Source of the DNA: Seleniivibrio woodruffii
GTDB lineage: Bacteria; Chrysiogenota; Deferribacteres; Deferribacterales; Geovibrionaceae
Assembly (NCBI RefSeq): GCF_029267515.1
Contig: NZ_JAJUIS010000001.1
Location: 434,001-498,000 of the forward strand
DNA: 64,000 nucleotides
Direction of reading: 5' to 3'
A program made the position numbers and the translations under genes. Numbering within the stretch: the stretch's first letter is position 1; each line of letters starts with the position of its first letter. Under the pieces are notes generated by a model, which had not been told where the DNA came from, did no database searches, and worked only from the letters and a program-made list of their open reading frames with translations. Positions 1 through 64,000 of the stretch are shown here, piece by piece.

Positions 1-27
1 GCCAATTTATTTATTCGGAGAGTTATG

Positions 28-423
28 ATGAACAAAAAGATGATTCCGGTGTTTCTTGTATTTATTGTCGCCATGATACTTGTCAGCACATGGCCCTATG
101 TTGTCGAATCCAGAATGCCCGTGAACCAGTTCATCTCGAAAGAGAAAAAATCGGGTATGATACCCGTTGTGCAGTTTGTTACAGACAATGCACAGGCGAA
201 AGCGGCGGAGGATGCGGCAAGGATTTTCAATGAAAAAGCCCCAACTAAGGTCGTTCTTAAAACGTTCGATTTCAAAGAGAATGAAAAATCCGCTGCGGGA
301 TATAACATGGAGCAGGCTGGTTTTGTTATCATCGATGCCGACGGCAAGGTTGCCGCACAGAACTACGGTGTTATAACCGCCGAAGCTCTGACAGAGATAA
401 TATCCGGAGTCCATACACATTAA
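28..423 (+). CDS. Membrane-anchored thioredoxin-fold protein without CxxC
   Basis: 131 residues. Residues about 5-25 form one hydrophobic N-terminal segment, a signal anchor or signal peptide. The rest looks like a thioredoxin fold: a PVVQFV strand near the start of the domain and a closing VIIDADGKVAAQNYG stretch followed by a helix. The region where thioredoxins carry CxxC has no cysteine, so a redox role is unlikely; it may bind a partner in the periplasm. ATG at 28 is preferred over ATG at 25 because it lies 7 bases after CGGAG. A rho-independent terminator follows directly, so the gene ends its transcription unit. The function is unknown and the fold call is by eye. Confidence 0.6.
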   Translation: MNKKMIPVFLVFIVAMILVSTWPYVVESRMPVNQFISKEKKSGMIPVVQFVTDNAQAKAAEDAARIFNEKAPTKVVLKTFDFKENEKSAAGYNMEQAGFVIIDADGKVAAQNYGVITAEALTEIISGVHTH

Positions 424-432
424 ATCGTAGCA

Positions 433-471
433 AAACGGACAGGGGTTAACAATTCCTCTGTCCGTTTTTTT
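433..471 (+). terminator. Rho-independent terminator
   Basis: ACGGACAG pairs with CTGTCCGT across a GTTAAC-containing loop and is followed by seven T residues. It lies 10 bases after the stop of the thioredoxin-fold gene. Confidence 0.85.
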
Positions 472-827
472 GTTATTCCGGCGCGATTCCTCAGCAAATT
501 CTTTCGGTGATACGGTATGGTTTTGCGTTCATCTGCGTTATTCTTCCGCTTTCTTCATAAAAATATTGCTTGACCCTGTAGCTATTGTAAATTAAAAGAT
601 TGTCAGAGATCGTTATATACGCAACAATATAACGCTTATAAAGACGGCCAGACATAAAGAACCAAAGACTAGGGACCTCTTGGTTATCGTTGGATGCGGG
701 AGTTTTCTATGCAGTGTATGGGGTACATCTGCACGGCGAACTCCCTTTTCCATTTATCATGCTTATCTGTTATGTTCCTAAAATTATTATGTTATGATAT
801 GTGAAGTTTAAACAGTTGCAGGTCTAT
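472..827 (+). other. Gene-free leader upstream of the HD-GYP sensor
   Basis: About 350 bases without a credible reading frame. The last third is rich in inverted repeats, including the strong hairpin at 698-745. I looked for the conserved core of the c-di-GMP-I (GEMM) aptamer, which would be apt upstream of an HD-GYP gene, and did not find it. Confidence 0.5.
698..745 (+). promoter_or_regulatory. Long bipartite hairpin in the leader of the HD-GYP gene
   Basis: GGGAGTT (698-704) pairs with AACTCCC (739-745). Inside it, GCAGTGTA pairs with TACATCTGC with one bulged base. TTTT follows the outer stem, so it could act as a weak terminator or attenuator about 80 bases before the start codon. No known riboswitch class is recognised. 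Confidence 0.45.
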
Positions 828-3176
828 ATGAAAAAATATACCTTCACATTCAGTATTCTGTTGCTTTTTGCGGGACTCACCCTGATCCTTTCCCTGTTTC
901 TTATGGGCAATTTTTTTCTCAGAGGGATTAAACAGGCTTACGAGATAACCGAAGATAAGATTAACGAATCAAACAGAAACATCACTCTTACGATGACTGA
1001 AAGTTTGCAGTCAATTTCAAGCGACCTTTCGGTATTGCTCACCGTCGGCTCGGAAAAACCTGTTACAGAGAACAGGGAAATACTTCTTAAAATTCTATGG
1101 GAACAGATGATGGACGGCAGCCACATCTCAAGTATCTTTATCGCTGACAAAGACGGCAGTTTTTTGCAGGCAAGACGCTCTCCTAAGCTCGCCGTGCGCG
1201 TAATTGACTGTGCCGGAGAAAAACCTCAGGATATCTATTATTATAAGGATACCGGATACGCGACTGTCTCTGAAGAAGCTGTTACGGCGGAATATGACCC
1301 CAGAAAAAGGAAGTGGTACGAAACCGCAGGAAAAACAATTACCTGGACGGATCCGTATATTTTTGCCTCGACAGGCAGACCTGGAATAACGCTCTCTGCT
1401 GCTTCATACGATGGAAACGGAAAAAAGATAAAGGTTGCGGCGGCGGATTTCTCTCTTGGCTCCCTTTCGGCGCTGCTTAAAGAGAAAGCAGGCAGTATCA
1501 ACGGGGATATCATTCTTTTTTCTAAAGATGCGGATGTTATTGCCGCGTCTTTTGATATTGCCGGAATGAGCGACAGAAAAGAGATAATTAAACTGAAAAG
1601 CCTGAACAACCCTGTGTATTCCGCTGCGTTCGGCTCGGTTGCCGAAGGCAGATTCAACGGAAGCAAAAAAGGCGGCGGGCAGACCTACGAATATTTCGTG
1701 GAAAAACTTCCGTCATACATAGGGAAAGAATGGTATATCGCATCGTTTGTTAAACGTAGTGTTATTCTTGACGAAATAAAGGCAACTATGCTTACGACTC
1801 TGCTGATTTCAATTTTTATTGTCGGAATAACGTATTTCCCCGTTCTGTACATTCTTAAAAAACTTTTCATAAATCCTATAAATAAATTAAAGCTGATGAC
1901 AGATGCCGTTGCGGGAAACAGGTATGACAGTGTTGAGAATATCGAGACAATTGTCAGTGAATTTCACAGCCTTTCAGATTCAATGGTCAATATGTCGGTT
2001 TCCATAAAAAGACACGAGCAGGCGGAAAGAGATCTTATCGATTCGTTCATAAAGATAATGGCGGGAGCTATCGATGCCAAATCCAGATACACAGGCGAAC
2101 ATTGCGAAAGAGTACCGCAGCTTGCAGTTATGCTTGCCGAAGCTATTGCCGAGAAAGGCGGCGGGCTTGCCGGTAAACTCAATCTGCGCACTGAATCAGA
2201 CTGGCGCGAGTTTAAGATAGCTTCATGGCTGCACGATTGCGGAAAAGTGACTACTCCTGAATATGTTGTTGATAAAGCAACGAAACTGGAAACAATTTAT
2301 AACAGAATACACGAGATACGCACGCGTTTTGAGGTGTTATACAGAGATGATATTATAGATTATTACGAAAAGCTGGCGGCGCAGCCTGAAAAGAGGCAGG
2401 AGTTTGAATCCGAGCTTTTTGAGCGCAGGAAACAGCTTTACGATGATTTTGACTTTATCGCAAAATGCAACATAGGCGGGGAGTTCATGAGCGATGAAGA
2501 TATTCTCAGACTTAACGTCATTGCGAAGAGAACTTGGACAAGGTATTTTTGCGACAGAAAAGGACTGAGCATAGCAGAAGAGCTTAGGCTTAAAGATGTT
2601 GAACAGGTTCCGGCTCCGGCAAAAGAAAATCTGCTTACCGACAGAAAAGACCATCTTATTCCAAGAGAAAGCACCATTGACAAAGATGAATACGAAAGTT
2701 TCGGGTTCAATGTCTCTGTGCCGGAATTCGCATATAACACAGGAGAAATTTACAATCTGTCCGTAAGACGCGGAACTCTTACGGAGGAGGAGCGTTATAA
2801 GATAAATGAGCATATTATTATGACCATAAAAATGCTGTCCGGCATAAAACTGCCAAGCGAGCTTGATCGCGTGCCGGAATATGCAGGCGGGCACCACGAA
2901 ACTATGACAGGAACGGGGTATCCCAGAGGGCTTAAATCGGATGATATTCCGATTCCGGCGAAAATAATTGCAGTTGCGGATATTTTTGAAGCTCTGACAG
3001 CTTCCGACAGACCGTATAAAAGAGCGAAAACACTTTCAGAGTCGCTGAAGATAATGGAATATATGAAAAAAGACGGGCATATCGACAAAGATGTTTACGA
3101 AATCTTTATCAGAGAAAAAGTTTACATGCGGTATGCGGAGAAGTTTCTCAGCAAAAGCCAGATTGACGAAACATGA
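828..3176 (+). CDS. Cache-HAMP sensor with HD-GYP phosphodiesterase domain
   Basis: 782 residues. A transmembrane helix near the N-terminus is followed by a periplasmic Cache-type ligand domain (about 30-310; note the RKRKWYE and WTDPY stretches typical of Cache domains), a second membrane helix (about 315-345), a HAMP-like segment and a C-terminal HD-GYP domain. Catalytic signatures are HDCGK at 469, HHE at 689 and GYPRGL at 697. HD-GYP proteins hydrolyse cyclic di-GMP, so this should be a membrane sensor that lowers c-di-GMP. An insertion of roughly 170 charged residues separates the HD and GYP halves. ATG at 828 is preferred over an upstream GTG at 801 because it puts the first helix at the N-terminus; its ribosome site is weak. 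Confidence 0.85.
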   Translation: MKKYTFTFSILLLFAGLTLILSLFLMGNFFLRGIKQAYEITEDKINESNRNITLTMTESLQSISSDLSVLLTVGSEKPVTENREILLKILWEQMMDGSHISSIFIADKDGSFLQARRSPKLAVRVIDCAGEKPQDIYYYKDTGYATVSEEAVTAEYDPRKRKWYETAGKTITWTDPYIFASTGRPGITLSAASYDGNGKKIKVAAADFSLGSLSALLKEKAGSINGDIILFSKDADVIAASFDIAGMSDRKEIIKLKSLNNPVYSAAFGSVAEGRFNGSKKGGGQTYEYFVEKLPSYIGKEWYIASFVKRSVILDEIKATMLTTLLISIFIVGITYFPVLYILKKLFINPINKLKLMTDAVAGNRYDSVENIETIVSEFHSLSDSMVNMSVSIKRHEQAERDLIDSFIKIMAGAIDAKSRYTGEHCERVPQLAVMLAEAIAEKGGGLAGKLNLRTESDWREFKIASWLHDCGKVTTPEYVVDKATKLETIYNRIHEIRTRFEVLYRDDIIDYYEKLAAQPEKRQEFESELFERRKQLYDDFDFIAKCNIGGEFMSDEDILRLNVIAKRTWTRYFCDRKGLSIAEELRLKDVEQVPAPAKENLLTDRKDHLIPRESTIDKDEYESFGFNVSVPEFAYNTGEIYNLSVRRGTLTEEERYKINEHIIMTIKMLSGIKLPSELDRVPEYAGGHHETMTGTGYPRGLKSDDIPIPAKIIAVADIFEALTASDRPYKRAKTLSESLKIMEYMKKDGHIDKDVYEIFIREKVYMRYAEKFLSKSQIDET

Positions 3177-3217
3177 GTGCGGGGTTAATATGGCGAAGCG
3201 ATCAATGAAGGTAGTTT

Positions 3218-3649
3218 ATGATAAGAAAAACAGTTTTTGCTCTGATATTGCTTCCTGCTCTGTCCTTTGCAGCGACACCTGCCGGTCTCTGGAAGACCGT
3301 TGACGACAAAACAGGTAAAGAAAAATCCATTGTCAGGATATCCGAAAACGACGGCGTACTCAGCGGAAATATTGAAAAACTGCTTGAGCCGAACGTTAAG
3401 AAAGACGCTGTATGCAGGGAGTGTCCTGACGACAGAAAAGGAAAACCAATTACGGGACTGAATATAATCCGCGGACTTAAACGGAGCGCGGGCGATGCCG
3501 ACGTTTGGGAGAACGGGACAGTTCTCGATCCGAAAAACGGCAAAGTGTACAAAGCCCGCATACAAGTTATTGACGGCGGAAAGAAACTTGAGCTGAGGGG
3601 ATATCTCGGACCGTTTTACCGCACACAGGTCTGGCTGAAGGCTGACTGA
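3218..3649 (+). CDS. DUF2147 family exported protein
   Basis: 143 residues with a clear signal peptide (MIRKTVFALILLPALSFA). The mature part starts with the GLWKTVDDKTGKEKSIV signature of DUF2147, a small periplasmic domain of unknown function, sometimes linked to envelope or metal stress. The CRECPDDRKGKP stretch carries two cysteines that could form a disulfide. It sits 41 bases after the HD-GYP gene and 9 bases before the Rrf2 regulator, so the three may be co-transcribed. The molecular function is not known. Confidence 0.8.
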   Translation: MIRKTVFALILLPALSFAATPAGLWKTVDDKTGKEKSIVRISENDGVLSGNIEKLLEPNVKKDAVCRECPDDRKGKPITGLNIIRGLKRSAGDADVWENGTVLDPKNGKVYKARIQVIDGGKKLELRGYLGPFYRTQVWLKAD

Positions 3650-3658
3650 GGAATTAAT

Positions 3659-4156
3659 ATGCAGTTTTCCGTTGGAGTTGAATACGCACTGCACTGCCTT
3701 TGCTTCATAGGTCGAGAGAGACCTGTCGGTGTTAAGGAACTTGCGGCATATCAGGGCGTTTCCGAAACCTATCTGTCAAAAATGCTCACAAAGCTGCGGA
3801 AATCCGGTATAGTAAGGTCTATTCCGGGGGTGAACGGCGGATATGAGCTTACCCGCGAACCGGACGAGATCACCTTCTGGGACGTTATTCAGGCAATCGA
3901 GGGTGAAACGCCGCTGTTTCAGTGCTGCGAAATACGCCAGCACAGCGCTATCGTTGACAGAAACAATCTGCCTGATGCCTATTGCAAACAGCCGTGTACA
4001 ATAAAAAAGGTCATGCTTGAGGCGGAAGAGAAGATGCGGGACTATCTTAGGTCAAAAACAATCGGCTGGCTGAACTCACAGCTCAGGAAAAAGCTCGACC
4101 CGAAACAGATAAAAGATACCGAAGAATGGTTTAAGCATAGAAAGACCTCCATCTGA
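3659..4156 (+). CDS. Rrf2 family transcriptional regulator
   Basis: 165 residues. The N-terminal winged helix (about 1-85) has the Rrf2 hallmarks: a YALHCL first helix, a recognition region SETYLSKMLTKLRKSGIV, and a GVNGGYELTR wing. Four cysteines follow in FQCC and YCKQPC. Rrf2 members such as IscR and NsrR use three cysteines in this area to hold an Fe-S cluster, so redox, NO or iron sensing is likely. Start ATG is preceded by TGAGGAATTAAT. A terminator overlaps the stop codon. Targets are not evident here; the gene is last in its unit. Confidence 0.88.
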   Translation: MQFSVGVEYALHCLCFIGRERPVGVKELAAYQGVSETYLSKMLTKLRKSGIVRSIPGVNGGYELTREPDEITFWDVIQAIEGETPLFQCCEIRQHSAIVDRNNLPDAYCKQPCTIKKVMLEAEEKMRDYLRSKTIGWLNSQLRKKLDPKQIKDTEEWFKHRKTSI

Positions 4157-4170
4157 CAGGGAGGTCTTTT
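4142..4170 (+). terminator. Rho-independent terminator of the Rrf2 unit
   Basis: AAGACCTCC (4142-4150) pairs with GGAGGTCTT (4160-4168) and runs into TTTT. The stop codon of the Rrf2 gene lies in the loop. Confidence 0.85.
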
Positions 4171-4283
4171 ATTGATGATAAGCCGACATTGTACCGATAA
4201 AAATGAGAATGCTTCGGGCTGAAGCCCTCGCAGAGACGGCAGTTGTCTTCGAGAGAAGCGCAGAGACGAAGCGATCTGGTTTT

Positions 4284-4655
4284 TTATACGGTCTGTTTCA
4301 CATGTTCGGGAGTGATTTCCAGCGTCATGCGCTGAAACGGATACTTCGCCTGCATCATTTCAAACTCCGCGCCTTCCGACACGAGTTTTGCCGTACCTTC
4401 CACCCTGAAGCCAGTGCCCATGCCGAAAAGCCCCTGAACGTTTTTACTGCCCAGAGTCAGCTTAACCTTATTATTCACCGCAAGATCTGCCTCCGTGCTG
4501 GTCATTCCCGCCGCAGGAACAAGAAGTCTGCCGTCATCCGTCAGAACAATGTAAGAGTTCCATGTGTTTACGACGTTCGCCTCTCCTCTGCCCCATGTGA
4601 CTACGGACACGACCCCTTCATTTCTCAATACTTCTCTGAATGTTTCGTTTATCAT
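4284..4655 (-). CDS. Pyridoxamine 5'-phosphate oxidase-like flavin protein
   Basis: 123 residues. The sequence follows the PPOX split-barrel pattern: a short N-terminal helix, VSVVTWG, then NTWNSYIVLTDDGRLLVPAAGM and a later VEGTAKLV strand. Such small proteins bind FMN (or F420 or heme in other members) and reduce small molecules; the substrate cannot be read. ATG at 4655 is chosen because AGGTGG lies 7 bases upstream, whereas upstream starts would add a tail of 26 residues without a ribosome site. It is monocistronic, separated by 235 bases from the thioesterase gene upstream on the same strand. Confidence 0.75.
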   Translation of the reverse strand: MINETFREVLRNEGVVSVVTWGRGEANVVNTWNSYIVLTDDGRLLVPAAGMTSTEADLAVNNKVKLTLGSKNVQGLFGMGTGFRVEGTAKLVSEGAEFEMMQAKYPFQRMTLEITPEHVKQTV

Positions 4656-4890
4656 TTTATACCACCTAGTAAGATATTGCAGATATATATTATCTGTTAT
4701 TAGTATAATGAAAAGAGTGCATAAGGTCAACATAAAACCGCAAGAAGTATGAATCCCTCACTAAGACGAAATAAAGGTCATGTCTCTGAGAGGAATGAAG
4801 TTACACTAGCCAAAGGCTGAACGAAGCCGCTTGCGGCAAGCTAAAGCAGTCTCGTCTTTTCTATATGCGACATAACTTATGAAATACGCT
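4656..4890. repeat. Intergenic stretch with degenerate dispersed-repeat motifs
   Basis: AAGACGAGACTGCTT (minus strand, near 4845-4860) and a GCCGC/GCGGC inverted repeat near 4828-4840 resemble bits found again at 4220-4280 (CAGATCGCTTCGTCTCTG, minus strand). They look like decayed copies of a short dispersed intergenic repeat. No gene is seen. Confidence 0.3.
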
Positions 4891-5325
4891 TTAGCAGTTA
4901 AGCCTTAGCAGAGAATCAGCTTTCTTTGCCATTTTTATGTTGAAACGGTCGGTGTTTATTGTGAAGCGTTCGTGGGAGCCCCTGCCGATAAGTTCTTTCT
5001 CGTCCCATGCCTCGACTTCCCATGATGTTTTCTGTCCGTCAACGCCTGTGCAGACTGCTTTTGCGCGCACCTTCATGCCCACTGGCGTAGCGGCGCTGTG
5101 GGTGACGTTGACGTTTATGCCGACGCTCTGTTCCCCTTCATCAAGATGCGGCGCGAGAGCCTCCATGCAAGCCCATTCCAGAAATCCTACCATAAAGCCC
5201 GTGGCGAACACCTTTGGCATGGGTTGGAACAGTTTTGATTCGGGATAGAGGTTTGGAACGGTTTTATTTTCAGTGACGGTTAATTCAATTTCAGCGGTTG
5301 TGCCGACAGTAATAGTGTTTTTCAT
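4891..5325 (-). CDS. FlK-like acyl-CoA thioesterase (hot-dog fold)
   Basis: 144 residues with the layout of the fluoroacetyl-CoA thioesterase FlK family: an N-terminal strand, then FATGFMVGFLEWACMEAL, the central hot-dog helix with the conserved Glu, and NVTHSAATPVGMKVRAKAVCTGVDG, where the THxAATPxG signature carries the catalytic-area His. These enzymes hydrolyse short acyl-CoAs; most bacterial members are housekeeping proteins of unknown substrate. Ribosome site GGAGGT sits 5 bases before the ATG. The gene lies 289 bases downstream of the ferrosome-like operon, and a Fur-box-like site lies in that gap, so iron control is possible but unproven. Confidence 0.82.
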   Translation of the reverse strand: MKNTITVGTTAEIELTVTENKTVPNLYPESKLFQPMPKVFATGFMVGFLEWACMEALAPHLDEGEQSVGINVNVTHSAATPVGMKVRAKAVCTGVDGQKTSWEVEAWDEKELIGRGSHERFTINTDRFNIKMAKKADSLLRLNC

Positions 5326-5493
5326 GGTTTACCTCCGAATAAAATATTAACTAATATCGGAGGCTGTAGGGATGTTCGCAAGATTAAAGAAAAGGTTTGA
5401 GATATATCGTTAAAATCATATAATTAACTTTGTGGCCGGGGTACGGGCTTCAGGCATTCTGCGATGGTCTGAAATCGGAGATTTCGTCCAGTT

Positions 5494-5560
5494 AGCGTTG
5501 GGTTGACAATCGTGGAAAATACTGCCGAAAGCCCGCTCGGGCACCCCGTTAAAATGCCGC
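5494..5560 (+). repeat. Intergenic repeat, copy 1 (left flank of the P-type ATPase operon)
   Basis: AGCGTTGGGTTGACA at 5494-5508, followed about 30 bases later by CTCGGGCACCCCG, is closely related to an inverted copy at 12216-12267. The copies flank the ATPase operon in opposite orientation. Confidence 0.4.
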
Positions 5561-5572
5561 TCGGGCAGTGTT

Positions 5573-5591
5573 GATAATGAATATCATTATC
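5573..5591. promoter_or_regulatory. Near-perfect Fur box
   Basis: GATAATGAATATCATTATC matches the classical 19-base Fur consensus at 17 of 19 positions. It lies 24 bases beyond the end of the FeoA-repeat gene. On the minus strand TTGAAA, a 17-base spacer and TATTCA could form a promoter overlapped by the box. No good reading frame with a ribosome site follows, so a small RNA or the thioesterase gene at 5325 are the candidate targets. Confidence 0.7.
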
Positions 5592-5614
5592 CTGCTGTGA
5601 TTTCAAGCGGAAAT

Positions 5615-6301
5615 CTATTCGGCTGTTATTTTTTCGGCTGTTTTTTCGGAAATGAACACTCTGAGCCCTTCAGCAGTGCATATCACCATGTCGGGGTAGT
5701 CATCCAGATGTATTGATTTCCCTGTTTCTATGCCCTCAAGGGTGAGGATTGTCCCTTTCTGGATACCGTTCACCGCCATCACCTGACTGTAGGTCTCCTG
5801 ACTTAAAAGCTCGTCAACGATGAAATCTTTATTTTTCGACGCGAAGGAGAACTGTTTTCCGTCACCAAGAATGCATGCGGCATGGGCTTCGGAGAGGCGG
5901 CATCTTGTTTTGTGTCCTATGAGAGTTATGTATTCCATGTGGGGAAGTTTTTTTATCACCTGAATTGTGTCTCCGCCGTTTATGCCGAGCTTTGACATAT
6001 CTTTTGCCGCCATCTTAGGCACGACGACAATGAAGCCCGAACCTGTTTCGTGTTCGTAGATGCTGCGTTTTTCTCCGGAGGGTGATTTATAGAAAAGGTG
6101 CCGACCAAGGGATCCGCTCAGGGCTTTTGTTCCGTCTTTCGTACCGATTTTCAGCGTGGCAAGCTCAATGTCGCCACGTCCCACCTTTGAAACGATACTT
6201 CCGGCGAATATCCCGTATGCGCCCAGTTTGCGGGCAAGCTCCGGCTCTTTCACGGATATTATTTTATAGAAGCCTCCGCTTTTTGCATCGGATAATTTCA
6301 T
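5615..6301 (-). CDS. FeoA-domain repeat protein, last gene of the ferrosome-like operon
   Basis: 228 residues, soluble, with two or three SH3-like FeoA-type modules: roughly 1-75 (LARKLGAYGIFAGSIVSKVGRG), 90-150 (GDTIQVIKK) and 170-225 (GIQKGTILTLEGI). FeoA domains are small SH3-like modules that bind the ferrous iron transporter FeoB or sit at the end of DtxR-type regulators. Here no FeoB or helix-turn-helix is present. The ATG overlaps the stop of the upstream ATPase gene by ATGA, so translation is coupled. I infer a cytosolic accessory role, perhaps docking to the ATPase or sensing iron. That this family belongs to ferrosome clusters is inferred from position. Confidence 0.65.
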   Translation of the reverse strand: MKLSDAKSGGFYKIISVKEPELARKLGAYGIFAGSIVSKVGRGDIELATLKIGTKDGTKALSGSLGRHLFYKSPSGEKRSIYEHETGSGFIVVVPKMAAKDMSKLGINGGDTIQVIKKLPHMEYITLIGHKTRCRLSEAHAACILGDGKQFSFASKNKDFIVDELLSQETYSQVMAVNGIQKGTILTLEGIETGKSIHLDDYPDMVICTAEGLRVFISEKTAEKITAE

Positions 6302-8400
6302 TTCGTTCTCCCGCTCTGAGAAAGGCTCAGAGCATAAAGCAGTGTGCCGAGTGTTGTACCGTTGTGCATGACAGCGGATTGCAGCGGGCTTATGCGCCCC
6401 ATGACGGACAGCAGTACCGTTACGGTGTTTATGCCTATATTAGCGACGGACACGCGTTTGATCACCTTCATGGTTCGTTCCGCTGTGATGCGCGCTGTGA
6501 GTATTCCTCTGAGGTCGTTGCGCAGAAGTATAACGTCGGATGTTTCCCTTGCGAGGTCAGCGCCTTCCGGCATACTTATCCCCACGTGTGCTGAAAGCAG
6601 AGCCGGAGCGTCGTTCACGCCGTCCCCCACAAAAGCGATTTTCCGTCCCTCCGCTTTGAACCTGTTCACAACCTCAAGTTTGTCTTCCGGCTTCATCTCG
6701 AAATATACTTCGCTGATGCCGAGTTCCTTTGCTATGTGTTTCGCTGTGTCCCTGTGGTCGCCGGTAAGCATGACAACACGGTCTATTCCACGTTTTTTCA
6801 GGTCTTTGATAACCTGCGCTGATTCACTGCGGGGAACGTCTTTCAGTGCTATTATGCCTGCCAGCACGCCGTCACATGCCACATAGAGGATACTTTTACC
6901 TGTCTTGCGCAGTTTATCGGATATCTCGTCTGCGGCGGAGCAGTCGATATGTTCATCCTCGTGGATGAAGTGTCTGCTGCCTGCAAGAACGTGCTTTTTG
7001 CCGACGTACGCCGAAACGCCGTGAGCTATGATGAAGTCCACCTCCCCAGTCTCTTCAAGGGGGATGTTCCTTTTTTCCGCTTCTTTAACAACAGCCGACG
7101 CTATGGGGTGGCTGTAGTGCTCTTCGGCGCTGGCGGCGGTTCTGAGAATTTCCCGCTCGTCCATCTCCGAAAAGGTAATTATGTCCGAAACCTCAAGGGT
7201 ACCCTTTGTCAGCGTTCCCGTTTTATCGAATATAATGGTATCTATCTGCGCCATGTTTTCAAGTGATTGCGCGCCCTTGATGAAGATGCCTTCAGATGCG
7301 GCGCAGTACATGCTGGATTTTATGGCGGTGGGGGTTACGAGTTTCAGGGCACAGGAGTAGTCCACGGACAGCACGGATGATGCCCTGCGGAAATCCCGTG
7401 TCAGAAGCAATGTCGCAAGCCCTATGCCGAAGGTGACGGGAACCATTCTGTCGGCTATTTTGAACGCCTGAACCTCCGTATTGGAGCGGTTTTTCAGTGA
7501 GTTATTGATGAATTTTGCTATTCTGGCGGTTGTTGTTTCAGCGCCCACCTTGCGGGCTTCGATTATGAGCCTGCCTTCCGCCACGACGGTTCCTGCGTAT
7601 ACCTCGCTGTCGCATCCCGCGGTCACAGGGAGGCTTTCGCCAGTTACTGATGCCTGATTGATAAGCCCTTCGCCGCCTCTTACAATGCCGTCAACAGGTA
7701 TCATTTCGCCCGATCCGATTATGACCAGACTGCCGACCAGCACCTCGCCGATGGGTACCTTTTTTTCGGTTTGTCCTTCCAGAATCCAGACGTGCTCGGC
7801 ATCGGGCTTAATGAGGCTTTTCAGCATCCTGTCGGATTTGTACTGGGTGGAAGCCTCAAGATAGTGTCCGAGATTCAGCAGAAAGGTGATTGAGCCCGCT
7901 GTGAAATAGTCTTTGCGCACAAGCAGCATGGATACAACAGCCGCATCAAGCACTTCAACTTTAAGTCCTTCGTTCACGAGAGTGTCTATACCTTTCAGAA
8001 GCACGGGGGCTGCACCTGCGAATGTCAGAGGAGTACGGAACCACTGTGGCAGAATCAGCTTTGAAAGCCACATTGAACCTGCCCAGTAGACGTTTATCAG
8101 ATCTGGTGAGTCAACAAGCTCCTCCTCCGCCTGAAAAACGGCATGGGAGAAGGTTTGCAGTGTCGAAAGGAGCGGTTCGGTTATCTCTGTGCCCTTTTCG
8201 TGTTCAACCACAAGGGTATTTGCACGCTGATTTACGCGGACGGCAGTTACGCCGCTGATGCACTCCAGGGTCGATTCCAGAAGAGTGCAGTCAAGGGCGG
8301 GGTTGCCTAGCACCCCCGCCTTCAGCCGTATCCTCGTATCAGTTTTGTGAGCGATACTCACGCTTTCAAATCCGGTCGGATAGTGTTTTTTCTTCGTCAT
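6298..8400 (-). CDS. fezB: P1B-type metal ATPase, FezB-like (P1B-6 class)
   Basis: 700 residues. A degenerate N-terminal HMA-like domain without CxxC (about 15-85, motif TRIRLK) precedes the ATPase core. Core motifs are intact: TGES in the actuator domain, DKTGTLT (phosphorylated Asp), HYSHP, TGDHRDT and GDGVNDAP. In transmembrane helix 4 the usual CPC is YSC in a DYSCALKLVTP context, losing the proline and first cysteine but keeping the second. Such a P1B-6 ATPase, next to small hydrophobic genes, is the hallmark (FezB) of clusters that build ferrosomes, membrane-bounded iron granules. It probably pumps ferrous iron into vesicles. The start overlaps the stop of the upstream gene (ATGA) and the stop overlaps the FeoA gene. 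The ATPase class is confident; the symbol is by inference. Confidence 0.75.
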   Translation of the reverse strand: MTKKKHYPTGFESVSIAHKTDTRIRLKAGVLGNPALDCTLLESTLECISGVTAVRVNQRANTLVVEHEKGTEITEPLLSTLQTFSHAVFQAEEELVDSPDLINVYWAGSMWLSKLILPQWFRTPLTFAGAAPVLLKGIDTLVNEGLKVEVLDAAVVSMLLVRKDYFTAGSITFLLNLGHYLEASTQYKSDRMLKSLIKPDAEHVWILEGQTEKKVPIGEVLVGSLVIIGSGEMIPVDGIVRGGEGLINQASVTGESLPVTAGCDSEVYAGTVVAEGRLIIEARKVGAETTTARIAKFINNSLKNRSNTEVQAFKIADRMVPVTFGIGLATLLLTRDFRRASSVLSVDYSCALKLVTPTAIKSSMYCAASEGIFIKGAQSLENMAQIDTIIFDKTGTLTKGTLEVSDIITFSEMDEREILRTAASAEEHYSHPIASAVVKEAEKRNIPLEETGEVDFIIAHGVSAYVGKKHVLAGSRHFIHEDEHIDCSAADEISDKLRKTGKSILYVACDGVLAGIIALKDVPRSESAQVIKDLKKRGIDRVVMLTGDHRDTAKHIAKELGISEVYFEMKPEDKLEVVNRFKAEGRKIAFVGDGVNDAPALLSAHVGISMPEGADLARETSDVILLRNDLRGILTARITAERTMKVIKRVSVANIGINTVTVLLSVMGRISPLQSAVMHNGTTLGTLLYALSLSQSGRTK

Positions 8401-8594
8401 GACCTGTTTTTATATAAAAATGTGTGGTAAACCGACAAGCCCACCAGAGCCACCCCTGCGATGGAGTGGATGTTTCTTGAGGTTTTACCCTTGTTGAACC
8501 CTGAAACCACAAGAACTCCAAGCGCCGCCGTCATGGCGTATTTGGTGTATCTGCGTTTCTTCTGCATGGGGCTTAATTTTTTTTCTTCGGGCAT
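8397..8594 (-). CDS. Small two-helix membrane protein of the ferrosome-like operon
   Basis: 65 residues. A Lys/Arg-rich N-terminus (PEEKKLSPMQKKRRYTKY) leads into one hydrophobic stretch (about 20-37), a basic loop KGKTSRNIHS and a second hydrophobic stretch (about 45-60). It starts 1 base after the preceding gene ends and overlaps the next ATPase gene by ATGA. Small basic membrane proteins of this type could shape or tether vesicles. I do not recognise a named family. Confidence 0.65.
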   Translation of the reverse strand: MPEEKKLSPMQKKRRYTKYAMTAALGVLVVSGFNKGKTSRNIHSIAGVALVGLSVYHTFLYKNRS

Positions 8595-8595
8595 A

Positions 8596-8913
8596 TTATT
8601 CCCCGCCCATCTCCGCCTGAACGTCTCTTATCTGTTCTTTCAGCTCTTCAACTCCGCCCTGCAGACCGCCCCAGAGCTTAACAACGCCCTTCACTATGGC
8701 TTTTTTTACTGCGGGGTTTGTGAGAACCAGCGCAACACCTGCGCCGATTACGAAACCTTTAACGTATGACGGCTCGCGGAAGTTGAACCATTCTTTAAGA
8801 TGGCTCGCAGCTGTGTGCTGCTGGGGATAGTATGCCTGCTGTGCATACTGAGGTGCGTAGTAATGCTGCTGCTGTTGTCCCTGTGCTGCTTCGGGTGCTT
8901 TTTGCTGTTCCAT
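8596..8913 (-). CDS. Gln/Tyr-rich protein with glycine-zipper helix (DUF5132-like)
   Basis: 105 residues. Residues 1-40 are a low-complexity tail made almost only of Q, Y, A, P and H. Then FREPSYVKGFVIGAGVALVLTN opens a hydrophobic, glycine-spaced helix (about 50-66), followed by KKAIVKGVVKLWGG and an acidic coiled C-terminus. The VKGFVIGAG start is shared with the Pro-rich protein two genes upstream (FIKGLVMGAG), so the two are probably homologous in this part. This layout resembles DUF5132-type proteins that accompany heavy-metal ATPases. It is probably peripheral or integral to the iron-vesicle membrane, by inference. Confidence 0.65.
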   Translation of the reverse strand: MEQQKAPEAAQGQQQQHYYAPQYAQQAYYPQQHTAASHLKEWFNFREPSYVKGFVIGAGVALVLTNPAVKKAIVKGVVKLWGGLQGGVEELKEQIRDVQAEMGGE

Positions 8914-8915
8914 GA

Positions 8916-9242
8916 TTAGCTCTCCTTAACTGTAGCTGTATTTGTCGGTTTAACTGATGAATCCCAAAGATATTTCGCGCCTGCTGACGCCGCCGTGAAG
9001 GCTATCAGGGACATGAAGACCCCGAAACCGAACATGCTTGCCGCGGCAACGCCTGCTGCCGTTGCTATACCTGTTCCTGCCGCTTCTTTAACAACGTTTT
9101 CAGCCGCCTGTTCTTTTGTAATCTTTCCGGCTTTAAAGTCCTTCGTCTGTTTTGCGGCTGATACCGCGCCGCCTATGACTGCGCCTGCCAGAGCGCCGGA
9201 CACCGTCGCCCTGCCTATTGATGGTCCTATATGCTTGCTCAT
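8916..9242 (-). CDS. Glycine-zipper membrane protein of the ferrosome-like operon
   Basis: 108 residues. Two glycine/alanine-rich hydrophobic stretches, around 13-30 (GALAGAVIGGAVSAA) and 57-90 (GIATAAGVAAASMFGFGVFMSLIAF), are separated by a charged linker KQTKDFKAGKITKEQAAEN. Small-residue zippers of this kind pack helices tightly and can deform or line membranes. The start at 9242 follows GGAGGA by 6 bases and overlaps the stop of the preceding gene (ATGA). A longer upstream frame exists but runs inside the preceding gene and has no ribosome site. The family is unknown to me. Confidence 0.65.
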   Translation of the reverse strand: MSKHIGPSIGRATVSGALAGAVIGGAVSAAKQTKDFKAGKITKEQAAENVVKEAAGTGIATAAGVAAASMFGFGVFMSLIAFTAASAGAKYLWDSSVKPTNTATVKES

Positions 9243-9751
9243 ATCTGTTCCTCCGAGTCCTCTGTGAACATGCTTACCGTTTTTCCCAGAATGTCGCTGA
9301 GTGCCGAACGCACCGATTCGCTGCTTAAAAGCATCGCAAGTCCCGCACCCATCACAAGCCCTTTGATGAAGTCGCTTCCTGTGGCGTTCACCATGCGGCT
9401 CACCTCCAAAAGCTGCGGGTTGCCCTCGATCATCTGTCCGAACATTCCCATAATTCCGCTCATAGGATCTTCCTGCTGATGGTGTCCGCAATGCTCGCCC
9501 TGCTGTGGGGGAGGCGGTGCGGGTTGAAATCCGTATTGCGGCGGATAGGGCGGCATATACGGCGGATAAGGCGGATATGGTGCGTAACCCTGCATGGGCG
9601 GGTAGCTTGGGGGCGGATACATGTATGGGTTATACATATATGGGTTGCCCATAAAAGGCTGCTGCATCTGCGGTTCGCCCATGTATGGGTTCTGCATCTG
9701 TTCTTCCGCTTCCTGCTGTCCGGAAGTTTCGTTTGTTTCTTTCTCTTCCAC
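9239..9751 (-). CDS. Pro/Tyr/Met-rich protein with hydrophobic C-terminal helix
   Basis: 170 residues. About 20-90 is a low-complexity tract of NPYMY, YPPP and PYPPY repeats, rich in Pro, Tyr and Met, closed by a HCGHHQQED cluster that could bind metal. The second half holds an amphipathic MSGIMGMFGQMIEG stretch, then FIKGLVMGAGLAMLLSSESV, a glycine-spaced hydrophobic helix, and an acidic tail. GTG start with AGGAGG 5 bases upstream. Position 2-3 in the operon and sharing its helix motif with the Gln/Tyr-rich protein suggest a vesicle coat or scaffold role, by inference. A disordered tyrosine-rich tail in a metal organelle cluster is striking. Confidence 0.65.
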   Translation of the reverse strand: MEEKETNETSGQQEAEEQMQNPYMGEPQMQQPFMGNPYMYNPYMYPPPSYPPMQGYAPYPPYPPYMPPYPPQYGFQPAPPPPQQGEHCGHHQQEDPMSGIMGMFGQMIEGNPQLLEVSRMVNATGSDFIKGLVMGAGLAMLLSSESVRSALSDILGKTVSMFTEDSEEQI

Positions 9752-9763
9752 AAAACCCTCCTT

Positions 9764-10060
9764 TTATTTTATGAATTCTTTATATTTTTTAAGCACTTCG
9801 AGGCTTTCGCCGTCGGAAGCCCCCAGCAGAGTTGCCATGTCCGCAGGATGTATCACCGCTGGGTCATAACGCAGCACCACCGAACGGGCAAGCATGTTCA
9901 CCCGCTTGTCCAGCACGCCGGGTATGGACGCGCTTATCTCCTCCAGCCGTTTACTCACAGGGTCTTTCATGATGGCAGGGTCTACCTTGAGCCTGATTCG
10001 ACCTTCGACGTGGTGCACGACTGAAACATATTTTTTTACTGCCAGAAGTTCTTCTATCAT
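9764..10060 (-). CDS. Stand-alone HMA_2-type domain protein
   Basis: 98 residues. VSVVHHVEGRIRLKVDP, then ISASIPGVLDKRVNMLARSVVLRYDPAVI, matches the HMA_2 type of ferredoxin-like fold: the CxxC metal loop is replaced by an H-x-x-x-GRIRLK motif, and the PGV/VNxxxxSxVxxYD pattern is kept. The same motif appears at the N-termini of both ATPases in the operon, so this looks like a detached copy of that domain, perhaps acting in trans as an adaptor. Its ATG overlaps the stop of the preceding ATPase gene (ATGA). Confidence 0.75.
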   Translation of the reverse strand: MIEELLAVKKYVSVVHHVEGRIRLKVDPAIMKDPVSKRLEEISASIPGVLDKRVNMLARSVVLRYDPAVIHPADMATLLGASDGESLEVLKKYKEFIK

Positions 10061-12201
10061 TCCTTTTCTCCGTCGTAGTTCATAAGTCTGGAAGAGTTCA
10101 CCATTATGCCGCCTGTGTGGGCTATGTGCAGAAGACCTGCCATAACGGGGTTCAGTATGCCCAGTGCGCCCAGCACGGCTCCGGCGATGTTGGTTGATGT
10201 TGCTAGGGTGAAGTTCTGATGAACTATGGTTTTTGTCTTTTTGCTGAGCTGACGCAGGAAGACTATCTTGTTCAGGTCGTCGTCCACCAGCGCTATGTCC
10301 GCCGCTTCCACTGCGACGTCGGAACCCGCCGCGCCCATTGCTATGCCGAGATCAGCCTGTGCAAGAGCCAGAACGTCGTTAATTCCGTCGCCTATCATTG
10401 TGACCTTGTGCTCTTTCTGAATCTGACGGATGATGTCCGCTTTGTCCTGAGGCAGAACGGAGTAGTGACATTCGTCGAAACCGAGGCGCTGTGCCAGCGG
10501 TTCCGCGGACTGCCGCTCGTCGCCCGTTACCATAATTAGGTTTTTAACGCCGTCTCTGCGCAGAAACTCTATTGTTTCGGCAACGCCCTCTTTGTCCTTT
10601 GTGCGGATGGAGATGATGCCGAGGAGTCTGCTGTCCTCTGCGACGTAGAGAACGCTTTTGCCCTCTTCCGCCCATTTTTCAGCACGGCGTTTAACTGTGC
10701 CGGTTTTTATGCTGAACCGATCCATGAGCTTTCTGTTGCCCACGCAAACGGTGCCTTCCGCTGTGTCCGCCGCAACCCCCATGCCTAGGATGGTTTCGCA
10801 CACGGCATGGTCCGGTTTTTCCAGACAGAGCTGTTCCGCTTTTTTGCGTATCGCCGCTGCCATGGGGTGTCTGTTGTGCAGTTCCGCCGCGTATGCACGC
10901 ATGAGCAGATCCTGTTCGGATGAGCCTTTAAGCGGATAGATGTCTATGACTTCCGGCATGTCTGTGGTGATTGTGCCGGTTTTGTCGAAACAGAACGATT
11001 CCTGTTCGCCGGCGTCTTCAAGGTAGCGTCCGCCCTTTATGAGCACCCCTTTGGATGCCGCATTGCCGATGGATGCACTCACTGCGGAGGATGCCGCCAG
11101 AGCAGTTGCACAGGGACACGTCATAACGAGCATGACGGAGAGTGTTCTGTACAGACTGCGGGTGAGCACAAAGGTGCCCGCCGTCATTATGAATCCGATG
11201 CCCACGAGTTTCTTTGCCAGCTTGTCCGCTTCAAGCTCAATGGGTGCTTTGTTTTCCAGTGATGTTTCCACCGCCTGCAATATGCGCGCAAGGTATGTGC
11301 TGTCGCCGACCCTGTCCGCGCGGATATAGATCAGTCCGTCCTGAACGTAGGTTCCGGCGTAGACCGATTCGGATTTGACTTTATGAATAAGTTCCTGCCG
11401 CCCGTTTATGGGAGCTTCGTTAACCATGGCTTCGCCGCGAATTATCTCACCGTCAACTGATATTTTTTCACCCGTGCGTACGATGACGGTTGCGCCCTGT
11501 TCAACCTTTTCAACGGGAACCTCTATCTCGCGTCCGTTTACCAGTATAAAGGCGGTTTTCGCGGTTATGTCGAGGATGTTTTTTATGGATGCGCGTGATT
11601 TCTCTGTGATGTGCTCCTGCATAAGCTCTGCGCCGCTGTTCACCCAGAGTATCTCAAGGGCGGTCATGGTTTCCCCTGTGAGAAGCGCCGCGCCGACACC
11701 TGCACCGAGAAATGCGTCCAGACCGATCTTTTTGTCTTTAAGTGATTTTGAAACCGCAGCATATACAAGAGGAGCGGCAAAAAACGCCGTAAGAAACCAC
11801 ATAGGGCTGAAAACTGCCTGAGAAATGACCTTACCGAACAGACGTTTCGAAATGAACGACGCGCCTGTCATTGCTGTGAGCGCCGCAAACTCGGTCTTTT
11901 TGTTTAGAAGAGCAAGACCGTCCTTCGCATCGGAACATGCACAGCCCGCTTTTGCCGCTTCTGCCGGAACCAGCTTAACGGGTTTTATAACGGAAACAGC
12001 ATTTACTATATCCGAAACGGAGAGAACACCGCCGTCATATGCAACGATGAGACTTGCGCATTTTCTGTTGCACCGAACGGACGCTATGCCATTTTTCGAT
12101 GAAAGGACGCTGATTATGGACGAACAGAGGTTCTGTTCTGTTTTGAGAATCGGATATTTAAGCCTTACCCTGTTTGGGGAGGAATGAGCAATCTTTAACA
12201 C
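10057..12201 (-). CDS. P1B-type ATPase with altered actuator motif, first gene of the ferrosome-like operon
   Basis: 714 residues. A degenerate HMA-like N-terminus (NRVRLK motif, about 5-85) precedes a full P1B core with CPC in helix 4 (TCPCATAL), DKTGTIT, RHPMAAAI, VTGDERQS and GDGIND. The actuator motif, normally TGES, reads NGRQ (in NEAPINGRQELIHK), so the Glu needed to dephosphorylate the enzyme is replaced by Arg. The protein may phosphorylate but turn over poorly, or act as a structural or regulatory partner of the second ATPase. Start is GTG with a weak ribosome site. A Fur-box-like sequence lies about 120 bases upstream. The gene heads eight tightly packed genes, most overlapping by 4 bases or separated by 1-12. 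Confidence 0.75.
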   Translation of the reverse strand: MLKIAHSSPNRVRLKYPILKTEQNLCSSIISVLSSKNGIASVRCNRKCASLIVAYDGGVLSVSDIVNAVSVIKPVKLVPAEAAKAGCACSDAKDGLALLNKKTEFAALTAMTGASFISKRLFGKVISQAVFSPMWFLTAFFAAPLVYAAVSKSLKDKKIGLDAFLGAGVGAALLTGETMTALEILWVNSGAELMQEHITEKSRASIKNILDITAKTAFILVNGREIEVPVEKVEQGATVIVRTGEKISVDGEIIRGEAMVNEAPINGRQELIHKVKSESVYAGTYVQDGLIYIRADRVGDSTYLARILQAVETSLENKAPIELEADKLAKKLVGIGFIMTAGTFVLTRSLYRTLSVMLVMTCPCATALAASSAVSASIGNAASKGVLIKGGRYLEDAGEQESFCFDKTGTITTDMPEVIDIYPLKGSSEQDLLMRAYAAELHNRHPMAAAIRKKAEQLCLEKPDHAVCETILGMGVAADTAEGTVCVGNRKLMDRFSIKTGTVKRRAEKWAEEGKSVLYVAEDSRLLGIISIRTKDKEGVAETIEFLRRDGVKNLIMVTGDERQSAEPLAQRLGFDECHYSVLPQDKADIIRQIQKEHKVTMIGDGINDVLALAQADLGIAMGAAGSDVAVEAADIALVDDDLNKIVFLRQLSKKTKTIVHQNFTLATSTNIAGAVLGALGILNPVMAGLLHIAHTGGIMVNSSRLMNYDGEKE

Positions 12202-12215
12202 ACTAACCGCCCTGT

Positions 12216-12267
12216 GCGCCCCGTGCCCGAAGGGGAGCAGATTTGTTAATGTGTCAACCCGAACGCT
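12216..12267 (-). repeat. Intergenic repeat, copy 2 (right flank of the ATPase operon)
   Basis: On the minus strand AGCGTTCGGGTTGACA (12267-12252), followed about 20 bases on by CTTCGGGCACGGGG, resembles the copy at 5494-5560. It lies in the 5' leader of the operon. Confidence 0.4.
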
Positions 12268-12319
12268 TATCCAATGTTAAGCACCGCGAACACTAAAAGT
12301 CAACTTTATTTTATAGTAT

Positions 12320-12338
12320 GAAAATGAGTATCAGTAAT
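12320..12338. promoter_or_regulatory. Fur-box-like site upstream of the ferrosome-like operon
   Basis: GAAAATGAGTATCAGTAAT matches the Fur consensus at about 13 of 19 positions. On the minus strand it is followed within 4-9 bases by a TATAAA that could serve as -10. The transcript would have a leader of about 100 bases before the GTG at 12201. Confidence 0.5.
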
Positions 12339-12350
12339 GATTTAGATGTT

Positions 12351-12380
12351 AAAAAAGGCGGTCAGAAGGGCTGACCGCCT
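12351..12380 (-). terminator. Rho-independent terminator of the alanine symporter gene
   Basis: GGCGGTCAG (12357-12365) pairs perfectly with CTGACCGCC (12371-12379). On the minus strand it is followed by TTTTTT, 16 bases after the stop codon. Confidence 0.9.
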
Positions 12381-12395
12381 GAAATTTTTAAAGAA

Positions 12396-13736
12396 TTATT
12401 TTTTTAAATTGGCAAAATAGTCTTTGGTTTCAGCAAAAACAACGGAGGAGAGACCCAGAAGACCTATAAGGTTGGGCAGTGCCATAAGTCCGTTGAAAAT
12501 ATCGGAAAGCAGCCAAACTATGTTCAGCTTCGCCATGGCGCCGACTCCGATGAAAAGGATGAAAATTATTCTGTAAGGGGTGATGGACTTCACTCCGAAC
12601 AGATATTCCATAGCTTTTTCACCGTAATAGCACCAGCCGAGGATGGTTGAATACGCAAACAGTACAAGGCTTATCGCAACCACTACGGGACCAGAGGAAA
12701 AACCGAGGGAGAAGGCGTGGTTCGTAAGATCCGCACCGTTCTTTCCTATGTTCCATGCGCCTGTGGAGATGAGCACAAGACCTGTCATGGTGCAGACCAC
12801 CAGAGTGTCTATGAACGTCTGTGTCATGGAAACCAGAGCCTGCGCAACAGGATGCTTGGTCTGTGCCGCTGCCGCTGCGATGGGCGCGCTGCCGAGACCG
12901 GATTCGTTGGAGAAAACACCGCGTGCAACGCCCATGCGGATAGCCAGCATAACGCTTGCCCCTGCAAAACCGCCTGATGCCGCCGTAGGGGTGAACGCCT
13001 CTTCAAAAATGAGCAGGAACGCCGCGGGTATCCTGTCAGCAAACATAACGAGGATAATAAGCGAGCTTATTACATAGAAAATTATCATGACAGGGACAAG
13101 AACGCTTGTCACCCTGCCGATGGATTTGATTCCGCCCAGAACAACAAGAGCTGTGAAAACCATTAGCACAAGCCCGGTGATATATGTCGGAACATTGAAT
13201 GTCGAGCGCAGAGCGTCTGCGACCGAGTTTGACTGAACCATGTTGCCTATGCCGAAGGATGCAATCACCGCGAAAACAGCGAACAGAACGCCCATCCATT
13301 TCCAGCCGAGACCGTTTGAAATGTAATACATCGGACCGCCGCTCATATTGCCGTTTGCGTCCACCTCGCGGTATTTAACGGCGAGAACAGCCTCTGCGTA
13401 TTTTGTCGCCATGCCCACAAGACCTGTCACCCACATCCAGAACATCGCACCGGGTCCCCCGATGGCGATTGCGGTTGCAACACCGGCTATGTTGCCTGTT
13501 CCGACAGTCGCTGACATTGCAGTCATAAGCGCCTGAAAGTGTGTGATGTCGCCTGGTTCATCGTCATCCTCTTTGCGTTTGACAAGGGCGAGCCAGAGAG
13601 CATAGAAAAGTTTTGTAAACTGAAGAAAACGAAGATTAATCGTAAGATAGATTCCCGTACCAACCAGAAGGACAAGGAGCGGAACGCCCCATACAAAGCC
13701 TCCGATAGTATTTAGTATGTTCTCAAACTGTTCCAA
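12396..13736 (-). CDS. Sodium:alanine symporter, AGCS family
   Basis: 446 residues and about 10 membrane helices. Family signatures are visible: [27 protein letters not shown] in the first third, MSGGPMYYI, and near the middle [27 protein letters not shown] carriers import alanine or glycine with sodium. A TTG start at 13736 is chosen because AAGGAGG lies 6 bases upstream; the longer in-frame ATG start would add 19 residues without a ribosome site and shift the first helix inward. The gene is monocistronic, with its own terminator. Confidence 0.93.
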
Positions 13737-13866
13737 ATAAAGCCTCCTTATTTTGACTGGATTAAACTTACCATTAATTATAGAAAATCTCAATATATTA
13801 AGAAGTGCGGATTCATCTGATATATAGGCTGAATTTTATTTTGAAGATACTGAAACAAGTTTAGTT

Positions 13867-14682
13867 TTACTTAATTGCTGATTCAAAAATCATCATGGCT
13901 TTTTTGCGTTCTGTGCCCCATCGGTAGCCTGTCACAGCTCCTGTCTCACGCAGAACCCTGTGGCAGGGGATAAGGTAGCCTATGCCGTTCTGTCCCAGCG
14001 CGGTTCCCACCGCGCGGGATGCTTTCGGCATGTTTATCATGCACGCCACGTCTCCGTAGCTGGCGAATACACCGGCAGGAAGGTTCAGCACCGCCGTCCA
14101 GACTTTTATCTGGAAGTTGGTGCCCTTCATAAATATCTTTATACCGCTGGTTTCGTTTGAGAATATCTTTTCGGTCACTTCTTTTACGGCGCTGTCGTTT
14201 CTTGTAAGTTTTGCGTTTTGCCAATGCGCCCTGAGTCTTTCCGTTTCTCCGGTTTCGTCTGTGTCGTGGAGAAAATACAGTCCGCATACTCCCCGCTCTG
14301 TCAGTGCTGTCAGACAGTCGCCGAATGGTGTGGGCTGAAAACCGTAGGTTATCTCAAGTCCTGCGCCCATGGATTTATATTCGCCGGGAGTGACCGCATC
14401 AACGCCAACGAACAGGTCATGCAGTCTTGAAGGACTGCTCAGTCCGACGTCCAGAGCGGCGTCCAGAACGGGGCGGGATTCGTCCAGAAGTTTCTTCGCC
14501 GCCTGAATGGTCAGGCACTGCATGAACCTCTTGGGGCTTATTCCCGCCCAGTCCGTGAAAAGTTTCTGAAAGTGGTACGGGCTGAGACCGATATGTGCTG
14601 CGATGTCGTCCAGCGCAGGCTGGTTCTCCGCGTTCGCCTCTATGTATTTTATAGCCCGTTCAATGCGTTCATAGTTTCCCAT
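13867..14682 (-). CDS. Ada-like AraC regulator fused to O6-methylguanine-DNA methyltransferase
   Basis: 271 residues. Residues 1-100 are an AraC-type double helix-turn-helix (LDDIAAHIGLSPYHFQKLF, then PKRFMQCLTIQAAKKLL). The rest is an MGMT domain with the acceptor site PCHR near residue 238 and the NxxSRAVG-like recognition region (KASRAVGTALGQN). It moves methyl groups from DNA onto its own cysteine and may activate repair genes. Compared with E. coli Ada it lacks the N-terminal zinc/phosphotriester domain with its second acceptor cysteine. It starts 19 bases after the LeuA-like gene ends, so it may be co-transcribed with it. Confidence 0.88.
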   Translation of the reverse strand: MGNYERIERAIKYIEANAENQPALDDIAAHIGLSPYHFQKLFTDWAGISPKRFMQCLTIQAAKKLLDESRPVLDAALDVGLSSPSRLHDLFVGVDAVTPGEYKSMGAGLEITYGFQPTPFGDCLTALTERGVCGLYFLHDTDETGETERLRAHWQNAKLTRNDSAVKEVTEKIFSNETSGIKIFMKGTNFQIKVWTAVLNLPAGVFASYGDVACMINMPKASRAVGTALGQNGIGYLIPCHRVLRETGAVTGYRWGTERKKAMMIFESAIK

Positions 14683-14701
14683 AGGGATACATTACATCGC
14701 C

Positions 14702-15895
14702 TTAACGGATGTTTCCACCCGATTCTTGCGGATTTTCCGCGCAGTAGAGTTCCAGTATCCGGCGGTGGGAAAGCTCACCTTCGGTCTCGGATGCCGCCTT
14801 GCATATCTTTATAAATTCCGCCGCCTGCTGTGCGGTGAGACTTATGCCCGCCTGTGCAAGTATCTCTGTGAGAGCTGAACGTCCAGACTGGCTGGTGAAG
14901 CCCATTCTGTCGTTCTGCTCTCTGCCTATGGCGCTGAAATCCATGGGACGGTATGCGCCCTTTGTCATATTTTTTGTCTTCGCCGCTCCATCCTGATGTA
15001 TGCCGCTCCGGTGCATCACCGCCTCTTCGCCGAAAAGTGGTGCCTTAATGTGTATGGGTGTTTCGGAAAGCTCCGCCATCCGCTCTGCCGTTTGTGCAAA
15101 CAGCTTCATGTTAAGTCCGGTTTCCACGCCGCAGTTGTTCAGCACCGCCGCTATCTCAAAAAGATTTGCGTTGCCCGCCCGCTCGCCTATGCCGTTCATA
15201 CAGGTCTCAATCTGAACAGCACCTGCGAAATATGACTCCACCGATGTTGCCGTCGCCATGCCGAGGTCGTTATGGCAGTGGACAGAAGCGGTAACCCGTT
15301 GCGGCAGAGCTGTAACCACCCTTTCCACCATGTTTGTGAACAGATACGGACGGTAGCGCTCCACTGTGTTGGGCATGTTTATTATGTCCGCGCCCGCGTC
15401 TGCACAGGCAAGGAACGTCTCCGTAACGAAATCAAGATTTTCCATGCAGTCGCCGAAATGTTCCGCGGTGAACTGCACCTCCCCTTTGTTTTTGAGGAGT
15501 GAGCGGGCATAAGCCACAGATTCCACTGCGAGCTGTTTCACCCTTTCAGGCTGCATCTTCAGCACGTGTTCCATAGTGAACGGGCTGAGCGCCAGCACTA
15601 TGTGTATGCGGGGATTTACAGCGCATGAAATGCTTTCGTATGTTGTCTTTATGTCCTTTTCCACTGCCCTTGTGAGCGCGCCGACGGTGGTTTTTCCATC
15701 AGCTGTCTGCGCAATGGTTCTGCACGTTTCAAAATCCATCGCCGATGCCGAAGGAAAGCCGGCTTCTATTTTTTCAACACCTAGCGCTTTCAATAGTCCG
15801 AACACTTCCAGTTTCTCCTCAAGATTCCATGGTTTTGCAAGTGACTGGTTGCCGTCTCTGAGTGTCGTGTCGTGAAAGACAGGTGTTTTTTTCAT
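14702..15895 (-). CDS. 2-isopropylmalate synthase-like enzyme (LeuA/NifV/citramalate synthase superfamily), short form
   Basis: 397 residues. DTTLRDGNQSLAKPW at the start, VHCHNDLGMATATS and MNGIGERAGNANL define the TIM-barrel acyl-CoA condensing family that adds acetyl-CoA to a 2-keto acid. A short linker domain follows, but the C-terminal allosteric domain of standard LeuA (about 120 residues) is absent, so leucine feedback is unlikely. It could make isopropylmalate, homocitrate or citramalate; the family cannot be resolved by eye. AGGAGG precedes the ATG by 6 bases. No other leucine genes are nearby. It is divergent from an AraC regulator, which may control it. Confidence 0.8.
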   Translation of the reverse strand: MKKTPVFHDTTLRDGNQSLAKPWNLEEKLEVFGLLKALGVEKIEAGFPSASAMDFETCRTIAQTADGKTTVGALTRAVEKDIKTTYESISCAVNPRIHIVLALSPFTMEHVLKMQPERVKQLAVESVAYARSLLKNKGEVQFTAEHFGDCMENLDFVTETFLACADAGADIINMPNTVERYRPYLFTNMVERVVTALPQRVTASVHCHNDLGMATATSVESYFAGAVQIETCMNGIGERAGNANLFEIAAVLNNCGVETGLNMKLFAQTAERMAELSETPIHIKAPLFGEEAVMHRSGIHQDGAAKTKNMTKGAYRPMDFSAIGREQNDRMGFTSQSGRSALTEILAQAGISLTAQQAAEFIKICKAASETEGELSHRRILELYCAENPQESGGNIR

Positions 15896-15953
15896 GTCGT
15901 CCTCCTGTGGGAAAGATTATAAACCTTGCGGGATATTAAAATCTAACGATAAT

Positions 15954-16751
15954 ATGACTATGAATATCGGAAAACAGACAACTTATAAACCTGTTGAAAC
16001 GGGATACATAATTGACACGTCAAGACCTGTGATAGCTTATGTTGCGGAAATCAGCGGGCAGATATGTCCGGATTTTCATGAGCACCCCAGAGGGCAGCTT
16101 ATGTATGCCAGTTCAGGTGTGAAGAAAGTCATAACGGAGAAGGGCATATGGCTGGTTCCGCCTCTTCAGGCGGTGTGGATTCCCGGCGGAGTATCCCACA
16201 GAGCAGAATTTTCAGGCAGAACTCTGGTGAAAAATCTGTTTTTCGATCCTTCTTGCTCCCAAAGACTGCCAGACAGGTGTTTTGTGCTTTCTGTCAGCCC
16301 GTTTCTGCGGGAACTGATAGCTAAATTCTGCCTTACGGATGATGTTGATAAGCTGGCTAATCTGTCAGCGGTGATTATAGACGAGACAGCGGATGCGAAG
16401 GAGGAACCGTTCTCTCTGCCCGCCGCATCAAGCCCAGCTATTGTGCGTATCATGAGGTATCTCGATGAAAATCCTTCGTGCCGCAGGACGCTCGACGAAT
16501 GGGCTGCGGAGGCGAACACCAGTCCTCGCAATTTTGCCAGAACGTTTCTGAAAGAGACGGGAATGACATTCGGTTCGTGGCGGAAGAGGCTGAAAATCAT
16601 TAAGGCTGTCCAGATGCTTATCAGTGGAAAATCAGTCACCGAGTCGGCGTATGACCTAGGCTATCAGAGCATCAGCGCATTCATAGAATCTTTCCGCAGG
16701 GAGACCGGAAGTCCCCCCGCGAAATATCTCAAATCTAGTGTTTCTCAATGA
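15954..16751 (+). CDS. AraC family regulator with N-terminal cupin domain
   Basis: 265 residues. A cupin-like sensor (HEHPRGQLMYASSG, VPPLQAVWIPGGVSHRAEF, about 40-110) is followed by an AraC DNA-binding domain (about 165-260) with TLDEWAAEANTSPRNFARTFLKETGMTFGSWR and the second helix pair ending DLGYQSISAFIESFRRETGSPPAKY. The ligand is unknown. The start at ATG 15954 is uncertain because no strong ribosome site is seen. The gene is divergent from the LeuA-like gene with a short shared control region, and its 3' end overlaps the convergent CCG-domain gene by 17 bases. Confidence 0.88.
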   Translation: MTMNIGKQTTYKPVETGYIIDTSRPVIAYVAEISGQICPDFHEHPRGQLMYASSGVKKVITEKGIWLVPPLQAVWIPGGVSHRAEFSGRTLVKNLFFDPSCSQRLPDRCFVLSVSPFLRELIAKFCLTDDVDKLANLSAVIIDETADAKEEPFSLPAASSPAIVRIMRYLDENPSCRRTLDEWAAEANTSPRNFARTFLKETGMTFGSWRKRLKIIKAVQMLISGKSVTESAYDLGYQSISAFIESFRRETGSPPAKYLKSSVSQ

Positions 16752-17388
16752 AATCGTCAATCTGTGCGTGCCATGCGTCAGGGTCGCACTCGCCTGCGGG
16801 CGTGTCTGTGCCGAATAGAAGATCCGGCAGATAGCGGGGAATCCTGCCGCCGTTCTTCATAGCCTTTACGCATGAAACGCAGTATACGGCAACATCCTCC
16901 GCGGGCATCTCGTTTCCGCGTTCGCTCATCTTTTCCAATACCTTATCTTTGGGCAGAACACCGTAAAAACTGTCGCCGCAGCATTTGCCCTCTGTCCCGG
17001 TGCGTATGGGTTCAACAACAGTTATATTCATCTTTTTCAGTATTGAGCGTACCGCATCGTGCATCTGCGGATAAAGCCTTGTGGGGCAGGCATCAAGAAC
17101 CGTCATAGTCATTCCGCCGTAATCCGGGAAATTGAAATCTGGGTCGCGGTCGACAAGCTCCCACAGGGATATTGCGCAAACATCGCTGTAGAGGGTGTCA
17201 TAGCGCCTTATGCAGCCGGAGCAGACGCAGACTATTTTCGTCTCTTCGCTTGCGCCGGGGTCGTGGTGACAGCAGGTTGAGTGTACTTCGTCTATGTTGT
17301 ATCTGTGTCTCAGATATGCTGAAATTTTTTCTGCCAGTTCTATGTTGTGAATAAAGAGCGCACAGCCTGGTGCAAATATTGTTTTCAT
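16735..17388 (-). CDS. CCG-domain (heterodisulfide reductase B-like) cysteine-rich protein
   Basis: 217 residues with a tandem cysteine-rich layout: PGCALF at the start, CCHHD, CVCSGCIRRYD, then DACPTRLYP, EGKCCGDSFYG and YCVSCVKAM. The CCG motif and its partner cysteines bind an Fe-S centre or thiols in HdrB, GlpC and related proteins. No flavin or HdrA/HdrC partners are nearby, so its electron partner is unknown. All positions read as cysteine, with no in-frame TGA. It could handle thiol or disulfide redox. The start ATG is preceded by AGGAG. Confidence 0.78.
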   Translation of the reverse strand: MKTIFAPGCALFIHNIELAEKISAYLRHRYNIDEVHSTCCHHDPGASEETKIVCVCSGCIRRYDTLYSDVCAISLWELVDRDPDFNFPDYGGMTMTVLDACPTRLYPQMHDAVRSILKKMNITVVEPIRTGTEGKCCGDSFYGVLPKDKVLEKMSERGNEMPAEDVAVYCVSCVKAMKNGGRIPRYLPDLLFGTDTPAGECDPDAWHAQIDDFIEKH

Positions 17389-17493
17389 AAGTTTCTCCTG
17401 ACGGTTGTACAGATTAAAGCCAAACCTCAGATATTTCCACCCGATTCTTGCGAAAAAAATAAACTCATTCTAAAATAGTAAGCGGGGGTGCAT

Positions 17494-18183
17494 ATGAAAG
17501 TCATAGGATTGATCGGCGGAATGAGCTGGGAATCGTCAGCGGAGTATTACAGGCTGATAAATCAGCGGGTTAAAGAGAGGCTCGGCGGATATTCTTCTGC
17601 GAAAAGCCTTATGTATTCCGTGGATTTTGCAGAGATAGAGGCGCTTCAGGTGCAGAATCGCTGGGACGAGGCGGGGGAACTGCTCGCGGATGCGGCGAAA
17701 AGGCTTGAGGCGGGCGGTGCTGATTTTATCCTGCTCTGCACTAACACCATGCACAAGGCTGCGGATACCATACAGAAAAGCGTGAGCATCCCTTTTGTGC
17801 ATATAGCGGATGCAACCTGCGAAGCCGTTAAGGCACAGGGCTTAAAGAAGGTCGCCCTTCTCGGCACGCGTTACACCATGGAACAGGATTTCTATAAACA
17901 GAGGCTGATCGACAGCGGGCTTGAGGTGATAGTCCCCGAAAAGACGGACAGGGATACCGTGCACAACATAATTTATGAGGAGTTGGTGCAGGGTGTTGTC
18001 AAGCATGAATCACGCCTGCGCTATCAGATAATTATCAACTGTCTTATGAAGCGTGGTGCCGAAGGTGTTATCCTCGGCTGCACGGAGATAGGGCTTCTGA
18101 TAAAGCCGGAAGACAGTCCTGTGCCTGTGTTTGACACCACGGTAATTCACGCGCATACTGCCGCCGACATGGCATTGAAATAA
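17494..18183 (+). CDS. Aspartate/glutamate racemase family protein
   Basis: 229 residues. IGLIGGMSWESSAEYYRLIN, LLCTNTMHKAAD (first catalytic Cys) and VILGCTEIGLLI (second catalytic Cys) are diagnostic for the cofactor-free Asp/Glu racemase fold. Such enzymes interconvert L- and D-aspartate (or glutamate) for cell-wall or signalling use. ATG at 17494 follows GGGGG; an in-frame GTG two codons earlier is less likely. It stands alone and ends at a terminator shared with cydB. Confidence 0.9.
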   Translation: MKVIGLIGGMSWESSAEYYRLINQRVKERLGGYSSAKSLMYSVDFAEIEALQVQNRWDEAGELLADAAKRLEAGGADFILLCTNTMHKAADTIQKSVSIPFVHIADATCEAVKAQGLKKVALLGTRYTMEQDFYKQRLIDSGLEVIVPEKTDRDTVHNIIYEELVQGVVKHESRLRYQIIINCLMKRGAEGVILGCTEIGLLIKPEDSPVPVFDTTVIHAHTAADMALK

Positions 18184-18185
18184 AG

Positions 18186-18208
18186 AAGGGGCTGCATCGC
18201 AGCCCCTT
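18186..18208. terminator. Convergent terminator between racemase and cydB
   Basis: AAGGGGCTGC pairs perfectly with GCAGCCCCTT over a 3-base loop. T-rich sequence follows on the minus strand, so it serves cydAB best. Confidence 0.75.
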
Positions 18209-18212
18209 AATG

Positions 18213-19253
18213 TCAGTAGGTTTCAACGTCGGGATCCGCAACGTCCTCCGGACGCACGGGGTGCCTGAATAAGTAATATGTCCATATCTGATACGCAATG
18301 ACTATCGGTACGAAGATAAGCACGACGACGGTCATTATGGTCAGGGTATACTGGCTGGACGACGTATTGAACGCCGTCAGCGAAAATTCAGGTGCTATGT
18401 TTGAAGGTATCAGGTTCGGGAAAAGACCGATGATGCCTGTGAACACAGTGAGCACGATACCCAGACAGGACAGAAGAAACGCCTTTGCGCCCTTCATAAA
18501 TCCAGCCGCTATAAATGACGCCGCACACAGAACAACAACCGCGAACCATGCAGGGAAAGCCATGTAGTTGGCGAACAGATCTGTTTCAAACCATGTGTAG
18601 ACAAGGAAAAGCACTATCACCGCCAGCATAGGGATGAACAGCTTTTTGTATGTGGCTTCCGCTCTTTTCTGCAAAGCGTCCGTTGTTTTGCAGGAGACCC
18701 ACAAAGCGCCGTGAAAGGCGAATATCAGCACGAACATTATGCCTGTCAGAAGGGCGTAAGGGTTAAGCAGCAGGAAGAAGTTGCCCTCGTATACGAACTC
18801 TCCGTTCACCATGTTTATGGGTATGCCGCGGAAGATGTTTCCGAACGCCACACCGAAAAGGAGCGAGGCAAGGAAGCTGCAAAGAATTATTGCTGTGTCC
18901 CACGCCTTGCGCCAGCCGTCTGAATCCTTTTTGCCGCGGAACTCAAAGGCAACTCCTCTGAAAATCAGGCAGAAAAGAATTGCCAGCAGCGGCAGATAGA
19001 GCCAGCTGAACATGTAAGCATATGTGGTAGGGAACGCCGCAAAGGTTGCGCCGCCCGCCGTTATAAGCCATACCTCGTTTCCGTCCCATACGGGACCCAG
19101 AGTGTTTATGATAACCCTTCTGTCGGTGTCGGACTGTGCCAGAACGGGCATAAGCATACCCGCACCGAAGTCGAAACCGTCCAGCATGAAATAGACCGCC
19201 CACAAAAGCCCCCAGAGGGCAAACCAGATGATCTGTAAGGTAGAAAGTTCCAT
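18213..19253 (-). CDS. cydB: Cytochrome bd ubiquinol oxidase subunit II
   Basis: 346 residues and about 8 membrane helices. FALWGLLWAVYFMLDGFDFGAGML at the start and the VWDGNEVWLITAGGATFAAFP stretch are standard CydB sequences. With CydA it forms the bd oxidase in the inner membrane, which reduces oxygen to water at low oxygen without pumping protons and also detoxifies peroxide and NO. It follows cydA by 12 bases, with AAGGAGG before the ATG. No small CydX-like frame was found between the stop and the terminator. Confidence 0.97.
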   Translation of the reverse strand: MELSTLQIIWFALWGLLWAVYFMLDGFDFGAGMLMPVLAQSDTDRRVIINTLGPVWDGNEVWLITAGGATFAAFPTTYAYMFSWLYLPLLAILFCLIFRGVAFEFRGKKDSDGWRKAWDTAIILCSFLASLLFGVAFGNIFRGIPINMVNGEFVYEGNFFLLLNPYALLTGIMFVLIFAFHGALWVSCKTTDALQKRAEATYKKLFIPMLAVIVLFLVYTWFETDLFANYMAFPAWFAVVVLCAASFIAAGFMKGAKAFLLSCLGIVLTVFTGIIGLFPNLIPSNIAPEFSLTAFNTSSSQYTLTIMTVVVLIFVPIVIAYQIWTYYLFRHPVRPEDVADPDVETY

Positions 19254-19265
19254 CTTTGCGCCTCC

Positions 19266-20579
19266 TTATGCCTTTTCAGGTCCTTTTTTGGAATATTTAA
19301 TGAGCAGCATAAAGTCTATGATGCCCAGCAAGCCGTAAAACGCCACAAAACCCACCAGCGAAAGCACAACGTGCGCCGACGACAGGTTTTTGGACACCGC
19401 GTCCGCGGTTTTCATCAGCCCGTAGACAATCCACGGCTGTCTGCCCACCTCTGCCACTATCCAGCCGAGTTCTCCGGCTATGTATGGCAGCGGTATGGAG
19501 AACAGCAGGACTTTAAGAAACCATGACTTGTCCTGTATATTGCCCTTGCGGATGAAGAACAGAGCAAGCGCAGTCACCAGAATGAAGTAGGTGCCAAGCC
19601 CCACCATCGCCCTGAAACTGAAGAATGTCAGACCCACGGGCGGGCGCATATCGGGTGCGAACTCTTTAAGTCCCTTAACTTCCGCATTCCAGTCGTGGAA
19701 GGCAAGGAAGCTCGCCAGTTTAGGTATCGGGAGAATCTCTATGGTGTTGCGCTCGTTTTTGCTGTCGGGTATGGCGAGAATGTATTCAGGAGCGCCGGAC
19801 TGGGTTTCCCAGAGCGATTCCATTGCGGCGAATTTCGAAGGCTGGGTCTTTGCAACCTGAACACCGCTCGTGTCGCCTATCAGTGCGAGAAACAGAGATG
19901 CCGCCAGACCGAATACCGCGCCGAATTTAAGTGATTTTTTGAAAAATTCAGTCTCGTTCTTTTTAAGAAGGTGATAGGCTGAAACGCCCATAACGAAGAA
20001 TGAAGCCACAACCCAGCCGGAAGATACGGCGTGGAAGAATTTTGCCCATGCGTGGGAACTGAAAATAAGTGCTCCGAAATCCACCATTTCCGCTCTGCCG
20101 TCTTTGAGAATGTAGCCCACCGGATGCTGCATCCATGCGTTTGCAATGAGAATCCAGAGTGCGGATAGGTTTGAACCAAGCGCCACCATCCACACTGCGA
20201 ACAGGTGTGCTTTTTTGCTTATCTTTTTCCAGCCGAATATCCATATGCCGAGGAACGTTGATTCTAGGAAGAACGCCACAGTCGCCTCAATTGCGAGCGG
20301 TGCTCCGAAGATATCTCCGACGTATTTTGAATATTCCGCCCAGTTCATTCCGAACTGAAATTCAAGTGTAATGCCCGTAACGACACCGACGGCAAAGTTT
20401 ATCAGGAATAGTTTTCCCCAGAACTTGGTCATGTTCAGATAAACTCTGTCTCCTGTGCGGACATACATGGTCTCCATAAAGGCGACCAGAATTATCAGAC
20501 CCAGTGTCAGCGGCACGAAAAGCCAGTGGAAACCGGCTGTAAGCGCGAACTGGAGTCTGGACAATGCTATTGCGTCCAT
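19266..20579 (-). CDS. cydA: Cytochrome bd ubiquinol oxidase subunit I
   Basis: 437 residues. LSRLQFALTAGFHWLFVPLTLGL holds the heme ligand His near residue 19; GRQPWIVYGLMKTADAVS and the LESTFLGIWIFGW region are also typical. The periplasmic Q-loop is of the short type, judging from total length (E. coli CydA is about 520). ATG at 20579 with AGGAGG upstream is chosen over a start 7 codons earlier. It heads the cydAB operon. In a mostly anaerobic organism this oxidase is usually for oxygen scavenging; that is inference. Confidence 0.97.
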   Translation of the reverse strand: MDAIALSRLQFALTAGFHWLFVPLTLGLIILVAFMETMYVRTGDRVYLNMTKFWGKLFLINFAVGVVTGITLEFQFGMNWAEYSKYVGDIFGAPLAIEATVAFFLESTFLGIWIFGWKKISKKAHLFAVWMVALGSNLSALWILIANAWMQHPVGYILKDGRAEMVDFGALIFSSHAWAKFFHAVSSGWVVASFFVMGVSAYHLLKKNETEFFKKSLKFGAVFGLAASLFLALIGDTSGVQVAKTQPSKFAAMESLWETQSGAPEYILAIPDSKNERNTIEILPIPKLASFLAFHDWNAEVKGLKEFAPDMRPPVGLTFFSFRAMVGLGTYFILVTALALFFIRKGNIQDKSWFLKVLLFSIPLPYIAGELGWIVAEVGRQPWIVYGLMKTADAVSKNLSSAHVVLSLVGFVAFYGLLGIIDFMLLIKYSKKGPEKA

Positions 20580-20690
20580 CAGACTGCCTCCTGTTGTCAA
20601 GTTGATTTGGGCTTATGCCAATATTACACCCGATTAAATTCATTAACAACAGTTTAATTATGAGTTTTTTTGTCTTTTTACACGGAGGTG

Positions 20691-21332
20691 CTATTCGGAT
20701 GTTGAAGCGAGAGGAGATTGTTTGGGTTCAAGCACCATGGGTCTGCCCATGTATGGCTTTTTGCTGAGGATACCTGTAACGGGGCGGTATGCAACCATCC
20801 GGGTGTTTGTGGATGCGTCCCACACCCAGACTGTCTCCGTTTCAGTGTCGTAGTGCATGAAAACAGCAACGTGGTCTATCCTGCCGTCGTGGTTTACGTC
20901 CAGAAAGAGGAAATCTCCTGTTTCATAGTCCAGAAACTGTTTCATATCTGTGATTGGTGAGGGAGCCGCCGTGTCATAGACGTACATGTCGTTTGACGTT
21001 ATGTCGTCAACAACGTCTTCGTCGTTGCGGAAACCTGTGTAGCCGAGTCTTGAATATGCCCAGACGAGGAGACCGGAACAGTCTATGCCGCCCTCCGGTT
21101 CGTTCCCGCCCCAGACGTATTTTGTTCCGGCTGCGGTTTTCACGGTTTCTATCAAAGCGGTCTTTTCGCTGCTGTCCAGCTCGCGCAGGTAGTAGTCTAT
21201 GAACTTCTTCTGTTCAGGTGCGATGGTGAATCCGTTGTCGGGAGTGGGTACCAGCACGGTCTGTTTTCCCGAAAAGCATCCGGAGGCAGTTATCAGCACG
21301 AAGAGTATCAGCAGAGCATATTTCATTTTCAT
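20691..21332 (-). CDS. NlpC/P60 family lipoprotein next to the type I secretion genes
   Basis: 213 residues. The signal peptide ends in a lipobox (LITASGC), predicting an anchored lipoprotein. The C-terminal NlpC/P60 domain has the catalytic Cys in GGIDCSGLLVWAY and the His in RIDHVAVFMH. NlpC/P60 enzymes cut peptidoglycan stems or related amide bonds. Its stop lies 112 bases before cydA on the same strand; upstream it follows the HlyD-type gene closely, so it is the last gene of the adhesin secretion unit. A role in wall remodelling for the secretion channel, or in adhesin processing in place of LapG, is inferred. ATG at 21332 lies in a stretch with a weak ribosome site; a TTG at 21368 is the alternative. 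Confidence 0.8.
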   Translation of the reverse strand: MKMKYALLILFVLITASGCFSGKQTVLVPTPDNGFTIAPEQKKFIDYYLRELDSSEKTALIETVKTAAGTKYVWGGNEPEGGIDCSGLLVWAYSRLGYTGFRNDEDVVDDITSNDMYVYDTAAPSPITDMKQFLDYETGDFLFLDVNHDGRIDHVAVFMHYDTETETVWVWDASTNTRMVAYRPVTGILSKKPYMGRPMVLEPKQSPLASTSE

Positions 21333-21370
21333 ATCAGGTAATATAGCACGCAGTACCGTCAAAATCAAAA

Positions 21371-22708
21371 CTATCTCTCGGTGAGAGCCGACTGTTTAGT
21401 TTTGATGATTGGTTTAAGTATATACTGCATAACGGTCTTTTTGCCGGTGATGATGTCCGTCTGAACCACCATTCCGGGGATTATCCTGTGGGTCTTGCCG
21501 TTCTTCTCTATGGAGTTTTTATCGGTGGTAAGCTGAACGCTGTAAAACACCTCTTTTTCCTGAACGGTGGTATCGGGGCTGATGTGTGTTACGGTGGCGT
21601 GCAGTCCGCCGTATATGCTGTAGTCATACGCTGTGAGCTTTATCAGCGCTCTGTCCCCCTCTTTGATGAAGGCTATGTCCGAAGGCTTTATCTTCGCCTC
21701 CACAACCAGCTTGTCCTCAAGGGGTACAACTTCCATGATGTCCATTCCGGGGGTAATAACGCCGCCGATGGTGTTCGTGAATATCTGTTTCACAACACCC
21801 CTGACAGGTGAGGTGATTTTGCTTCTGTCCACCTGATCCTTAACGCCTGTTATGGTTTCACGCGTTTTGCCTATCTCGGTCATTATATCGTTGAAGTCCT
21901 TCTGGGCGGTGCTTCTGCTGTTCATGGAGACCTCGGCGAGCTTGCGGGAATATTCGGCTATGTTCGCGTTGTTCTCCTGAATACGGGTGCGTGCGGAATC
22001 TATTTCGGACTGGGTGCTGTTCGCCTCTTTTTTCAGTTTCAAGAGGTCAACCTGTGATGCCGCGCCGCTGTATATGAGCGGTTCGGTCATTGCTATCTCT
22101 TTTTTTGTAAGTGTCAGAGCGGAGTTGAGGTTCGCTATACGCTCCTGAAGCTCTTTGTTGCGGATGTGCACCTGATTTATCTGCTCGCGGATGATGCTTG
22201 CGTCGTTCGATGTATATGCGGCGTTCTTTCCGAACAGACTGCGCTCCTCCTGCAATGCGTCGGAGGGGATATCTTTGAAGTTCAGCTTTCTGAGCGCCTC
22301 GTCAAAATTCGCACCGTAGCTTTCGGCATAAAGCCTGACCGCCTTTGCCTTCATCCTGCCGAGGCTGACGGTGTTCTCGCCTAGGCTGCTGACGAACCGT
22401 TTGTTGTCGATGCGTATCAGAAGCTGTCCCGCGTCCACTATGTCCCCCGCCTTGACAGGGATTTCGGCGACTATCCCGCCTTCGAGACTCTGGATGACCT
22501 GAACGTGACGTGAGGGAATTATCTTACCGAATCCGCGCACCACCTCCTGCACCTCGGCGAAGGACGCCCAGACTATCGCGCAGAAGGAGAAAAGCGCTAT
22601 GGCAAAGAGTATCATTCTTGATTTGTATGAAGTGCCCTCAACTGAGGACGCAGTTTCTATGGGGAGGAAGTCCAGTTCCTCCCTGTTTCTGTCTTTCTTA
22701 AAAAACAT
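21371..22708 (-). CDS. Type I secretion membrane fusion protein, HlyD/LapC family
   Basis: 445 residues. One membrane helix (about 33-53) is followed by the half-motif of a lipoyl/beta-barrel domain (GFGKIIPSRHVQVIQSLEGGIVAEI), long coiled coil (about 115-290) and the second half ending in a HlyD signature (SPVRGVVKQIFTNTIGGVITPGM). It bridges the ABC exporter and the TolC-type channel. ATG at 22708 is chosen, 4 bases after the ABC stop; an in-frame upstream start inside the ABC gene would add 15 residues. The second of three genes after the adhesin and TolC genes. Confidence 0.93.
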   Translation of the reverse strand: MFFKKDRNREELDFLPIETASSVEGTSYKSRMILFAIALFSFCAIVWASFAEVQEVVRGFGKIIPSRHVQVIQSLEGGIVAEIPVKAGDIVDAGQLLIRIDNKRFVSSLGENTVSLGRMKAKAVRLYAESYGANFDEALRKLNFKDIPSDALQEERSLFGKNAAYTSNDASIIREQINQVHIRNKELQERIANLNSALTLTKKEIAMTEPLIYSGAASQVDLLKLKKEANSTQSEIDSARTRIQENNANIAEYSRKLAEVSMNSRSTAQKDFNDIMTEIGKTRETITGVKDQVDRSKITSPVRGVVKQIFTNTIGGVITPGMDIMEVVPLEDKLVVEAKIKPSDIAFIKEGDRALIKLTAYDYSIYGGLHATVTHISPDTTVQEKEVFYSVQLTTDKNSIEKNGKTHRIIPGMVVQTDIITGKKTVMQYILKPIIKTKQSALTER

Positions 22709-22712
22709 GTTG

Positions 22713-24833
22713 CTATCCGTTGTTCTTAAACATTTTTTCTTTGGGACCGTCAAAGATTATCTGCCCTTCGTCGAGAACGATAACTCTGTCAACCAGAGCC
22801 AGCAGGTTGTTTTTGTGGGTTATCAGCACCACTGTGGAATCTTTCAGCGCGGTTTTGAGGTTATCTATGATGCGGCTCTCCGCGTTGTGGTCGATACCGT
22901 CGGTTGGTTCATCCAGCAGGGCTATGCGGAATGGCGCGGCAAATGCGCGGGCGATGCCCACCGCCTGTTTCTGCCCGCCGGAAAGGTTGTTTCCGTCCTC
23001 TTCTATCTCCCCTGCAAGTCCTTTGGAGTGCCTGTTTACCATATTCTGAAGGCTTGCCGTTTCCACAGCCCTAAGAACGGAATCGTCGTCCGCGTCGGTT
23101 TTTCGTATGGTGATGTTCTGACGCAGTGTCCCTCTGAAAATCTCTATTTTCTGTGGAACGTATGCCATTGCCGAGCGGAGGGACGCAGGGTTTATCTGGC
23201 TTACGGAGATGCCGTCCATCGTGACCTCGCCGTCGGCGGGTTTATAGAAACCCATGAGCAGTTTCATTACGGTGGTCTTGCCTGAGCCCATTTTGCCCAG
23301 AATAGCAACTTTTTCGCCGGACTTAATGGAGAAACTTACGTTTTTCAGGACGCTTACGCCCTCTTCGAAATATTTGAACGTAACGTTGCGAAACTCCACT
23401 GCGCCTTTGAAATCCGTAGGTGCCACAAGGTCTTTCCTGTTCTCCGATTCGGTGTTCTTCTGCATGATGTCGTCTATGCCTTTATACGCCACTTTAGCCT
23501 GATCGTAGGTGGTGATAAGGGATATCGCCTGCCCGACGGGGGAGAGAGCGCGGGATGAGAGCATTACAACGGCGATAAGCCCGCCCGTGGTGAGTTCGTT
23601 GTTGCCTATCAGGTAGGTGCCGGCGATTATAACGCAGACCGTGTTGAAGGACACCATGGCACCGAAAAAGGTGTTCATGGTATAGGAATAGCCCTTAACG
23701 GCTTTTGACTGGCTGGCGGCTTTCGCCACGATGCTGTCCCATTCCCAGAGGCGGAACTTGTGATAGTTGAAAGACTTTATCGTCTCAAGGCACTTGAGCG
23801 ATTCTATGAGCAGTCCGTTCTTTCGGGCGGATATGGTATAGCTGTCCTGAATGAGAGTTTGCAGAGGTTTGCGGATTATGAAGGCGTATGCGAGTATCAG
23901 GATGCAGATGATGAGCGGTATGAAAAACAGCAGAGTGCCGCCTATGTAGGCTATTACCGCGAAGAATATAACCATGAACGGGAAATCCACAAACACCGCC
24001 AGAGTGGAGGAGGAGAGGAAGTTCCGTATCATGTCAAAATCTTTTATGTTCGATGCGAAAGAACCTATGACCTTGGGTCTGTCTGAAAGTCTGTAGTCCA
24101 TGACCTTTCCGAACAGCCTGCTGGACAGCATCATCTCGGTCTTTTTCGCTGAAACTTCAAGGAAGTGGTGGCGCAGGTATTTCAGGATCGAATCGAATAC
24201 GAAGACTATAACAACACCGATTGAGAGCGCCCAGAGCGATTCCACAGCGTTGTTGGGCACTATTCTGTCGTAAACGTTCATGGTGAAAAGCGGCGTGACC
24301 ACCGCAAAGATGTTTATGAACAGCGATGCAAGCAGAACGTTTGCATAGATTCCGTCGGACATTTTCACAGCTTCGAAGAACCACGCGCTCTTCTTTTCAG
24401 TTATCCGTGAATCGTTGAAAACCGTTTCCCGTTTAAGAAGAAATGCGGCATCTGCGGAATTTGCCTCTTCCGGTTTACAGACCGTTTCGCCGTCCTTTGT
24501 GATTATTCTGACGGTACCGTTCTCTTTATCAAATGAGTCCGCAACTGCAGCCGTTCCGTCTTTCATAAAAAAGATGAAGGGAGCGGCGTCGGGATGGATA
24601 TCCGCGATATTTTTTCTGATGAACTGTGATTTCATTCCGAATTTTTCAGCAATGAGCTGTGCTGTGAATCTCTTTCCGGTTATTCCCAGCATGTCTGGGA
24701 TGGTCTTTCCCTCTTCCATGGGGATGTCGGAAATGAGCACGGCGGGGTTTATCTGCCTTTCATAGAGGCAGATAAATAGGTGCAGGGCGTTGAAGAACGA
24801 CCCGTTGTCGATAGCAGATACTTTTGTTTCCAT
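22713..24833 (-). CDS. Type I secretion ABC transporter, LapB/HlyB family
   Basis: 706 residues. Residues 1-125 are a C39-peptidase-like domain without the catalytic Cys, as in LapB and HlyB, where it docks the substrate. Residues about 150-440 form the six-helix membrane domain, and 470-706 the ATPase with GKMGSGKTT (Walker A), LSGGQKQ (signature) and IALLDEPTDG (Walker B). It energises export of the giant adhesin. It follows a hairpin at 24859-24886, so its level may differ from the TolC gene upstream. The ribosome site is weak. Confidence 0.93.
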   Translation of the reverse strand: METKVSAIDNGSFFNALHLFICLYERQINPAVLISDIPMEEGKTIPDMLGITGKRFTAQLIAEKFGMKSQFIRKNIADIHPDAAPFIFFMKDGTAAVADSFDKENGTVRIITKDGETVCKPEEANSADAAFLLKRETVFNDSRITEKKSAWFFEAVKMSDGIYANVLLASLFINIFAVVTPLFTMNVYDRIVPNNAVESLWALSIGVVIVFVFDSILKYLRHHFLEVSAKKTEMMLSSRLFGKVMDYRLSDRPKVIGSFASNIKDFDMIRNFLSSSTLAVFVDFPFMVIFFAVIAYIGGTLLFFIPLIICILILAYAFIIRKPLQTLIQDSYTISARKNGLLIESLKCLETIKSFNYHKFRLWEWDSIVAKAASQSKAVKGYSYTMNTFFGAMVSFNTVCVIIAGTYLIGNNELTTGGLIAVVMLSSRALSPVGQAISLITTYDQAKVAYKGIDDIMQKNTESENRKDLVAPTDFKGAVEFRNVTFKYFEEGVSVLKNVSFSIKSGEKVAILGKMGSGKTTVMKLLMGFYKPADGEVTMDGISVSQINPASLRSAMAYVPQKIEIFRGTLRQNITIRKTDADDDSVLRAVETASLQNMVNRHSKGLAGEIEEDGNNLSGGQKQAVGIARAFAAPFRIALLDEPTDGIDHNAESRIIDNLKTALKDSTVVLITHKNNLLALVDRVIVLDEGQIIFDGPKEKMFKNNG

Positions 24834-24858
24834 CTTGTTTCAGCCCGCATATAAAACA

Positions 24859-24886
24859 CGGGGCACCCATTGCAGAGAGCACCCCG
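24859..24886 (-). terminator. Hairpin between the TolC-type and ABC exporter genes
   Basis: On the minus strand CGGGGTGC pairs (two wobbles) with GTGCCCCG and is followed by TGTTTTAT. It may terminate or attenuate the adhesin-TolC transcript 16 bases after the stop codon. Confidence 0.6.
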
Positions 24887-24901
24887 AGTCTTTTAAAATT
24901 A

Positions 24902-27139
24902 TTATTTGTGCATAATGATATAAGTTCTGTTCTTGGGCGTGTTCCTGTCCGCCGTGATATCGTCCTCATTCAACTCGTGGTCGATGCCGAAACTTGTGAT
25001 GATAACGTTATCCATTCCCATTTTTTCAAGCTCTTTCGCAGCCAGTGCAGCGCGTGCGTCACTTACGCTTTTATTTGCGGCTGCGTTCTTTTTGTCATAG
25101 CTGAAATTTATGACGTCAACCTTAACGTTTGCCGCCTGAGTTCTTGCCATTGCTGCAAAGTGTTTCATGGTGTCCAGAGCAACTTCGTCCAATCTGCCCG
25201 TGTCGTCTGCTTTTTCCGGTTTTGCTCCTTTAAAGGAGAGTGCGGATGTTGAGAACAGTTCGTAAACGTCCTCCTGCGCGTTGTTCTGGTCTGTAACAGC
25301 TATCTGGATATAGTTTTCCGGCATGTCGGTTGTGCCGGAAGGATATGCTTTGCCATATGCCGTGAGGCTGGACATAACGATGTTGTTTTTCAGCATCACA
25401 CGGAACATGTTGTATGCTCGTTTTGAAGAGAGGATATAGTCCTCGTTTCCGTTTCCGTTGTCCTTTGAATAGACAAAGATGTCTATGTTGTTGTCGGCGG
25501 ATGCCTCTTTAAGCTGGGTAACTATCTCGCGCATAAGTTCAACGGATTCGGGTGTGAACTCGTTCTCTTTGTTTTTAAAGAACGTGAGAGCTATGGTTGT
25601 AAGAGTGTTTTTGGTCATTTTATTCTGTTTAAGCTCGCCCGTATTTCTTATCAAATTGGACTTTATGACCGCTTTCGGCTCTTCGAACCTGTCGTTAAGG
25701 AACCCTGCTGTGGATTTAGCGTCGCATCCGCTTATCTCGGTGTCTCCCTGTGAGTTTTGGCAGAAGTCTTTTGCGTCGCCAACCTTGTCCGTATCCTTGT
25801 CGTCGCTTACGGGCAGGGTGTCTTTTATAACTGTGAGCTTGTCGCCCTCTTTCTCTGTTATGGCGAGTTTAACGCCCATTACCTCAGGCAGATTCCCTGT
25901 GGTGTAAAGCAGTTTATATTTGAACAGAAGCAGTTCGTAGTTCGTGGCGGCTATCTTCACGTCAATGTTGTATATCTCGTTTTCGAGATCCATTATGTCG
26001 ATTACCTTTCTTTTGCCTATCTTAAATTCTGATTTATAGGCTTTCTGAACTTTGACCAGTGCGTTTCTGTTCTTTTGCAGAAGGGTGAGCTGCTGCGCAA
26101 GAAGTCTGTGGGCAGACCACGTGAGCTGCAGGTCGTTGTTAAGGTCTCTTGCCACGCGGTTTCTTGTTTCAACAGCTTTGTGGACAAGGCTTATGTTCTT
26201 CTGCACCTCTCTGTAGTCCTTTGTTCCGTTGAACAGGTTATAGTGAAGGTTTATGGAAGCCTTCGTCTCCCTTTCAAGCCCGTCCGTGCCGCCCATATCG
26301 TTTGAAAGGTCGTGGCTCAGCTCCGCATATATTTCAGGCCAGTAGTCTTTTTTACTCTCTTTTTGGCTGTTTTTGTAGTATTCGATGTCGTATATGGACG
26401 AAACGAGCATCGGGTTGTTCTTGTTTAGTATCTCAACGCTCTCCTGAAGGGAATATGGCAGAAGTGCGCTGTCAAGTTCCGGTCGGGTCATGTCCAGCCC
26501 GTCGAGGAACCTGCCCAGAAGTTTCTGGGTGCGTATAACAGCTTCCTTGTAATCGTTAAGTTTGACAAGGTTGTCCGTTTGCAGTGTAGCCAGCTTTGCG
26601 TTGGCTCTTTCAAGGTCGTAACCGTTGTCAATACCGGAATCGACTCTTTCTTTTATGAGCTTCTGGTACTCCTCCTGCTGTTTTATGTTCCTGTTGGAGA
26701 TGTCCAGTATGGTCATTGTTTTAAGCGCGTTCGTATACTGCTGCGCCGATTCGAAACAGAGGGTGTTTACCTCGTTGTAATACAGATACTGGGTTGAGCG
26801 TATCTTCGAGAGCTGTTTCTTCACCTCGTTCTGCACGCCGAAACCTTTGAAGAGATCCTGTCTCAGTACAACTTTGCCTGAGTAGAAATCCGTGTCCCAG
26901 TCCTCCCAGTTGGTGTTTGAGTTGTTCACCCATTCGTGACCTATCCCGCCGTAGATATCCAGACGGGGGAGATATCCTCCCTTCGCCTTTCTGTATTCCT
27001 GATACAGCGAGTTGTAGCTCTTCACCTGTTCCTGCGCAGCGGGGTTGGTTTTAACAACCTCGTTCGCCATTTCCTGTAATGTCATTCCGTGTGCTGTGGC
27101 ACAGAGCAGCCCCACTATGCCTGCAATAACCCTTTTCAT
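24902..27139 (-). CDS. TolC-type outer-membrane channel fused to two OmpA-like domains
   Basis: 745 residues. Signal peptide (MKRVIAGIVGLLCATAHG), then a TolC/LapE channel domain (about 20-430: GEEWVNN-like strand region, YRKAKGGYLPRLDIYGG, FEIGKRKVIDIMDLENEIYN style repeats). A low-complexity linker with two or so cysteines follows, then two OmpA-like modules: about 515-625 (ENEFTPESVELMREIVTQL, SSKRAYNMF) and about 640-745 (SDARAALAAKELEKMGM, ITSFGIDHELNEDD). OmpA-like folds bind peptidoglycan, so the channel would be anchored to the wall. ATG 27139 has AGGAGG 4 bases upstream and overlaps nothing but lies 9 bases after the adhesin stop. Usual TolC proteins are about 450 residues. Confidence 0.88.
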   Translation of the reverse strand: MKRVIAGIVGLLCATAHGMTLQEMANEVVKTNPAAQEQVKSYNSLYQEYRKAKGGYLPRLDIYGGIGHEWVNNSNTNWEDWDTDFYSGKVVLRQDLFKGFGVQNEVKKQLSKIRSTQYLYYNEVNTLCFESAQQYTNALKTMTILDISNRNIKQQEEYQKLIKERVDSGIDNGYDLERANAKLATLQTDNLVKLNDYKEAVIRTQKLLGRFLDGLDMTRPELDSALLPYSLQESVEILNKNNPMLVSSIYDIEYYKNSQKESKKDYWPEIYAELSHDLSNDMGGTDGLERETKASINLHYNLFNGTKDYREVQKNISLVHKAVETRNRVARDLNNDLQLTWSAHRLLAQQLTLLQKNRNALVKVQKAYKSEFKIGKRKVIDIMDLENEIYNIDVKIAATNYELLLFKYKLLYTTGNLPEVMGVKLAITEKEGDKLTVIKDTLPVSDDKDTDKVGDAKDFCQNSQGDTEISGCDAKSTAGFLNDRFEEPKAVIKSNLIRNTGELKQNKMTKNTLTTIALTFFKNKENEFTPESVELMREIVTQLKEASADNNIDIFVYSKDNGNGNEDYILSSKRAYNMFRVMLKNNIVMSSLTAYGKAYPSGTTDMPENYIQIAVTDQNNAQEDVYELFSTSALSFKGAKPEKADDTGRLDEVALDTMKHFAAMARTQAANVKVDVINFSYDKKNAAANKSVSDARAALAAKELEKMGMDNVIITSFGIDHELNEDDITADRNTPKNRTYIIMHK

Positions 27140-27147
27140 CACTCCTC

Positions 27148-30100
27148 CTATCCTACGTTAACGTCATTATGAATTTTTATCGTATAATCAACGCCGTCTA
27201 AACCTGCGGTGTAAACGTTATAACTGCCATCTGTGGTCGCCGTTCCCCAGTCGCCGTCAAGGGAAACGCTGTCGCTTGAATCCCCCTCGATTGTGAGCGT
27301 TGTGGAATCTCCGAGAATATCTTTAACATTCTCCACAGAAAGGCTATCGATGCTGTTTGCGCTTCCGTTAGCCATGTCAATCTTCTCTATGGAAGACATC
27401 TGCGATTTTGCAGAATCCAGATCTATGCTGTCGGAAAGTTTAATGGTGTCGTTCCCGCCAAGCCCCATAAAAACGTCGCTGCTGTTATAGCTGAACGTAT
27501 CCGCACCGGATGTTCCGTAGTGGATGGTTGCAAGGTGGGTGTCCGCGCTGTCGGAAACCGTCACGTCGAAGGCTTCCGTGCCGGACGGTGTAACGGTCAG
27601 GGTGGAGCCTGAAACGTTCAGCCCCGCTGCGTCGTCAGTGGACGTTGCGTGGGCAATTGCCGTGTCGAATGTGAATGTGTTTCCGCTGAGCGTGTCAATG
27701 TGGTGCGTATCGGCGGCTTCGTTCACTGTTACCACCAGAGTTCCTGTCGATGCCGCGGATGTACTTACAACGTTTCCGTCTGCGTCAACCTCCTGAGAGG
27801 CGATGCTTATGTCAAGCCCTATGGTGCCTGACGTGTCTTTGGAAACGAAGCTGAGTGAATCGAGCTGTTCCTGCGTAAGTTTGCTGACGGTGTAAACGTC
27901 GTCCGCAGAATTTTCGTCTTTAAGCAGGTGATACCCGTTTCCGTCTTCGTAATAGAACGCCATGCCGCTGTCCACTCCGCTGAACGATACTGTGTAAAGC
28001 TCGTCCAATCTGGAATCATCCGGCTGCGCGTCGGCGTAATATGGAGACTGCTTGAACACTTCAGTCTCTATCAGCGCGCCTTCAAAAAATCCTGTGTCTC
28101 CTGCCGGGCGGATGAAATCGCCCTGATCGCCTGACGCCTGATGCAGCGTAGCCACCACGCCGTCGGCTATGGGGTTGACCGTCACTGTGAACGCAGTGGA
28201 GTTTGTGGCGGTTTCAAATGTCTCCTGCTCAATGGCGTAAACCGTCAGACCGAGGGTTTGCGTTCCGCTCCAGTTTGCAGGCGGCACGAAATATATGCCC
28301 GCCGCAACGTCCGCTTCGGAGCCTTTCCATGTGCCGTCGCCGTTGTTCTGCCCCACAAGCTCACCAGCCGCGTTAACAATGAGCGCGCCAAGGGGTATTC
28401 CCGTGAGTTTGAGTGAGTGTATCTCTGAACCGTCCGTGTCTCTGAACACCGCTGTGATATCCAGAAGCACCTTTGTGTCCTCATTCGTTACTGCATTTTC
28501 GACGCTCAGTTCCGCGGGAACGGTTGTTCCGTCGGGTGCACCTGCGGGGTCGGGCTGAGGCGTAACGTCTATGGTTACTGTAGCCGTCCGGTCTATAGCC
28601 GTGTCGGTCTGAGTGACGGAATCAACCACGCCGGTGTCGGTTACATCCGCTTCAACTGCTATTGATATAGTGCCGGAATCCTGTTCTTTGGACACTATAT
28701 ATACTGTTTCAGTGCCGTATTTCACGGTTCCGTCGGCTTCCACAGTCACCGCTATGGTGTCTGAAAGATGCGTTCCGTCTGATTTTGTGAAATAGCCGTT
28801 TGTTATGGTAAGGCTTACGTTGCTGACGGTTTCCAGACCGCCATCGTTAACGTCAGTGCTGCTGTCTGCTGTGCCGAGGCTCAGTTTAAGCTGTGTAACA
28901 GCATCCTCAACGACTGATGAAACGCCTGCGGATGCTGTAAGAGCGTCCGCAACCGGATTGACGTGGACTGTTATCTCCCGCTCGGTGAATGCCGATTCGG
29001 GGTAGCCGTCGCCTGTTTCAGTCGCTGCTGCAATAAGGGTGAATTTCGTATCGCCGCTGAAATCCGCAGGGATTGTAATCTGAACATTGTCCAGCGCTTC
29101 AGTGACGGAGGTTCCGCCCACCATGAACACCCTGATGGCTGGTTCGCCCTCTTCATCGATGTAGTCCACCAGACGAACCTTGGTTTCGTCCAGCGAAGAT
29201 ATGGTCATGCCTTCGGGCACGTCTTTTATTACGAAGCTGAGCGTCTCCGTTCCTGTGGGGTCGGAAGCATCATCCAGTTCCGCCTGTGTCACGAAGCTGC
29301 CAAGAAGAACAGATGCGGAATCTTCGCTGACCGTTTGGGGGACGACTGTCAGAAACGGCGGGAATACCGTGTGGTCGTCGGAGGGTCCTCCGGTACAGGA
29401 ACCGTCCGTGATTGTGAAGTCTATGGTTTCGCTGCCTCTGTCAGTGCTTTCGCCGTCTATGGAGTAGCCTTCCACTGTAAGCGTGTAGTCTCCTGCGACA
29501 GCGCCGGGGTAAACGTCGATCCCGACGGATGAAAGGTCAGCTTTGTCAACATACCATGTGCCGTCGCCGTTGTAGCTTGCGTTGGTGAGCAGACATCCGT
29601 CCGGTACCCCTTTGATTATGAAATAGTGGGTTTCCGAACCGTCGCTGTCGGCGTATGTTGCGCTGAGACCGAGGGGGATAACTCCGCTGCTGCAAGCGCC
29701 GTCAAGGGTGTCGTCGGCTATTGATATATCAGGTACGTCCGCAACAGGCGAAATGACGATGGGCATGTCGTTTATTACTGTGGTTTCAGTAACAAGCGAC
29801 GCCGTGTCGGTATCCGTGAGGTCTTTGATGTCCACCTCAACACCTGTTATTGTGTAATCGCCGCTGCCTGAATACTGCGCCTGCGGGTTTGATATGGTTA
29901 TTTTGTCGAAATCGTCAGTGATAATGTAATAGCCGCCCGCTATGTTTGTGACCTCCACACCGTTGTGGTACAGGGTCACTCCGAGTGCGTCTATGCTGGC
30001 AACGGGGATGCGTATTTCAGTGATAATCTCGCTGCTTTCCGCCGTTCCGCCGAAGCCGAGTGAAATGTTTTCGTCTTCAACACCGGATGCGGTGCCGATT

Positions 30101-33100
30101 ATACTGTTTGTAGTGGTTATCACCGACTGCACTTCCAGCGTGATGGGCATCTCTGTTTTAATAGAATCGCCGTCGTTCTCTGTTGCTATGGTGTAAAGGG
30201 TTATACCGGATATGATACCTGAGAAGTTTGTCGGTGTTTTGAACATAAGCCCCGCAACTTCCGCCTGAGTGAGCGACCATTTACTGCCGCCGTCCGTTCC
30301 CGCGCCCATGTATGTTCCAACTATTGTGGTCCCGTCCGCCGCTACGAGTTTCACGTCTGACGGAACGTTGTCTATGAGGTAGGAGATGGTTTCGGAGCCG
30401 TCAGAGCCTGTTTCGCCGCTGGCACCGACCATGCCCAGAGATATTCCGTTGAAACCGGAACCTGTCAGCTCAAGACCTCTGATGCTTACATCGCCTGATG
30501 TATATGTGTCGCCGTCGGAAACGGGTGAACCGTCAACGTAGGGATCGCTGTTGGGTGCGTCTGTGAATGTAACTTCGGGCATATCCGCAACACCCTGAAC
30601 GTGGACTGTTACGTCTATAACGTCGCTTTCGGATGCCGCTCCGCTTTCATCCTGAATTTCGGGAGTGACCTTCAGTATTATGTCGCCGTTTGATTCGGCG
30701 GGCGGTGTAAACCGGAGCGTGGAGAGGTCTTCCATGGTAAGCGTATTTGTGCCGAGGTTCCTGACTGTTCCTATATTAAGGACTATCGAACCTGAGCTTA
30801 CGTCAAGTGAAGTTCCGTCAGCCAGTTTCAGCACGGCACCTGCGGGGATGTCCGCAATGGTGACGGACAGAGGTGTTTCCGAAGTGTCGGTTATGACGGG
30901 GCGGAAATCCAGTTCAACGGTCTGATCCTCTTTTGTGAATACCTCGCGGACTGCAATGTCAGGCGCGTCCGTGACAGGATTGACGGTTATCTGAACAGCA
31001 TCCGTCTGGATGTTGGTGTCGTCTGTGCCGCCGGAAGCATTCATATCCTTAATGGTTGTGATAACGTTCAGGTTGAGCGTTCCGCTGTAGTTCAGTTCGG
31101 GCATTATATGTGCCGATTCAGCCTGTTCTTTTGTAAGCTGCCATCCGGTTGCTGTGAGCGTTCCGATCTTGTTGCCGCTTACGTCAACAACGGTGAACCC
31201 GCTGCCGTTACCGGTGTCGCTGTTCTGAATGATAACGGTTATCTTCTCGGAACTGTCTGTTGTTCCGTTGGTCTCGTTTTCATAGCTGTTAAGGTTAATG
31301 CCGAGGTCAACTTTCGTATCCTCGTTTGTTGAAAGTGTGGTCGTTGCGCCTGTGGTGAGCGTATTGTCAATCTCAACGTACAGTCTGCCGGAATCGTCGT
31401 AATCCGCGTCGCCTTCGATGGTGTCCACAACTCCGATAACGTCTATCTTCACCGTTGCGGAGTTTGTCGCAAGTGTTGCGCCTGAATCGCTTTCAGTCTC
31501 AGTAACGGTGACTGTGAGGTTAATATCGGTGTTTGAATCCTGCGGCGGCAGTATTCTGAACGAACCGGAATAGGTCGTAGCGTCAACGTCGCCGGGGACG
31601 ACGTAGCTTGTTACAGTACCATCGGTAAGCTGTGTGAGTCCGTCAGCACTGTAAAGTTTCGCGCCGAGCGGAATATTCGATATCGTAACGGTTTTAAGTG
31701 TTTCGGACGAGTTGTCGTCACCCGTTGCAGTGCTGGTATCGGTTATGGCGGCGGTTATGGTGAAGGCTATTTTCGTGTCTTCTTGTCCGCTGCCTGAACC
31801 GCTTATTGTGGGTTTATCGGAAACGGGATTTACGGTGATGCCGAAGTCAACGTAGTCCGATGTAGGAGTTATGGCGGTTTTGTGGTCGCTGTCGCTGTCC
31901 AGAGCGGTGAGCGTCGCCCGCAGTCCTGTAACGTCCGTTGAATCGTTGTGGGGCGGTTTAAGATATATCTGCGAGTTGGCAGCCACAGTGAAGGTTCCTC
32001 CGGTGATGGAGGTTTCCGTGCCGGAAGCGCCTATCTTATATGTCCATCCCGCAGGAAGATTTGAGATGGTTATTGTATAGGTTTCCGAGTTCGTGTCGTT
32101 TTTGGTCTGGGTGAAAAGGTTGTCTATCCTTACCCAACTGTCCTCGTCAACAGTCGTTGTTGCACCGCCCGCAAGCGCTATATCAACCGGATCTGTCACG
32201 GCGTAGACATCCACGCGAACGTTGCTGGTGCTTTCCGCACCTGCAACACCTGCAAGCCTGTTGCCGTCGTCATCGGTTTCATAACTGGTGGCGTGAACAG
32301 TGAAGGTAACGTCCGTGCCGCTGTTTGAAGGCGGAACGAAGGTTAGCGCCTGATACTCTGCCGCGGTGAGCTTTATGACTCCCGCCGCGTTTTCGTCGAG
32401 GTCTGTGTAGTGATAGTTTGTGTCAAGGTTGCCGCTGCCGTCAACAATCACCACCGTAAGGGTATTTGAGCCTGTTGCAGTGAATATCGTGTCGCTGCCG
32501 TTCTTTATGAGCACTCCGCTGTCTATGCCTGTGAGCGTTATATAGCCCAGCCTTTCCCCGTGGTCGCCCGCACCTGTGCTCTGGTCAGTGTTGTCAGATA
32601 TTACGGGGATTGTGAGTCCGGTGAGGGTGACGTTCGTATCCTCAGGTGTGTTGTAGGATGTCGTGCCTGTCCATGTAGGAGCATCTGATACGGGGTTGAC
32701 AGTGACATAAACGGTTGTGGTTTTCTCAACGCCACTGTCTGTGGTTGTTGTATAGGTGAAACTGTCGGTGCCGCTGAAATTTGCATCGGGGGTATAGGTT
32801 ATCTTTCCGTCAGCGTCTATTACGGCTGTCCCGTGCCCGCCCTGAGTTATGTCCGTTGAACCCTGTTTAACGTCCGCGTTTGTTGTGAACGTGATGGAAT
32901 CGTCCTCGTCCAGCGATATGTTCATGGTTTCGGGCGACGCGTCATCATGCACCGTAACGGTGAGCGTGCCGTCGTCTTTGTCGCCGTCATGGTCTGTGAC
33001 CGTGTAGGGCAGTTCAAGGATAACATCCGAACCTTTGTCAAAGTTATCGCTGAGAACGAATGTGTATCCGGCGTTGTCCGCTGTCGGGTTGGTGATGCTC

Positions 33101-36100
33101 ACTGTGAAAACGGTTTCTCCCGCCTCGTTCTTAACGGTCATGGTGTGCCCGTCTGCGGATATGGTTATCGTATCCGCTGTTATGTCCGAATTGTTGGAGC
33201 TGAGGTTCAGACCTGCTACATACGCTTTTGTGGTTTCGGTGAATTTCGTATCGAACGTGTCGCTTCCGCCCGTAACGTTAAGGCTGCCTGTCTTGGTCAG
33301 CGCCGCCGCGTCGGGGTCGGAGCCGTTTTCCAGATTCTCTTCATAAAGTTCGGCGGATGCTCCTGATTCTATGTCGGGATCTGTGCCATCCTTAACTATG
33401 ATATTCTGGGTTGCGAAGTTTGAAATATCGCCGTCGGATGTGTCCTTTATGCTGTAGCTGAAAGTTTCCGTTACGCTGTTGCCGACAGGGTGATCTATTG
33501 TCTGGTCGGCTGTGAAGGTATATGCGCCTGTGTTGCGGTTAATGCTCAGACTTCCATATCGGGTATCAAGTGTCGTGTTGAGGGTTGACAGCGTTACAGT
33601 TGTCAGCACACCTGCTGCATTGTAATACGTTACCTGATATATCTGTCCTGTGCCGCCCACAGGCAGGAAGTCCTTTCCTTCGCTGCTGTCCGCGCCGTCT
33701 GTGAGCAGGTTGCCTGTTACGGTGTTTGTGGAACCGTCGTATGATTTCTCAAAAAGTTCTTTGTCGGCCGCCTGATATGCAGCAGGTTCATCGTCAACGA
33801 TGGTCACTCCGAACGATGATGATACGCTGTCGCCGTCGTGGTCGGTCACTGTGAACGGGATCGCGAGAGTGACGTCGCCTGAATCTTTGATGGATCCGCT
33901 GAGGCTGAAGCTGTATCCGGCGGTGTCCTCCGCCGGATCTGTTATTTCAGAGGTGAAAACGGTGCTTCCTCCTGCCGATGCAGTCAGAGTGTGACCGTTG
34001 TTGCTGATGCTGTAGGTTATGGAGGTGCCGTCGGGCGTTGTCAGTCCGAGACCGTTCATATAGTCCAAAGTGCCCTGAGTGAAGACGGTATCGAACGTGT
34101 CGCTTCCGCCTGCAACGTTGAGGCTTCCCGTCTGCGTGAGTGCCGTCGCATCGGGGTCAGAGCCGCCTGACAGAGATGCTTCGTAAACTGTTGACGATTC
34201 TGGTGTCCCTATCGTCGGATTCGCACCATCTGTTATTATTACGTTCTGGGTGGCGAAGTTTGAAACGTCGCCGTCTGACGTATCTTTGAAGTTATATTCA
34301 AACGTTTCAGTAACTTCGTTGCCGACAGGGTGGTCGATTGTCTGGTCGGCTGTGAAGGTATATGCGCCTGTGTCGCGGTTGATTGTCAGGCTGCCGTATT
34401 CTGTATCAAGTGTGGTTTCCGTCTGGGTGAGGGTTACTGTCTGCAAATCCCCCGCCGCATCGTAGTATTTCACCTGATATATCTGTCCAGTGCCGCCGTT
34501 CGGCACAAAGTCGCTGCCGTCGGTGAATAGATTGCCGTCCACAGTGTTTGCCGTTCCGTCGTATGACCGCTCAGTTACGTTCACGTCGGCGGATGTATAC
34601 GCCACTGGTTCGTCGTCAACTATGGTGATGTCAAAAGAACCCGCCGCAGTGTCGCCGTCAGCATCGGTGATGTCAAGCGGCACAGTGAACGTAAGGTCGT
34701 CCGCGCGGTCTATGGGTGTTTTCAGTGTAAAGCTGTAGCCCGCTGTGTCCGTATCCGTTCCGGTGAGCGTCAGCACGAAAACTTCCGTACCGTCGGCGGT
34801 CGCAGTCAGAGTGTGTCCGTCCGAAGACAGAGCGTATGTTACAGTCTGTCCGCCGGCGGTGATGTTGAGCGCCTCAAGCTGGCTCACGATACTATCGTTA
34901 ATTGTGACGTCGAAAGTGTCGCTTCCGCCTGTCACGTTTATCAGTCCTGTTTCGGTAAGCTCCGCATTGGTTTCTCCGGCAAGCCCGCCTGTGAAATCGG
35001 TCTCCTCAACTGTGACGTCTGTTGCGGAAACGAAGACCGGGTCGTTGCCGTCGCGGATGATAATGTCCTGATCTGCGAAGTTTGAAACCTGACCGTCGGT
35101 GATGTCTTTGATGTTATAGCTGAACGTTTCCGTTACAGCGTCGGAACCTGTGTGGTCTGCGGGAGTGTCAGTGGTATAGCTGTAATCTCCCGTTTCGCGG
35201 TTGATGGTCAGCTCGCCGTATTTTGTGTTCAGTACGGTTGTTGTTTCTGTCAGCGTAAAAGTCTGCTGAACGCCGTTTTCGTCGTAATATTTTATCTGAT
35301 TTATCTGCGCTGTGCCGCCTGCAGGAACATAGTCCTGACCATCGGCATAGTCAGCCCCGTCTGTGAGCAGGTTGCCTGTAACGCTAACGTCTGCGCCGTC
35401 ATAATATTTTTCGGTGATATCCTTGTCCGCCGCCTGATTGGCGATGGGAGCCTCGTCGCTCACCGTCACTGTAAAAGAGCCGTCAACGCTGTCGCCGTCG
35501 GAGTCTGTGACTGTGACGGGGAAGGTATATATCACGTCCTCGCTGCTGTCCAGCGGCTGTTTCAACTCGAACGTGTAGCCCGCGGATTCAGTCGTCGGGT
35601 TTGTGATGGTTATTGTGAAGACCTCTGTGCCGTCTGCCGTTGCCGTGACTGTAAGTCCGTCCGCGGAGAGTTCGTATGTAACGTCGTGACCGCCTGATGT
35701 AAGCCCCATGTTCGTGAGCTGTGTTACGATATTGTCGCCGAAACGCACGGAGAAATCGTCGCTTCCGCCTTCAACGCCGAGAGTTCCGGTTTTAATCAGA
35801 GCCGACGGATCTGGTGTTATACCGCCGGGCAGGTTCATCTCGCTTACTGCGGAGTTCTCTGGGCTTATGGCGGGGTCGTCTCCGTCGTAAATGACTATAT
35901 TCTGGTCGGCGAAGTTTGAAATATCGCCGTCGGACATATCTTTTATGCTGTAGCTGAAAGTTTCCGTAAGGGTGTTGCCCGACGGGTGGTTGAGTACGTC
36001 GTCCGCTTTAAAGGAATATTCCCCCGTTTCTTTGTTTATGGTCAGTTCGCCGTAAAGCGTTTCGATAACCGTTACGGTATCCGTAAGCCCGATTGTCTGC

Positions 36101-37923
36101 TGCTGACCTGTGGTGTCGTAATAGCGCACCTCATAGACTTGGGGAGTACCGTTTTCCGGAACAAAATCCTTTCCGTCGGCATAGTCGGAACCGTCTGTGA
36201 AGAGGTTTCCTGTTGCCGTCTCGCTTTCGGCTATCTCTTTATCGTCCGCCTGATTTGCCAGCGGGACTCCGTCTATTGTTATTGTGCTTGTGCCTGTCTG
36301 ACTTGTGCCAGCTCCCGCAAGGTCGCTGTCCGCATCGGTCACCACCCATGTTATCTCACGCGTGGCGCTGTCTGTTGTGGGCGCTGGGTTGGTCGAACCG
36401 AAGCTGATGCCTGCAAGAACCGTGCGGTAATTTTCTGTTGTGTCGGTTCCTGTAAGCGTCAGGGTTCCGGTGGCAGCGTTGTATACGGCTGTTATGGTCG
36501 TTCCGGCTGTAATTGCGGTGAGGTAGTCCCCGTTTGTGAAACCATCCGTTATGCGCACCACAGCTCCGCTCATATGTGTATCGTCAACGTCGGTTATGGT
36601 GATTTCCGAAAGCGCGGTAATATCGCTTCCTCCTGCCTTGTAGTCTGCGTCGCCGCTGACAGTCAGTTCAGGATTATCCGTTGCGGGTATTACGGTTACT
36701 ATTGAATTTAATGTGGTTATTAGGTTTTCAGAGTTTGTAACTGTCCATGTGATTGTTCTGGTTCCGGCTTCAGTGTTGTCTGTGGGGTCTTCGGATGTGG
36801 TGCTGAAAGTGATGGATGAAAGAACTGAACTGTAAACCTCCGGTGCCGCTGTGCCGGTAATTGTCAATATGCCTGTTGCAGCGTCGTATGAGGCTGTAAG
36901 CCCGCTGCCCGCAGGCGGGTTGCAATGCAGGATATCCCCTGCGGTGAGCCCTTCTATCTTTACAGTTGTGCTGATTATGCCTGAGTCAGTGTCTTTGAGT
37001 GTTATTCCGTCCGCAATTGCAGTTGCGGAACCGTTCTCTGTGAAAACGGCAGGGTTGATAGTGCCGTTGGTGAATACCGTCGGGTCGTCCACAGGCACGA
37101 TATGCACTGTCATATTTCCCGGCTGTGCGCTGTATTCTTTCCCATCCGACACGCTGAAAAGGAATGTAGTATAGTTTTGCCCGTTTTCATCTGTATCCGG
37201 CATAAAAGTGAGCTGCCCCGAAGATATCTGTTCAGGTGTGACCGTTGTTCCTGCGGGAGCGGGTACGCCGCCGATGAGCAGTGTGCCGTCAGCAGGCAGC
37301 GTATCTATCCGTATGGTTTGCAAAAGATCGCCGTCAATATCGGCAAATCCGAAATCTGAAAGTGTGAATACATAGGGAGTGTCCTCCGTTCCTGTGACAA
37401 CGCTGTCATAGGAAGAGGGAGCATTGTTTGCCGCCTCGGAAACCGGAGACTGTGGAGTTTCCTGTCCCGTTCCGGTTGTTTCGTCCACGATTGCAGGTGC
37501 GGATGGTTCCGGCTGATAGTTTACGGTTATGATGGCTGGCTGAATTTGTTCCCCTGATGACTGTTCGGAAGAGATTGCAGTCTCCTCCTGCTGCTGTCCG
37601 CGGGGTGCATCGTCGCGAGCCCGCCCGCGCACGGTTTCCTCTGTGTCCTGCGTGTCCACACGCGTTGTCTGAGGTTTTTCCGTCTGGTCGTTTCCGGTTA
37701 CGTTGTTTTCAACCAGATAATATGAAGTATCTGTGAGAACAACTGTTTCGCCGTTGACACGGTTAAGCTCGATGAAGTTGCCTTCTGAACCTTCGTTCTG
37801 TGAATAGACAGCTTCCCCTTCATAAACAGGATCGCCCTCTTTAAGAAGTCTTACCTCGCCTTCCGGCGTGCTGGCATAGTAATTGCCGCTTATCTTGCCG
37901 ACTACGGCCTGCAACTGTTTCAT
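27148..37923 (-). CDS. Giant LapA-type RTX-like surface adhesin
   Basis: 3591 residues, acidic, Thr/Asp/Gly-rich, almost without Cys. Residues 1-75 resemble the LapA retention module (VVGKISGNYYASTPEGEVRL, EGDPVYEGEAVYS, FIELNRVNGETVVL), which plugs the TolC channel and holds the adhesin on the surface. A disordered linker with an Ala-Ala at 164-165 follows, a possible cleavage site. Then come a cadherin-like domain, two Ig-like domains, four VCBS/T1SS-143-type repeats (about 550-1660) and a long series of Ig-like units marked by VNPVSDxP. The C-terminus has one RTX-like segment (GTSGADTF, GLGGNDTI, about 3465-3490) and a type I secretion signal. Ribosome site GGGGTG. Its exporter genes follow downstream. 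Confidence 0.92.
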   Translation of the reverse strand: MKQLQAVVGKISGNYYASTPEGEVRLLKEGDPVYEGEAVYSQNEGSEGNFIELNRVNGETVVLTDTSYYLVENNVTGNDQTEKPQTTRVDTQDTEETVRGRARDDAPRGQQQEETAISSEQSSGEQIQPAIITVNYQPEPSAPAIVDETTGTGQETPQSPVSEAANNAPSSYDSVVTGTEDTPYVFTLSDFGFADIDGDLLQTIRIDTLPADGTLLIGGVPAPAGTTVTPEQISSGQLTFMPDTDENGQNYTTFLFSVSDGKEYSAQPGNMTVHIVPVDDPTVFTNGTINPAVFTENGSATAIADGITLKDTDSGIISTTVKIEGLTAGDILHCNPPAGSGLTASYDAATGILTITGTAAPEVYSSVLSSITFSTTSEDPTDNTEAGTRTITWTVTNSENLITTLNSIVTVIPATDNPELTVSGDADYKAGGSDITALSEITITDVDDTHMSGAVVRITDGFTNGDYLTAITAGTTITAVYNAATGTLTLTGTDTTENYRTVLAGISFGSTNPAPTTDSATREITWVVTDADSDLAGAGTSQTGTSTITIDGVPLANQADDKEIAESETATGNLFTDGSDYADGKDFVPENGTPQVYEVRYYDTTGQQQTIGLTDTVTVIETLYGELTINKETGEYSFKADDVLNHPSGNTLTETFSYSIKDMSDGDISNFADQNIVIYDGDDPAISPENSAVSEMNLPGGITPDPSALIKTGTLGVEGGSDDFSVRFGDNIVTQLTNMGLTSGGHDVTYELSADGLTVTATADGTEVFTITITNPTTESAGYTFELKQPLDSSEDVIYTFPVTVTDSDGDSVDGSFTVTVSDEAPIANQAADKDITEKYYDGADVSVTGNLLTDGADYADGQDYVPAGGTAQINQIKYYDENGVQQTFTLTETTTVLNTKYGELTINRETGDYSYTTDTPADHTGSDAVTETFSYNIKDITDGQVSNFADQDIIIRDGNDPVFVSATDVTVEETDFTGGLAGETNAELTETGLINVTGGSDTFDVTINDSIVSQLEALNITAGGQTVTYALSSDGHTLTATADGTEVFVLTLTGTDTDTAGYSFTLKTPIDRADDLTFTVPLDITDADGDTAAGSFDITIVDDEPVAYTSADVNVTERSYDGTANTVDGNLFTDGSDFVPNGGTGQIYQVKYYDAAGDLQTVTLTQTETTLDTEYGSLTINRDTGAYTFTADQTIDHPVGNEVTETFEYNFKDTSDGDVSNFATQNVIITDGANPTIGTPESSTVYEASLSGGSDPDATALTQTGSLNVAGGSDTFDTVFTQGTLDYMNGLGLTTPDGTSITYSISNNGHTLTASAGGSTVFTSEITDPAEDTAGYSFSLSGSIKDSGDVTLAIPFTVTDHDGDSVSSSFGVTIVDDEPAAYQAADKELFEKSYDGSTNTVTGNLLTDGADSSEGKDFLPVGGTGQIYQVTYYNAAGVLTTVTLSTLNTTLDTRYGSLSINRNTGAYTFTADQTIDHPVGNSVTETFSYSIKDTSDGDISNFATQNIIVKDGTDPDIESGASAELYEENLENGSDPDAAALTKTGSLNVTGGSDTFDTKFTETTKAYVAGLNLSSNNSDITADTITISADGHTMTVKNEAGETVFTVSITNPTADNAGYTFVLSDNFDKGSDVILELPYTVTDHDGDKDDGTLTVTVHDDASPETMNISLDEDDSITFTTNADVKQGSTDITQGGHGTAVIDADGKITYTPDANFSGTDSFTYTTTTDSGVEKTTTVYVTVNPVSDAPTWTGTTSYNTPEDTNVTLTGLTIPVISDNTDQSTGAGDHGERLGYITLTGIDSGVLIKNGSDTIFTATGSNTLTVVIVDGSGNLDTNYHYTDLDENAAGVIKLTAAEYQALTFVPPSNSGTDVTFTVHATSYETDDDGNRLAGVAGAESTSNVRVDVYAVTDPVDIALAGGATTTVDEDSWVRIDNLFTQTKNDTNSETYTITISNLPAGWTYKIGASGTETSITGGTFTVAANSQIYLKPPHNDSTDVTGLRATLTALDSDSDHKTAITPTSDYVDFGITVNPVSDKPTISGSGSGQEDTKIAFTITAAITDTSTATGDDNSSETLKTVTISNIPLGAKLYSADGLTQLTDGTVTSYVVPGDVDATTYSGSFRILPPQDSNTDINLTVTVTETESDSGATLATNSATVKIDVIGVVDTIEGDADYDDSGRLYVEIDNTLTTGATTTLSTNEDTKVDLGINLNSYENETNGTTDSSEKITVIIQNSDTGNGSGFTVVDVSGNKIGTLTATGWQLTKEQAESAHIMPELNYSGTLNLNVITTIKDMNASGGTDDTNIQTDAVQITVNPVTDAPDIAVREVFTKEDQTVELDFRPVITDTSETPLSVTIADIPAGAVLKLADGTSLDVSSGSIVLNIGTVRNLGTNTLTMEDLSTLRFTPPAESNGDIILKVTPEIQDESGAASESDVIDVTVHVQGVADMPEVTFTDAPNSDPYVDGSPVSDGDTYTSGDVSIRGLELTGSGFNGISLGMVGASGETGSDGSETISYLIDNVPSDVKLVAADGTTIVGTYMGAGTDGGSKWSLTQAEVAGLMFKTPTNFSGIISGITLYTIATENDGDSIKTEMPITLEVQSVITTTNSIIGTASGVEDENISLGFGGTAESSEIITEIRIPVASIDALGVTLYHNGVEVTNIAGGYYIITDDFDKITISNPQAQYSGSGDYTITGVEVDIKDLTDTDTASLVTETTVINDMPIVISPVADVPDISIADDTLDGACSSGVIPLGLSATYADSDGSETHYFIIKGVPDGCLLTNASYNGDGTWYVDKADLSSVGIDVYPGAVAGDYTLTVEGYSIDGESTDRGSETIDFTITDGSCTGGPSDDHTVFPPFLTVVPQTVSEDSASVLLGSFVTQAELDDASDPTGTETLSFVIKDVPEGMTISSLDETKVRLVDYIDEEGEPAIRVFMVGGTSVTEALDNVQITIPADFSGDTKFTLIAAATETGDGYPESAFTEREITVHVNPVADALTASAGVSSVVEDAVTQLKLSLGTADSSTDVNDGGLETVSNVSLTITNGYFTKSDGTHLSDTIAVTVEADGTVKYGTETVYIVSKEQDSGTISIAVEADVTDTGVVDSVTQTDTAIDRTATVTIDVTPQPDPAGAPDGTTVPAELSVENAVTNEDTKVLLDITAVFRDTDGSEIHSLKLTGIPLGALIVNAAGELVGQNNGDGTWKGSEADVAAGIYFVPPANWSGTQTLGLTVYAIEQETFETATNSTAFTVTVNPIADGVVATLHQASGDQGDFIRPAGDTGFFEGALIETEVFKQSPYYADAQPDDSRLDELYTVSFSGVDSGMAFYYEDGNGYHLLKDENSADDVYTVSKLTQEQLDSLSFVSKDTSGTIGLDISIASQEVDADGNVVSTSAASTGTLVVTVNEAADTHHIDTLSGNTFTFDTAIAHATSTDDAAGLNVSGSTLTVTPSGTEAFDVTVSDSADTHLATIHYGTSGADTFSYNSSDVFMGLGGNDTIKLSDSIDLDSAKSQMSSIEKIDMANGSANSIDSLSVENVKDILGDSTTLTIEGDSSDSVSLDGDWGTATTDGSYNVYTAGLDGVDYTIKIHNDVNVG
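32930..36265 (-). repeat. Four tandem 820-850-base repeats in the adhesin gene
   Basis: Units begin near 36260, 35440, 34600 and 33780 and end near 32930. Each encodes NQAADK/TE.SYDG, a VCBS half (ELTINRETGDYSY, ETFSYNIKD, DGQVSNFA) and a T1SS-143 half (GSDTFD, LSxDGHTLTATA, DxDGDxxxGSF). The copies differ at many codons, so the expansion is not recent. Confidence 0.8.
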
Positions 37924-38080
37924 GTTTTACACCCCTTGACAATAACAGTAATAATTATGGAGTTTAAACAGAAAAACAAATGCTTGTATACAAAAAAATA
38001 CGGCTATCAGTAGTGGTAGGTGTAAAAATAATCTAAATTTAACAATTATTTATAATAAAACATTTGATTATGGAGGCAAA

Positions 38081-38200
38081 GTGAATTTTACCTGTAATTT
38101 AAGTAAGGATGACTATCAATTTAGAAAAGTTATTATACAAGAGTATAATAAGATAAAATATACTATATTTATCAATAGTATTATATTTTTAATAAAATAA
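38081..38200 (+). CDS. Possible 39-residue small protein (marginal)
   Basis: GTG start with GGAGG 4 bases upstream (38072-38076), and a TATAAT at 38051-38056 that could be a -10. The product starts with a polar segment (NFTCNLSKDDYQFRK) and ends in an Ile/Phe-rich, possibly membrane-associated tail (TIFINSIIFLIK). The stretch is AT-rich, so such a frame can arise by chance; the ribosome site is the only positive sign. No family is recognised. Confidence 0.25.
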   Translation: MNFTCNLSKDDYQFRKVIIQEYNKIKYTIFINSIIFLIK

Positions 38201-38347
38201 TAATAAAAAGTATCGGAAAAGCACTGCGGCAGATATATTGAGGCATATTGTATTGTTAATATTGTAGAATCAGGATTTAAAATTTTATATAACTAGAATT
38301 GACATTTTATTTTAAAAAGTTAACAAAGACTTTGTATTCAAAATCTA

Positions 38348-38400
38348 AATTATTGACAAAACTTGGCTTGTTTTGTAATTACCCCGTATTGTCAATAATT
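38348..38400. promoter_or_regulatory. Perfect 11-base inverted repeat, possible operator
   Basis: AATTATTGACA (38348-38358) is repeated inverted as TGTCAATAATT (38390-38400) with 31 bases between. The left arm includes a TTGACA -35-like hexamer. It could be a two-site operator for a dimeric regulator of the small membrane protein and TonB-receptor genes. Confidence 0.4.
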
Positions 38401-38515
38401 AATGCGATATGTGCGGATATATGGTTTAATGGAATCGTTGATACGGTTATTCCGCTTTACACGCCGGAGCATTAACTATAAAATTGTGCTTTATTTTAAT
38501 TTTCGAGGTAACCAG

Positions 38516-38650
38516 ATGCTTTCCGTGCATGACGAAGACAAAGAAAAAGATGAAAAACAATACGGCCATGATGAACATTATAACGGGAGACTTCTGTTCA
38601 TGCTGCTGGTTGTTGTGATCATCGGTCTTCTTATCAAATATGTAAACTGA
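38516..38650 (+). CDS. 44-residue His/Asp/Glu-rich single-helix membrane protein
   Basis: MLSVHDEDKEKDEKQYGHDEHYN is a charged N-terminal tail with several His, Asp and Glu. It is followed by one strongly hydrophobic helix (LLFMLLVVVIIGLLI) and a short YVN end. The ATG has GAGGT 6 bases upstream. A longer frame from 38402 exists but has no ribosome site. It lies 135 bases upstream of the TonB receptor, in the same direction. The tail could bind divalent metal, suggesting a helper or sensor for metal uptake; this is inference and no family is recognised. Confidence 0.55.
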   Translation: MLSVHDEDKEKDEKQYGHDEHYNGRLLFMLLVVVIIGLLIKYVN

Positions 38651-38731
38651 AAAAATTCTTTTTCCGCAATAAAATACCATATATTGCTGATTTCATGGTA
38701 ATACTAATTTAAAAAAAGTCATACTTTTGTA

Positions 38732-38760
38732 TTGACATTGCCTCTGTACGGTTGTTTAAT
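38732..38760 (+). promoter_or_regulatory. Sigma-70-type promoter of the TonB-receptor operon
   Basis: TTGACA (38732-38737), a 17-base spacer and TTTAAT (38755-38760, 5 of 6 matches). The predicted start near 38767 gives a leader of about 20 bases with GGAGGAGG before the ATG at 38786. Confidence 0.75.
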
Positions 38761-38785
38761 TTTCTGAAGAACCGGAGGAGGCAAT

Positions 38786-40960
38786 ATGAAAAAGTTATTG
38801 ACCTGCTTAATGATTATGATAGCTGCATCAGCGATGGCGGACAGTCTTATGCAGGACACCTACTATCTCGACAGTATTACTTATGAAGATACGGCATATT
38901 CAGGCGGAACAGATACTCTGGACAAGACCGACGCAAAGGTTGTTGAAAAAAACCGCAGCAACAATATCGCGGATTTCATTTCAAAAGATCCTGAAATTTC
39001 CATGAAGCGTAAAGCTGCGTTCGGCGACAGCGGTGACGTGCTTTCCATAAGAGGTATGGAGAGCAAGCGGATACTCCTCAATCTGGACGGCAGAAGCATA
39101 AGCTCCACAGGTAACGTCGGCGGCAACTATATAGATTTCGGAACTATCCCGCTGGACAGCATTGACCGCATTGAAATAATCAAGGGCGGAAGCTCTGCGG
39201 AATACGGCAACAGCGCCCTCGGCGGCGTTATCAACGCATACACGGCACATCCGGCAAAGGAGCCCGAACTCAGCATTTACGGCACCCTTGGCGGATGGGA
39301 CAATGCCGACGATTTCCACAATGTCCGTGCTGCATATTCACAGCAGTTCGGGGCTGTTGGGGTCAGTCTCGGTGTCAGCCACCAGCAGGCGGAGGAATAC
39401 CTTCTCAACAACGATTATGAATCGTTCCATATCGCTCCCAAAGTCTATCTGAAAACACCTTGGGATGGCGGCGAACTGGTGTTCGGCTATAACTATACCA
39501 AAACCAGGCGCGGACTTATACGCACCAACCGTGCGGACGGCGTTCCCGGAAGCGATTCGGATCCCAATCTTGCAGGATTCAATACGAAGATATACGGCGA
39601 TTATCCTCTTTCAAGCGGGGAGACATTCGCAGGAGGCACGCCGACACCATCAATGACTGTTATAGGCGACGGCGCATACTGGACGAAGATACGCCAGCTG
39701 CTCGATGTGAAATATTCCCAGTTCTTAGGGCAGAACGTTTATGTGGAGGCATCTGCATATAAAAACATTGAGGACAGGACAGAGAAGAACTATGCCGACA
39801 TAGAATCAAGACTCCTTGCCCAGACAAGTCCCATGGACAATTTTGATGCGACAGAAACAGCCGAAGGCGACCTTGTTTTGGACAGGGACGTTGAGGTTGA
39901 CAGGAGCTACGGGTTCAAACTGAAAACGGAGATTACTGCCGGAAGCCATTTTATCGTTGCGGGCGCTGAACAGAAACACCTGAAATCCGGCGGCATTGAT
40001 GTTAATTATGTCGATACCAACTATAACAGCGCGGTACAGAACGGCTGGAAAGGTACTATGTCTGATTCCGGCGGAAACGATGCCCGTACGGATGGACTTT
40101 TCATCTCCGATGCTTACAGCGTCACCGAAAGGCTGACTCTGAATTTCGGTGCGAGATACGATGTTTTCGATTCCGACGTGGAGGGAGCCGACTTCACGGA
40201 ATCTGCGGTAACCCCGAAACTCGGCGCAACTTATGCTATAACCCATTCGGACAAGGTTTCCCTGTTCGTTTATCAGAACTACAGAACGCCCACGCTGCCT
40301 GAAGTCTACTGGAACTCACAGTCAAATGCAGGGCAGATAGCGTATCTTGAAGGCGGGCTTAAACCTGAAAAAGCAAATGCCATCGATGCAGCGTTCAGAC
40401 ACAGTTTCTCCCGTGATGAATTCATTCAGCTCTCAGCCTATTACTATGACGTTGACGACTACATTATGCACAAGTCTGTCCCCGTTTCGCTGACATCTAC
40501 AAAAACGTCGTGGGCGGCATACAACGCGCAGGCGAAATTTTTAGGTTTAACGCTGACAGGCGCACACGGCATAACCAAAAACCTTTCCGGTAATTTCGGC
40601 GTAACGTATCAGAAAACTGAGAAAGAGGATGACCCCGCAGATCCCGACAATAATCTTGAAAAGGTGGACTATATTCCCGACTATAAGGCACAGGCGGGGT
40701 TAAGCTGGAAGATAACCGAAAAGACGTGGCTTGATGTTGGCGCAACGTACATCGGCGAAAGGGAATATGCAATCAACGCCGAAGACGTTGCCACACTTGA
40801 CAGCTACACCACGTTTGACGCCAGCATAAGACATAAGCTGACCGAAAAGCTCACCCTTGAGCTGTATGCGGACAACATAACCGATGAGGACTATGAGGAA
40901 TCGTGGGGATATCCCGCACTTGGATTTAACATGGGGGTAAGTGTGAAATGGACACTTTAA
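38786..40960 (+). CDS. TonB-dependent outer-membrane receptor
   Basis: 724 residues. Signal peptide to about residue 18, then a plug domain (about 50-170: ISKDPEISMKRKAAFGDSGDVLSIRGME, IEIIKGGSSAEYGNSALGGVINAYT) and a beta-barrel ending in the typical aromatic strand (GFNMGVSVKWTL). It imports a ligand such as a metal chelate or cobalamin-like molecule across the outer membrane with TonB energy. The ligand cannot be read from sequence; the ABC genes downstream point to a siderophore, heme, cobalamin or metallophore. The 3' end overlaps the methyltransferase gene by 13 bases, so the operon is translationally linked. Confidence 0.93.
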   Translation: MKKLLTCLMIMIAASAMADSLMQDTYYLDSITYEDTAYSGGTDTLDKTDAKVVEKNRSNNIADFISKDPEISMKRKAAFGDSGDVLSIRGMESKRILLNLDGRSISSTGNVGGNYIDFGTIPLDSIDRIEIIKGGSSAEYGNSALGGVINAYTAHPAKEPELSIYGTLGGWDNADDFHNVRAAYSQQFGAVGVSLGVSHQQAEEYLLNNDYESFHIAPKVYLKTPWDGGELVFGYNYTKTRRGLIRTNRADGVPGSDSDPNLAGFNTKIYGDYPLSSGETFAGGTPTPSMTVIGDGAYWTKIRQLLDVKYSQFLGQNVYVEASAYKNIEDRTEKNYADIESRLLAQTSPMDNFDATETAEGDLVLDRDVEVDRSYGFKLKTEITAGSHFIVAGAEQKHLKSGGIDVNYVDTNYNSAVQNGWKGTMSDSGGNDARTDGLFISDAYSVTERLTLNFGARYDVFDSDVEGADFTESAVTPKLGATYAITHSDKVSLFVYQNYRTPTLPEVYWNSQSNAGQIAYLEGGLKPEKANAIDAAFRHSFSRDEFIQLSAYYYDVDDYIMHKSVPVSLTSTKTSWAAYNAQAKFLGLTLTGAHGITKNLSGNFGVTYQKTEKEDDPADPDNNLEKVDYIPDYKAQAGLSWKITEKTWLDVGATYIGEREYAINAEDVATLDSYTTFDASIRHKLTEKLTLELYADNITDEDYEESWGYPALGFNMGVSVKWTL

Positions 40961-41706
40961 CGAAAGATCAGCAGGTGAATTTCTGGGACAATAAGGCGCA
41001 GACCTTTCCCAGATATGAGGATAAAGAGAATAACTACGAATCCGGTATGCTGGACAGGATAAAACGGATGGGCGTGGTGTTCAAAGACGCAGACGTGCTG
41101 GACGTTGGCTGCGGCAGCGGTATGTATACCATCCGCATAGCCAGAGAGGCGAAAACCGTCACGGGTACGGACATCTCCGGCGAGATGCTGCGCATCATGA
41201 GTGAGGATGCGAAGGCGTACTGCGTTAACAACATAACCACTGTGCACACCGACTGGGCAGGCTTTACACCTGAAAGGAAATATGACGTTGTTTTCTGTTC
41301 CATGACACCCGCCATTCAGTCCGACGAGGCGAGACGCAAAGTCACAGACTGCTCATTGAAAAGCGCAGCATATATGGGGTTCGCAGGAAAAATGGATTCC
41401 GCAGTGCTGAACGGACTTTACGGAAAGTTCGGCATAGAACAGAGAGATTTCAGCGATTCATACAAAATGAAAGAGTGGCTGGATCGTAATAAATACGCCT
41501 ATTCGGCGGAGGTTGTTGACGGCGAATGGGTGGTTGTGCGCACTCTGGATGAGATGGCGAAGAACGCTTACGACATGCTTTCTACATATAACGTGCCTCT
41601 GGATGCACAGTATATCAGGGAATACGTTGAACAGTTCAGAAACGGCAAGGGCGAGTATATCGACAGGACGAAATACCGTATAGAGGTAATCGTATGGCAC
41701 GTTTAA
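40948..41706 (+). CDS. Class I SAM-dependent methyltransferase in the metal-uptake operon
   Basis: 252 residues. The SAM-binding motif I VLDVGCGSGMYTIRIA (about 50-65) and TGTDIS...MLRIMSEDA are clear. The rest does not match a family I can name. It sits between the TonB receptor and the binding-protein gene, overlapping both (13 bases each), which ties it to uptake of one compound. It might modify the imported chelate or ligand (for example strip or build a metallophore), or a membrane or tRNA target. The function is undefined. Confidence 0.8.
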   Translation: MDTLTKDQQVNFWDNKAQTFPRYEDKENNYESGMLDRIKRMGVVFKDADVLDVGCGSGMYTIRIAREAKTVTGTDISGEMLRIMSEDAKAYCVNNITTVHTDWAGFTPERKYDVVFCSMTPAIQSDEARRKVTDCSLKSAAYMGFAGKMDSAVLNGLYGKFGIEQRDFSDSYKMKEWLDRNKYAYSAEVVDGEWVVVRTLDEMAKNAYDMLSTYNVPLDAQYIREYVEQFRNGKGEYIDRTKYRIEVIVWHV

Positions 41707-42764
41707 CAATCATCCTGCTGATGCTCTGCGCTGTTTTTTCAGCACAGGCAAAAACAGTTACCGATATGCAGGGGCGCAAGGTTACGGTGCCGGACAGGGT
41801 TGAAAGGCTGATAGCCCTCGGCAGCAGCATGAGCTTCGTAACATATATGAAGGCGCAGAACCTTGCAGTAGGTGTTGAGGATATTGATAAGCGGGCTAAT
41901 TTTCCTAAGCCGTATATCTATGCGAACATGGAGATGGTAAAAAATCTGCCCGTGGTGGGCAGGGGCGGTCCTGCGCAGAGCTATAATGTTGAAGCCATCA
42001 TCGGTCTTAAACCGGACGTGGTGTTTATAAATGCCGAAGACGGAACCGTTGCCGACATGCTTTACAGAAAGCTGAAGATACCTGTTGTTGCCGTGAGCTA
42101 CGGCAGAGGCTCTTTCGATCTTAAAACCTATATGCAGTCCATCACCTTTACAGGTGAGGTGCTTGGCAGGCAGAAGCGTGCTGCGGAGCTTAACGCGTAT
42201 ATAAAGAAGATAATAAGCCGGCTTAATATTGATGTTCCGCAGAAAACTCAGGCATATGTCGGCGGTATAGCATATAAGGGGTTTCAGGGGATAGACAGCA
42301 CGGCGGGTGATTTTCTGCCGTTCAATATTGCTAAGATTTCAAACCTAGCCCATAAAGCTGGAAAAAGAAGCCAGATGTTCGTAAATAAAGAATTTATCGT
42401 GAGCATTTCGCCACCTCTGGTATTTCTGGATGCGGAAGGGCTCACAGTCATGCAGAAGCAGTTCAGGGACGACCCGCAGCTTTTCGGAAAACTACCCGCT
42501 TTCAAAAATGGCAGAGTATATCTGATGCTGCCCAACACCGCGTATTACGTTAATCCTGAAGTGATGCTCGCAAACTCCTTTATGGCGGCGAAAGCGGCTT
42601 ATCCGCAGAAATATGCAGACATAGATCCTGCCGCTGAGGCGGACAGGGTATTTACAGCGTTTGTCGGCGTGCCTTTGTATAAGCAGTTTGAGAAAGATAC
42701 GGGCGGCTACCGTAAGGTCGTGCTGAAAGATGGCGGGCTGAGAACGGAACCACTTGGAAAATGA
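41694..42764 (+). CDS. ABC transporter periplasmic binding protein, BtuF/FepB (class III) family
   Basis: 356 residues with a signal peptide (to about residue 19). KTVTDMQGRKVTVPDRVERLIAL, NVEAIIGLKPDVVF and VMLANSFMAAKAAYPQKY fit the two-lobed fold with a rigid backbone helix used for siderophores, heme, cobalamin or Fe/Ni chelates. GAGGT precedes the ATG by 6 bases. It hands the ligand to the FecCD-type permease encoded next, with which it overlaps by 4 bases. Confidence 0.92.
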   Translation: MARLTIILLMLCAVFSAQAKTVTDMQGRKVTVPDRVERLIALGSSMSFVTYMKAQNLAVGVEDIDKRANFPKPYIYANMEMVKNLPVVGRGGPAQSYNVEAIIGLKPDVVFINAEDGTVADMLYRKLKIPVVAVSYGRGSFDLKTYMQSITFTGEVLGRQKRAAELNAYIKKIISRLNIDVPQKTQAYVGGIAYKGFQGIDSTAGDFLPFNIAKISNLAHKAGKRSQMFVNKEFIVSISPPLVFLDAEGLTVMQKQFRDDPQLFGKLPAFKNGRVYLMLPNTAYYVNPEVMLANSFMAAKAAYPQKYADIDPAAEADRVFTAFVGVPLYKQFEKDTGGYRKVVLKDGGLRTEPLGK

Positions 42765-43792
42765 GAAAAGAGGCAGTTTTTTTCACCGTTATGGCTGTGC
42801 TGCTTTTCGCCGCCACTGTGACGGGGCTGCACAGGGGCGAGGGAGGCGGTTCGTGGAGCGATACCGTTTCCGCACTTTTTCTGAGCGGCGACAACAAAGA
42901 TCTTGAATATTTTATATATTATCTGCGGCTGCCGAGGATAACAGCAGCGGTGTTCACAGGCATGAGCCTTGCGGTGTGCGGGGTTATATTGCAGAATGTG
43001 CTGAATAACCCGCTCGCCTCATCGTTCACACTTGGGCTTTCTCAGGGTGCGGCTTTCGGGGCTGCATTTTCGATAATAGTGCTCGGTGCGGGCAGTACGC
43101 AGTTTACAGGTTCCGGCGTTGTGCTCGGAAATCCGGGCTATGTCGCGGCGGGCGCTTTCGCGGGTTCGCTGGCGGCTTCCGCAGTCATTCTGCTGTTCTC
43201 GTTCGTAAGGGGCATGACACCTCAGGGTCTTATACTGGCAGGTGTTGCGGTCTCCTCCTTTTTCGGAGCCTGCACGATGCTTCTGCAGTATTTTTCCACG
43301 GACAGCCAGCTTGCGGCGGCTGTTTTCTGGACGTTCGGCGACCTTGGGAAGGGAGGCTGGACAGAGGCTCTCACAATGGCGGGAGTCTGTCTTGCGGGTA
43401 CGCTTTTCGTGCTTAGATACAGCTGGGACTATAACTCTGTGGCGTGGGGTGAATCCTATGCGGCGGGGCTTGGGGTCGAGGTCAGAAAGGTGCGGGTGTA
43501 TTCGCTTGTTGTAACAGCGGTTATGGCGGCTTTTGCCACTGCGTTTTACGGTGTCATAGGTTTCATAGGGCTGCTAGCGCCCCACATGGTGAGGCTTGTT
43601 TTCAGACAGGCGGGGCACGGATTTCTGATACCTGCCGCGGGACTTCTGGGGGGCGTGCTTCTGCTTTCGGCGGATATTGCGGCACAGGCGGTACTTTATC
43701 CGACGGCGCTTCCTGTCGGAGTAATAACCTCTTTTGCCGGAGTGCCTGTATTTCTTGGGCTTCTTTTGCGGAGGTCGATTAAAAATGCTTGA
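42761..43792 (+). CDS. FecCD-type ABC permease
   Basis: 343 residues and about 9-10 membrane helices. RLPRITAAVFTGMSLAVCGVILQNVLNNPLASSFTLGLSQGAAFGAA and FIGLLAPHMVRLVF are the characteristic segments of the BtuC/FecCD family. It starts with ATGA overlap on the binding-protein stop and overlaps the ATPase gene by 8 bases. It forms a homodimer in the inner membrane with the ATPase as partner. Confidence 0.95.
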   Translation: MRKEAVFFTVMAVLLFAATVTGLHRGEGGGSWSDTVSALFLSGDNKDLEYFIYYLRLPRITAAVFTGMSLAVCGVILQNVLNNPLASSFTLGLSQGAAFGAAFSIIVLGAGSTQFTGSGVVLGNPGYVAAGAFAGSLAASAVILLFSFVRGMTPQGLILAGVAVSSFFGACTMLLQYFSTDSQLAAAVFWTFGDLGKGGWTEALTMAGVCLAGTLFVLRYSWDYNSVAWGESYAAGLGVEVRKVRVYSLVVTAVMAAFATAFYGVIGFIGLLAPHMVRLVFRQAGHGFLIPAAGLLGGVLLLSADIAAQAVLYPTALPVGVITSFAGVPVFLGLLLRRSIKNA

Positions 43793-44534
43793 TGTCAAAG
43801 ATATTTCATACAGCCTGAAAAACGGTAGAAAGATACTTGACGGTATAGGATTCAGTGTGGGGACTGGGGAACTTTGCGCAGTTATAGGTCCTAACGGTGC
43901 CGGAAAGTCTACGCTGATGAAGGTGATTAGTGGGCTTATTAAGCCTGAGAGCGGCTCAGTAGGCTATATGGGCAGTGAACTTACGTTGCTCAGTCCGCGG
44001 GAGCGCGCAAAGGTTGTGGCGTATCTGCCGCAGGTGACAGATGCAGTTTCCAGCTCGGTTGCGGATGCTGTTTTGCTGGGCCGAAAGCCTTATATAAGCT
44101 GGTATCCGTCAGCAGAGGACAGAGCAAGAGTGGCGGAGGTTGCCGACAGGCTGGGGCTGACCCATATGCTTGAAATGAATGTCACGGAGCTTTCCGGCGG
44201 TGAGCTTCAGAAGGTGCTGATAGCCCGCGCCATTGTGCAGGAAACTTCCGTTCTTATACTTGATGAACCGGTTAACCACCTTGATGTGAAGAATCAGATA
44301 GATATAATGGAGACCACGCGACAGCTTACGCAGAAATCCGGGTTGAGCACACTGGTTGTGATTCACGACCTTAACCTTGCGCTGCGCTATGCGGACAGTA
44401 TTCTTCTTCTGGACAACGGCAGGCAGGCGGATTTCTGTCCGTGCATGGGTCTGAAAAGCGAAGCCGTTTCCGATGTTTACAAAATACCTATGTGTATTCG
44501 TGAGATAGACAGCAGGCTGTGCGTTGTCTACTGA
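43785..44534 (+). CDS. ABC transporter ATP-binding protein for the chelate importer
   Basis: 249 residues. GPNGAGKST (Walker A), ELSGGELQKV (signature), VLILDEPVNHLD (Walker B) and a following VVIHDLN switch His. ATG at 43785 is chosen with GGAGG 12 bases upstream; an upstream in-frame start would begin within the permease gene. It ends the five-gene transport operon. A CCTGTA/TACAGG hairpin lies at 44575-44592 without a T-run. Confidence 0.95.
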   Translation: MLDVKDISYSLKNGRKILDGIGFSVGTGELCAVIGPNGAGKSTLMKVISGLIKPESGSVGYMGSELTLLSPRERAKVVAYLPQVTDAVSSSVADAVLLGRKPYISWYPSAEDRARVAEVADRLGLTHMLEMNVTELSGGELQKVLIARAIVQETSVLILDEPVNHLDVKNQIDIMETTRQLTQKSGLSTLVVIHDLNLALRYADSILLLDNGRQADFCPCMGLKSEAVSDVYKIPMCIREIDSRLCVVY

Positions 44535-44710
44535 ACGTGTTTCGCCGTTTGGTTTACCCCTGAAACAACTCCTACCCTGTATTGCAGTACAGGACAACAA
44601 CCATTAGCATGTTAAACATGGCAAGTAAATAAAAAAAGTGAGCTTGGTAATTAATCATATGATTAAATAATTGACGGTTTAATGTATGTATATTTTTGAG
44701 TTGCCGTGAA

Positions 44711-44741
44711 AAAAAAGAAGCTCCGGCAGGAACGCCGGAGC
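44711..44741 (-). terminator. Rho-independent terminator of the chemoreceptor gene
   Basis: On the minus strand GCTCCGGC pairs perfectly with GCCGGAGC over a 6-base loop and is followed by TTCTTTTTTTT. It lies 8 bases after the stop. Confidence 0.92.
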
Positions 44742-44749
44742 CTCAGGTG

Positions 44750-46693
44750 TTATGCTTTGAATTTGCTTACAAGCCCTTCAAGCTGACGGCTGACCCTTGT
44801 CATGCTTTCGGACTCAGCGACAAGGTTGGAAACTCTGTCGGTACTGTTTTTTGCGATATGAGAAACCTCGGTGATGTCGTCCGAAATTCCGCGTATTATA
44901 ACGTTCTGTTCTTCTGCGGCTGCTGCAATCTGGTTTATCTGAGCCGCAACCTCTGAAATCTGGGAAAGTATGACAGTCAGGTTTTCGCCTGCAGTGTCCG
45001 CCTGTGTGGAACCCTCTTTGACTTCGGCAACACGCTCTGACATCTGGCTTACGGCGGTATCCGTATCCTTTCGGATCCCCGAAAGCATCGCCTCTATCTC
45101 TTTAGTGGCTGTTGCACTCTTTTCAGCCAGCTTCCTCACTTCGTCCGCGACAACTGCGAAACCGCGTCCAGCCTCACCGGCTCTTGCTGCCTCAATGGCG
45201 GCATTCAGTGCGAGAAGGTTTGTCTGATCTGCTATGTCTTTGATAACAGAGATTATTGATACTATCTCGTTAGATTTTTCATCCAGCTTGCTGACAACTT
45301 CCGATGTTCCGGCAATTCTGTCGGATATAAGCATAAGCTGATCGACTGAATCGTTGACAGCCTTTATGCCTTTTTGTGTTGTGTCTGTTGTATTGTTGGA
45401 GGCCGCTGCCGATATGTGGCAGCTTTTGGCTATGTCGGTGGATGTTGAAGTCATTTCCTGAGAAGATGCAGAAATGCTTTCCGATTTGTCCGAAAGAACA
45501 CGGAAATCGCCTATTACAGCGTCAACCATGTTGTTTATTGTGTCTGTGGAGGACTGTACCTCTCTGGATGCACTTTTTATCTCTATGACTATTTGGCGGA
45601 AATTCGCAATGAATTCGTTGAGTTTCTCCGCGACCATGCCGATTTCGTCTCTGCCCGTATACCCGAACCGCACTGTCAGATCCGTGCCCATGCCTGCAAA
45701 GAAATCTCCAAGCTGTTTCACAGGTGCAATGAACATTCTGCGCAGAACAAACATGATGAACGCAACCATGATCAATATCATGAAACCGCTGATAAGAAAC
45801 ATGAACTGTACTGCGTTTATTAGTGTCGCCGTTCGTGCGTCAAACTCTGCTCTGGTTGTTCCGACAAGAGCCGCACCGTAAACTTTTCCATTTGCGTCCT
45901 TCATCTCATGGAGACCGTAAAGAGCCTCGTCGTTCAGAGCTTTTCCGGTTCTTTCCAGTTCCTCAAAAGGAGCTTTCTCCGCCCATGTCACAGTTTTGTC
46001 GCTGAACCATTTTTTGTTCGCAGTCAGATATTTATCGCCTATTTCAACATCGGAAGCCTTTTCCATGTATGCGGCAGTATCCACAGCGTTTTTGTCAACA
46101 AGCAGAATGAAGAAGTTTTTTTCGTTTTCAAACTGTCTTGATATGCTTCCGACACCCATGGTCAGTTCCATTATGCCTATGAAGCGTCCGTCTTCGGAAA
46201 ATATGGGTGAGAGCGCGCGCAGACCCATTCCGGCTTTTCCGATTTCAACTCCGGAAACGGGGCTTTTTGTTTCGACAACTTTCTTTACCATGGAACGGAA
46301 TGAAATGTCGTCGCCGCGTTTCGGGTCGAAACTACGGTAAAAGCTGTGCATGTCCGCTCTGATAAGATGAAATCCTGTACCTTTAAAATCCACTGAATGA
46401 TATTCCTTTTCTATCAGGGCAAGTTCTTTGACAGCCTTTTTCGGATCCCCGGATTCAAGAGATTCGATGATCTTTCTGTTGTGGCTGAGCGTTATTGAGA
46501 GCGTCTGGATTGTATCCAGCTTAATCTTAACGGCATTTTCGACGCCTTGAGCCATTTCGGCTGAAAATGCGGCAGCTCTTGTTTCCCTCAGATTGTGCAG
46601 GAAAATGAAGTAGTATGCTCCTCCCGCAGCAAGCATGAGCGCGAGAAGAATCAGAATGAAGAACAAAAGTTTTGAAGAAAGAGACCTGATCAT
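44750..46693 (-). CDS. Methyl-accepting chemotaxis protein with dCache_3-like sensor
   Basis: 647 residues. TM helix about 10-30, a periplasmic sensor (about 35-300; [22 protein letters not shown] is typical of the dCache_3/PF14827 type), TM about 305-325, HAMP, and a signalling domain whose tip is [34 protein letters not shown]. It lacks a C-terminal pentapeptide for CheR. The ligand is unknown. ATG 46693 is chosen with CGGGG upstream; longer starts would add 16 residues before the helix. The gene is monocistronic. Confidence 0.93.
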
Positions 46694-46875
46694 TTTAACC
46701 CCGATGTTTTTATTATCGAGCCTATTTGTGCTGATGTGCAATTATTTAAATAGAAAAATATATATATTTGTATCCGTATAATTTAGCGGCATCTGTTTAA
46801 TTTGTCAATCATGAAATTATCTTTTTAGTAATATAGATGAAGCTATGCGTTACGTGTGCAGGCTTTTAACTTTGT

Positions 46876-47781
46876 TTAAATATGTGACCGGTCGAGACTG
46901 TATCCTTTTGCAAAATGCCTCCCCGCATGTACTATGAAGTCCTCCGCTGACGGCGGCATATATCTGCCCTCCACCCAGGAGAGCCATATGCCCCTTTCGC
47001 ATTTGAAATCGCTTATGTGCATGACAGAAAGCGACGTCATTCCTACCATCCCCAGCCACGAAGCGGGTATTATGGCGTTGCCGAACCCCTGCCCCGCAAG
47101 CTCGCAGATTATCTCCGGCGTGGTGCACTCGAAAGATATTTTAGGGTTGATTTTCATTTGTTTAAGAATTGCATCTGTTATCCTGCGCAGCCCCGTTTCG
47201 TATGAATGATAGACCAGCGGCTCGTCCGCTATCTCAAGCAGGCTGGCGGATTTTCTGCCTGCCAGTCTGTGATTTTTCGAAACTGCAATGAGTATCTCGT
47301 CGGACGCCTGTCTCCGGCATTCCACCCCTGGTTCGTCTATGGGCATGATGGAGACGCTCAGGTCTATGTCACCGTCAAGAAGGTTTTTACGTATCATTTC
47401 ATGGTTTGTTATCTGTATCAGGTTGAACAGGATATCGGGATGGGTTCCAAGGAAATCCGTGAGCAGTTTTGGCATGATACGCGCTACTGTGGAACCGATT
47501 ATTATGCGGTTCTGTTCCAGCTTTGCCATATCCTTCAATTCCCTCTGTGCCTGCTCCATGTCGCTGAACATTCTGCGCACACGTTTTTCGAATATTTTTC
47601 CGTAAGGGTTCAGCAGAATTCGCTTACCCTTCCTTTCGAAAAGAGCCATGCCCAGATTCTCTTCCAGTCTGGATATGGTTTTGCTCAGCGAAGGCTGGGT
47701 GATGTTCAGCTCGTCCGCCGCATGGGTGATGTTTTCGTGTTCCGCAACCGTCAGGAAATATCTGAGCTGAATATGTTCCAT
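46876..47781 (-). CDS. LysR family transcriptional regulator
   Basis: 301 residues. Winged helix at residues 1-65 (LRYFLTVAEHENITHAADELNITQPSLSKTISRLEENLGMALFERKGK) with an effector domain after it. Divergent from UspA and an MFS transporter, with an ATAACTTTAAAGCTAT palindrome in the gap, so it most likely controls the MFS gene. The effector is unknown. Confidence 0.92.
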   Translation of the reverse strand: MEHIQLRYFLTVAEHENITHAADELNITQPSLSKTISRLEENLGMALFERKGKRILLNPYGKIFEKRVRRMFSDMEQAQRELKDMAKLEQNRIIIGSTVARIMPKLLTDFLGTHPDILFNLIQITNHEMIRKNLLDGDIDLSVSIMPIDEPGVECRRQASDEILIAVSKNHRLAGRKSASLLEIADEPLVYHSYETGLRRITDAILKQMKINPKISFECTTPEIICELAGQGFGNAIIPASWLGMVGMTSLSVMHISDFKCERGIWLSWVEGRYMPPSAEDFIVHAGRHFAKGYSLDRSHI

Positions 47782-47794
47782 AAATCACCTTATA

Positions 47795-47812
47795 TATAAC
47801 TTTAAAGCTATA
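47795..47812. promoter_or_regulatory. Likely LysR binding palindrome
   Basis: TATAACTTTAAAGCTATA reads the same on both strands at 16 of 18 positions, close to the start of the LysR gene and upstream of the uspA-MFS genes. This size and AT-rich symmetry are typical of LysR sites. Confidence 0.55.
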
Positions 47813-47888
47813 TTATCATGATAAAATATGTATTTCAAATTATTAATCAGCGGTGATATTCTGTCAGAAAAACATAAGGGGACTGACC

Positions 47889-48302
47889 ATGTGGTGTAAA
47901 AGGATAATGGTTGCTTATGACGGTTCCGCTGCGTCCGACAGCTCTCTGGAACGGGCGATTGCTCTTGCGGAAACGTGCAGTGCCGAGATTATGGCTATTC
48001 ATGTGGTTGTCGGCGCTCCGTCAGCCGAACTTTCAGAAATTTACGATCAGGAATGTGAAATTGAGGAGCGTGCGCTCGCCATCCTCAACAGATTCAAAGG
48101 AAGACAGAAGTTCATGATGATAACCGGTATCTCGCCTTCCTACGTTATTCTTGAACAGGCGGAGAAGACCGGCAGTGATCTCATTATGATGGGAAGCCGC
48201 GGTCTTACGGGTATCAAAGAATATTTGGGCAGTGTCAGTCACGGCGTTGTTCAGCACGCAAGAGTGCCTGTTATGATAATTAAGGAGCAGGCTGCTATAT
48301 GA
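47889..48302 (+). CDS. Universal stress protein (UspA family)
   Basis: 137 residues. VAYDGSAASDSSLERAI at the start and the ATP-binding motif GSRGLTGIKEYLGSVSHGVVQHARVPVMIIK at the end are hallmarks of ATP-binding USPs. AAGGGG precedes the ATG by about 8 bases. It overlaps the MFS start (ATGA), so both are expressed together; the pair could be a transporter with an energy or stress sensor, by inference. Confidence 0.92.
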   Translation: MWCKRIMVAYDGSAASDSSLERAIALAETCSAEIMAIHVVVGAPSAELSEIYDQECEIEERALAILNRFKGRQKFMMITGISPSYVILEQAEKTGSDLIMMGSRGLTGIKEYLGSVSHGVVQHARVPVMIIKEQAAI

Positions 48303-49501
48303 CCTCCGGTGTTTTCACAAAGGACTTTATTCTCGGCGCATCGGTTAATTTCTTTCTGATGCTCGGCTACTATATCCCCATGATGGTGATGACGCTTTAT
48401 GTCACCGATTCCGTCGGCGGCTCAATCGGCGAAGGGGGACTGGCGGCGGGGCTTTTTGTAATCGGAGCGCTGATATCAAGAATGTCCTGCGGAAAATGGA
48501 TGTCATACACGGGCAGGTGGAACCTGCTTTTTTACAGCACTGTGGTCTGCCTTGCCGCGGTGCTTTTGTATTTTTTCGCGCACAGCCTTGTTATGCTTTA
48601 TGCCGTGCGCCTTGTTCACGGGATAGCATACGGCGCAGCCGCCACGGCGGTTGGAACCATTGTCGCCGGAATGATACCTCCGGAGCGAAGAGGCGAAGGG
48701 CTTGGGTATTATCTGCTCAGCATCACACTAGCTTCGGCAGTGGGACCATTCATCGGAATGGTCATAATCTCCCGCTGGGGATTTAAAACGATCTTTGCTG
48801 TGTGTACGGTTGCAGCCCTGATATGTGTGGTTCAGACGGCTTTCATGGGCAGGGACTGCAAAAAACGTCCGGTGTCAGTGCAAACGACCGCACACGGGGG
48901 GCTGTCGTCATATTTCGAATTTGCCGCCGTTCCCATCAGCTTAGTGTGTCTTGTTATGTATTTCTGCTACTCAGGCGTTATGGCGTTTATCACTCCTTTT
49001 GCGAAACAGGAGGGGTTTACAGCCGCCGCGTCGATGTTCTTTGTTGTTTACTCTGTTGTTATTCTGGTTTCAAGACCCTATACGGGCAGGCTTTTCGATA
49101 CCAGAGGTGAAAATATCTCCATGTACCCGTCCTTTGTCGCAGTTGCAGCGGGTATGTGTCTTCTTGGAGTCTCAAAGGGCGCTGCCGGTGTTCTCGCATC
49201 GGCGGCGCTCATAGGCTTCGGTATAGGTGTTGTGCAGTCCTGCGGTCTCGCGATAGCCGTTAAGCTGACCCCGCCGTCGAGACTGGCTCTGGCAAACTCC
49301 ACCTTCTATTCGTTCGTGGATGCAGGTGTCGGCATAGGACCTCTTATTCTGGGTCTTGTTATCCCTTTTACCGGATACAAGGGGATGTATTTTCTTCTGG
49401 CTGCGGTTGCTCTTCTCTGTATGCTGCTCTATTATTTCATACACGGAAGAAGTGCCGGACAGCCGCAAGGCGTTGAGGAGACGGTTCCCCAGACGCTGTG
49501 A
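48299..49501 (+). CDS. MFS family transporter
   Basis: 400 residues and about 12 helices. RLVHGIAYGAAATAVGTIVAGMIPPERRGEGLGYYLLSITLASAVGPFIG holds the MFS motif C-like and motif A-like patterns of the drug/metabolite efflux group (YhcA/YwoG-like). The substrate is unknown. It lies in the divergent LysR locus. Confidence 0.88.
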   Translation: MTSGVFTKDFILGASVNFFLMLGYYIPMMVMTLYVTDSVGGSIGEGGLAAGLFVIGALISRMSCGKWMSYTGRWNLLFYSTVVCLAAVLLYFFAHSLVMLYAVRLVHGIAYGAAATAVGTIVAGMIPPERRGEGLGYYLLSITLASAVGPFIGMVIISRWGFKTIFAVCTVAALICVVQTAFMGRDCKKRPVSVQTTAHGGLSSYFEFAAVPISLVCLVMYFCYSGVMAFITPFAKQEGFTAAASMFFVVYSVVILVSRPYTGRLFDTRGENISMYPSFVAVAAGMCLLGVSKGAAGVLASAALIGFGIGVVQSCGLAIAVKLTPPSRLALANSTFYSFVDAGVGIGPLILGLVIPFTGYKGMYFLLAAVALLCMLLYYFIHGRSAGQPQGVEETVPQTL

Positions 49502-49577
49502 AGTTCTTCAATTTTTAATGCACCCTGACGGACTTTTTTGTTATTATTAACCATACTTAAAAAAGTGCGGAGCAGTG

Positions 49578-50261
49578 ATGCGGATATTGATTGTTGACGA
49601 CGAAAAGGAACTTGCGCAGCAGATAAAACAGGCGCTTGAGGAACAGCGGTATACGGCGGAGACCGCCAGCGACGGCGAAGAAGCGCTTAACAGACTTTTC
49701 GACGTTCCGTTCGATCTTGTAGTTCTCGACATAATGCTGCCTTTGCGCGATGGGCTTTCGGTTTTGAAAGAGATGCGCAAGGCAGGTATAAAGACGCCTG
49801 TTCTGATGCTCACTGCAAGAGACAGCACAGTGGATAAAATAAGCGGACTCGATCTTGGCGCGGACGACTATCTTACGAAGCCGTTTTATACGGACGAGCT
49901 GATGGCGCGTGTCAGAGCGCTTTTCAGGAGATCAGGCAATCAGGCGGACAGCGTTATTCAGTCCGGCGGGCTGAGGCTGGACACCGTGAGCCGCGAAGTG
50001 ACCTTGAACGGCGCACCGGTGGAGCTTACCGCGAGGGAATTTTCAATCCTGGAGTTTCTTCTTTATAACAGGAACAGAGCCGTTTCACGATTCAGTCTTG
50101 CAGAGCACGTATGGGGTGATGATTTCGACCCGTTCAGCATGTCCAACTATATTGACGTTCATATGAAAAATCTCCGGCGAAAACTGGGCGATTCCGCTCA
50201 GGGTTCCGTCATTCGCACCATAAGGGGCATGGGCTATATAATCAGGGATGAACAGGAATGA
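49578..50261 (+). CDS. OmpR/PhoB-type response regulator
   Basis: 227 residues. Receiver domain with acidic pair DDE at 7-9, phosphoacceptor Asp51 (FDLVVLD), Thr/Ser and Lys at LTARDS and LTKPF, then a winged helix (about 130-225: TAREFSILEFLLYNRNRAVSRFSLAEHVWGDD). It resembles QseB/PmrA/BasR in layout. It overlaps the sensor kinase gene by 4 bases. Confidence 0.95.
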   Translation: MRILIVDDEKELAQQIKQALEEQRYTAETASDGEEALNRLFDVPFDLVVLDIMLPLRDGLSVLKEMRKAGIKTPVLMLTARDSTVDKISGLDLGADDYLTKPFYTDELMARVRALFRRSGNQADSVIQSGGLRLDTVSREVTLNGAPVELTAREFSILEFLLYNRNRAVSRFSLAEHVWGDDFDPFSMSNYIDVHMKNLRRKLGDSAQGSVIRTIRGMGYIIRDEQE

Positions 50262-51640
50262 GCATACGGTTTAAAATATCCATACTCATTGCGCTTGCAG
50301 GTTTTCTTTCGGGATTTATCTTCTCTGCATGGATGATGCACGAGGTTATCCATGAATATACTGAGAGTGTTGACCACGACCTCAAAATGTTTTCAGAGGA
50401 GGCGGAGCGCGCCTTTTTTGAAGACAGTCCTGATGAAATATCAAAATATGACAGCAATAAATACTGGATGGAGATATATGAAAGCGGAAAAGACACTCCT
50501 GTTTTCCGGACGGAACTTGCAAAGCGGCTGACCATTGCCAAACGCTCATCCGGACACTGGAATGAAAGTGTAAAGGTTGACGGTAAAGCGCCATATGCCA
50601 GGCAGAGCCGCGACGGCACATCATTTTTTCACATGCGCATGAAAGAACTCAGTCATAACGGGATAACATACGTTGTTTATACCGGTGCGCCGGTGGAATA
50701 TATGCGCGGTGAGCTTATAGAGCTTACGGCAGGGCTTGCAGGCGGACTGGTGCTTGCTTTGCTGCTTTATTTCGGAGGCAGCTATTTTCTTGCCGGAGTT
50801 ATACTTAAACCCGTCAGAGAAATCAACGACAGAACGAAAAACATCACTGAAAAACACCTGCATATGCGGCTCCCATTCAGAGAGAAAGGGGGAGAGAATG
50901 ACGAGTTTAACGAACTTGCAAAAACGCTTAACGGGCTTTTTGACCGTCTTGAGAACGCGTTTAAAAGACAGAAACGGCTTATTGCAGACGTTTCACATGA
51001 ACTGAAAACGCCTCTCAGCGTCATGCGGCTGGCAGCGGATGGATTGCAGCGTAAATTTGACGCTTCAGGAGCCGACATCCCCGAAGAAGACCTGCGCCGC
51101 CTTTCAGATCAGGTCATGCGTATGGACAGGCTGGTTAAAGATATCCTTAATCTGTCGGCACTTGAGCTTACTGGCTCGGTAAGCACAGAACAGGTTGATG
51201 TTAAAAGCATTATAGAGGTTCTGGCGGAGGACTACCGTATCATCGCGGAAGACAGAGGGATATCTGTTAACTGTATGCTGTCTGCCGGTCTTACTGTTAA
51301 GGGAGACGGGAGTAAACTGACGCGAGCAATTTCAAACATTCTGGACAACGCGGTTAAATACAGTGATGAAGGCGGAGTTGTGCAGGTATCCGGCAGACGC
51401 GGGGACGGTTCTGTGGTTATAGAGGTGACCAACGGAGGATGTGTTATACCCGAACAGGATACGGAAAAAGTATTTGAGGAGTTCTTTAGGGTGGAGCAGT
51501 CCAGAGCTTCCGGATATGGCGGCGCGGGGCTTGGGCTTGCAATCGTTAAAAGAACTGTGGAACTGCACGGAGGAATCGTTACACTCGAAAATTCGGATGA
51601 AAAGAGAACTGTCGTAAAAATTATTCTGCCGTCAGCCTGA
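50258..51640 (+). CDS. Sensor histidine kinase
   Basis: 460 residues. TM about 8-28, periplasmic sensor (about 30-155), TM about 160-182, HAMP, DHp with phosphoacceptor His in DVSHELKTPLS and a catalytic domain with NILDNAVKYS and YGGAGLGLAIVKRT. It phosphorylates the adjacent response regulator. The signal is unknown; the acidic periplasmic domain could sense cations or cationic peptides as in PmrB, which fits an ArnT-like gene next. Confidence 0.95.
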   Translation: MSIRFKISILIALAGFLSGFIFSAWMMHEVIHEYTESVDHDLKMFSEEAERAFFEDSPDEISKYDSNKYWMEIYESGKDTPVFRTELAKRLTIAKRSSGHWNESVKVDGKAPYARQSRDGTSFFHMRMKELSHNGITYVVYTGAPVEYMRGELIELTAGLAGGLVLALLLYFGGSYFLAGVILKPVREINDRTKNITEKHLHMRLPFREKGGENDEFNELAKTLNGLFDRLENAFKRQKRLIADVSHELKTPLSVMRLAADGLQRKFDASGADIPEEDLRRLSDQVMRMDRLVKDILNLSALELTGSVSTEQVDVKSIIEVLAEDYRIIAEDRGISVNCMLSAGLTVKGDGSKLTRAISNILDNAVKYSDEGGVVQVSGRRGDGSVVIEVTNGGCVIPEQDTEKVFEEFFRVEQSRASGYGGAGLGLAIVKRTVELHGGIVTLENSDEKRTVVKIILPSA

Positions 51641-51682
51641 TAATTCATCAATTCTTCATGTTCAATGGAGTATCTGTGCTCC

Positions 51683-53317
51683 ATGAATATGAAAACATCA
51701 AACAAAAACGGAATATTTCTATTAATTATCCTCGCGGTGTTCACCGGAACTTTTGCATACAGAAGCGTCATTGATGTTGATATCATGGAGGCGCGCAATT
51801 TCGTTGCGGCAAGGGAGATGGCGGACGGAGGAAGTCTGCTTATACCCACCATGAACGGCGAACTGCGCCTTGCGAAACCGCCTCTGCCCACATGGCTGAC
51901 CGCCGCCTGTGTAGCGTATGCCGGAACGGACAACGCAATGAGTATCGTTCGGGTGCCCGCAGCTTTTGCCGGGCTTCTGATGCTGGCGGGGGTGTATGTT
52001 TTCGCCCGCTTTTTCAGCGGCTCCGAAGACGTGGGATTCTACACTGTGATTATCCTTTCAACAGGTTTTCTTTTTATGCTTATGGCAAGGAAAAATACAT
52101 GGGACATATACGCTCATGCCTTTATGGCTGCGGGGCTTGCAGCCATTGTCTATGCACACGCGGAAAAGGTGAGAAATGCACTGCCGCATTACGCTTTTGC
52201 CGGGCTGATGTTTGCCGGATCGTCCATGAGCAAAGGTCCCGTGTCATTCTATACAGTTCTTATACCTCTGCTGTGCGCCGCCTGTTTAACATTTTCACCG
52301 CTGTTGTTCATCCGCAGATATTACGGCAGAATACTGCTGTGCGCCGCCTTTACGGTGGTCTTCTCGTCCCTTTGGCCTCTGTATGTTTATCTGCATGAAA
52401 CACATGCCGTCATCAACACCGTTTCCGCAGAGAGCACTGCATGGGTTAGCAGGCATATGAAACCGTTCTGGTATTATGTACAGTTTCCGGCAATGCTCGG
52501 AATCTGGTGCGTTATGCTTATTCCACTGCTCTTTCCGAAATTTGCATATAAAAGAATAGACCCCGTCAGAGCGAAATTTTACCTCATATGGCTTTTTTCC
52601 GCTCTGGTCCTTCTTTCTGTGATTCCGGAAAAAAAGGACAGATATCTGCTGCCTGTCGTTTTGCCGTCCGCTTTTCTTGTGGGCGAATATCTTGCAGGTC
52701 TTGTTAAAGAAATCCGGCTGGTAAAAGCCGACAGATATATAGTGAATTTATGGGCTTTTCTGGGCGTTTCACTGCTTTTCGGTGCTGTGGCAGGCACTCT
52801 TTATCTACAGATATCGAAAGGTTATGTTTCATGGGTGCATTTTGCCGTTTTTTGGCTTGTTTCGGCGCTTATTCTGTATTTTTCAGTGCAGAAGATAAGA
52901 AAGAGAGGTGCAGTAAGGGCTATTCCATATGTGATAGCCTGTATGTGTCTTACGTTTCTTCTGGCGGCACCGTTTGTTAAAAGATCCGGTCAGGATTTCA
53001 GAGTTCTCGAAAAGATCAGAAACGACAGGGTTTTTTCGCAATATAAAGTTTTTTACGGAGATCTGGGCATAAAAGAGGTGTGGGCAATCGGCAGAAAGGT
53101 GCGTCCTGTAAATGAAATGCCTGCGGATTCCGCGGACGCAGTTTTCGTTACAAGCGAGCAGGACGAAGTGCCGGCAGAGTTTGCTGGAAACAGGATTGCC
53201 GTATATTCCTCAATAGGCGGCAGAAGCTGGAGCTTTTACAGACTTGGCAAGCAGGACGGTGAACTGAAGGAACTTATAATCGCCCGCTCTGCCGCTGTGC
53301 ACGAGGACGAGCAGTAG
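51683..53317 (+). CDS. ArnT-like (PMT/GT83 family) inner-membrane glycosyltransferase
   Basis: 544 residues and about 11-12 helices. DVDIMEARNFVAAREMADGGSLLIPTMNGELRLAKPPLPTWLTA near the N-terminus matches the periplasmic first loop of ArnT-type enzymes, with the DxMEAR acidic site and the KPP motif. ArnT moves aminoarabinose from undecaprenyl phosphate to lipid A; related enzymes move other sugars. Coming 42 bases after a two-component pair suggests an inducible envelope modification. Start is uncertain (51665, 51683 or 51689); 51683 follows GGAG, with a small ATGGAG/CTCCAT inverted repeat between. Confidence 0.85.
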   Translation: MNMKTSNKNGIFLLIILAVFTGTFAYRSVIDVDIMEARNFVAAREMADGGSLLIPTMNGELRLAKPPLPTWLTAACVAYAGTDNAMSIVRVPAAFAGLLMLAGVYVFARFFSGSEDVGFYTVIILSTGFLFMLMARKNTWDIYAHAFMAAGLAAIVYAHAEKVRNALPHYAFAGLMFAGSSMSKGPVSFYTVLIPLLCAACLTFSPLLFIRRYYGRILLCAAFTVVFSSLWPLYVYLHETHAVINTVSAESTAWVSRHMKPFWYYVQFPAMLGIWCVMLIPLLFPKFAYKRIDPVRAKFYLIWLFSALVLLSVIPEKKDRYLLPVVLPSAFLVGEYLAGLVKEIRLVKADRYIVNLWAFLGVSLLFGAVAGTLYLQISKGYVSWVHFAVFWLVSALILYFSVQKIRKRGAVRAIPYVIACMCLTFLLAAPFVKRSGQDFRVLEKIRNDRVFSQYKVFYGDLGIKEVWAIGRKVRPVNEMPADSADAVFVTSEQDEVPAEFAGNRIAVYSSIGGRSWSFYRLGKQDGELKELIIARSAAVHEDEQ

Positions 53318-53400
53318 ACAGTTTTGTATAAATTCCTTGAATCACCACGGTTTTCCGGTTATTGTCTTTGGAAACGCTGAAAAAAAGAAAGGATTTATCT

Positions 53401-53742
53401 ATGTCATCAATGCCTAAATGTCCGCAATGCTCTTCTGAATATACCTATGAAGACAGAGGACTTTTCATATGCCCCGAATGTGCCCACGAATGGAGCGGCG
53501 AAACGGAACAGACTGAAAATTCCGGTGAAACAGTCGTTAAAGATGCGAACGGAAACGTTTTGCAGGATGGGGACAGCATTACAGTTATCAAAGATCTGAA
53601 AGTCAAAGGCTCTTCGCTGGTTGTCAAGGTCGGCACAAAGGTCAAAAACATCCGTCTTGTGGACGGCGACCATAACATCGACTGCAAAATTGACGGTATC
53701 GGCGCTATGAAGCTGAAATCCGAATTCGTCAAAAAACTGTAG
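53401..53742 (+). CDS. yjdM: YjdM (PhnA-like) zinc-ribbon protein
   Basis: 113 residues. N-terminal zinc ribbon [21 protein letters not shown], then a beta domain ([51 protein letters not shown]). This is the YjdM family once called PhnA, of unknown role. ATG at 53401 has AAAGGA 7 bases upstream. Confidence 0.95.
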
Positions 53743-53781
53743 AAATTAATTGAGACATCACGACAGGAACTGACGCTTAAT

Positions 53782-53808
53782 GCCTCCATAATAATGTTAT
53801 TAGGAGGC
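53782..53808 (+). promoter_or_regulatory. Hairpin that buries the ribosome site of the next gene
   Basis: GCCTCC and TAATA pair with TATTA and GGAGGC over a 4-base loop with one bulged A. GGAGG, the ribosome site for ATG 53813, lies entirely in the stem, so translation would need melting of about 11 pairs (temperature, protein or trans RNA). Confidence 0.6.
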
Positions 53809-53812
53809 TCGT

Positions 53813-54346
53813 ATGATAGAGATGTTTTTTATCATTGTATGCTTGTTCATTTTTAGCAGCATTTTTCTGGCTATTGTGATGTATGCCGTAATCGCAGTCT
53901 TTTACATACTGAAATTTTCTCTTCCGCTATTCCTCAGATTGATTCTCTTTGTCTTTTTTGGTCTTTCAGTGATAAAACCGGACAATCGCAAATCATTTGA
54001 CGGCACATATGTGGTCAAATATCTTAAATGGAACGATGGGGACGGAAAAGTGTATTCGACTGATGATAAAGGAGTTAAGCCTAAAAAGATGTATTACGGC
54101 TTCAAAGGGGAAGAGTTTTTCAGTAGTTTTGAAATTGAACTTCCGGATTCAGAACCAATTAACGAATGTCTGAGAGGCAGGATGGTTGAAAGCGGAAAAG
54201 CTGTATGCAGAGTTGAAGGCTGGTTTACTTTGTTCTGTAGTGGTTCCAGTACATACCCGAACGGTAATATTTTGGATTTTGAAATAAGAATACAGAAAAT
54301 CAGCAATAGAATAGTCGAGGAATTTTTCAAAAGTGAGGCGTCTTGA
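53813..54346 (+). CDS. Membrane protein of unknown function with C-terminal globular domain
   Basis: 177 residues. Two hydrophobic helices at the start (about 4-35 and 38-52: FLRLILFVFFGLSVI), then a soluble half with KSFDGTYVVKYLKWNDGDGK, MYYGFKGEEFF and two cysteines (INEC...GKAVCRVEGWF, FCSGSS). No recognised family. The ribosome site TAGGAGGCT is good but lies in a hairpin stem. It is convergent with tRNA-Sec. Confidence 0.75.
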   Translation: MIEMFFIIVCLFIFSSIFLAIVMYAVIAVFYILKFSLPLFLRLILFVFFGLSVIKPDNRKSFDGTYVVKYLKWNDGDGKVYSTDDKGVKPKKMYYGFKGEEFFSSFEIELPDSEPINECLRGRMVESGKAVCRVEGWFTLFCSGSSTYPNGNILDFEIRIQKISNRIVEEFFKSEAS

Positions 54347-54371
54347 AAAGCTGATGCCGTAATAATTATAT

Positions 54372-54467
54372 TGGCGGAGGTGCACAGGAATCGAACCTGC
54401 CTGACGCACAAGTACGTCACAATCGGTTTTGAAGACCGCGGGGGACACCAGCACCCCATACACCTCC
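54372..54467 (-). tRNA. selC: Selenocysteine tRNA (tRNA-Sec, anticodon UCA)
   Basis: 96 bases including encoded CCA. The 5' end GGAGGTGT pairs with GCACCTCC (8-base acceptor with one wobble), the anticodon stem-loop is CGGT-CTTCAAA-ACCG with anticodon TCA, the D-stem is long (GGGG/CCCC), and a long variable arm (TGACG/CGTCA) is present. The T-loop is GGTTCGATTCC. These are the special features of bacterial tRNA-Sec, so the organism should make selenoproteins. selA, selB and selD are outside the window. Confidence 0.95.
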
Positions 54468-54650
54468 ATTCGTCATTCTATCATTTTACTCAATGAAAAC
54501 AATAGGCATTGATTTTTATCATATTCAATCGGACTATGCGAATATTTTATGCGGTAGTTTTCTGACATTTTTTATGTTCTGAGATTTGCATGTGTGCGGA
54601 TTTCGAACATCTCCATATTTATAACATATTGGTAAACATCTTTTATATAT

Positions 54651-54665
54651 TGGCATGACTATTGC
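54651..54665 (+). promoter_or_regulatory. Sigma-54 promoter of the 5'-nucleotidase-family gene
   Basis: TGGCATGACTATTGC: GG and GC are exactly 10 bases apart, as required for -24/-12 elements (consensus TGGCAC-N5-TTGC, one mismatch). The predicted start near 54677 leaves about 35 bases to the ATG at 54712. Confidence 0.75.
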
Positions 54666-54711
54666 GTATATATGGCGTCCTGAGAAATTTATTTTAAAAT
54701 AGGAGATGTTT

Positions 54712-56706
54712 ATGTTTGATGTGACGAGAAGAAGTTTTGTGAGATCAGGTATTGTTCTAGGCGCAGGTCTTTCTCTGGGGCTAACAGGTTGTTCATCCGA
54801 TGACAGCAGTGGTGAAACGGCAACAGAGCCGGCTACCGGAAACAGTCTGAAAGTTTCAGAGACGACCCCTTCCGGGAGTGCTTTTGACTCAATGTATGTT
54901 CTCAACGGAACGCCGGCAATAAAGGCATATGCCGCAATGGATTCTGCTGTTAAGACAAAAGAAGTGTCCGCTCTTGCCGTTGGCAGTGTGCTTAATCTTT
55001 CTGTATTCCATTTCAATGACTTTCATCACCGCCATGTTGTTACAAGTGCAACGAAGGGTAACACAAGGTATATGGCTCAGATGATGAAGATAATCAACGG
55101 AACAAGGTACACGGAAAATGATCTTGACAGAGTTATGCTGGTATCCGGAGGGGATGACCATATCGGTACATCATTGGACGAACTTATGGGAACCGATACT
55201 TCCACATTTGTGATGAGTCCTGCTTATAAAGCGTACAGTGCGGCAAAACTTGATTTTGCAGTACTTGGCAACCACGAATACGACAAAGGGAGCAGTGTTC
55301 TCAAAAAAATGATATCCGACAACGCATCTTTTCCGGTTCTTTCAGCCAATCAATACGGCTCAACAATACTGACCGATGAATATGTTCATGTTGGTGTTAT
55401 AGGTATTGTCAAAGGAGTAAGGATCGGTGTTATCGGCATAACGACTCCGGAGGAGACAAAAACCGGTCTTGCGGAAGACGCTGGACTTGCATTCGGCGGA
55501 GTTATGACCACTCTTAAAAACGTTATTCCTGCTATTAAGAGTGCTTGCGATTTTATTATGATAATTTCACACGTGGGCTTTAACGGAACGGACGCAAACA
55601 ACACCCGACATGTTATTCCTGAAGGCGATATTGAGATTGCTACATATATGGGCAGTATTGGAGTGCCGTCGATAGTAATCGGAGGTCACACACACTCTGT
55701 TCTTAACACAACGGCTCTCAGCGATGTGAACGTTGTTAACGGCGTACCGATATTTCAGGCCGGAAGCTGGGGTGCGTATCTCGGCAAAATTAACTTAAAG
55801 TTTGAGAAAACATCTGAAAAACTCAATGTTTCCGTTTCCTCTGCAAGTCTTTACGCCCTTAAACCGAGAGATAAACGTGTAGCATCCACCGCCGACAACT
55901 ATTCATCATACGAACAGGATTCTGATGTGGACACCGCTTTTCAGACGACGGTTATAGACCCTATGCTTGTCAGTCTCAGTTCCAAGCTGACAGAGGTTAT
56001 AGGCAGCACATCCGATGATGCAGTGATGTCAACTGAAACAACTATTGCTGACAGATATATAGGTGAATGTGCCATGGCGAATTTCATGAACGATGCCATT
56101 GTTGCCAGAAGTAAGACATTCCCTGGAGGCGAGGTCGATTTCGCTGTGTTCAACTCATCCGGTGTTGCGGCAGGCGTGCCTCTGAACGCCCAGCTTACGT
56201 TCAATGACTGGTACGCTGTAATGCCTTACGCAGATATAATCCGTATCATAGAAATGACCGGACAGCAGATTAAGGACATGCTTATAAGTAATGCCAAAAG
56301 GATTGTCAGAAGTGAAGAGACAACGGTAGATGTAAGCGGATTTATCTCCAGAGGATATCTCCATTTTTCCAGCGGTATAAAATATACTATAAGCAAAGGC
56401 GCAGACGCCACTGCAGCAACAGCCAGAGACATCTCTCTGCACGGGTACCCCATAGATACTGTTCTTAGTACAAAATTCCGTGTGGGTTTCAGTGATTATA
56501 TTGCCGGCGGAAACGAGGGCTGGAAGGGGGCAGAGGTCGGTGCAGGTCTTCCGACCGGAATAATCGGATTTAACATCAAAGCTCTCACATATGACGATAC
56601 TGGGCTTATTTACAGAAACGAATTAATTGAATACATAAGAACTGTTAAAACAGTATCATCGGCCACAGGAGCGGTTAAGGACGGAAGGGTAACCGTTTCA
56701 AACTAA
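54712..56706 (+). CDS. Tat-exported 5'-nucleotidase/2',3'-cyclic phosphodiesterase family lipoprotein
   Basis: 664 residues. A twin-arginine signal (TRRSFVRSG) is followed by a lipobox (LGLTGC), so it should be exported folded and lipid-anchored. Metallophosphoesterase motifs: NDFHHRH, GNHEYDKG and GGHTHSV. The C-terminal substrate domain starts about residue 420; its usual NxGGIR reads NSSGVA, suggesting altered specificity. ATG at 54712 has AGGAG 6 bases upstream. It is sigma-54 dependent by promoter. Ends at a terminator. It could release phosphate or nucleosides in the periplasm. Confidence 0.88.
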   Translation: MFDVTRRSFVRSGIVLGAGLSLGLTGCSSDDSSGETATEPATGNSLKVSETTPSGSAFDSMYVLNGTPAIKAYAAMDSAVKTKEVSALAVGSVLNLSVFHFNDFHHRHVVTSATKGNTRYMAQMMKIINGTRYTENDLDRVMLVSGGDDHIGTSLDELMGTDTSTFVMSPAYKAYSAAKLDFAVLGNHEYDKGSSVLKKMISDNASFPVLSANQYGSTILTDEYVHVGVIGIVKGVRIGVIGITTPEETKTGLAEDAGLAFGGVMTTLKNVIPAIKSACDFIMIISHVGFNGTDANNTRHVIPEGDIEIATYMGSIGVPSIVIGGHTHSVLNTTALSDVNVVNGVPIFQAGSWGAYLGKINLKFEKTSEKLNVSVSSASLYALKPRDKRVASTADNYSSYEQDSDVDTAFQTTVIDPMLVSLSSKLTEVIGSTSDDAVMSTETTIADRYIGECAMANFMNDAIVARSKTFPGGEVDFAVFNSSGVAAGVPLNAQLTFNDWYAVMPYADIIRIIEMTGQQIKDMLISNAKRIVRSEETTVDVSGFISRGYLHFSSGIKYTISKGADATAATARDISLHGYPIDTVLSTKFRVGFSDYIAGGNEGWKGAEVGAGLPTGIIGFNIKALTYDDTGLIYRNELIEYIRTVKTVSSATGAVKDGRVTVSN

Positions 56707-56715
56707 CTTTTTGCT

Positions 56716-56740
56716 TTAGCCCCGTTTCAAACGGGGCTAA
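56716..56740 (+). terminator. Rho-independent terminator
   Basis: TTAGCCCCG pairs with CGGGGCTAA over a 7-base loop, followed by AATTTAAT, 10 bases after the stop codon. Confidence 0.7.
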
Positions 56741-56893
56741 AATTTAATACTGAGTGTGCGGTTATGTAACACTGAGCGCTGTAGGCGCACACAGGAGATT
56801 CTTGTTAACTATTTGTCATGGATGCTTTTTGCCGGTAAGATATCAATAGTTATAACCGGAAAAATGTTCACATTCCATCTACGGTGCGGTCAG

Positions 56894-57775
56894 CTATTTT
56901 TTGTACCAGTCGTTTTCCATGGGTATGGAAACGATATTCAGGTATTCCCTGAGAGAAGGCGGCATTTTTATTTCGGATGCACTGGTTTTTCCCATCCATT
57001 TTTCATACATGATTCTGTACTGACCTGAAAGAACCGACCATCTTATCGTGCTGTTTACGAAATCAAGAAAATCGGAATCGTTCTCTTTAACAATGTATGC
57101 GTAGGGGTCATATGCAACCGCTTCATTAAGTATATGCAGTGAGTCCGGGTTTCTGTCAGAGGATTTTATCCCCTGCAGCAGTGACCTGTCGGTTGCATAT
57201 GCGTCAATTGTCCTGTCTTTTAAAGCATTTATACCGGATGAGATAGTGGGGAAAATTTTTATGCTCCCTTTGTGGATGTGTCCGCTTTTGACCAGATGTT
57301 GTATTTCGCTCAGGGTGGATGTTCCTTTCGCACAGCCTATCTTTTTGCCGGTCAGGTGTTTCAGTTTCGTGACACCTGAATCTGACAGTGTCATAAAAGT
57401 TGTTTCAGACTGGAAGAAAAAAAGACTGAAATCCACGTTTCTCTCCCTTTCAAAACTGTATGTTGACGACCCCATTTCAATATCGACTTTTCCGGAAATC
57501 ACTGCTTCAAGACGTTGGTCAGCTTTGACACCAATAGCTGTTATTGTGATTTTTTTCCCGAATCGTTTGGAAAGGTTATTTGCCAGCATGTTTGCCATAT
57601 CGACAGAAAAGCCTTCATGCTGTTTTGTTTTATTATTGAAATACGAAAATGGATACGCGTCCGGGCGAAACCCTATTTTTAATCTGCCTGATTTTTCGAT
57701 ACGTTCAAGTGTGCTTTCTGCGAAAGCTGTCCATGCAAACAGAAGTGCGGAAAAAATTAAAACCGTAATACGCAT
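56894..57775 (-). CDS. Orphan amino-acid-type solute-binding protein (SBP_bac_3)
   Basis: 293 residues with a signal peptide (to about 19). LERIEKSGRLKIGFRPDAYPFSYFNNKTKQHEGFSVDMANMLA and KVDIEMGSSTYSFERERNVDFS are the standard family 3 start and centre, used for polar amino acids (glutamate/aspartate type). No permease or ATPase gene is next to it. It is divergent from a sensor kinase, so it may present its ligand to that kinase. An extended -10 (TGTTATAAT, minus strand) lies about 60 bases upstream. Confidence 0.9.
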   Translation of the reverse strand: MRITVLIFSALLFAWTAFAESTLERIEKSGRLKIGFRPDAYPFSYFNNKTKQHEGFSVDMANMLANNLSKRFGKKITITAIGVKADQRLEAVISGKVDIEMGSSTYSFERERNVDFSLFFFQSETTFMTLSDSGVTKLKHLTGKKIGCAKGTSTLSEIQHLVKSGHIHKGSIKIFPTISSGINALKDRTIDAYATDRSLLQGIKSSDRNPDSLHILNEAVAYDPYAYIVKENDSDFLDFVNSTIRWSVLSGQYRIMYEKWMGKTSASEIKMPPSLREYLNIVSIPMENDWYKK

Positions 57776-57835
57776 AGGGTTATCCTGTCAGAAAATTTTA
57801 TAATTATTAAACAATCAGATTCATATTAACATGAT

Positions 57836-57844
57836 ATTATAACA
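57836..57844 (-). promoter_or_regulatory. Extended -10 promoter of the solute-binding protein gene
   Basis: TGTTATAAT on the minus strand is a perfect extended -10, in an AT-rich 97-base gap shared with the divergent kinase gene. Confidence 0.5.
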
Positions 57845-57872
57845 AAATTGTTAACACATCGGATGCGTTCAG

Positions 57873-59489
57873 ATGAAATTCAGTCACAGAATATTTGCTT
57901 TCTATGTTTTTTTTGGTCTTGTTCCGCTTGTGCTTCTCTTTACAGTATCATTTGGCGAATATGTATCTCTTATTGAATCGGAAAGCGAGAAAAAAATGGA
58001 AGCGGCTGTAAACGAAGCCGCAGATAATTTTGAACAGAAGGTAAAAGGAGCCGGGGACGCCATTGAGTTTTTGGCGGAAAACGGAGATATCCGGATAGCC
58101 TTTTCAGGTTACATGACAGCTCCTGTGAGAGATACTCTTGAAGACAAGCTCAGAGAAGAAGCTGAAAAATCAGGGATTTTTGACAGGTTTGTAATGGTTT
58201 CTCTCGGTGGACAGATTCTGGCTGACAGCGCCGGAAGTATAAAGAAAACACGGGTAGTGACACCATCTAAGAGTGAAAATACAATTATTGAAGTCTTTTC
58301 AGAAGGCTACTGTATAGTAACTGTGAGAGTAAACAGTTTCCAGGATAATCGTACGCTTGTGGGATATATTCAAGGATATGTCCCCACTCAAAAGCTGACG
58401 GAAGCGGTCAAAAGTGCCGAGTTTCCGGTCGGTTCTGCATTAAAAATCGTTGGCAGCAGCGGTGTTGAAATATTTACGGACAGGTTCGTGAATGATTTGC
58501 AGATTTACGGAACCGAGCTTAAACCTTTGGGATGGCGACTTGAGGCGGGGATACCCTATCCCGTTATTTACGGAAAGACTGACGAAATTAAAAAGAAAGG
58601 AGCGGCTTTTGTGACGGTTGTAACAGCCGCAGCCGCAGTGGGTGCATATTTTATAAGCAGGCGGCTGACTGTTCCAATAGGTATGATAGTTGACGGCACC
58701 AAAGAGCTTGCTTCCGGGAATCTGGACTACAGAATAAATATGTCCGGCGGGACAGAACTGAAAAAACTTGCTGATGCCGTTGATATAATGGCGGCACAGA
58801 TGAATTCAAGACAGAACGAGCTTGCCACGGCAAACAGGCTGGTTGCTCTGGGAACGATGGCGGCAGGAATTGCGCATGAGATAAAGAATCCGCTGGCAGG
58901 GTTGAAAGCCGCCGCGCAGGCTATTGACATATTGATTAAAGATGAATCTGTGAAAACTATAAGCAGAAAACTTGAGTCAGAAGTGGATCGATTGAATGGA
59001 ATTGTTTCGGAGATGCTGGACTTTTCCAGACCCAAACATCCGGTTATGACTCTTTTCCAACTGACAGAAGTTGTTGAAAGTTCTGTGGGGCTGGTTGCAA
59101 ATACTCTTTTTAAGCGAAATATAAAAACTGAAACAGAAATAGGCGCTTATAAAATATATGCCGATAAAGAACAGGTCAGACAGGTGCTTATAAATCTTCT
59201 TCTGAACGCCTCAAACGCGATAGATCATGTTGATGGTGTTATCAGAATAACATCAGGTGAGGAGGGCGGCAGAATTCTGCTGAAAATAGCGGATAACGGC
59301 TGCGGAATTCCGGAAGAGTTTGTAGGTAAGATTTTCGACCCTTTCTTCAGTCTTTCGGGAAAAGGAACCGGGCTTGGCATGTCAGTGGTATATTCGCTGC
59401 TGAAGCAGAACGATGCTGAAATAGCTATAAACAGCATTGAAGGCAAAGGCACGGAGGTCTGTATGCTATTTAAAGGGAAATATGTATGA
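57873..59489 (+). CDS. NtrB/AtoS-type sensor histidine kinase
   Basis: 538 residues. TM about 7-30, a periplasmic single-Cache-like sensor (about 35-240), TM about 245-265, HAMP, DHp with GIAHEIKNPLAG and a catalytic domain (LINLLLNASNAI, KIADNGCGIPEE, GKGTGLGMSVVY). It should phosphorylate the sigma-54 activator encoded next (overlap 4 bases). The Cache domain may sense a small ligand directly or via the divergent binding protein. Confidence 0.93.
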   Translation: MKFSHRIFAFYVFFGLVPLVLLFTVSFGEYVSLIESESEKKMEAAVNEAADNFEQKVKGAGDAIEFLAENGDIRIAFSGYMTAPVRDTLEDKLREEAEKSGIFDRFVMVSLGGQILADSAGSIKKTRVVTPSKSENTIIEVFSEGYCIVTVRVNSFQDNRTLVGYIQGYVPTQKLTEAVKSAEFPVGSALKIVGSSGVEIFTDRFVNDLQIYGTELKPLGWRLEAGIPYPVIYGKTDEIKKKGAAFVTVVTAAAAVGAYFISRRLTVPIGMIVDGTKELASGNLDYRINMSGGTELKKLADAVDIMAAQMNSRQNELATANRLVALGTMAAGIAHEIKNPLAGLKAAAQAIDILIKDESVKTISRKLESEVDRLNGIVSEMLDFSRPKHPVMTLFQLTEVVESSVGLVANTLFKRNIKTETEIGAYKIYADKEQVRQVLINLLLNASNAIDHVDGVIRITSGEEGGRILLKIADNGCGIPEEFVGKIFDPFFSLSGKGTGLGMSVVYSLLKQNDAEIAINSIEGKGTEVCMLFKGKYV

Positions 59490-60850
59490 TTGATATATCA
59501 ATAGTGGATGATGAAGATGTCCTTACTCATTCCTTAAAGATGACGCTGGAGTACTGGGGCTATAGGGTGACTGTTTTTGACAAAGGCAGCCTCTTCCTTG
59601 AACATCTAAAAACAAGCAGTCCTGATATAGTATTTTTAGACATATGTCTTCCGGATTCAAACGGAATAGATGTTCTGAAGGTGCTGAATGAAAAATCACC
59701 TGATTCTTCGGTCGTAATGATAACAGCTCACGGAAACGTCCGCACCGCAATAGAGGCGATAAAACTTGGAGCATACGATTATCTTAACAAACCTTTTGAG
59801 ATGGATGAAATAAAACTGATCATAGAAAAAATATTATGTGAAATACGCCTTTACAGAGAAGTGGAGATGAGGCGTGAGAGAGAATATAAATATTGGGTCA
59901 GAGAAAATATGGTTATTTCATGCGGCGCTATGAATGAACTCCTTAAACGAGCAGAAACCGTCGCCTCCGCTGACAGCACAACAGTTATCATGCGCGGAGA
60001 AAGCGGAACAGGAAAAGACTTGCTGGCAAAGACAATTCATAACATGTCCGCAAGAGCGTCCAAACCGTTTATTGAGGTTAACTGCGCCTCCTTTCCTGAA
60101 AATCTGCTGGAAATGGAACTTTTCGGTTATGAGAAAGGTGCTTTCACAGACGCAAAAACACGGAAGAATGGTCTGATTGAAATAGCTGATGGCGGTACTA
60201 TATTTTTTGATGAGATAGGAGAGCTTTCTCCTTTTATGCAGGCAAAACTTCTGAAATTTTTGGAATCTCACACTTTCAGAAGACTTGGCGGAGTTAATGA
60301 AATAAAGGTTGATGTGCGTGTTATTTCCTCCACTAATAAAAATCTCGAAGAGGCTGTTAAATCCGGTGAGTTCAGAAGTGATCTTTATTACAGGCTGAGT
60401 GTTTTTCCTTTGGAAATTCCTCCTTTAAGGGAGAGAGGCGAGGACATTATCCTTCTGGCGGAGTATTATCTCTCATTTTTTGCAAAGAAGTTCGGCAAGC
60501 CGGCGCCTTTGATAAGCGATGACGCCAAAAACAGCTTCATATCATACAGCTGGCCGGGAAATGTCCGAGAACTCAAAAACATATGTGAAAGGATAACAAT
60601 ACTTTCAACTAAGCGGGTTATTGCCGCTGCCGATCTTCCGCAGGAGATGTTTGGAAAGGAGGTCTATTTCAGAATGACAATGGACAGAGTCAGCCCGTTC
60701 AGCGGCAGCATTGACGATGTGCTTATGGAAATAGAGAAGGAAATGGTTGCCGATGCCATGAAACGCGCAGACGGCGTCAAACAGAGCGCAGCAAAGCTGC
60801 TGGGAATAAGCCGCCATGCGCTTATCAGAAAGCTGAAAAGGCTTAATTAG
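59486..60850 (+). CDS. NtrC-type sigma-54 response regulator
   Basis: 454 residues. Receiver with Asp52 (IVFLD), AAA+ domain with Walker A GESGTGKD, a GAFTDA loop (standard GAFTGA with G to D, a known natural variant), GTIFFDEIGELS (Walker B), WPGNVRELKN, then a Fis-type helix-turn-helix (QSAAKLLGISRHALIRKLKR). It activates sigma-54 promoters. The nearby 5'-nucleotidase gene has such a promoter, so it is a candidate target. Confidence 0.95.
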   Translation: MIDISIVDDEDVLTHSLKMTLEYWGYRVTVFDKGSLFLEHLKTSSPDIVFLDICLPDSNGIDVLKVLNEKSPDSSVVMITAHGNVRTAIEAIKLGAYDYLNKPFEMDEIKLIIEKILCEIRLYREVEMRREREYKYWVRENMVISCGAMNELLKRAETVASADSTTVIMRGESGTGKDLLAKTIHNMSARASKPFIEVNCASFPENLLEMELFGYEKGAFTDAKTRKNGLIEIADGGTIFFDEIGELSPFMQAKLLKFLESHTFRRLGGVNEIKVDVRVISSTNKNLEEAVKSGEFRSDLYYRLSVFPLEIPPLRERGEDIILLAEYYLSFFAKKFGKPAPLISDDAKNSFISYSWPGNVRELKNICERITILSTKRVIAAADLPQEMFGKEVYFRMTMDRVSPFSGSIDDVLMEIEKEMVADAMKRADGVKQSAAKLLGISRHALIRKLKRLN

Positions 60851-60852
60851 AT

Positions 60853-61266
60853 TTATTTCACCAGACCGTGTATTTTGTGCGCCATCTTGCCCATCTCTTC
60901 AAATCCGTTATATTCCTCGTGCTGACGGTCAAATTTAAGCCCGTCGTCCTTTTTTCTGGGGATGATATGAAGATGGGAGTGGAAAACCTCCTGTCCGGAG
61001 TCCGCCCCGTTGTTCTGTATAACGTTTATGCCGGATGCTCCTGTCGCTTCTTTAACAGCTGCGGCAACCCTTGCCGTAACCTGATAGATAGCTTGCGCCT
61101 CCTCTTCCGGCGTATCAAATAGATTTTCGAAATGCTTTTTCGGCACTATAAGGGTGTGTCCCTTTCTGATGGGTCTGATATCCAGAAAAGCGATGAAGAG
61201 ATCATCTTCATACACTTTACTGCATGGAATTTCTCCGCTGATTATTTTACAGAATATACAGTCCAT
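60853..61266 (-). CDS. HIT family nucleotide-binding hydrolase
   Basis: 137 residues. The histidine triad reads HSHLHIIPR near the end, with FCKIISGEIPCSKVYEDDLFIAFLDIRP at the start, the HinT branch. It hydrolyses nucleoside phosphoramidates and adenylated compounds. It is convergent with the sigma-54 regulator (2-base gap). Confidence 0.96.
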   Translation of the reverse strand: MDCIFCKIISGEIPCSKVYEDDLFIAFLDIRPIRKGHTLIVPKKHFENLFDTPEEEAQAIYQVTARVAAAVKEATGASGINVIQNNGADSGQEVFHSHLHIIPRKKDDGLKFDRQHEEYNGFEEMGKMAHKIHGLVK

Positions 61267-61565
61267 AAAAGCACCTCTTCCGATTTACATATTATTCTAG
61301 CATATCGCTGTGGGAAAACAAGTTTTAACTATTTCTAATGTGTATATATTTTCTATGTATCAACGTTACGCTTTTGATTAGGTAAAATTTAGGTTAAATT
61401 TAGGTAAAATCCTACAAAAAATTAGTAGATTCATTTATTTCTTTATTCAGAAACACATATGGTTTTTTTTATTTTATTCAGAAAATTTTTTGTTTGAAAT
61501 ATTCATCCGGTCTGAACATGAAAAAAACTTTCATACTTTTTAAAAAGACGTAATCAGTCCTTATA

Positions 61566-61575
61566 GGCATATGCC
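61566..61575. promoter_or_regulatory. GGCATATGCC palindrome, site 1
   Basis: Perfect 10-base palindrome, first of three similar sites (others at 61647 and 61822). Confidence 0.4.
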
Positions 61576-61646
61576 CCTCCAAAACAGCCTTACATAAGAA
61601 CATTCAGATATCTAAATCTATGGAATAACAGGAGTTAACCGTATTG

Positions 61647-61656
61647 GGCATATGCC
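61647..61656. promoter_or_regulatory. GGCATATGCC palindrome, site 2
   Basis: Identical to site 1, 81 bases on, flanked by TTG and AAG so the symmetry almost extends. It lies just upstream of the putative -35. Confidence 0.4.
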
Positions 61657-61682
61657 AAGTTTTGTTGACTGTAAGATTTTCG

Positions 61683-61706
61683 TATGCTTGAATTTGAACA
61701 AGCATA
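61683..61706 (+). promoter_or_regulatory. Perfect 8-base hairpin in the leader
   Basis: TATGCTTG and CAAGCATA surround an 8-base loop AATTTGAA. Confidence 0.4.
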
Positions 61707-61821
61707 TAAATCCGGGCGGGGGTCAGTTGCGTGAACCTTCGCCCTGAGTGGTTCGTAACTAAAAGCGTGATCAGGACATTTTGTATCCGGCTGAACTTGA
61801 ACAAAACCAGTAACACGTATG

Positions 61822-61831
61822 GGCATTTGCC
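61822..61831. promoter_or_regulatory. GGCATTTGCC site 3
   Basis: One-base variant of the palindrome, 17 bases before the ATG of the rhodanese gene, close to the ribosome site; could block translation or transcription. Confidence 0.3.
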
Positions 61832-61847
61832 TGAATTGGAGGATTTT

Positions 61848-63275
61848 ATGAAGCACTCTTTATTGAGAAAGTACCGCTTTCTTGCGGTAGCTGCTGTCAT
61901 TGCCTTTTCGCTGGCGGTACTGACAGCATGTGGCGGAGGTGGCGGCTCGGTAGACACCTCTGTTGAAAACAACCCCCCCCTTTATTCCTGGTGGACAGGT
62001 TACGACCAGAAAGCTGACACAAACGTCAGCGTGGCAACTCTTGACACATGGATCGCAAACGGATTTAAAACTGATGCGGGAGAGCCTGTTGTTATCATTG
62101 ACATCAGCTCAACTTTCGGCACTGACAAGACTATTCCCGGTTCTTACAAGGGCGCCGATGTGGGCTATTATAACAGCTACACAAGAGACGAAGGTCCGCT
62201 GAATGCGTCCGAAGCGTATAACGGAGTTAACCCTTCTGATACCACCAAAACTGTAGATAACAGAACAGCAGCATCAATGGTTCTTACCGGTGAAATGGTG
62301 GATACCATCCTTTCAAAAATCGGCGCAGATCAGGACACTGTTATCGTTTTCGCTCAGAAAACCGGTATAAACACAGGACTTGCAAGAGTCTGGCAGATGT
62401 TCTACTACTGGGGATTTCCTGAGTCAAAACTTAAAATACTTGACGGAAACGTAACAGATGTTGCTACTGCCGCAGTTTCTCTTAACTACGCAGCAGCAAA
62501 AGAAGGCACATTTTCCGTTAACAAGCTGCCCCAGCTTCACTCTTCAGCAAGAGCAACCATTAAAGATGTGATTCAATCTCTCGAAGATGATTCAGCCATA
62601 ATATGGGACTCATGGGGAAGCCATAGCAACGCAGGAAGCAAGATTGCCAAAAACAGATTCTTCTATGGTCAGGGCAACCTTTACACCGGCGGCGCTTATA
62701 AAGACCCCAACGTAATTCTTGACGCTCTGCTTACCGCTATGATAGACCCCACAAACGGTCTCAGCACCACAGACGGTATAGGCAAGGTTCTTGCGAACCT
62801 CACAACAACAGAAGAGAAAAGAGCTGCAGCTTATGAACTTCTGAAAACTAAAAAGATAATCACTCACTGCGCAGCCGGTAACGCTGCTGCGCCCGCTTTC
62901 TACTTTGCGAAAGAGATACTTCCCTCGCTTACAGGCAACGAAAATGTTGCAATGTTCGACGGTTCATGGAGCCAGTGGAGTGTTTATACCGACAGAAGCC
63001 CCATGGGTGCTGTTTATGCACAGGGTAAATTCACTGAGTTCAACACGACACCTTACACCACAATCACCAACGAAACAACTTTCCTGACCTATGCTACCAA
63101 GTTCTGGTGCAGGGAATACACAACAACAAATGTTTGCAACAGCCCTGTAAGCGTGGACACGGACTTCGACGGCAAAATGCTTAACGATATCGACAAAGAG
63201 TATCTTGAAAAACGCAGTACAGGCAGTTCTGACGAATCAGTCACCAACGTTGGCGGTGGCGGCGGTTCTTGCTGA
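61848..63275 (+). CDS. Double-rhodanese lipoprotein, ExtH-like
   Basis: 475 residues. Signal peptide with lipobox (AVLTAC) and a Gly linker. Two rhodanese modules: about 85-230, whose active loop lacks cysteine (VFAQKTGINTGLARVW), and about 270-420, with cysteine in ITHCAAGNAAAPAF. Rhodaneses bind sulfur or selenium as persulfide on that cysteine. The end is unusual: GGGGGSC at the stop. ATG 61848 follows TTGGAGGA. Followed 19 bases later by a porin gene, as extH is followed by extI in Geobacter, where ExtI is a porin implicated in selenite and tellurite reduction. The assignment extH is by layout. Confidence 0.75.
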   Translation: MKHSLLRKYRFLAVAAVIAFSLAVLTACGGGGGSVDTSVENNPPLYSWWTGYDQKADTNVSVATLDTWIANGFKTDAGEPVVIIDISSTFGTDKTIPGSYKGADVGYYNSYTRDEGPLNASEAYNGVNPSDTTKTVDNRTAASMVLTGEMVDTILSKIGADQDTVIVFAQKTGINTGLARVWQMFYYWGFPESKLKILDGNVTDVATAAVSLNYAAAKEGTFSVNKLPQLHSSARATIKDVIQSLEDDSAIIWDSWGSHSNAGSKIAKNRFFYGQGNLYTGGAYKDPNVILDALLTAMIDPTNGLSTTDGIGKVLANLTTTEEKRAAAYELLKTKKIITHCAAGNAAAPAFYFAKEILPSLTGNENVAMFDGSWSQWSVYTDRSPMGAVYAQGKFTEFNTTPYTTITNETTFLTYATKFWCREYTTTNVCNSPVSVDTDFDGKMLNDIDKEYLEKRSTGSSDESVTNVGGGGGSC

Positions 63276-63294
63276 TTAAAAACGGAGAGTAATT

Positions 63295-64000
63295 ATGTTT
63301 AAGACAAAAATATTAACAGTACTTATGCTGATGCTTATGTGCGCGGGAAGCGCCTTCGCCTTCAAACCGATTGATCTTGGCGACGGAAAATATCTGCAGT
63401 TCTTCTATGACGCACAGTTCGGCTACACAGGAAGAAACACAGGCAGCGGTGACACAGGCGAGGATGACACCAACGAGTTCAACTTCAGAAGGAACAGAAT
63501 CGGTTTCATCGGAACATATAACGATCAGCTGAGCTTTTATGTTCAGACAGAGTATGTTGAGGACAAAAACATCAACCCTCTGTACGTTGACATATCTGAC
63601 GACGACAGCCAGAATTTCTATCTTCTGGATGCCCAGATCAGATATACCCCCTATGAGAACTTTGATATAGTGCTTGGTAAGTTCAAACACTCACTCACAA
63701 GGGAAAACCTTGAAGGATGTTTCAACCCTCTGACACTCGACCGTTCGTTCTTTGTATACGCACCCTTTAAAACAAGCCGTGACAAAGGTATCGGTGCGCG
63801 CGCCGAGTTCCTTGACGACATGATACAGGTAAGAGGCGAAATTCAGGAAGGTCGTACAGGTGATGCTTCTGAAGGTTCACCCGATCCCGGTTCAAACCTC
63901 CGCTATACCGGTCGTGTTCACTTCTCTTTCTTTGACAAAGAGTCCGGTTATGGCTACAAAGGCACATATTTCGGTCAGAAAACAGTCCTGACAGCGGGCG
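63295..64000 (+). CDS. Outer-membrane porin, ExtI-like (truncated by window end)
   Basis: At least 235 residues. Signal peptide (MFKTKILTVLMLMLMCAGSAFA), then KYLQFFYDAQFGYTGRN and alternating strands with NEFNFRRNRIGFIGTYND, typical of phosphate-selective or OprO/OprP-like 16-18-strand porins. The C-terminus is outside. CGGAG precedes the ATG. It pairs with the rhodanese lipoprotein, so it may be the outer-membrane route of the same oxyanion or sulfur/selenium system. Confidence 0.82.
   Translation, partial: MFKTKILTVLMLMLMCAGSAFAFKPIDLGDGKYLQFFYDAQFGYTGRNTGSGDTGEDDTNEFNFRRNRIGFIGTYNDQLSFYVQTEYVEDKNINPLYVDISDDDSQNFYLLDAQIRYTPYENFDIVLGKFKHSLTRENLEGCFNPLTLDRSFFVYAPFKTSRDKGIGARAEFLDDMIQVRGEIQEGRTGDASEGSPDPGSNLRYTGRVHFSFFDKESGYGYKGTYFGQKTVLTAG

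Follow-up and report, generated by a model that had tools for sequence, protein, structure and literature searches.

Organization and distribution of the operon

The window analysed here, the whole stretch of DNA with a length of 64 kb, comes from Seleniivibrio woodruffii. Eight co-directional open reading frames (ORFs) lie on its minus strand at 5615-12201, and neighbours either overlap by 4 bases or sit 1-12 bases apart. In order of transcription, these genes are as follows.

10057..12201, minus strand: CPC-type P1B ATPase with an N-terminal HMA_2 domain, the companion pump (Pfam/NCBIfam and orthologues)
9764..10060, minus strand: small HMA_2-like protein of 98 aa, a fez core gene (Pfam HMA_2, E 2.6e-6, below the cut-off); overlaps the preceding gene by 4 bases
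9239..9751, minus strand: Pro/Tyr/Met-rich protein of 170 aa with a C-terminal glycine-zipper helix (profile comparison); gap of 12 bases
8916..9242, minus strand: MamC-like protein of 108 aa, a predicted two-helix membrane hairpin (NCBIfam NF038051 and hhalign); overlap of 4 bases
8596..8913, minus strand: Gln-rich glycine-zipper protein of 105 aa, a fez core gene (C-terminal helix common to Chrysiogenota and Rhodopseudomonas fez loci); gap of 2 bases
8397..8594, minus strand: FezC-like half-DUF4405 protein of 65 aa with two invariant histidines (homology to the FezC of locus L058); gap of 1 base
6298..8400, minus strand: FezB, a P1B-6-type ATPase with an N-terminal HMA_2-like domain (TM4 motif DYSCALKL and clade); overlap of 4 bases
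5615..6301, minus strand: protein predicted to contain three FeoA-like repeats (Pfam matches FeoA in two stretches, E 1.4e-9); overlap of 4 bases

Pfam detects the E1-E2 ATPase, hydrolase and HMA_2 domains in both large proteins and FeoA in the last protein. A preliminary description of this DNA had listed eight minus-strand genes with this spacing, including two P1B ATPases, an HMA_2 protein and a FeoA protein; all ORFs were found as listed and Pfam agrees with these assignments, at a sub-cut-off level for HMA_2 in the 98-aa protein. Of the four small low-complexity or glycine-zipper proteins that it had counted, two are indeed glycine-zipper proteins, whereas the 8916-9242 protein is MamC-like and the 8397-8594 protein is of the FezC/DUF4405 type. 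A seventh E1-E2 ATPase match (L007), with a domain score near those of the fez pumps, is KdpB and was rejected as a fez pump. The host genome (2.83 Mb) also encodes FUR-family regulators, FeoB and three ferritin-family proteins.

Homology and synteny were established by sequence comparison across 51 genomes of the phylum. The identical eight-gene order and content is present in nine genomes, that of the window and eight more, belonging to three genera of one family, so the eight-gene cluster is far beyond chance. The genera are Seleniivibrio, Denitrovibrio (G018, Denitrovibrio acetiphilus) and a third (loci L054-L056), which is probably Geovibrio; the sister genome G027 is a Seleniivibrio MAG (locus L070). 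FezB orthologues in the eight further genomes are 67-98% identical, and the MamC match is found in the same nine operon-bearing genomes. In more distant Deferribacterota (L060-L068), the fez locus is shorter: it comprises a glycine-zipper gene and FezB, mostly accompanied by an HMA_2 gene.

FezB and the core fez genes

FezB is a protein of 700 aa, and 12 diverse relatives all keep the D-Y-S-C-A of its TM4 motif. A quick tree was made of 63 pumps, with KdpB as the root; some of the branches beyond the FezB clade are long. In this tree, 41 DYSCA pumps (the FezB of the window and 40 other FezB rows) form one clade with an SH-aLRT of 97, and the 21 rows of CPC-type and other P1B pumps fall outside that clade. 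This clade takes in Rhodopseudomonas, probable Desulfurispirillum indicum and others, and the CPC pumps of fez loci form their own clade (SH-aLRT 100) outside it. The preliminary description had assigned the 6298-8400 ATPase to P1B-6 and had named its phylogeny as the refuting test; the ATPase falls inside the FezB clade and has a SCALK-type motif.

GTDB genomes were scanned for the FezB motif, which resulted in 80 named loci, mostly proteobacterial and campylobacterial. In most of them, iterated profiles identify an HMA_2 gene, glycine-zipper genes and a hairpin gene ahead of fezB. The middle six genes of the window correspond to the core six of Rhodopseudomonas-type fez operons; therefore, by homology and gene order, the cluster is a fez operon, in an eight-gene variant. 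This had been proposed before, and it holds for the small genes as well, which match core fez genes of Chrysiogenota and proteobacterial loci. The 9239-9751 and 8596-8913 proteins have profiles that match each other and have the C-terminal glycine-zipper helix in common, making them probable paralogues.

The 65-aa protein aligns with the FezC orthologue of L058, a locus that we take to be from D. indicum, with 41% identity over 58 aa (E 1.6e-11). The two FezC histidines are invariant in the nine rows of the alignment, and the Pfam DUF4405 match (E 0.06) is not significant alone. Judged by this homology, the protein is of the FezC/DUF4405 type and a putative haem protein. The iterated FezC profile also catches HMA_2 proteins and fusions, so that counts of FezC obtained with it are unreliable. 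It has been shown that FezC of D. indicum binds haem b (PMC11334425).

In Rhodopseudomonas palustris, six fez genes (RPA2333-2338) make ferrosomes (PMC12016538). The six-gene fez operons of R. palustris and Shewanella putrefaciens have the same core as the window: an HMA_2-type protein, a DUF4405-type FezC, two glycine-zipper proteins, a hairpin protein and FezB. This likeness was assessed on L140, a Rhodopseudomonas relative close to R. palustris, rather than on CGA009 or Shewanella. L140 has six genes of the core types with FezC fused to HMA_2, whereas FezC in the window is a free protein encoded just before fezB. In addition, the window operon contains the CPC ATPase and the triple-FeoA protein, and its hairpin is much closer to MamC than the Rhodopseudomonas type. 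The Chrysiogenota fez loci (L057-L059) have the same HMA_2, glycine-zipper and hairpin genes, FezB (40% identity) and FezC, but lack the CPC ATPase, and in L058 fezC follows fezB and is itself followed by FeoA/FeoB genes. The fezX-fezAB locus of Clostridioides difficile has a FezB-type pump in common with the window; to our knowledge, it has far fewer genes and no MamC-like protein, CPC ATPase or FeoA protein. The ferrosome of C. difficile is a Fur-repressed iron store (PMC12574912).

The MamC-like hairpin protein

The 8916-9242 protein matches the MamC family NF038051 with 59 bits (E 3.6e-16), missing the equivalog cut-off of 100 bits, and all nine aligned family members match MamC. Comparison with true MamC by hhalign results in a probability of 99.2 and 34% identity over 103 columns that cover the hairpin and the loop; the polar loop and the C-terminal KYxWD motif lie within the aligned region. 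On these profile comparisons, the protein is a homologue of MamC and not MamC itself. Like MamC (Mms13) of magnetosomes, it has a glycine-rich two-helix hairpin with a charged loop, and the profile match is nearly full length; it differs in scoring below the equivalog cut-off, in lying outside any magnetosome cluster and in the residues at the acidic loop pair of MamC. This pair, Glu66/Asp70, has been tied to magnetite binding and lattice match (PMC7604359). The aligned residues in the window, with residue numbering based on an inferred offset of 21, are Gln and Asn, so a role with magnetite is not implied for this protein. No solved MamC structure was matched by sequence, and an AlphaFold model of a MamC-like protein is too poor to be used (pLDDT 51).

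A profile of true MamC, built from 30 Rhodospirillales loci, was used to search about 11,000 ORFs from fez loci. In the main fez set, all matches below E 1e-3 are the hairpin gene at the fez position. The hairpins of the window's family match with E 1e-11 to 1e-18, and the other matched hairpins are from the deltaproteobacterium UBA5754, two gammaproteobacteria and several Campylobacterota. In profile-profile comparison with MamC, campylobacterial hairpins reach a probability of 95 and proteobacterial hairpins about 5; the latter join via the campylobacterial hairpins (probability 98).

It is conceivable that glycine-rich membrane hairpins merely resemble each other in composition and do not descend from a common ancestor. 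Helices rich in glycine and alanine yield spurious matches, the score of the window protein is below the family cut-off, and in profile comparison the Rhodopseudomonas-type hairpin has no direct match to MamC. However, the identity extends through the polar loop and the KYxWD motif, the remaining small fez proteins that were compared to MamC by hhalign score only about 1, and the true-MamC profile selects the syntenic hairpin gene among the roughly 11,000 ORFs. We regard similarity by composition as very improbable, and common descent as the preferred reading.

Sub-cut-off MamC matches were also sought in 297 Rhodospirillales genomes, and seven loci were fetched. Six of these adjoin FezB with DFSCA or DYTCA in TM4, and the seventh (L181) has an HMA_2 gene and no FezB nearby. 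The alphaproteobacterial loci L180-L186 had been considered as MamC-like genes without FezB; this was rejected, as most carry a FezB with DFSCA or DYTCA instead of the literal DYSCA. In the literature covered that names both MamC and ferrosomes, no link between them is drawn; the ferrosome papers of 2022 and 2023 lie outside the scope of that search.

The CPC ATPase and the triple-FeoA protein

The subfamily motif of the CPC ATPase is CPCATxLxA. Within the phylum, orthologues (57-98% identity) are present only in the nine operon-bearing genomes among the 51 compared. Outside it, UBA5754 (L187) has a CPC ATPase about 7 kb past fezB, together with a MamC-like gene and a triple-FeoA gene whose overlap with fezB is 4 bases, and in the alphaproteobacterium L180 the CPC ATPase directly follows fezB. 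The subfamily was found in only two of 317 Rhodospirillales genomes, both of which belong to the small group that has a MamC-like gene of the fez type; in one of the two (G304), the CPC ATPase is far from that gene.

The Pfam FeoA match, an SH3-like domain, is above the family cut-off in the 5615-6301 protein, and the L187 homologue has three FeoA stretches. The structure model (pLDDT 89) has three similar repeats, and in a fold search with this model FeoA structures rank at the top but weakly, with E-values of 0.07 and up. From the model, the protein appears to consist of three FeoA-like repeats. The suggestion that the CPC ATPase and the FeoA protein are lineage-specific additions is correct insofar as both are fixed in the nine operon-bearing genomes of the family, but not in the strict sense, as both are near FezB in UBA5754 and the CPC ATPase is beside FezB in L180.

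The CPC motif is usual in pumps for Cu or Zn/Cd, and thus the companion pump may not handle iron. This opens the alternative of a heavy-metal resistance operon, in which two P1B pumps and small metal-binding proteins would export Cu, Zn, Cd or similar metals and no organelle would be formed. Two P1B ATPases with HMA_2 domains, one of them with the motif of such exporters, would fit this. Yet the second pump has no CPC and carries the FezB-clade motif DYSCALKL, the six core genes are of the fez type that makes ferrosomes in R. palustris (PMC12016538), and FeoA and the Fur box described below point to iron. A resistance operon is therefore considered improbable, and a fez operon that is predicted to build ferrosomes is preferred.

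Predicted regulatory elements at both ends of the operon

Five further features, absent from the preliminary description, flank the genes.

12319..12333, minus strand: weak site resembling a Fur box, upstream of the promoter of the operon (TGATACTCATTTTCA, two mismatches to TGATAATNATTATCA)
12274..12303, minus strand: predicted sigma-70 promoter of the fez operon, TTGACT-18-TAACAT (consensus match; TTGAC conserved in six genomes)
12179..12271, minus strand: fez leader RNA with the hairpin UUGACACAUUAAC/GUUAGUGUGUUAA (aligned in six genomes)
5573..5591, minus strand: Fur box GATAATGATATTCATTATC with one mismatch, lying on the -10 element of a conserved promoter, TTGAAA-17-TATTCA
5434..5548, minus strand: structured RNA element, a candidate Fur-repressed small RNA with the conserved loop UGUCAACCCAACGCUAA (folding z-scores and two-sided changes)

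Signs of control by iron and Fur are unevenly distributed, with a strong Fur box only at the 3' end of the operon and a weak site at the promoter. The promoter site is partly conserved in the genus, and Fur-like sites with two mismatches are not rare by chance. For the 3' Fur box, 0.02 matches are expected per 64-kb window at one mismatch. It lies 23 nt past the feoA stop in the window and 23-25 nt past it in six genomes, five of the Seleniivibrio group and Denitrovibrio, with the promoter spacer constant at 17 nt.

The RNA element that follows is 115 nt long, with folding z-scores of -2.7 to -4.1 in the three genomes tested. In seven of its base pairs both sides have changed, a number reached by none of 500 shuffles. 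It occurs as one copy per genome in 6 of the 51 genomes, exactly the six with the Fur box; each of these six has the core motif of the element once, and seven other relatives lack it. In the third genus (L054-L056), the operon is present without the Fur box or the RNA element, so the proposed regulation by Fur and RNA is not universal. A search of both operon ends against Rfam returned nothing beyond apparent chance matches. The element was also considered as a tRNA end (CGGGGUG...UACCCCG-GCC) and rejected, as ARAGORN finds no tRNA or tmRNA there. With RyhB-class Fur-repressed small RNAs, the candidate has in common a Fur box over a sigma-70 promoter, a short structured RNA and a conserved pairing loop; it differs in having no Rfam match, in adjoining its presumed target operon and in that both its transcript and its activating role are predicted.

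The 3' element could instead be the end of the fez transcript, as a processed 3' UTR or a terminator, with the Fur box serving the downstream gene. It lies directly past the feoA stop, no T-run or other clear intrinsic terminator follows it, and in the window a thioesterase gene lies about 110 nt further on. In other genomes, however, the downstream gene is different (flavodoxin-like in L049, a ThrE-like exporter in L053) while the Fur box, promoter spacing and RNA persist, and the RNA element stops short of the downstream genes. A transcript end is a serious alternative, though an unlikely one, and an independently expressed small RNA is the preferred explanation.

At the other end of the operon, the 3' arm of the leader hairpin includes the conserved GTG start codon of the first gene. 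The 3' RNA is complementary to AGCGUUCGGGUUGACA, the 5' part of the hairpin. The leader has folding z-scores of -1.7 to -3.6 in four genomes and 94% of the cells in its alignment are paired; the stem is mostly invariant, which explains why there is little covariation. The RNA loop UGUCAACCCAACGCUAA can pair, with one bulge, with the leader segment AGCGUU(N)GGGUUGACA in six genomes, the pairing segments being CGGGUUGACA/UGUCAACCC. The predicted duplex has -24 to -29 kcal/mol in these genomes, compared to a shuffled mean near -9.5 with a standard deviation of 2.8, and the leader is the best target of the RNA in the 64-kb window, its own antisense aside. In L049, one A-U pair of the duplex is replaced by G-C. 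The pairing covers part of the 5' arm of the hairpin, so the hairpin should open, which leads to a model of activation.

Since each of the two blocks, in the leader and in the 3' element, is nearly an inverted copy of the other, they might also be inverted repeats of a protein-binding site or a mobile element, and not partners in an RNA-RNA contact. Against this, the 3' block is a single copy per genome that is always found at the fez operon, both the leader and the 3' element fold as RNA, and the change in L049 preserves the contact. Such repeats appear a good deal less likely than pairing between the RNA and the leader.

Proposed function of the operon

The best explanation of the whole is a fez operon that is predicted to build ferrosomes, combined with a candidate Fur-repressed RNA that would unlock its translation; we assign this a probability of roughly 0.8. 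FezB would load Fe(II) into vesicles that originate from the inner membrane, and metal may be contacted or delivered by the HMA_2 protein and by the HMA_2 domains of the two pumps. FezC, as a di-histidine haem protein, could pass electrons across the vesicle membrane and thereby oxidise the stored iron or release it, and the two glycine-zipper proteins and the MamC-like hairpin may shape this membrane. The same membrane would hold the CPC ATPase as a second pump, which would handle another thiol-binding metal or else serve in release or clearing. By analogy with FeoA and FeoB, the triple-FeoA protein may be a cytosolic adaptor or regulator of FezB. We know of no experiment that shows granules in any of the Deferribacterota, and with three ferritin-family proteins in the genome, ferrosomes may not be the main iron store.

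In Seleniivibrio and Denitrovibrio, which have the Fur box and small-RNA promoter after the operon, low iron would lift the repression of the RNA by Fur. Its loop would then pair with the 5' arm of the leader hairpin, the hairpin would open, and the first start codon would be freed, switching translation on. What the sequences show is homology, gene order, motifs, the Fur box and an RNA element that is conserved and complementary to the leader; the organelle, its metal, the roles of the added proteins, and the transcription, iron dependence and direction of action of the RNA are inferred.

Ferrosomes are a recently recognised iron organelle, and few of their parts have an understood function. 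The two-pump, FeoA-containing version that is fixed in this bacterial family offers testable partners of FezB. Through the homology of a fez core protein to MamC, two iron organelles become connected whose gene sets were considered unrelated, and the operon-linked RNA would provide a concrete route from iron starvation to organelle building. The two can be combined in a wider and more tentative proposal, which we consider possible but not probable as a whole: that ferrosomes and magnetosomes share a hairpin family, with MamC derived from a fez hairpin or from a direct common ancestor, and that a Fur-repressed RNA turns on the operon of the window by opening the hairpin at its start codon. If true, part of the magnetosome surface machinery would have been recruited from an iron-storage organelle, and the RNA would be the first RNA regulator proposed for a ferrosome.

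Fez loci in other lineages

Fez genes are also found in a deltaproteobacterial genome (UBA5754, locus L187) and in a probable Desulfurispirillum indicum genome (locus L058), at the following positions:

L187, 5729-10402 and 15327-17609: fez locus
L058, 8580-13075: fezB and fezC, directly followed by FeoA and FeoB genes

The UBA5754 locus encodes FezB, a triple-FeoA protein, two glycine-zipper proteins, a MamC-like protein and a CPC-type companion ATPase, the last of which lies ~7 kb further on from the rest of the locus; the gene order differs from that of the window operon. The arrangement in L058 is a further association of fez and Feo genes. In other Deferribacterota (L062-L068), a shorter fez locus is observed, consisting of a glycine-zipper gene, FezB (~36% identical) and an HMA_2 gene.

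In the alphaproteobacterial fez loci L180 and L182-L186, the TM4 motif of FezB is DFSCA or DYTCA instead of DYSCA, and these loci are overlooked by a literal DYSCA motif search. In L181 (genome G304), an HMA_2 gene adjoins the MamC-like gene, no FezB was found near the latter within the fetched stretches, and the CPC ATPase of this genome is located ~0.7 Mb away from it. In two Magnetospirillum-group genomes (L110 and L113), a fez operon co-occurs with a true MamC gene.

Other genes in the window

4891-5325 (-): gene encoding a FlK-type thioesterase; lies downstream of the RNA element
54372-54467 (-): selenocysteine tRNA gene

The thioesterase gene is not kept at that place in L049 or L053, two of the related loci carrying the element. 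The tRNA gene was identified with Rfam tRNA-Sec (75 bits), with which ARAGORN concurs, and is fitting for a Seleniivibrio-type genome.

Follow-up and report, generated by a model that had tools for sequence, protein, structure and literature searches.

FezB is the P1B-6-type ATPase of ferrosomes in D. magneticus and C. difficile, and in P-type ATPases the glutamate of the TGE motif drives hydrolysis of the aspartyl phosphate. P1B-6 ATPases are listed as Fe(II) ATPases in a review (PMC7558416), and the FezC protein of Desulfurispirillum indicum was shown experimentally to be a DUF4405-related cytochrome that carries heme b (PMC11334425). The phosphatase motif is described as carrying the Glu in all pumps (PMC10654040), and in KdpB the E161Q substitution abolishes ATPase turnover and leaves a stable phosphoenzyme (PMC7535926). 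KdpB also makes natural use of the TGES loop to halt its cycle after phosphoenzyme formation, the Glu being kept and inhibition being exerted through Ser162 phosphorylation (PMC7535926). TMEM94 is a P-type-like protein reported to be without TGES, and its structures display neither nucleotide binding nor phosphorylation (PMC12134183). In M. tuberculosis the PacL proteins gather several P-ATPases in one platform (PMC13043812), and the effluxosomes of CtpC, CtpG and CtpV combine metal ATPases with small transmembrane partners (PMC13043812, PMC9374683).

The window analyzed here, a stretch of 64,000 nucleotides from Seleniivibrio woodruffii, carries a P1B-type ATPase gene (ATPase A; 10057..12201, minus strand, as are all features given below) whose product has an N-terminal HMA_2 domain, E1-E2_ATPase and Hydrolase domains, and no actuator TGE Glu. 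The ORF is real, encodes 714 aa from a GTG start and has a counterpart at 93% protein identity in a Seleniivibrio MAG; its product scores 472 bits against TIGR01525, the curated model of P1B heavy-metal ATPases (cut-off 346). An earlier note on this DNA had read N-G-R-Q where P-type ATPases carry TGES, and alignment with the ATPases of the same genome and with relatives set N266-G-R268-Q269 (residues 266-269; 11395..11406) exactly on TGES, with R268 (codon CGG, 11398-11400) at the position of the catalytic Glu. Every other ATPase found in the same genome has TGE at that position, and the Glu is held by all aligned ATPases outside the ATPase A orthologue group. Two TGE strings that do occur in the protein, TGEKISVDG (residues 243-245) and TGET (near 175), were rejected as a misplaced motif, lying as they do outside the catalytic loop. 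The note's other motif readings were borne out by an intact phosphorylation site D406-K-T-G-T (10972..10986, calculated from the residue number), intact TGD and GDGxND motifs, and an intact membrane metal site C362-P-C364 (11110..11118); the HP motif is intact as well. It had passed over two changes: Ser371 (11089-11091), seven residues past CPC, stands where CPC(x)6P has its proline, and the protein reads GDGINDVL where GDGxNDAP is expected, with L611 (10369..10371) replacing the proline. ATPase A thus has the CPC, DKTGT, HP and GDGxND motifs and the TIGR01525 assignment of CopA/ZntA-type P1B ATPases, but differs from them by the lost catalytic Glu and by the loss of both prolines. Most of the ferrosome-associated members also have a possible metal site, a CxC or CxxC motif that lies past the HMA_2 domain and ahead of the first transmembrane helix (residues 87-89 in ATPase A, about 11935-11943).

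The replacement of the catalytic Glu is kept across genera and phyla, as emerged from the alignment of homologues that the earlier note had proposed. All eight orthologues in the family (three genera, 57-98% identity) read NGR[QS]EL, and the orthologue in G285, a genome from another phylum, reads NGRAER at 43% identity. The search was widened by running a profile from nine orthologues on 326 genomes in the Desulfovibrio-containing phylum of G072, a genome that we take to be a Desulfovibrio relative from the likeness of its DsrA to the Desulfovibrio sequence, the phylum label following from that assumption. This recovered 14 further members at 524-790 bits (best ordinary ATPase, 456), of which 11 read TGR, NGR or SGR and one each NGV, TGQ and TGC, with Glu in none. 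ATPase A was not found in three small phyla that were searched for it, and no plasmid-borne clade member was seen, the plasmid matches listed being 30-36% identical. A census covered 19 non-redundant members, drawn from three phylum-level groups, and the catalytic Glu was lost in 19/19 (Arg in 16; Val, Gln and Cys in one each), in comparison with its presence in 43/43 other P-type ATPases (26 FezB-like sequences or YSC-type relatives, 17 others). Because the Glu is missing from every member, the Glu-less state is more than chance. The occurrence of Val, Gln and Cys in three members rules out an Arg clamp on the phosphate as a common mechanism; the property held in common is the loss of the Glu.

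The residues for ATP binding and phosphorylation are invariant, also across members whose identity to the window protein is no more than about 36-45%. The Asp, Lys and Thr of DKTGT (D406, K407, T408), the ATP-site residues E440, H445, G473, G475 and G489, the GDGxND motif and the CPC motif are each present in 19/19 members, and the TGD position holds Asp in 18 and Glu in one. The clade therefore carries the DKTGT and TGD/GDGxND hinge signatures of the P-type superfamily and lacks the TGE catalytic Glu. It also departs from the P1B (x)6P pattern, motif strings showing Ser, Gly, Ala or Gln in place of the CPC(x)6P proline throughout, and the GDGxNDAP proline is lost in 18 of 19 members (Leu in 16, Phe in two, Pro in one). 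The Glu-less sequences form a monophyletic group (UFBoot 95, stem 0.50) apart from the FezB-like clade. Comparison of the ATPase A gene with its congeners gave dN/dS values of 0.03-0.08, with similar values for the second ATPase of the operon; ATPase A is under strong purifying selection.

An eight-gene operon begins with ATPase A and ends in a FeoA-domain gene. The stop codon of ATPase A is overlapped by the start of a gene for a small syntenic HMA_2-like protein of 98 aa (9764..10060; HMA_2 27.9 bits, just below the 30-bit cut-off), followed by genes for a Pro/Tyr/Met-rich protein with one C-terminal transmembrane helix (9239..9751) and a two-transmembrane protein (8916..9245). We call the latter MamC-like tentatively, from a resemblance seen by eye; a PDB search with it returned the MamC constructs 5e7u and 6eqz among the top matches at E 0.7-1.1, which is not significant. 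A FezA-like single-transmembrane protein (8596..8913) adjoins the FezC- and FezB-like genes, the former encoding a two-His, DUF4405-like protein (8397..8594; DUF4405 E 0.061, below cut-off) and the latter ATPase B (6298..8400). The last gene encodes a protein with an N-terminal FeoA domain (5615..6301; FeoA 38.3 bits, cut-off 23). Intact TGES, a YSC(x)6P motif of the form [YF][SG]C(x)6P, taken here to be the P1B-6 motif, and a place in the FezB-like clade mark ATPase B as P1B-6-like and FezB-like. ATPase B thus resembles the FezB of ferrosomes in its P1B type, its YSC(x)6P and its adjoining FezA- and FezC-like genes, whereas ATPase A, with CPC instead of YSC, a separate clade and no TGE Glu, does not. 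Profiles derived from the window recovered the FezA-, FezB- and FezC-like genes of Chrysiogenete-like genomes in the same phylum, the FezC-like profile matching the FezC-position genes of their operons at 1e-20 to 1e-23. Since the FezC-like protein has this sub-threshold likeness to DUF4405 and Chrysiogenete-like genomes hold Fez-like gene sets, we named the operon ferrosome-like; from its gene set it looks like a ferrosome (fez) operon. A Fur-box-like site, TGATACTCATTTTCA (12319..12333; 12/14), lies 117 nt upstream of the ATPase A start and is consistent with iron regulation of the operon. Within the genus such a site scores 11-13/14 in each of the five genomes and is convincing; outside the genus it is weak and does not convince.

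We read 16 operons with both ATPases, of which the family supplied nine (the window included), G285 one and the G072 phylum six. Gene set and order were nearly identical across the 16, the exception being G285, where we detected no small HMA_2 gene. The second ATPase of the operon, for which the earlier note had proposed the first as a possible sensor, chaperone or scaffold, is intact in all of them. In the family, the nine of 12 genomes with ATPase A are also the nine with FezB; among the 326 genomes ATPase A occurs in 14, FezB in 26 and both in eight (Fisher p 1.2e-6), and the co-occurrence by genus has p of about 2e-6 (2.1e-6), in a test where relatedness is not fully corrected. The fez-like operons that we read in other lineages contained neither ATPase A nor any second ATPase, which makes ATPase A accessory and not essential to ferrosomes as such. 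One fez-like operon (L123:3138-9929) has a CPC-type ATPase with TGEALP (5639-7969) at the FezB position, adjoining the Glu-less ATPase. In the Campylobacter-like and Chrysiogenete-like fez-like operons L084, L085 and L088, a protein of ~200 aa with a ferritin-like look, a weak DUF2202 match and a C-terminal transmembrane anchor is encoded between the HMA_2 gene and FezA, at the slot taken in ATPase A-containing operons by the Pro-rich transmembrane protein. Four ATPase A genes (L127-L130) do not adjoin a FezB gene. At L127, L129 and L130 the Glu-less ATPase lies near a ~1000 aa HMA_2-containing ATPase with intact TGE and near small transmembrane proteins, and at L129 and L130 also near an S-adenosylmethionine synthetase-like gene; these surroundings are possibly another organelle or platform cluster.

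An AlphaFold2 model of ATPase A was built from a 45-row alignment without plasmid sequences, an earlier 9-sequence alignment having given a pLDDT of 52. The new model (pLDDT 85.9) has the full P1B fold, the same as in CopA/ZntA-type ATPases, with all four domains (A, P, N and M), and matched CopA (7r0g) at Z 31.0 and HMA4 in the E1 state (8q74) at Z 28.4, with an rmsd of 4.1 over 606 residues. HMA4 E1 was the nearest structure by rmsd, the P1B E2P structures lying at 7.8-9.1, and the NGRQ block had a mean pLDDT of only 61. The E1-like conformation of the model and its low confidence at NGRQ lend no support to a lock in E2P, and trapping is not addressed by the model.

We consider that ATPase A, with a probability of about 0.5, acts on or with FezB as a phospho-switch or partner gated by metal and ATP, and not as an ordinary pump. 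We infer this function from the residues kept and lost, their conservation and selection, the operon context and the co-occurrence with FezB. What is kept amounts to a putative kinase half, comprising ATP binding, autophosphorylation of D406, the CPC metal site and the N-terminal HMA_2 domain, and what is lost would be the phosphatase half, the TGE Glu having given way to Arg or to Val, Gln or Cys. An invariant kinase half together with a phosphatase residue that is always gone fits a phosphorylatable switch or stalled partner; neither a normal pump nor a dead scaffold would readily account for it. Metal and ATP would push ATPase A into a long-lived phosphorylated state, from which a slow return would depend on ADP (reversal of E1P) or on some other factor; the phosphorylated protein might then serve as a switch or scaffold for FezB or for organelle assembly, without multi-turnover pumping. 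A trapped phosphoenzyme is plausible. In KdpB, too, the cycle is halted through the TGES loop once the phosphoenzyme has formed, with the difference that KdpB keeps its Glu, which the ATPase A sequence has lost. ATPase A also shares the absence of TGES with TMEM94, in contrast to which the nucleotide-binding and phosphorylation motifs of its clade are invariant. CtpC, CtpG and CtpV are metal exporters, and TGE is present in the CtpC-like homologues that we read, in contrast to ATPase A. A literature search on pseudo-pumps among P-type ATPases found nothing relevant. The earlier note's proposal of a phosphorylated sensor, chaperone or scaffold of the second ATPase in place of a pump held in part: the Glu loss is conserved together with the kinase half and an intact second ATPase lies in the same operon, while phosphorylation, trapping, metal sensing and contact between the two are putative. 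A more specific version, in which the clade evolved into a kinase-only P-type family whose phospho-switch acts through FezB to gate the loading of a bacterial organelle with iron, appears clearly unlikely as it stands. Without a phosphatase step the aspartyl phosphate would be discharged mainly by ADP, and its level would accordingly report the ATP/ADP ratio along with metal occupancy.

That ATPase A is a true pump, only a slow or unconventional one, which moves metal across the ferrosome membrane and is dephosphorylated without the TGE Glu, for example by spontaneous hydrolysis or with the help of another acid such as E270, is possible though rather unlikely. The CPC motif and the whole N- and P-domain machinery are invariant, as a pump would require, and a Glu lies two residues past the motif in 15 of 19 members. 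That Glu is missing in the other four (Gln in two, Val and Met in one each), so that E270 was rejected as a universal compensating acid; moreover, KdpB mutants of the TGE Glu are dead for turnover (PMC7535926), and the CPC(x)6P and GDGxNDAP prolines are gone as well. We regard as improbable a purely structural pseudo-pump that scaffolds FezB or delivers metal to it, with phosphorylation irrelevant. The constant presence of an intact second ATPase in fez operons with ATPase A, as well as the HMA_2 domain and CxC/CxxC motif in most members, would agree with such a role, but invariant phosphorylation and ATP residues in so divergent a clade are hard to explain if catalysis is unused. Still more doubtful is a passive or reversed gate for iron release, opened by a phosphorylation that is unable to turn over: ferrosomes need iron release, and the membrane metal site is kept while the transmembrane proline after CPC is lost, but fez operons exist without ATPase A. 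Local mutation, a pseudogene or a sequencing error, suggested only by the view of a single genome, has a negligible chance of being correct and is refuted by the 19-member clade, given that no same-operon homologue has TGES, that all orthologues and independent assemblies share the same state, and that the dN/dS values are so low.

A Glu-less clade that spans three phylum-level groups under strong selection and keeps the phosphorylation half of the cycle would offer a natural test case for roles of P-type ATPases beyond pumping. The position of ATPase A at the head of a ferrosome-like operon, together with an intact FezB-like pump encoded in the same operon, would provide an experimental way into the regulation of iron organelles.
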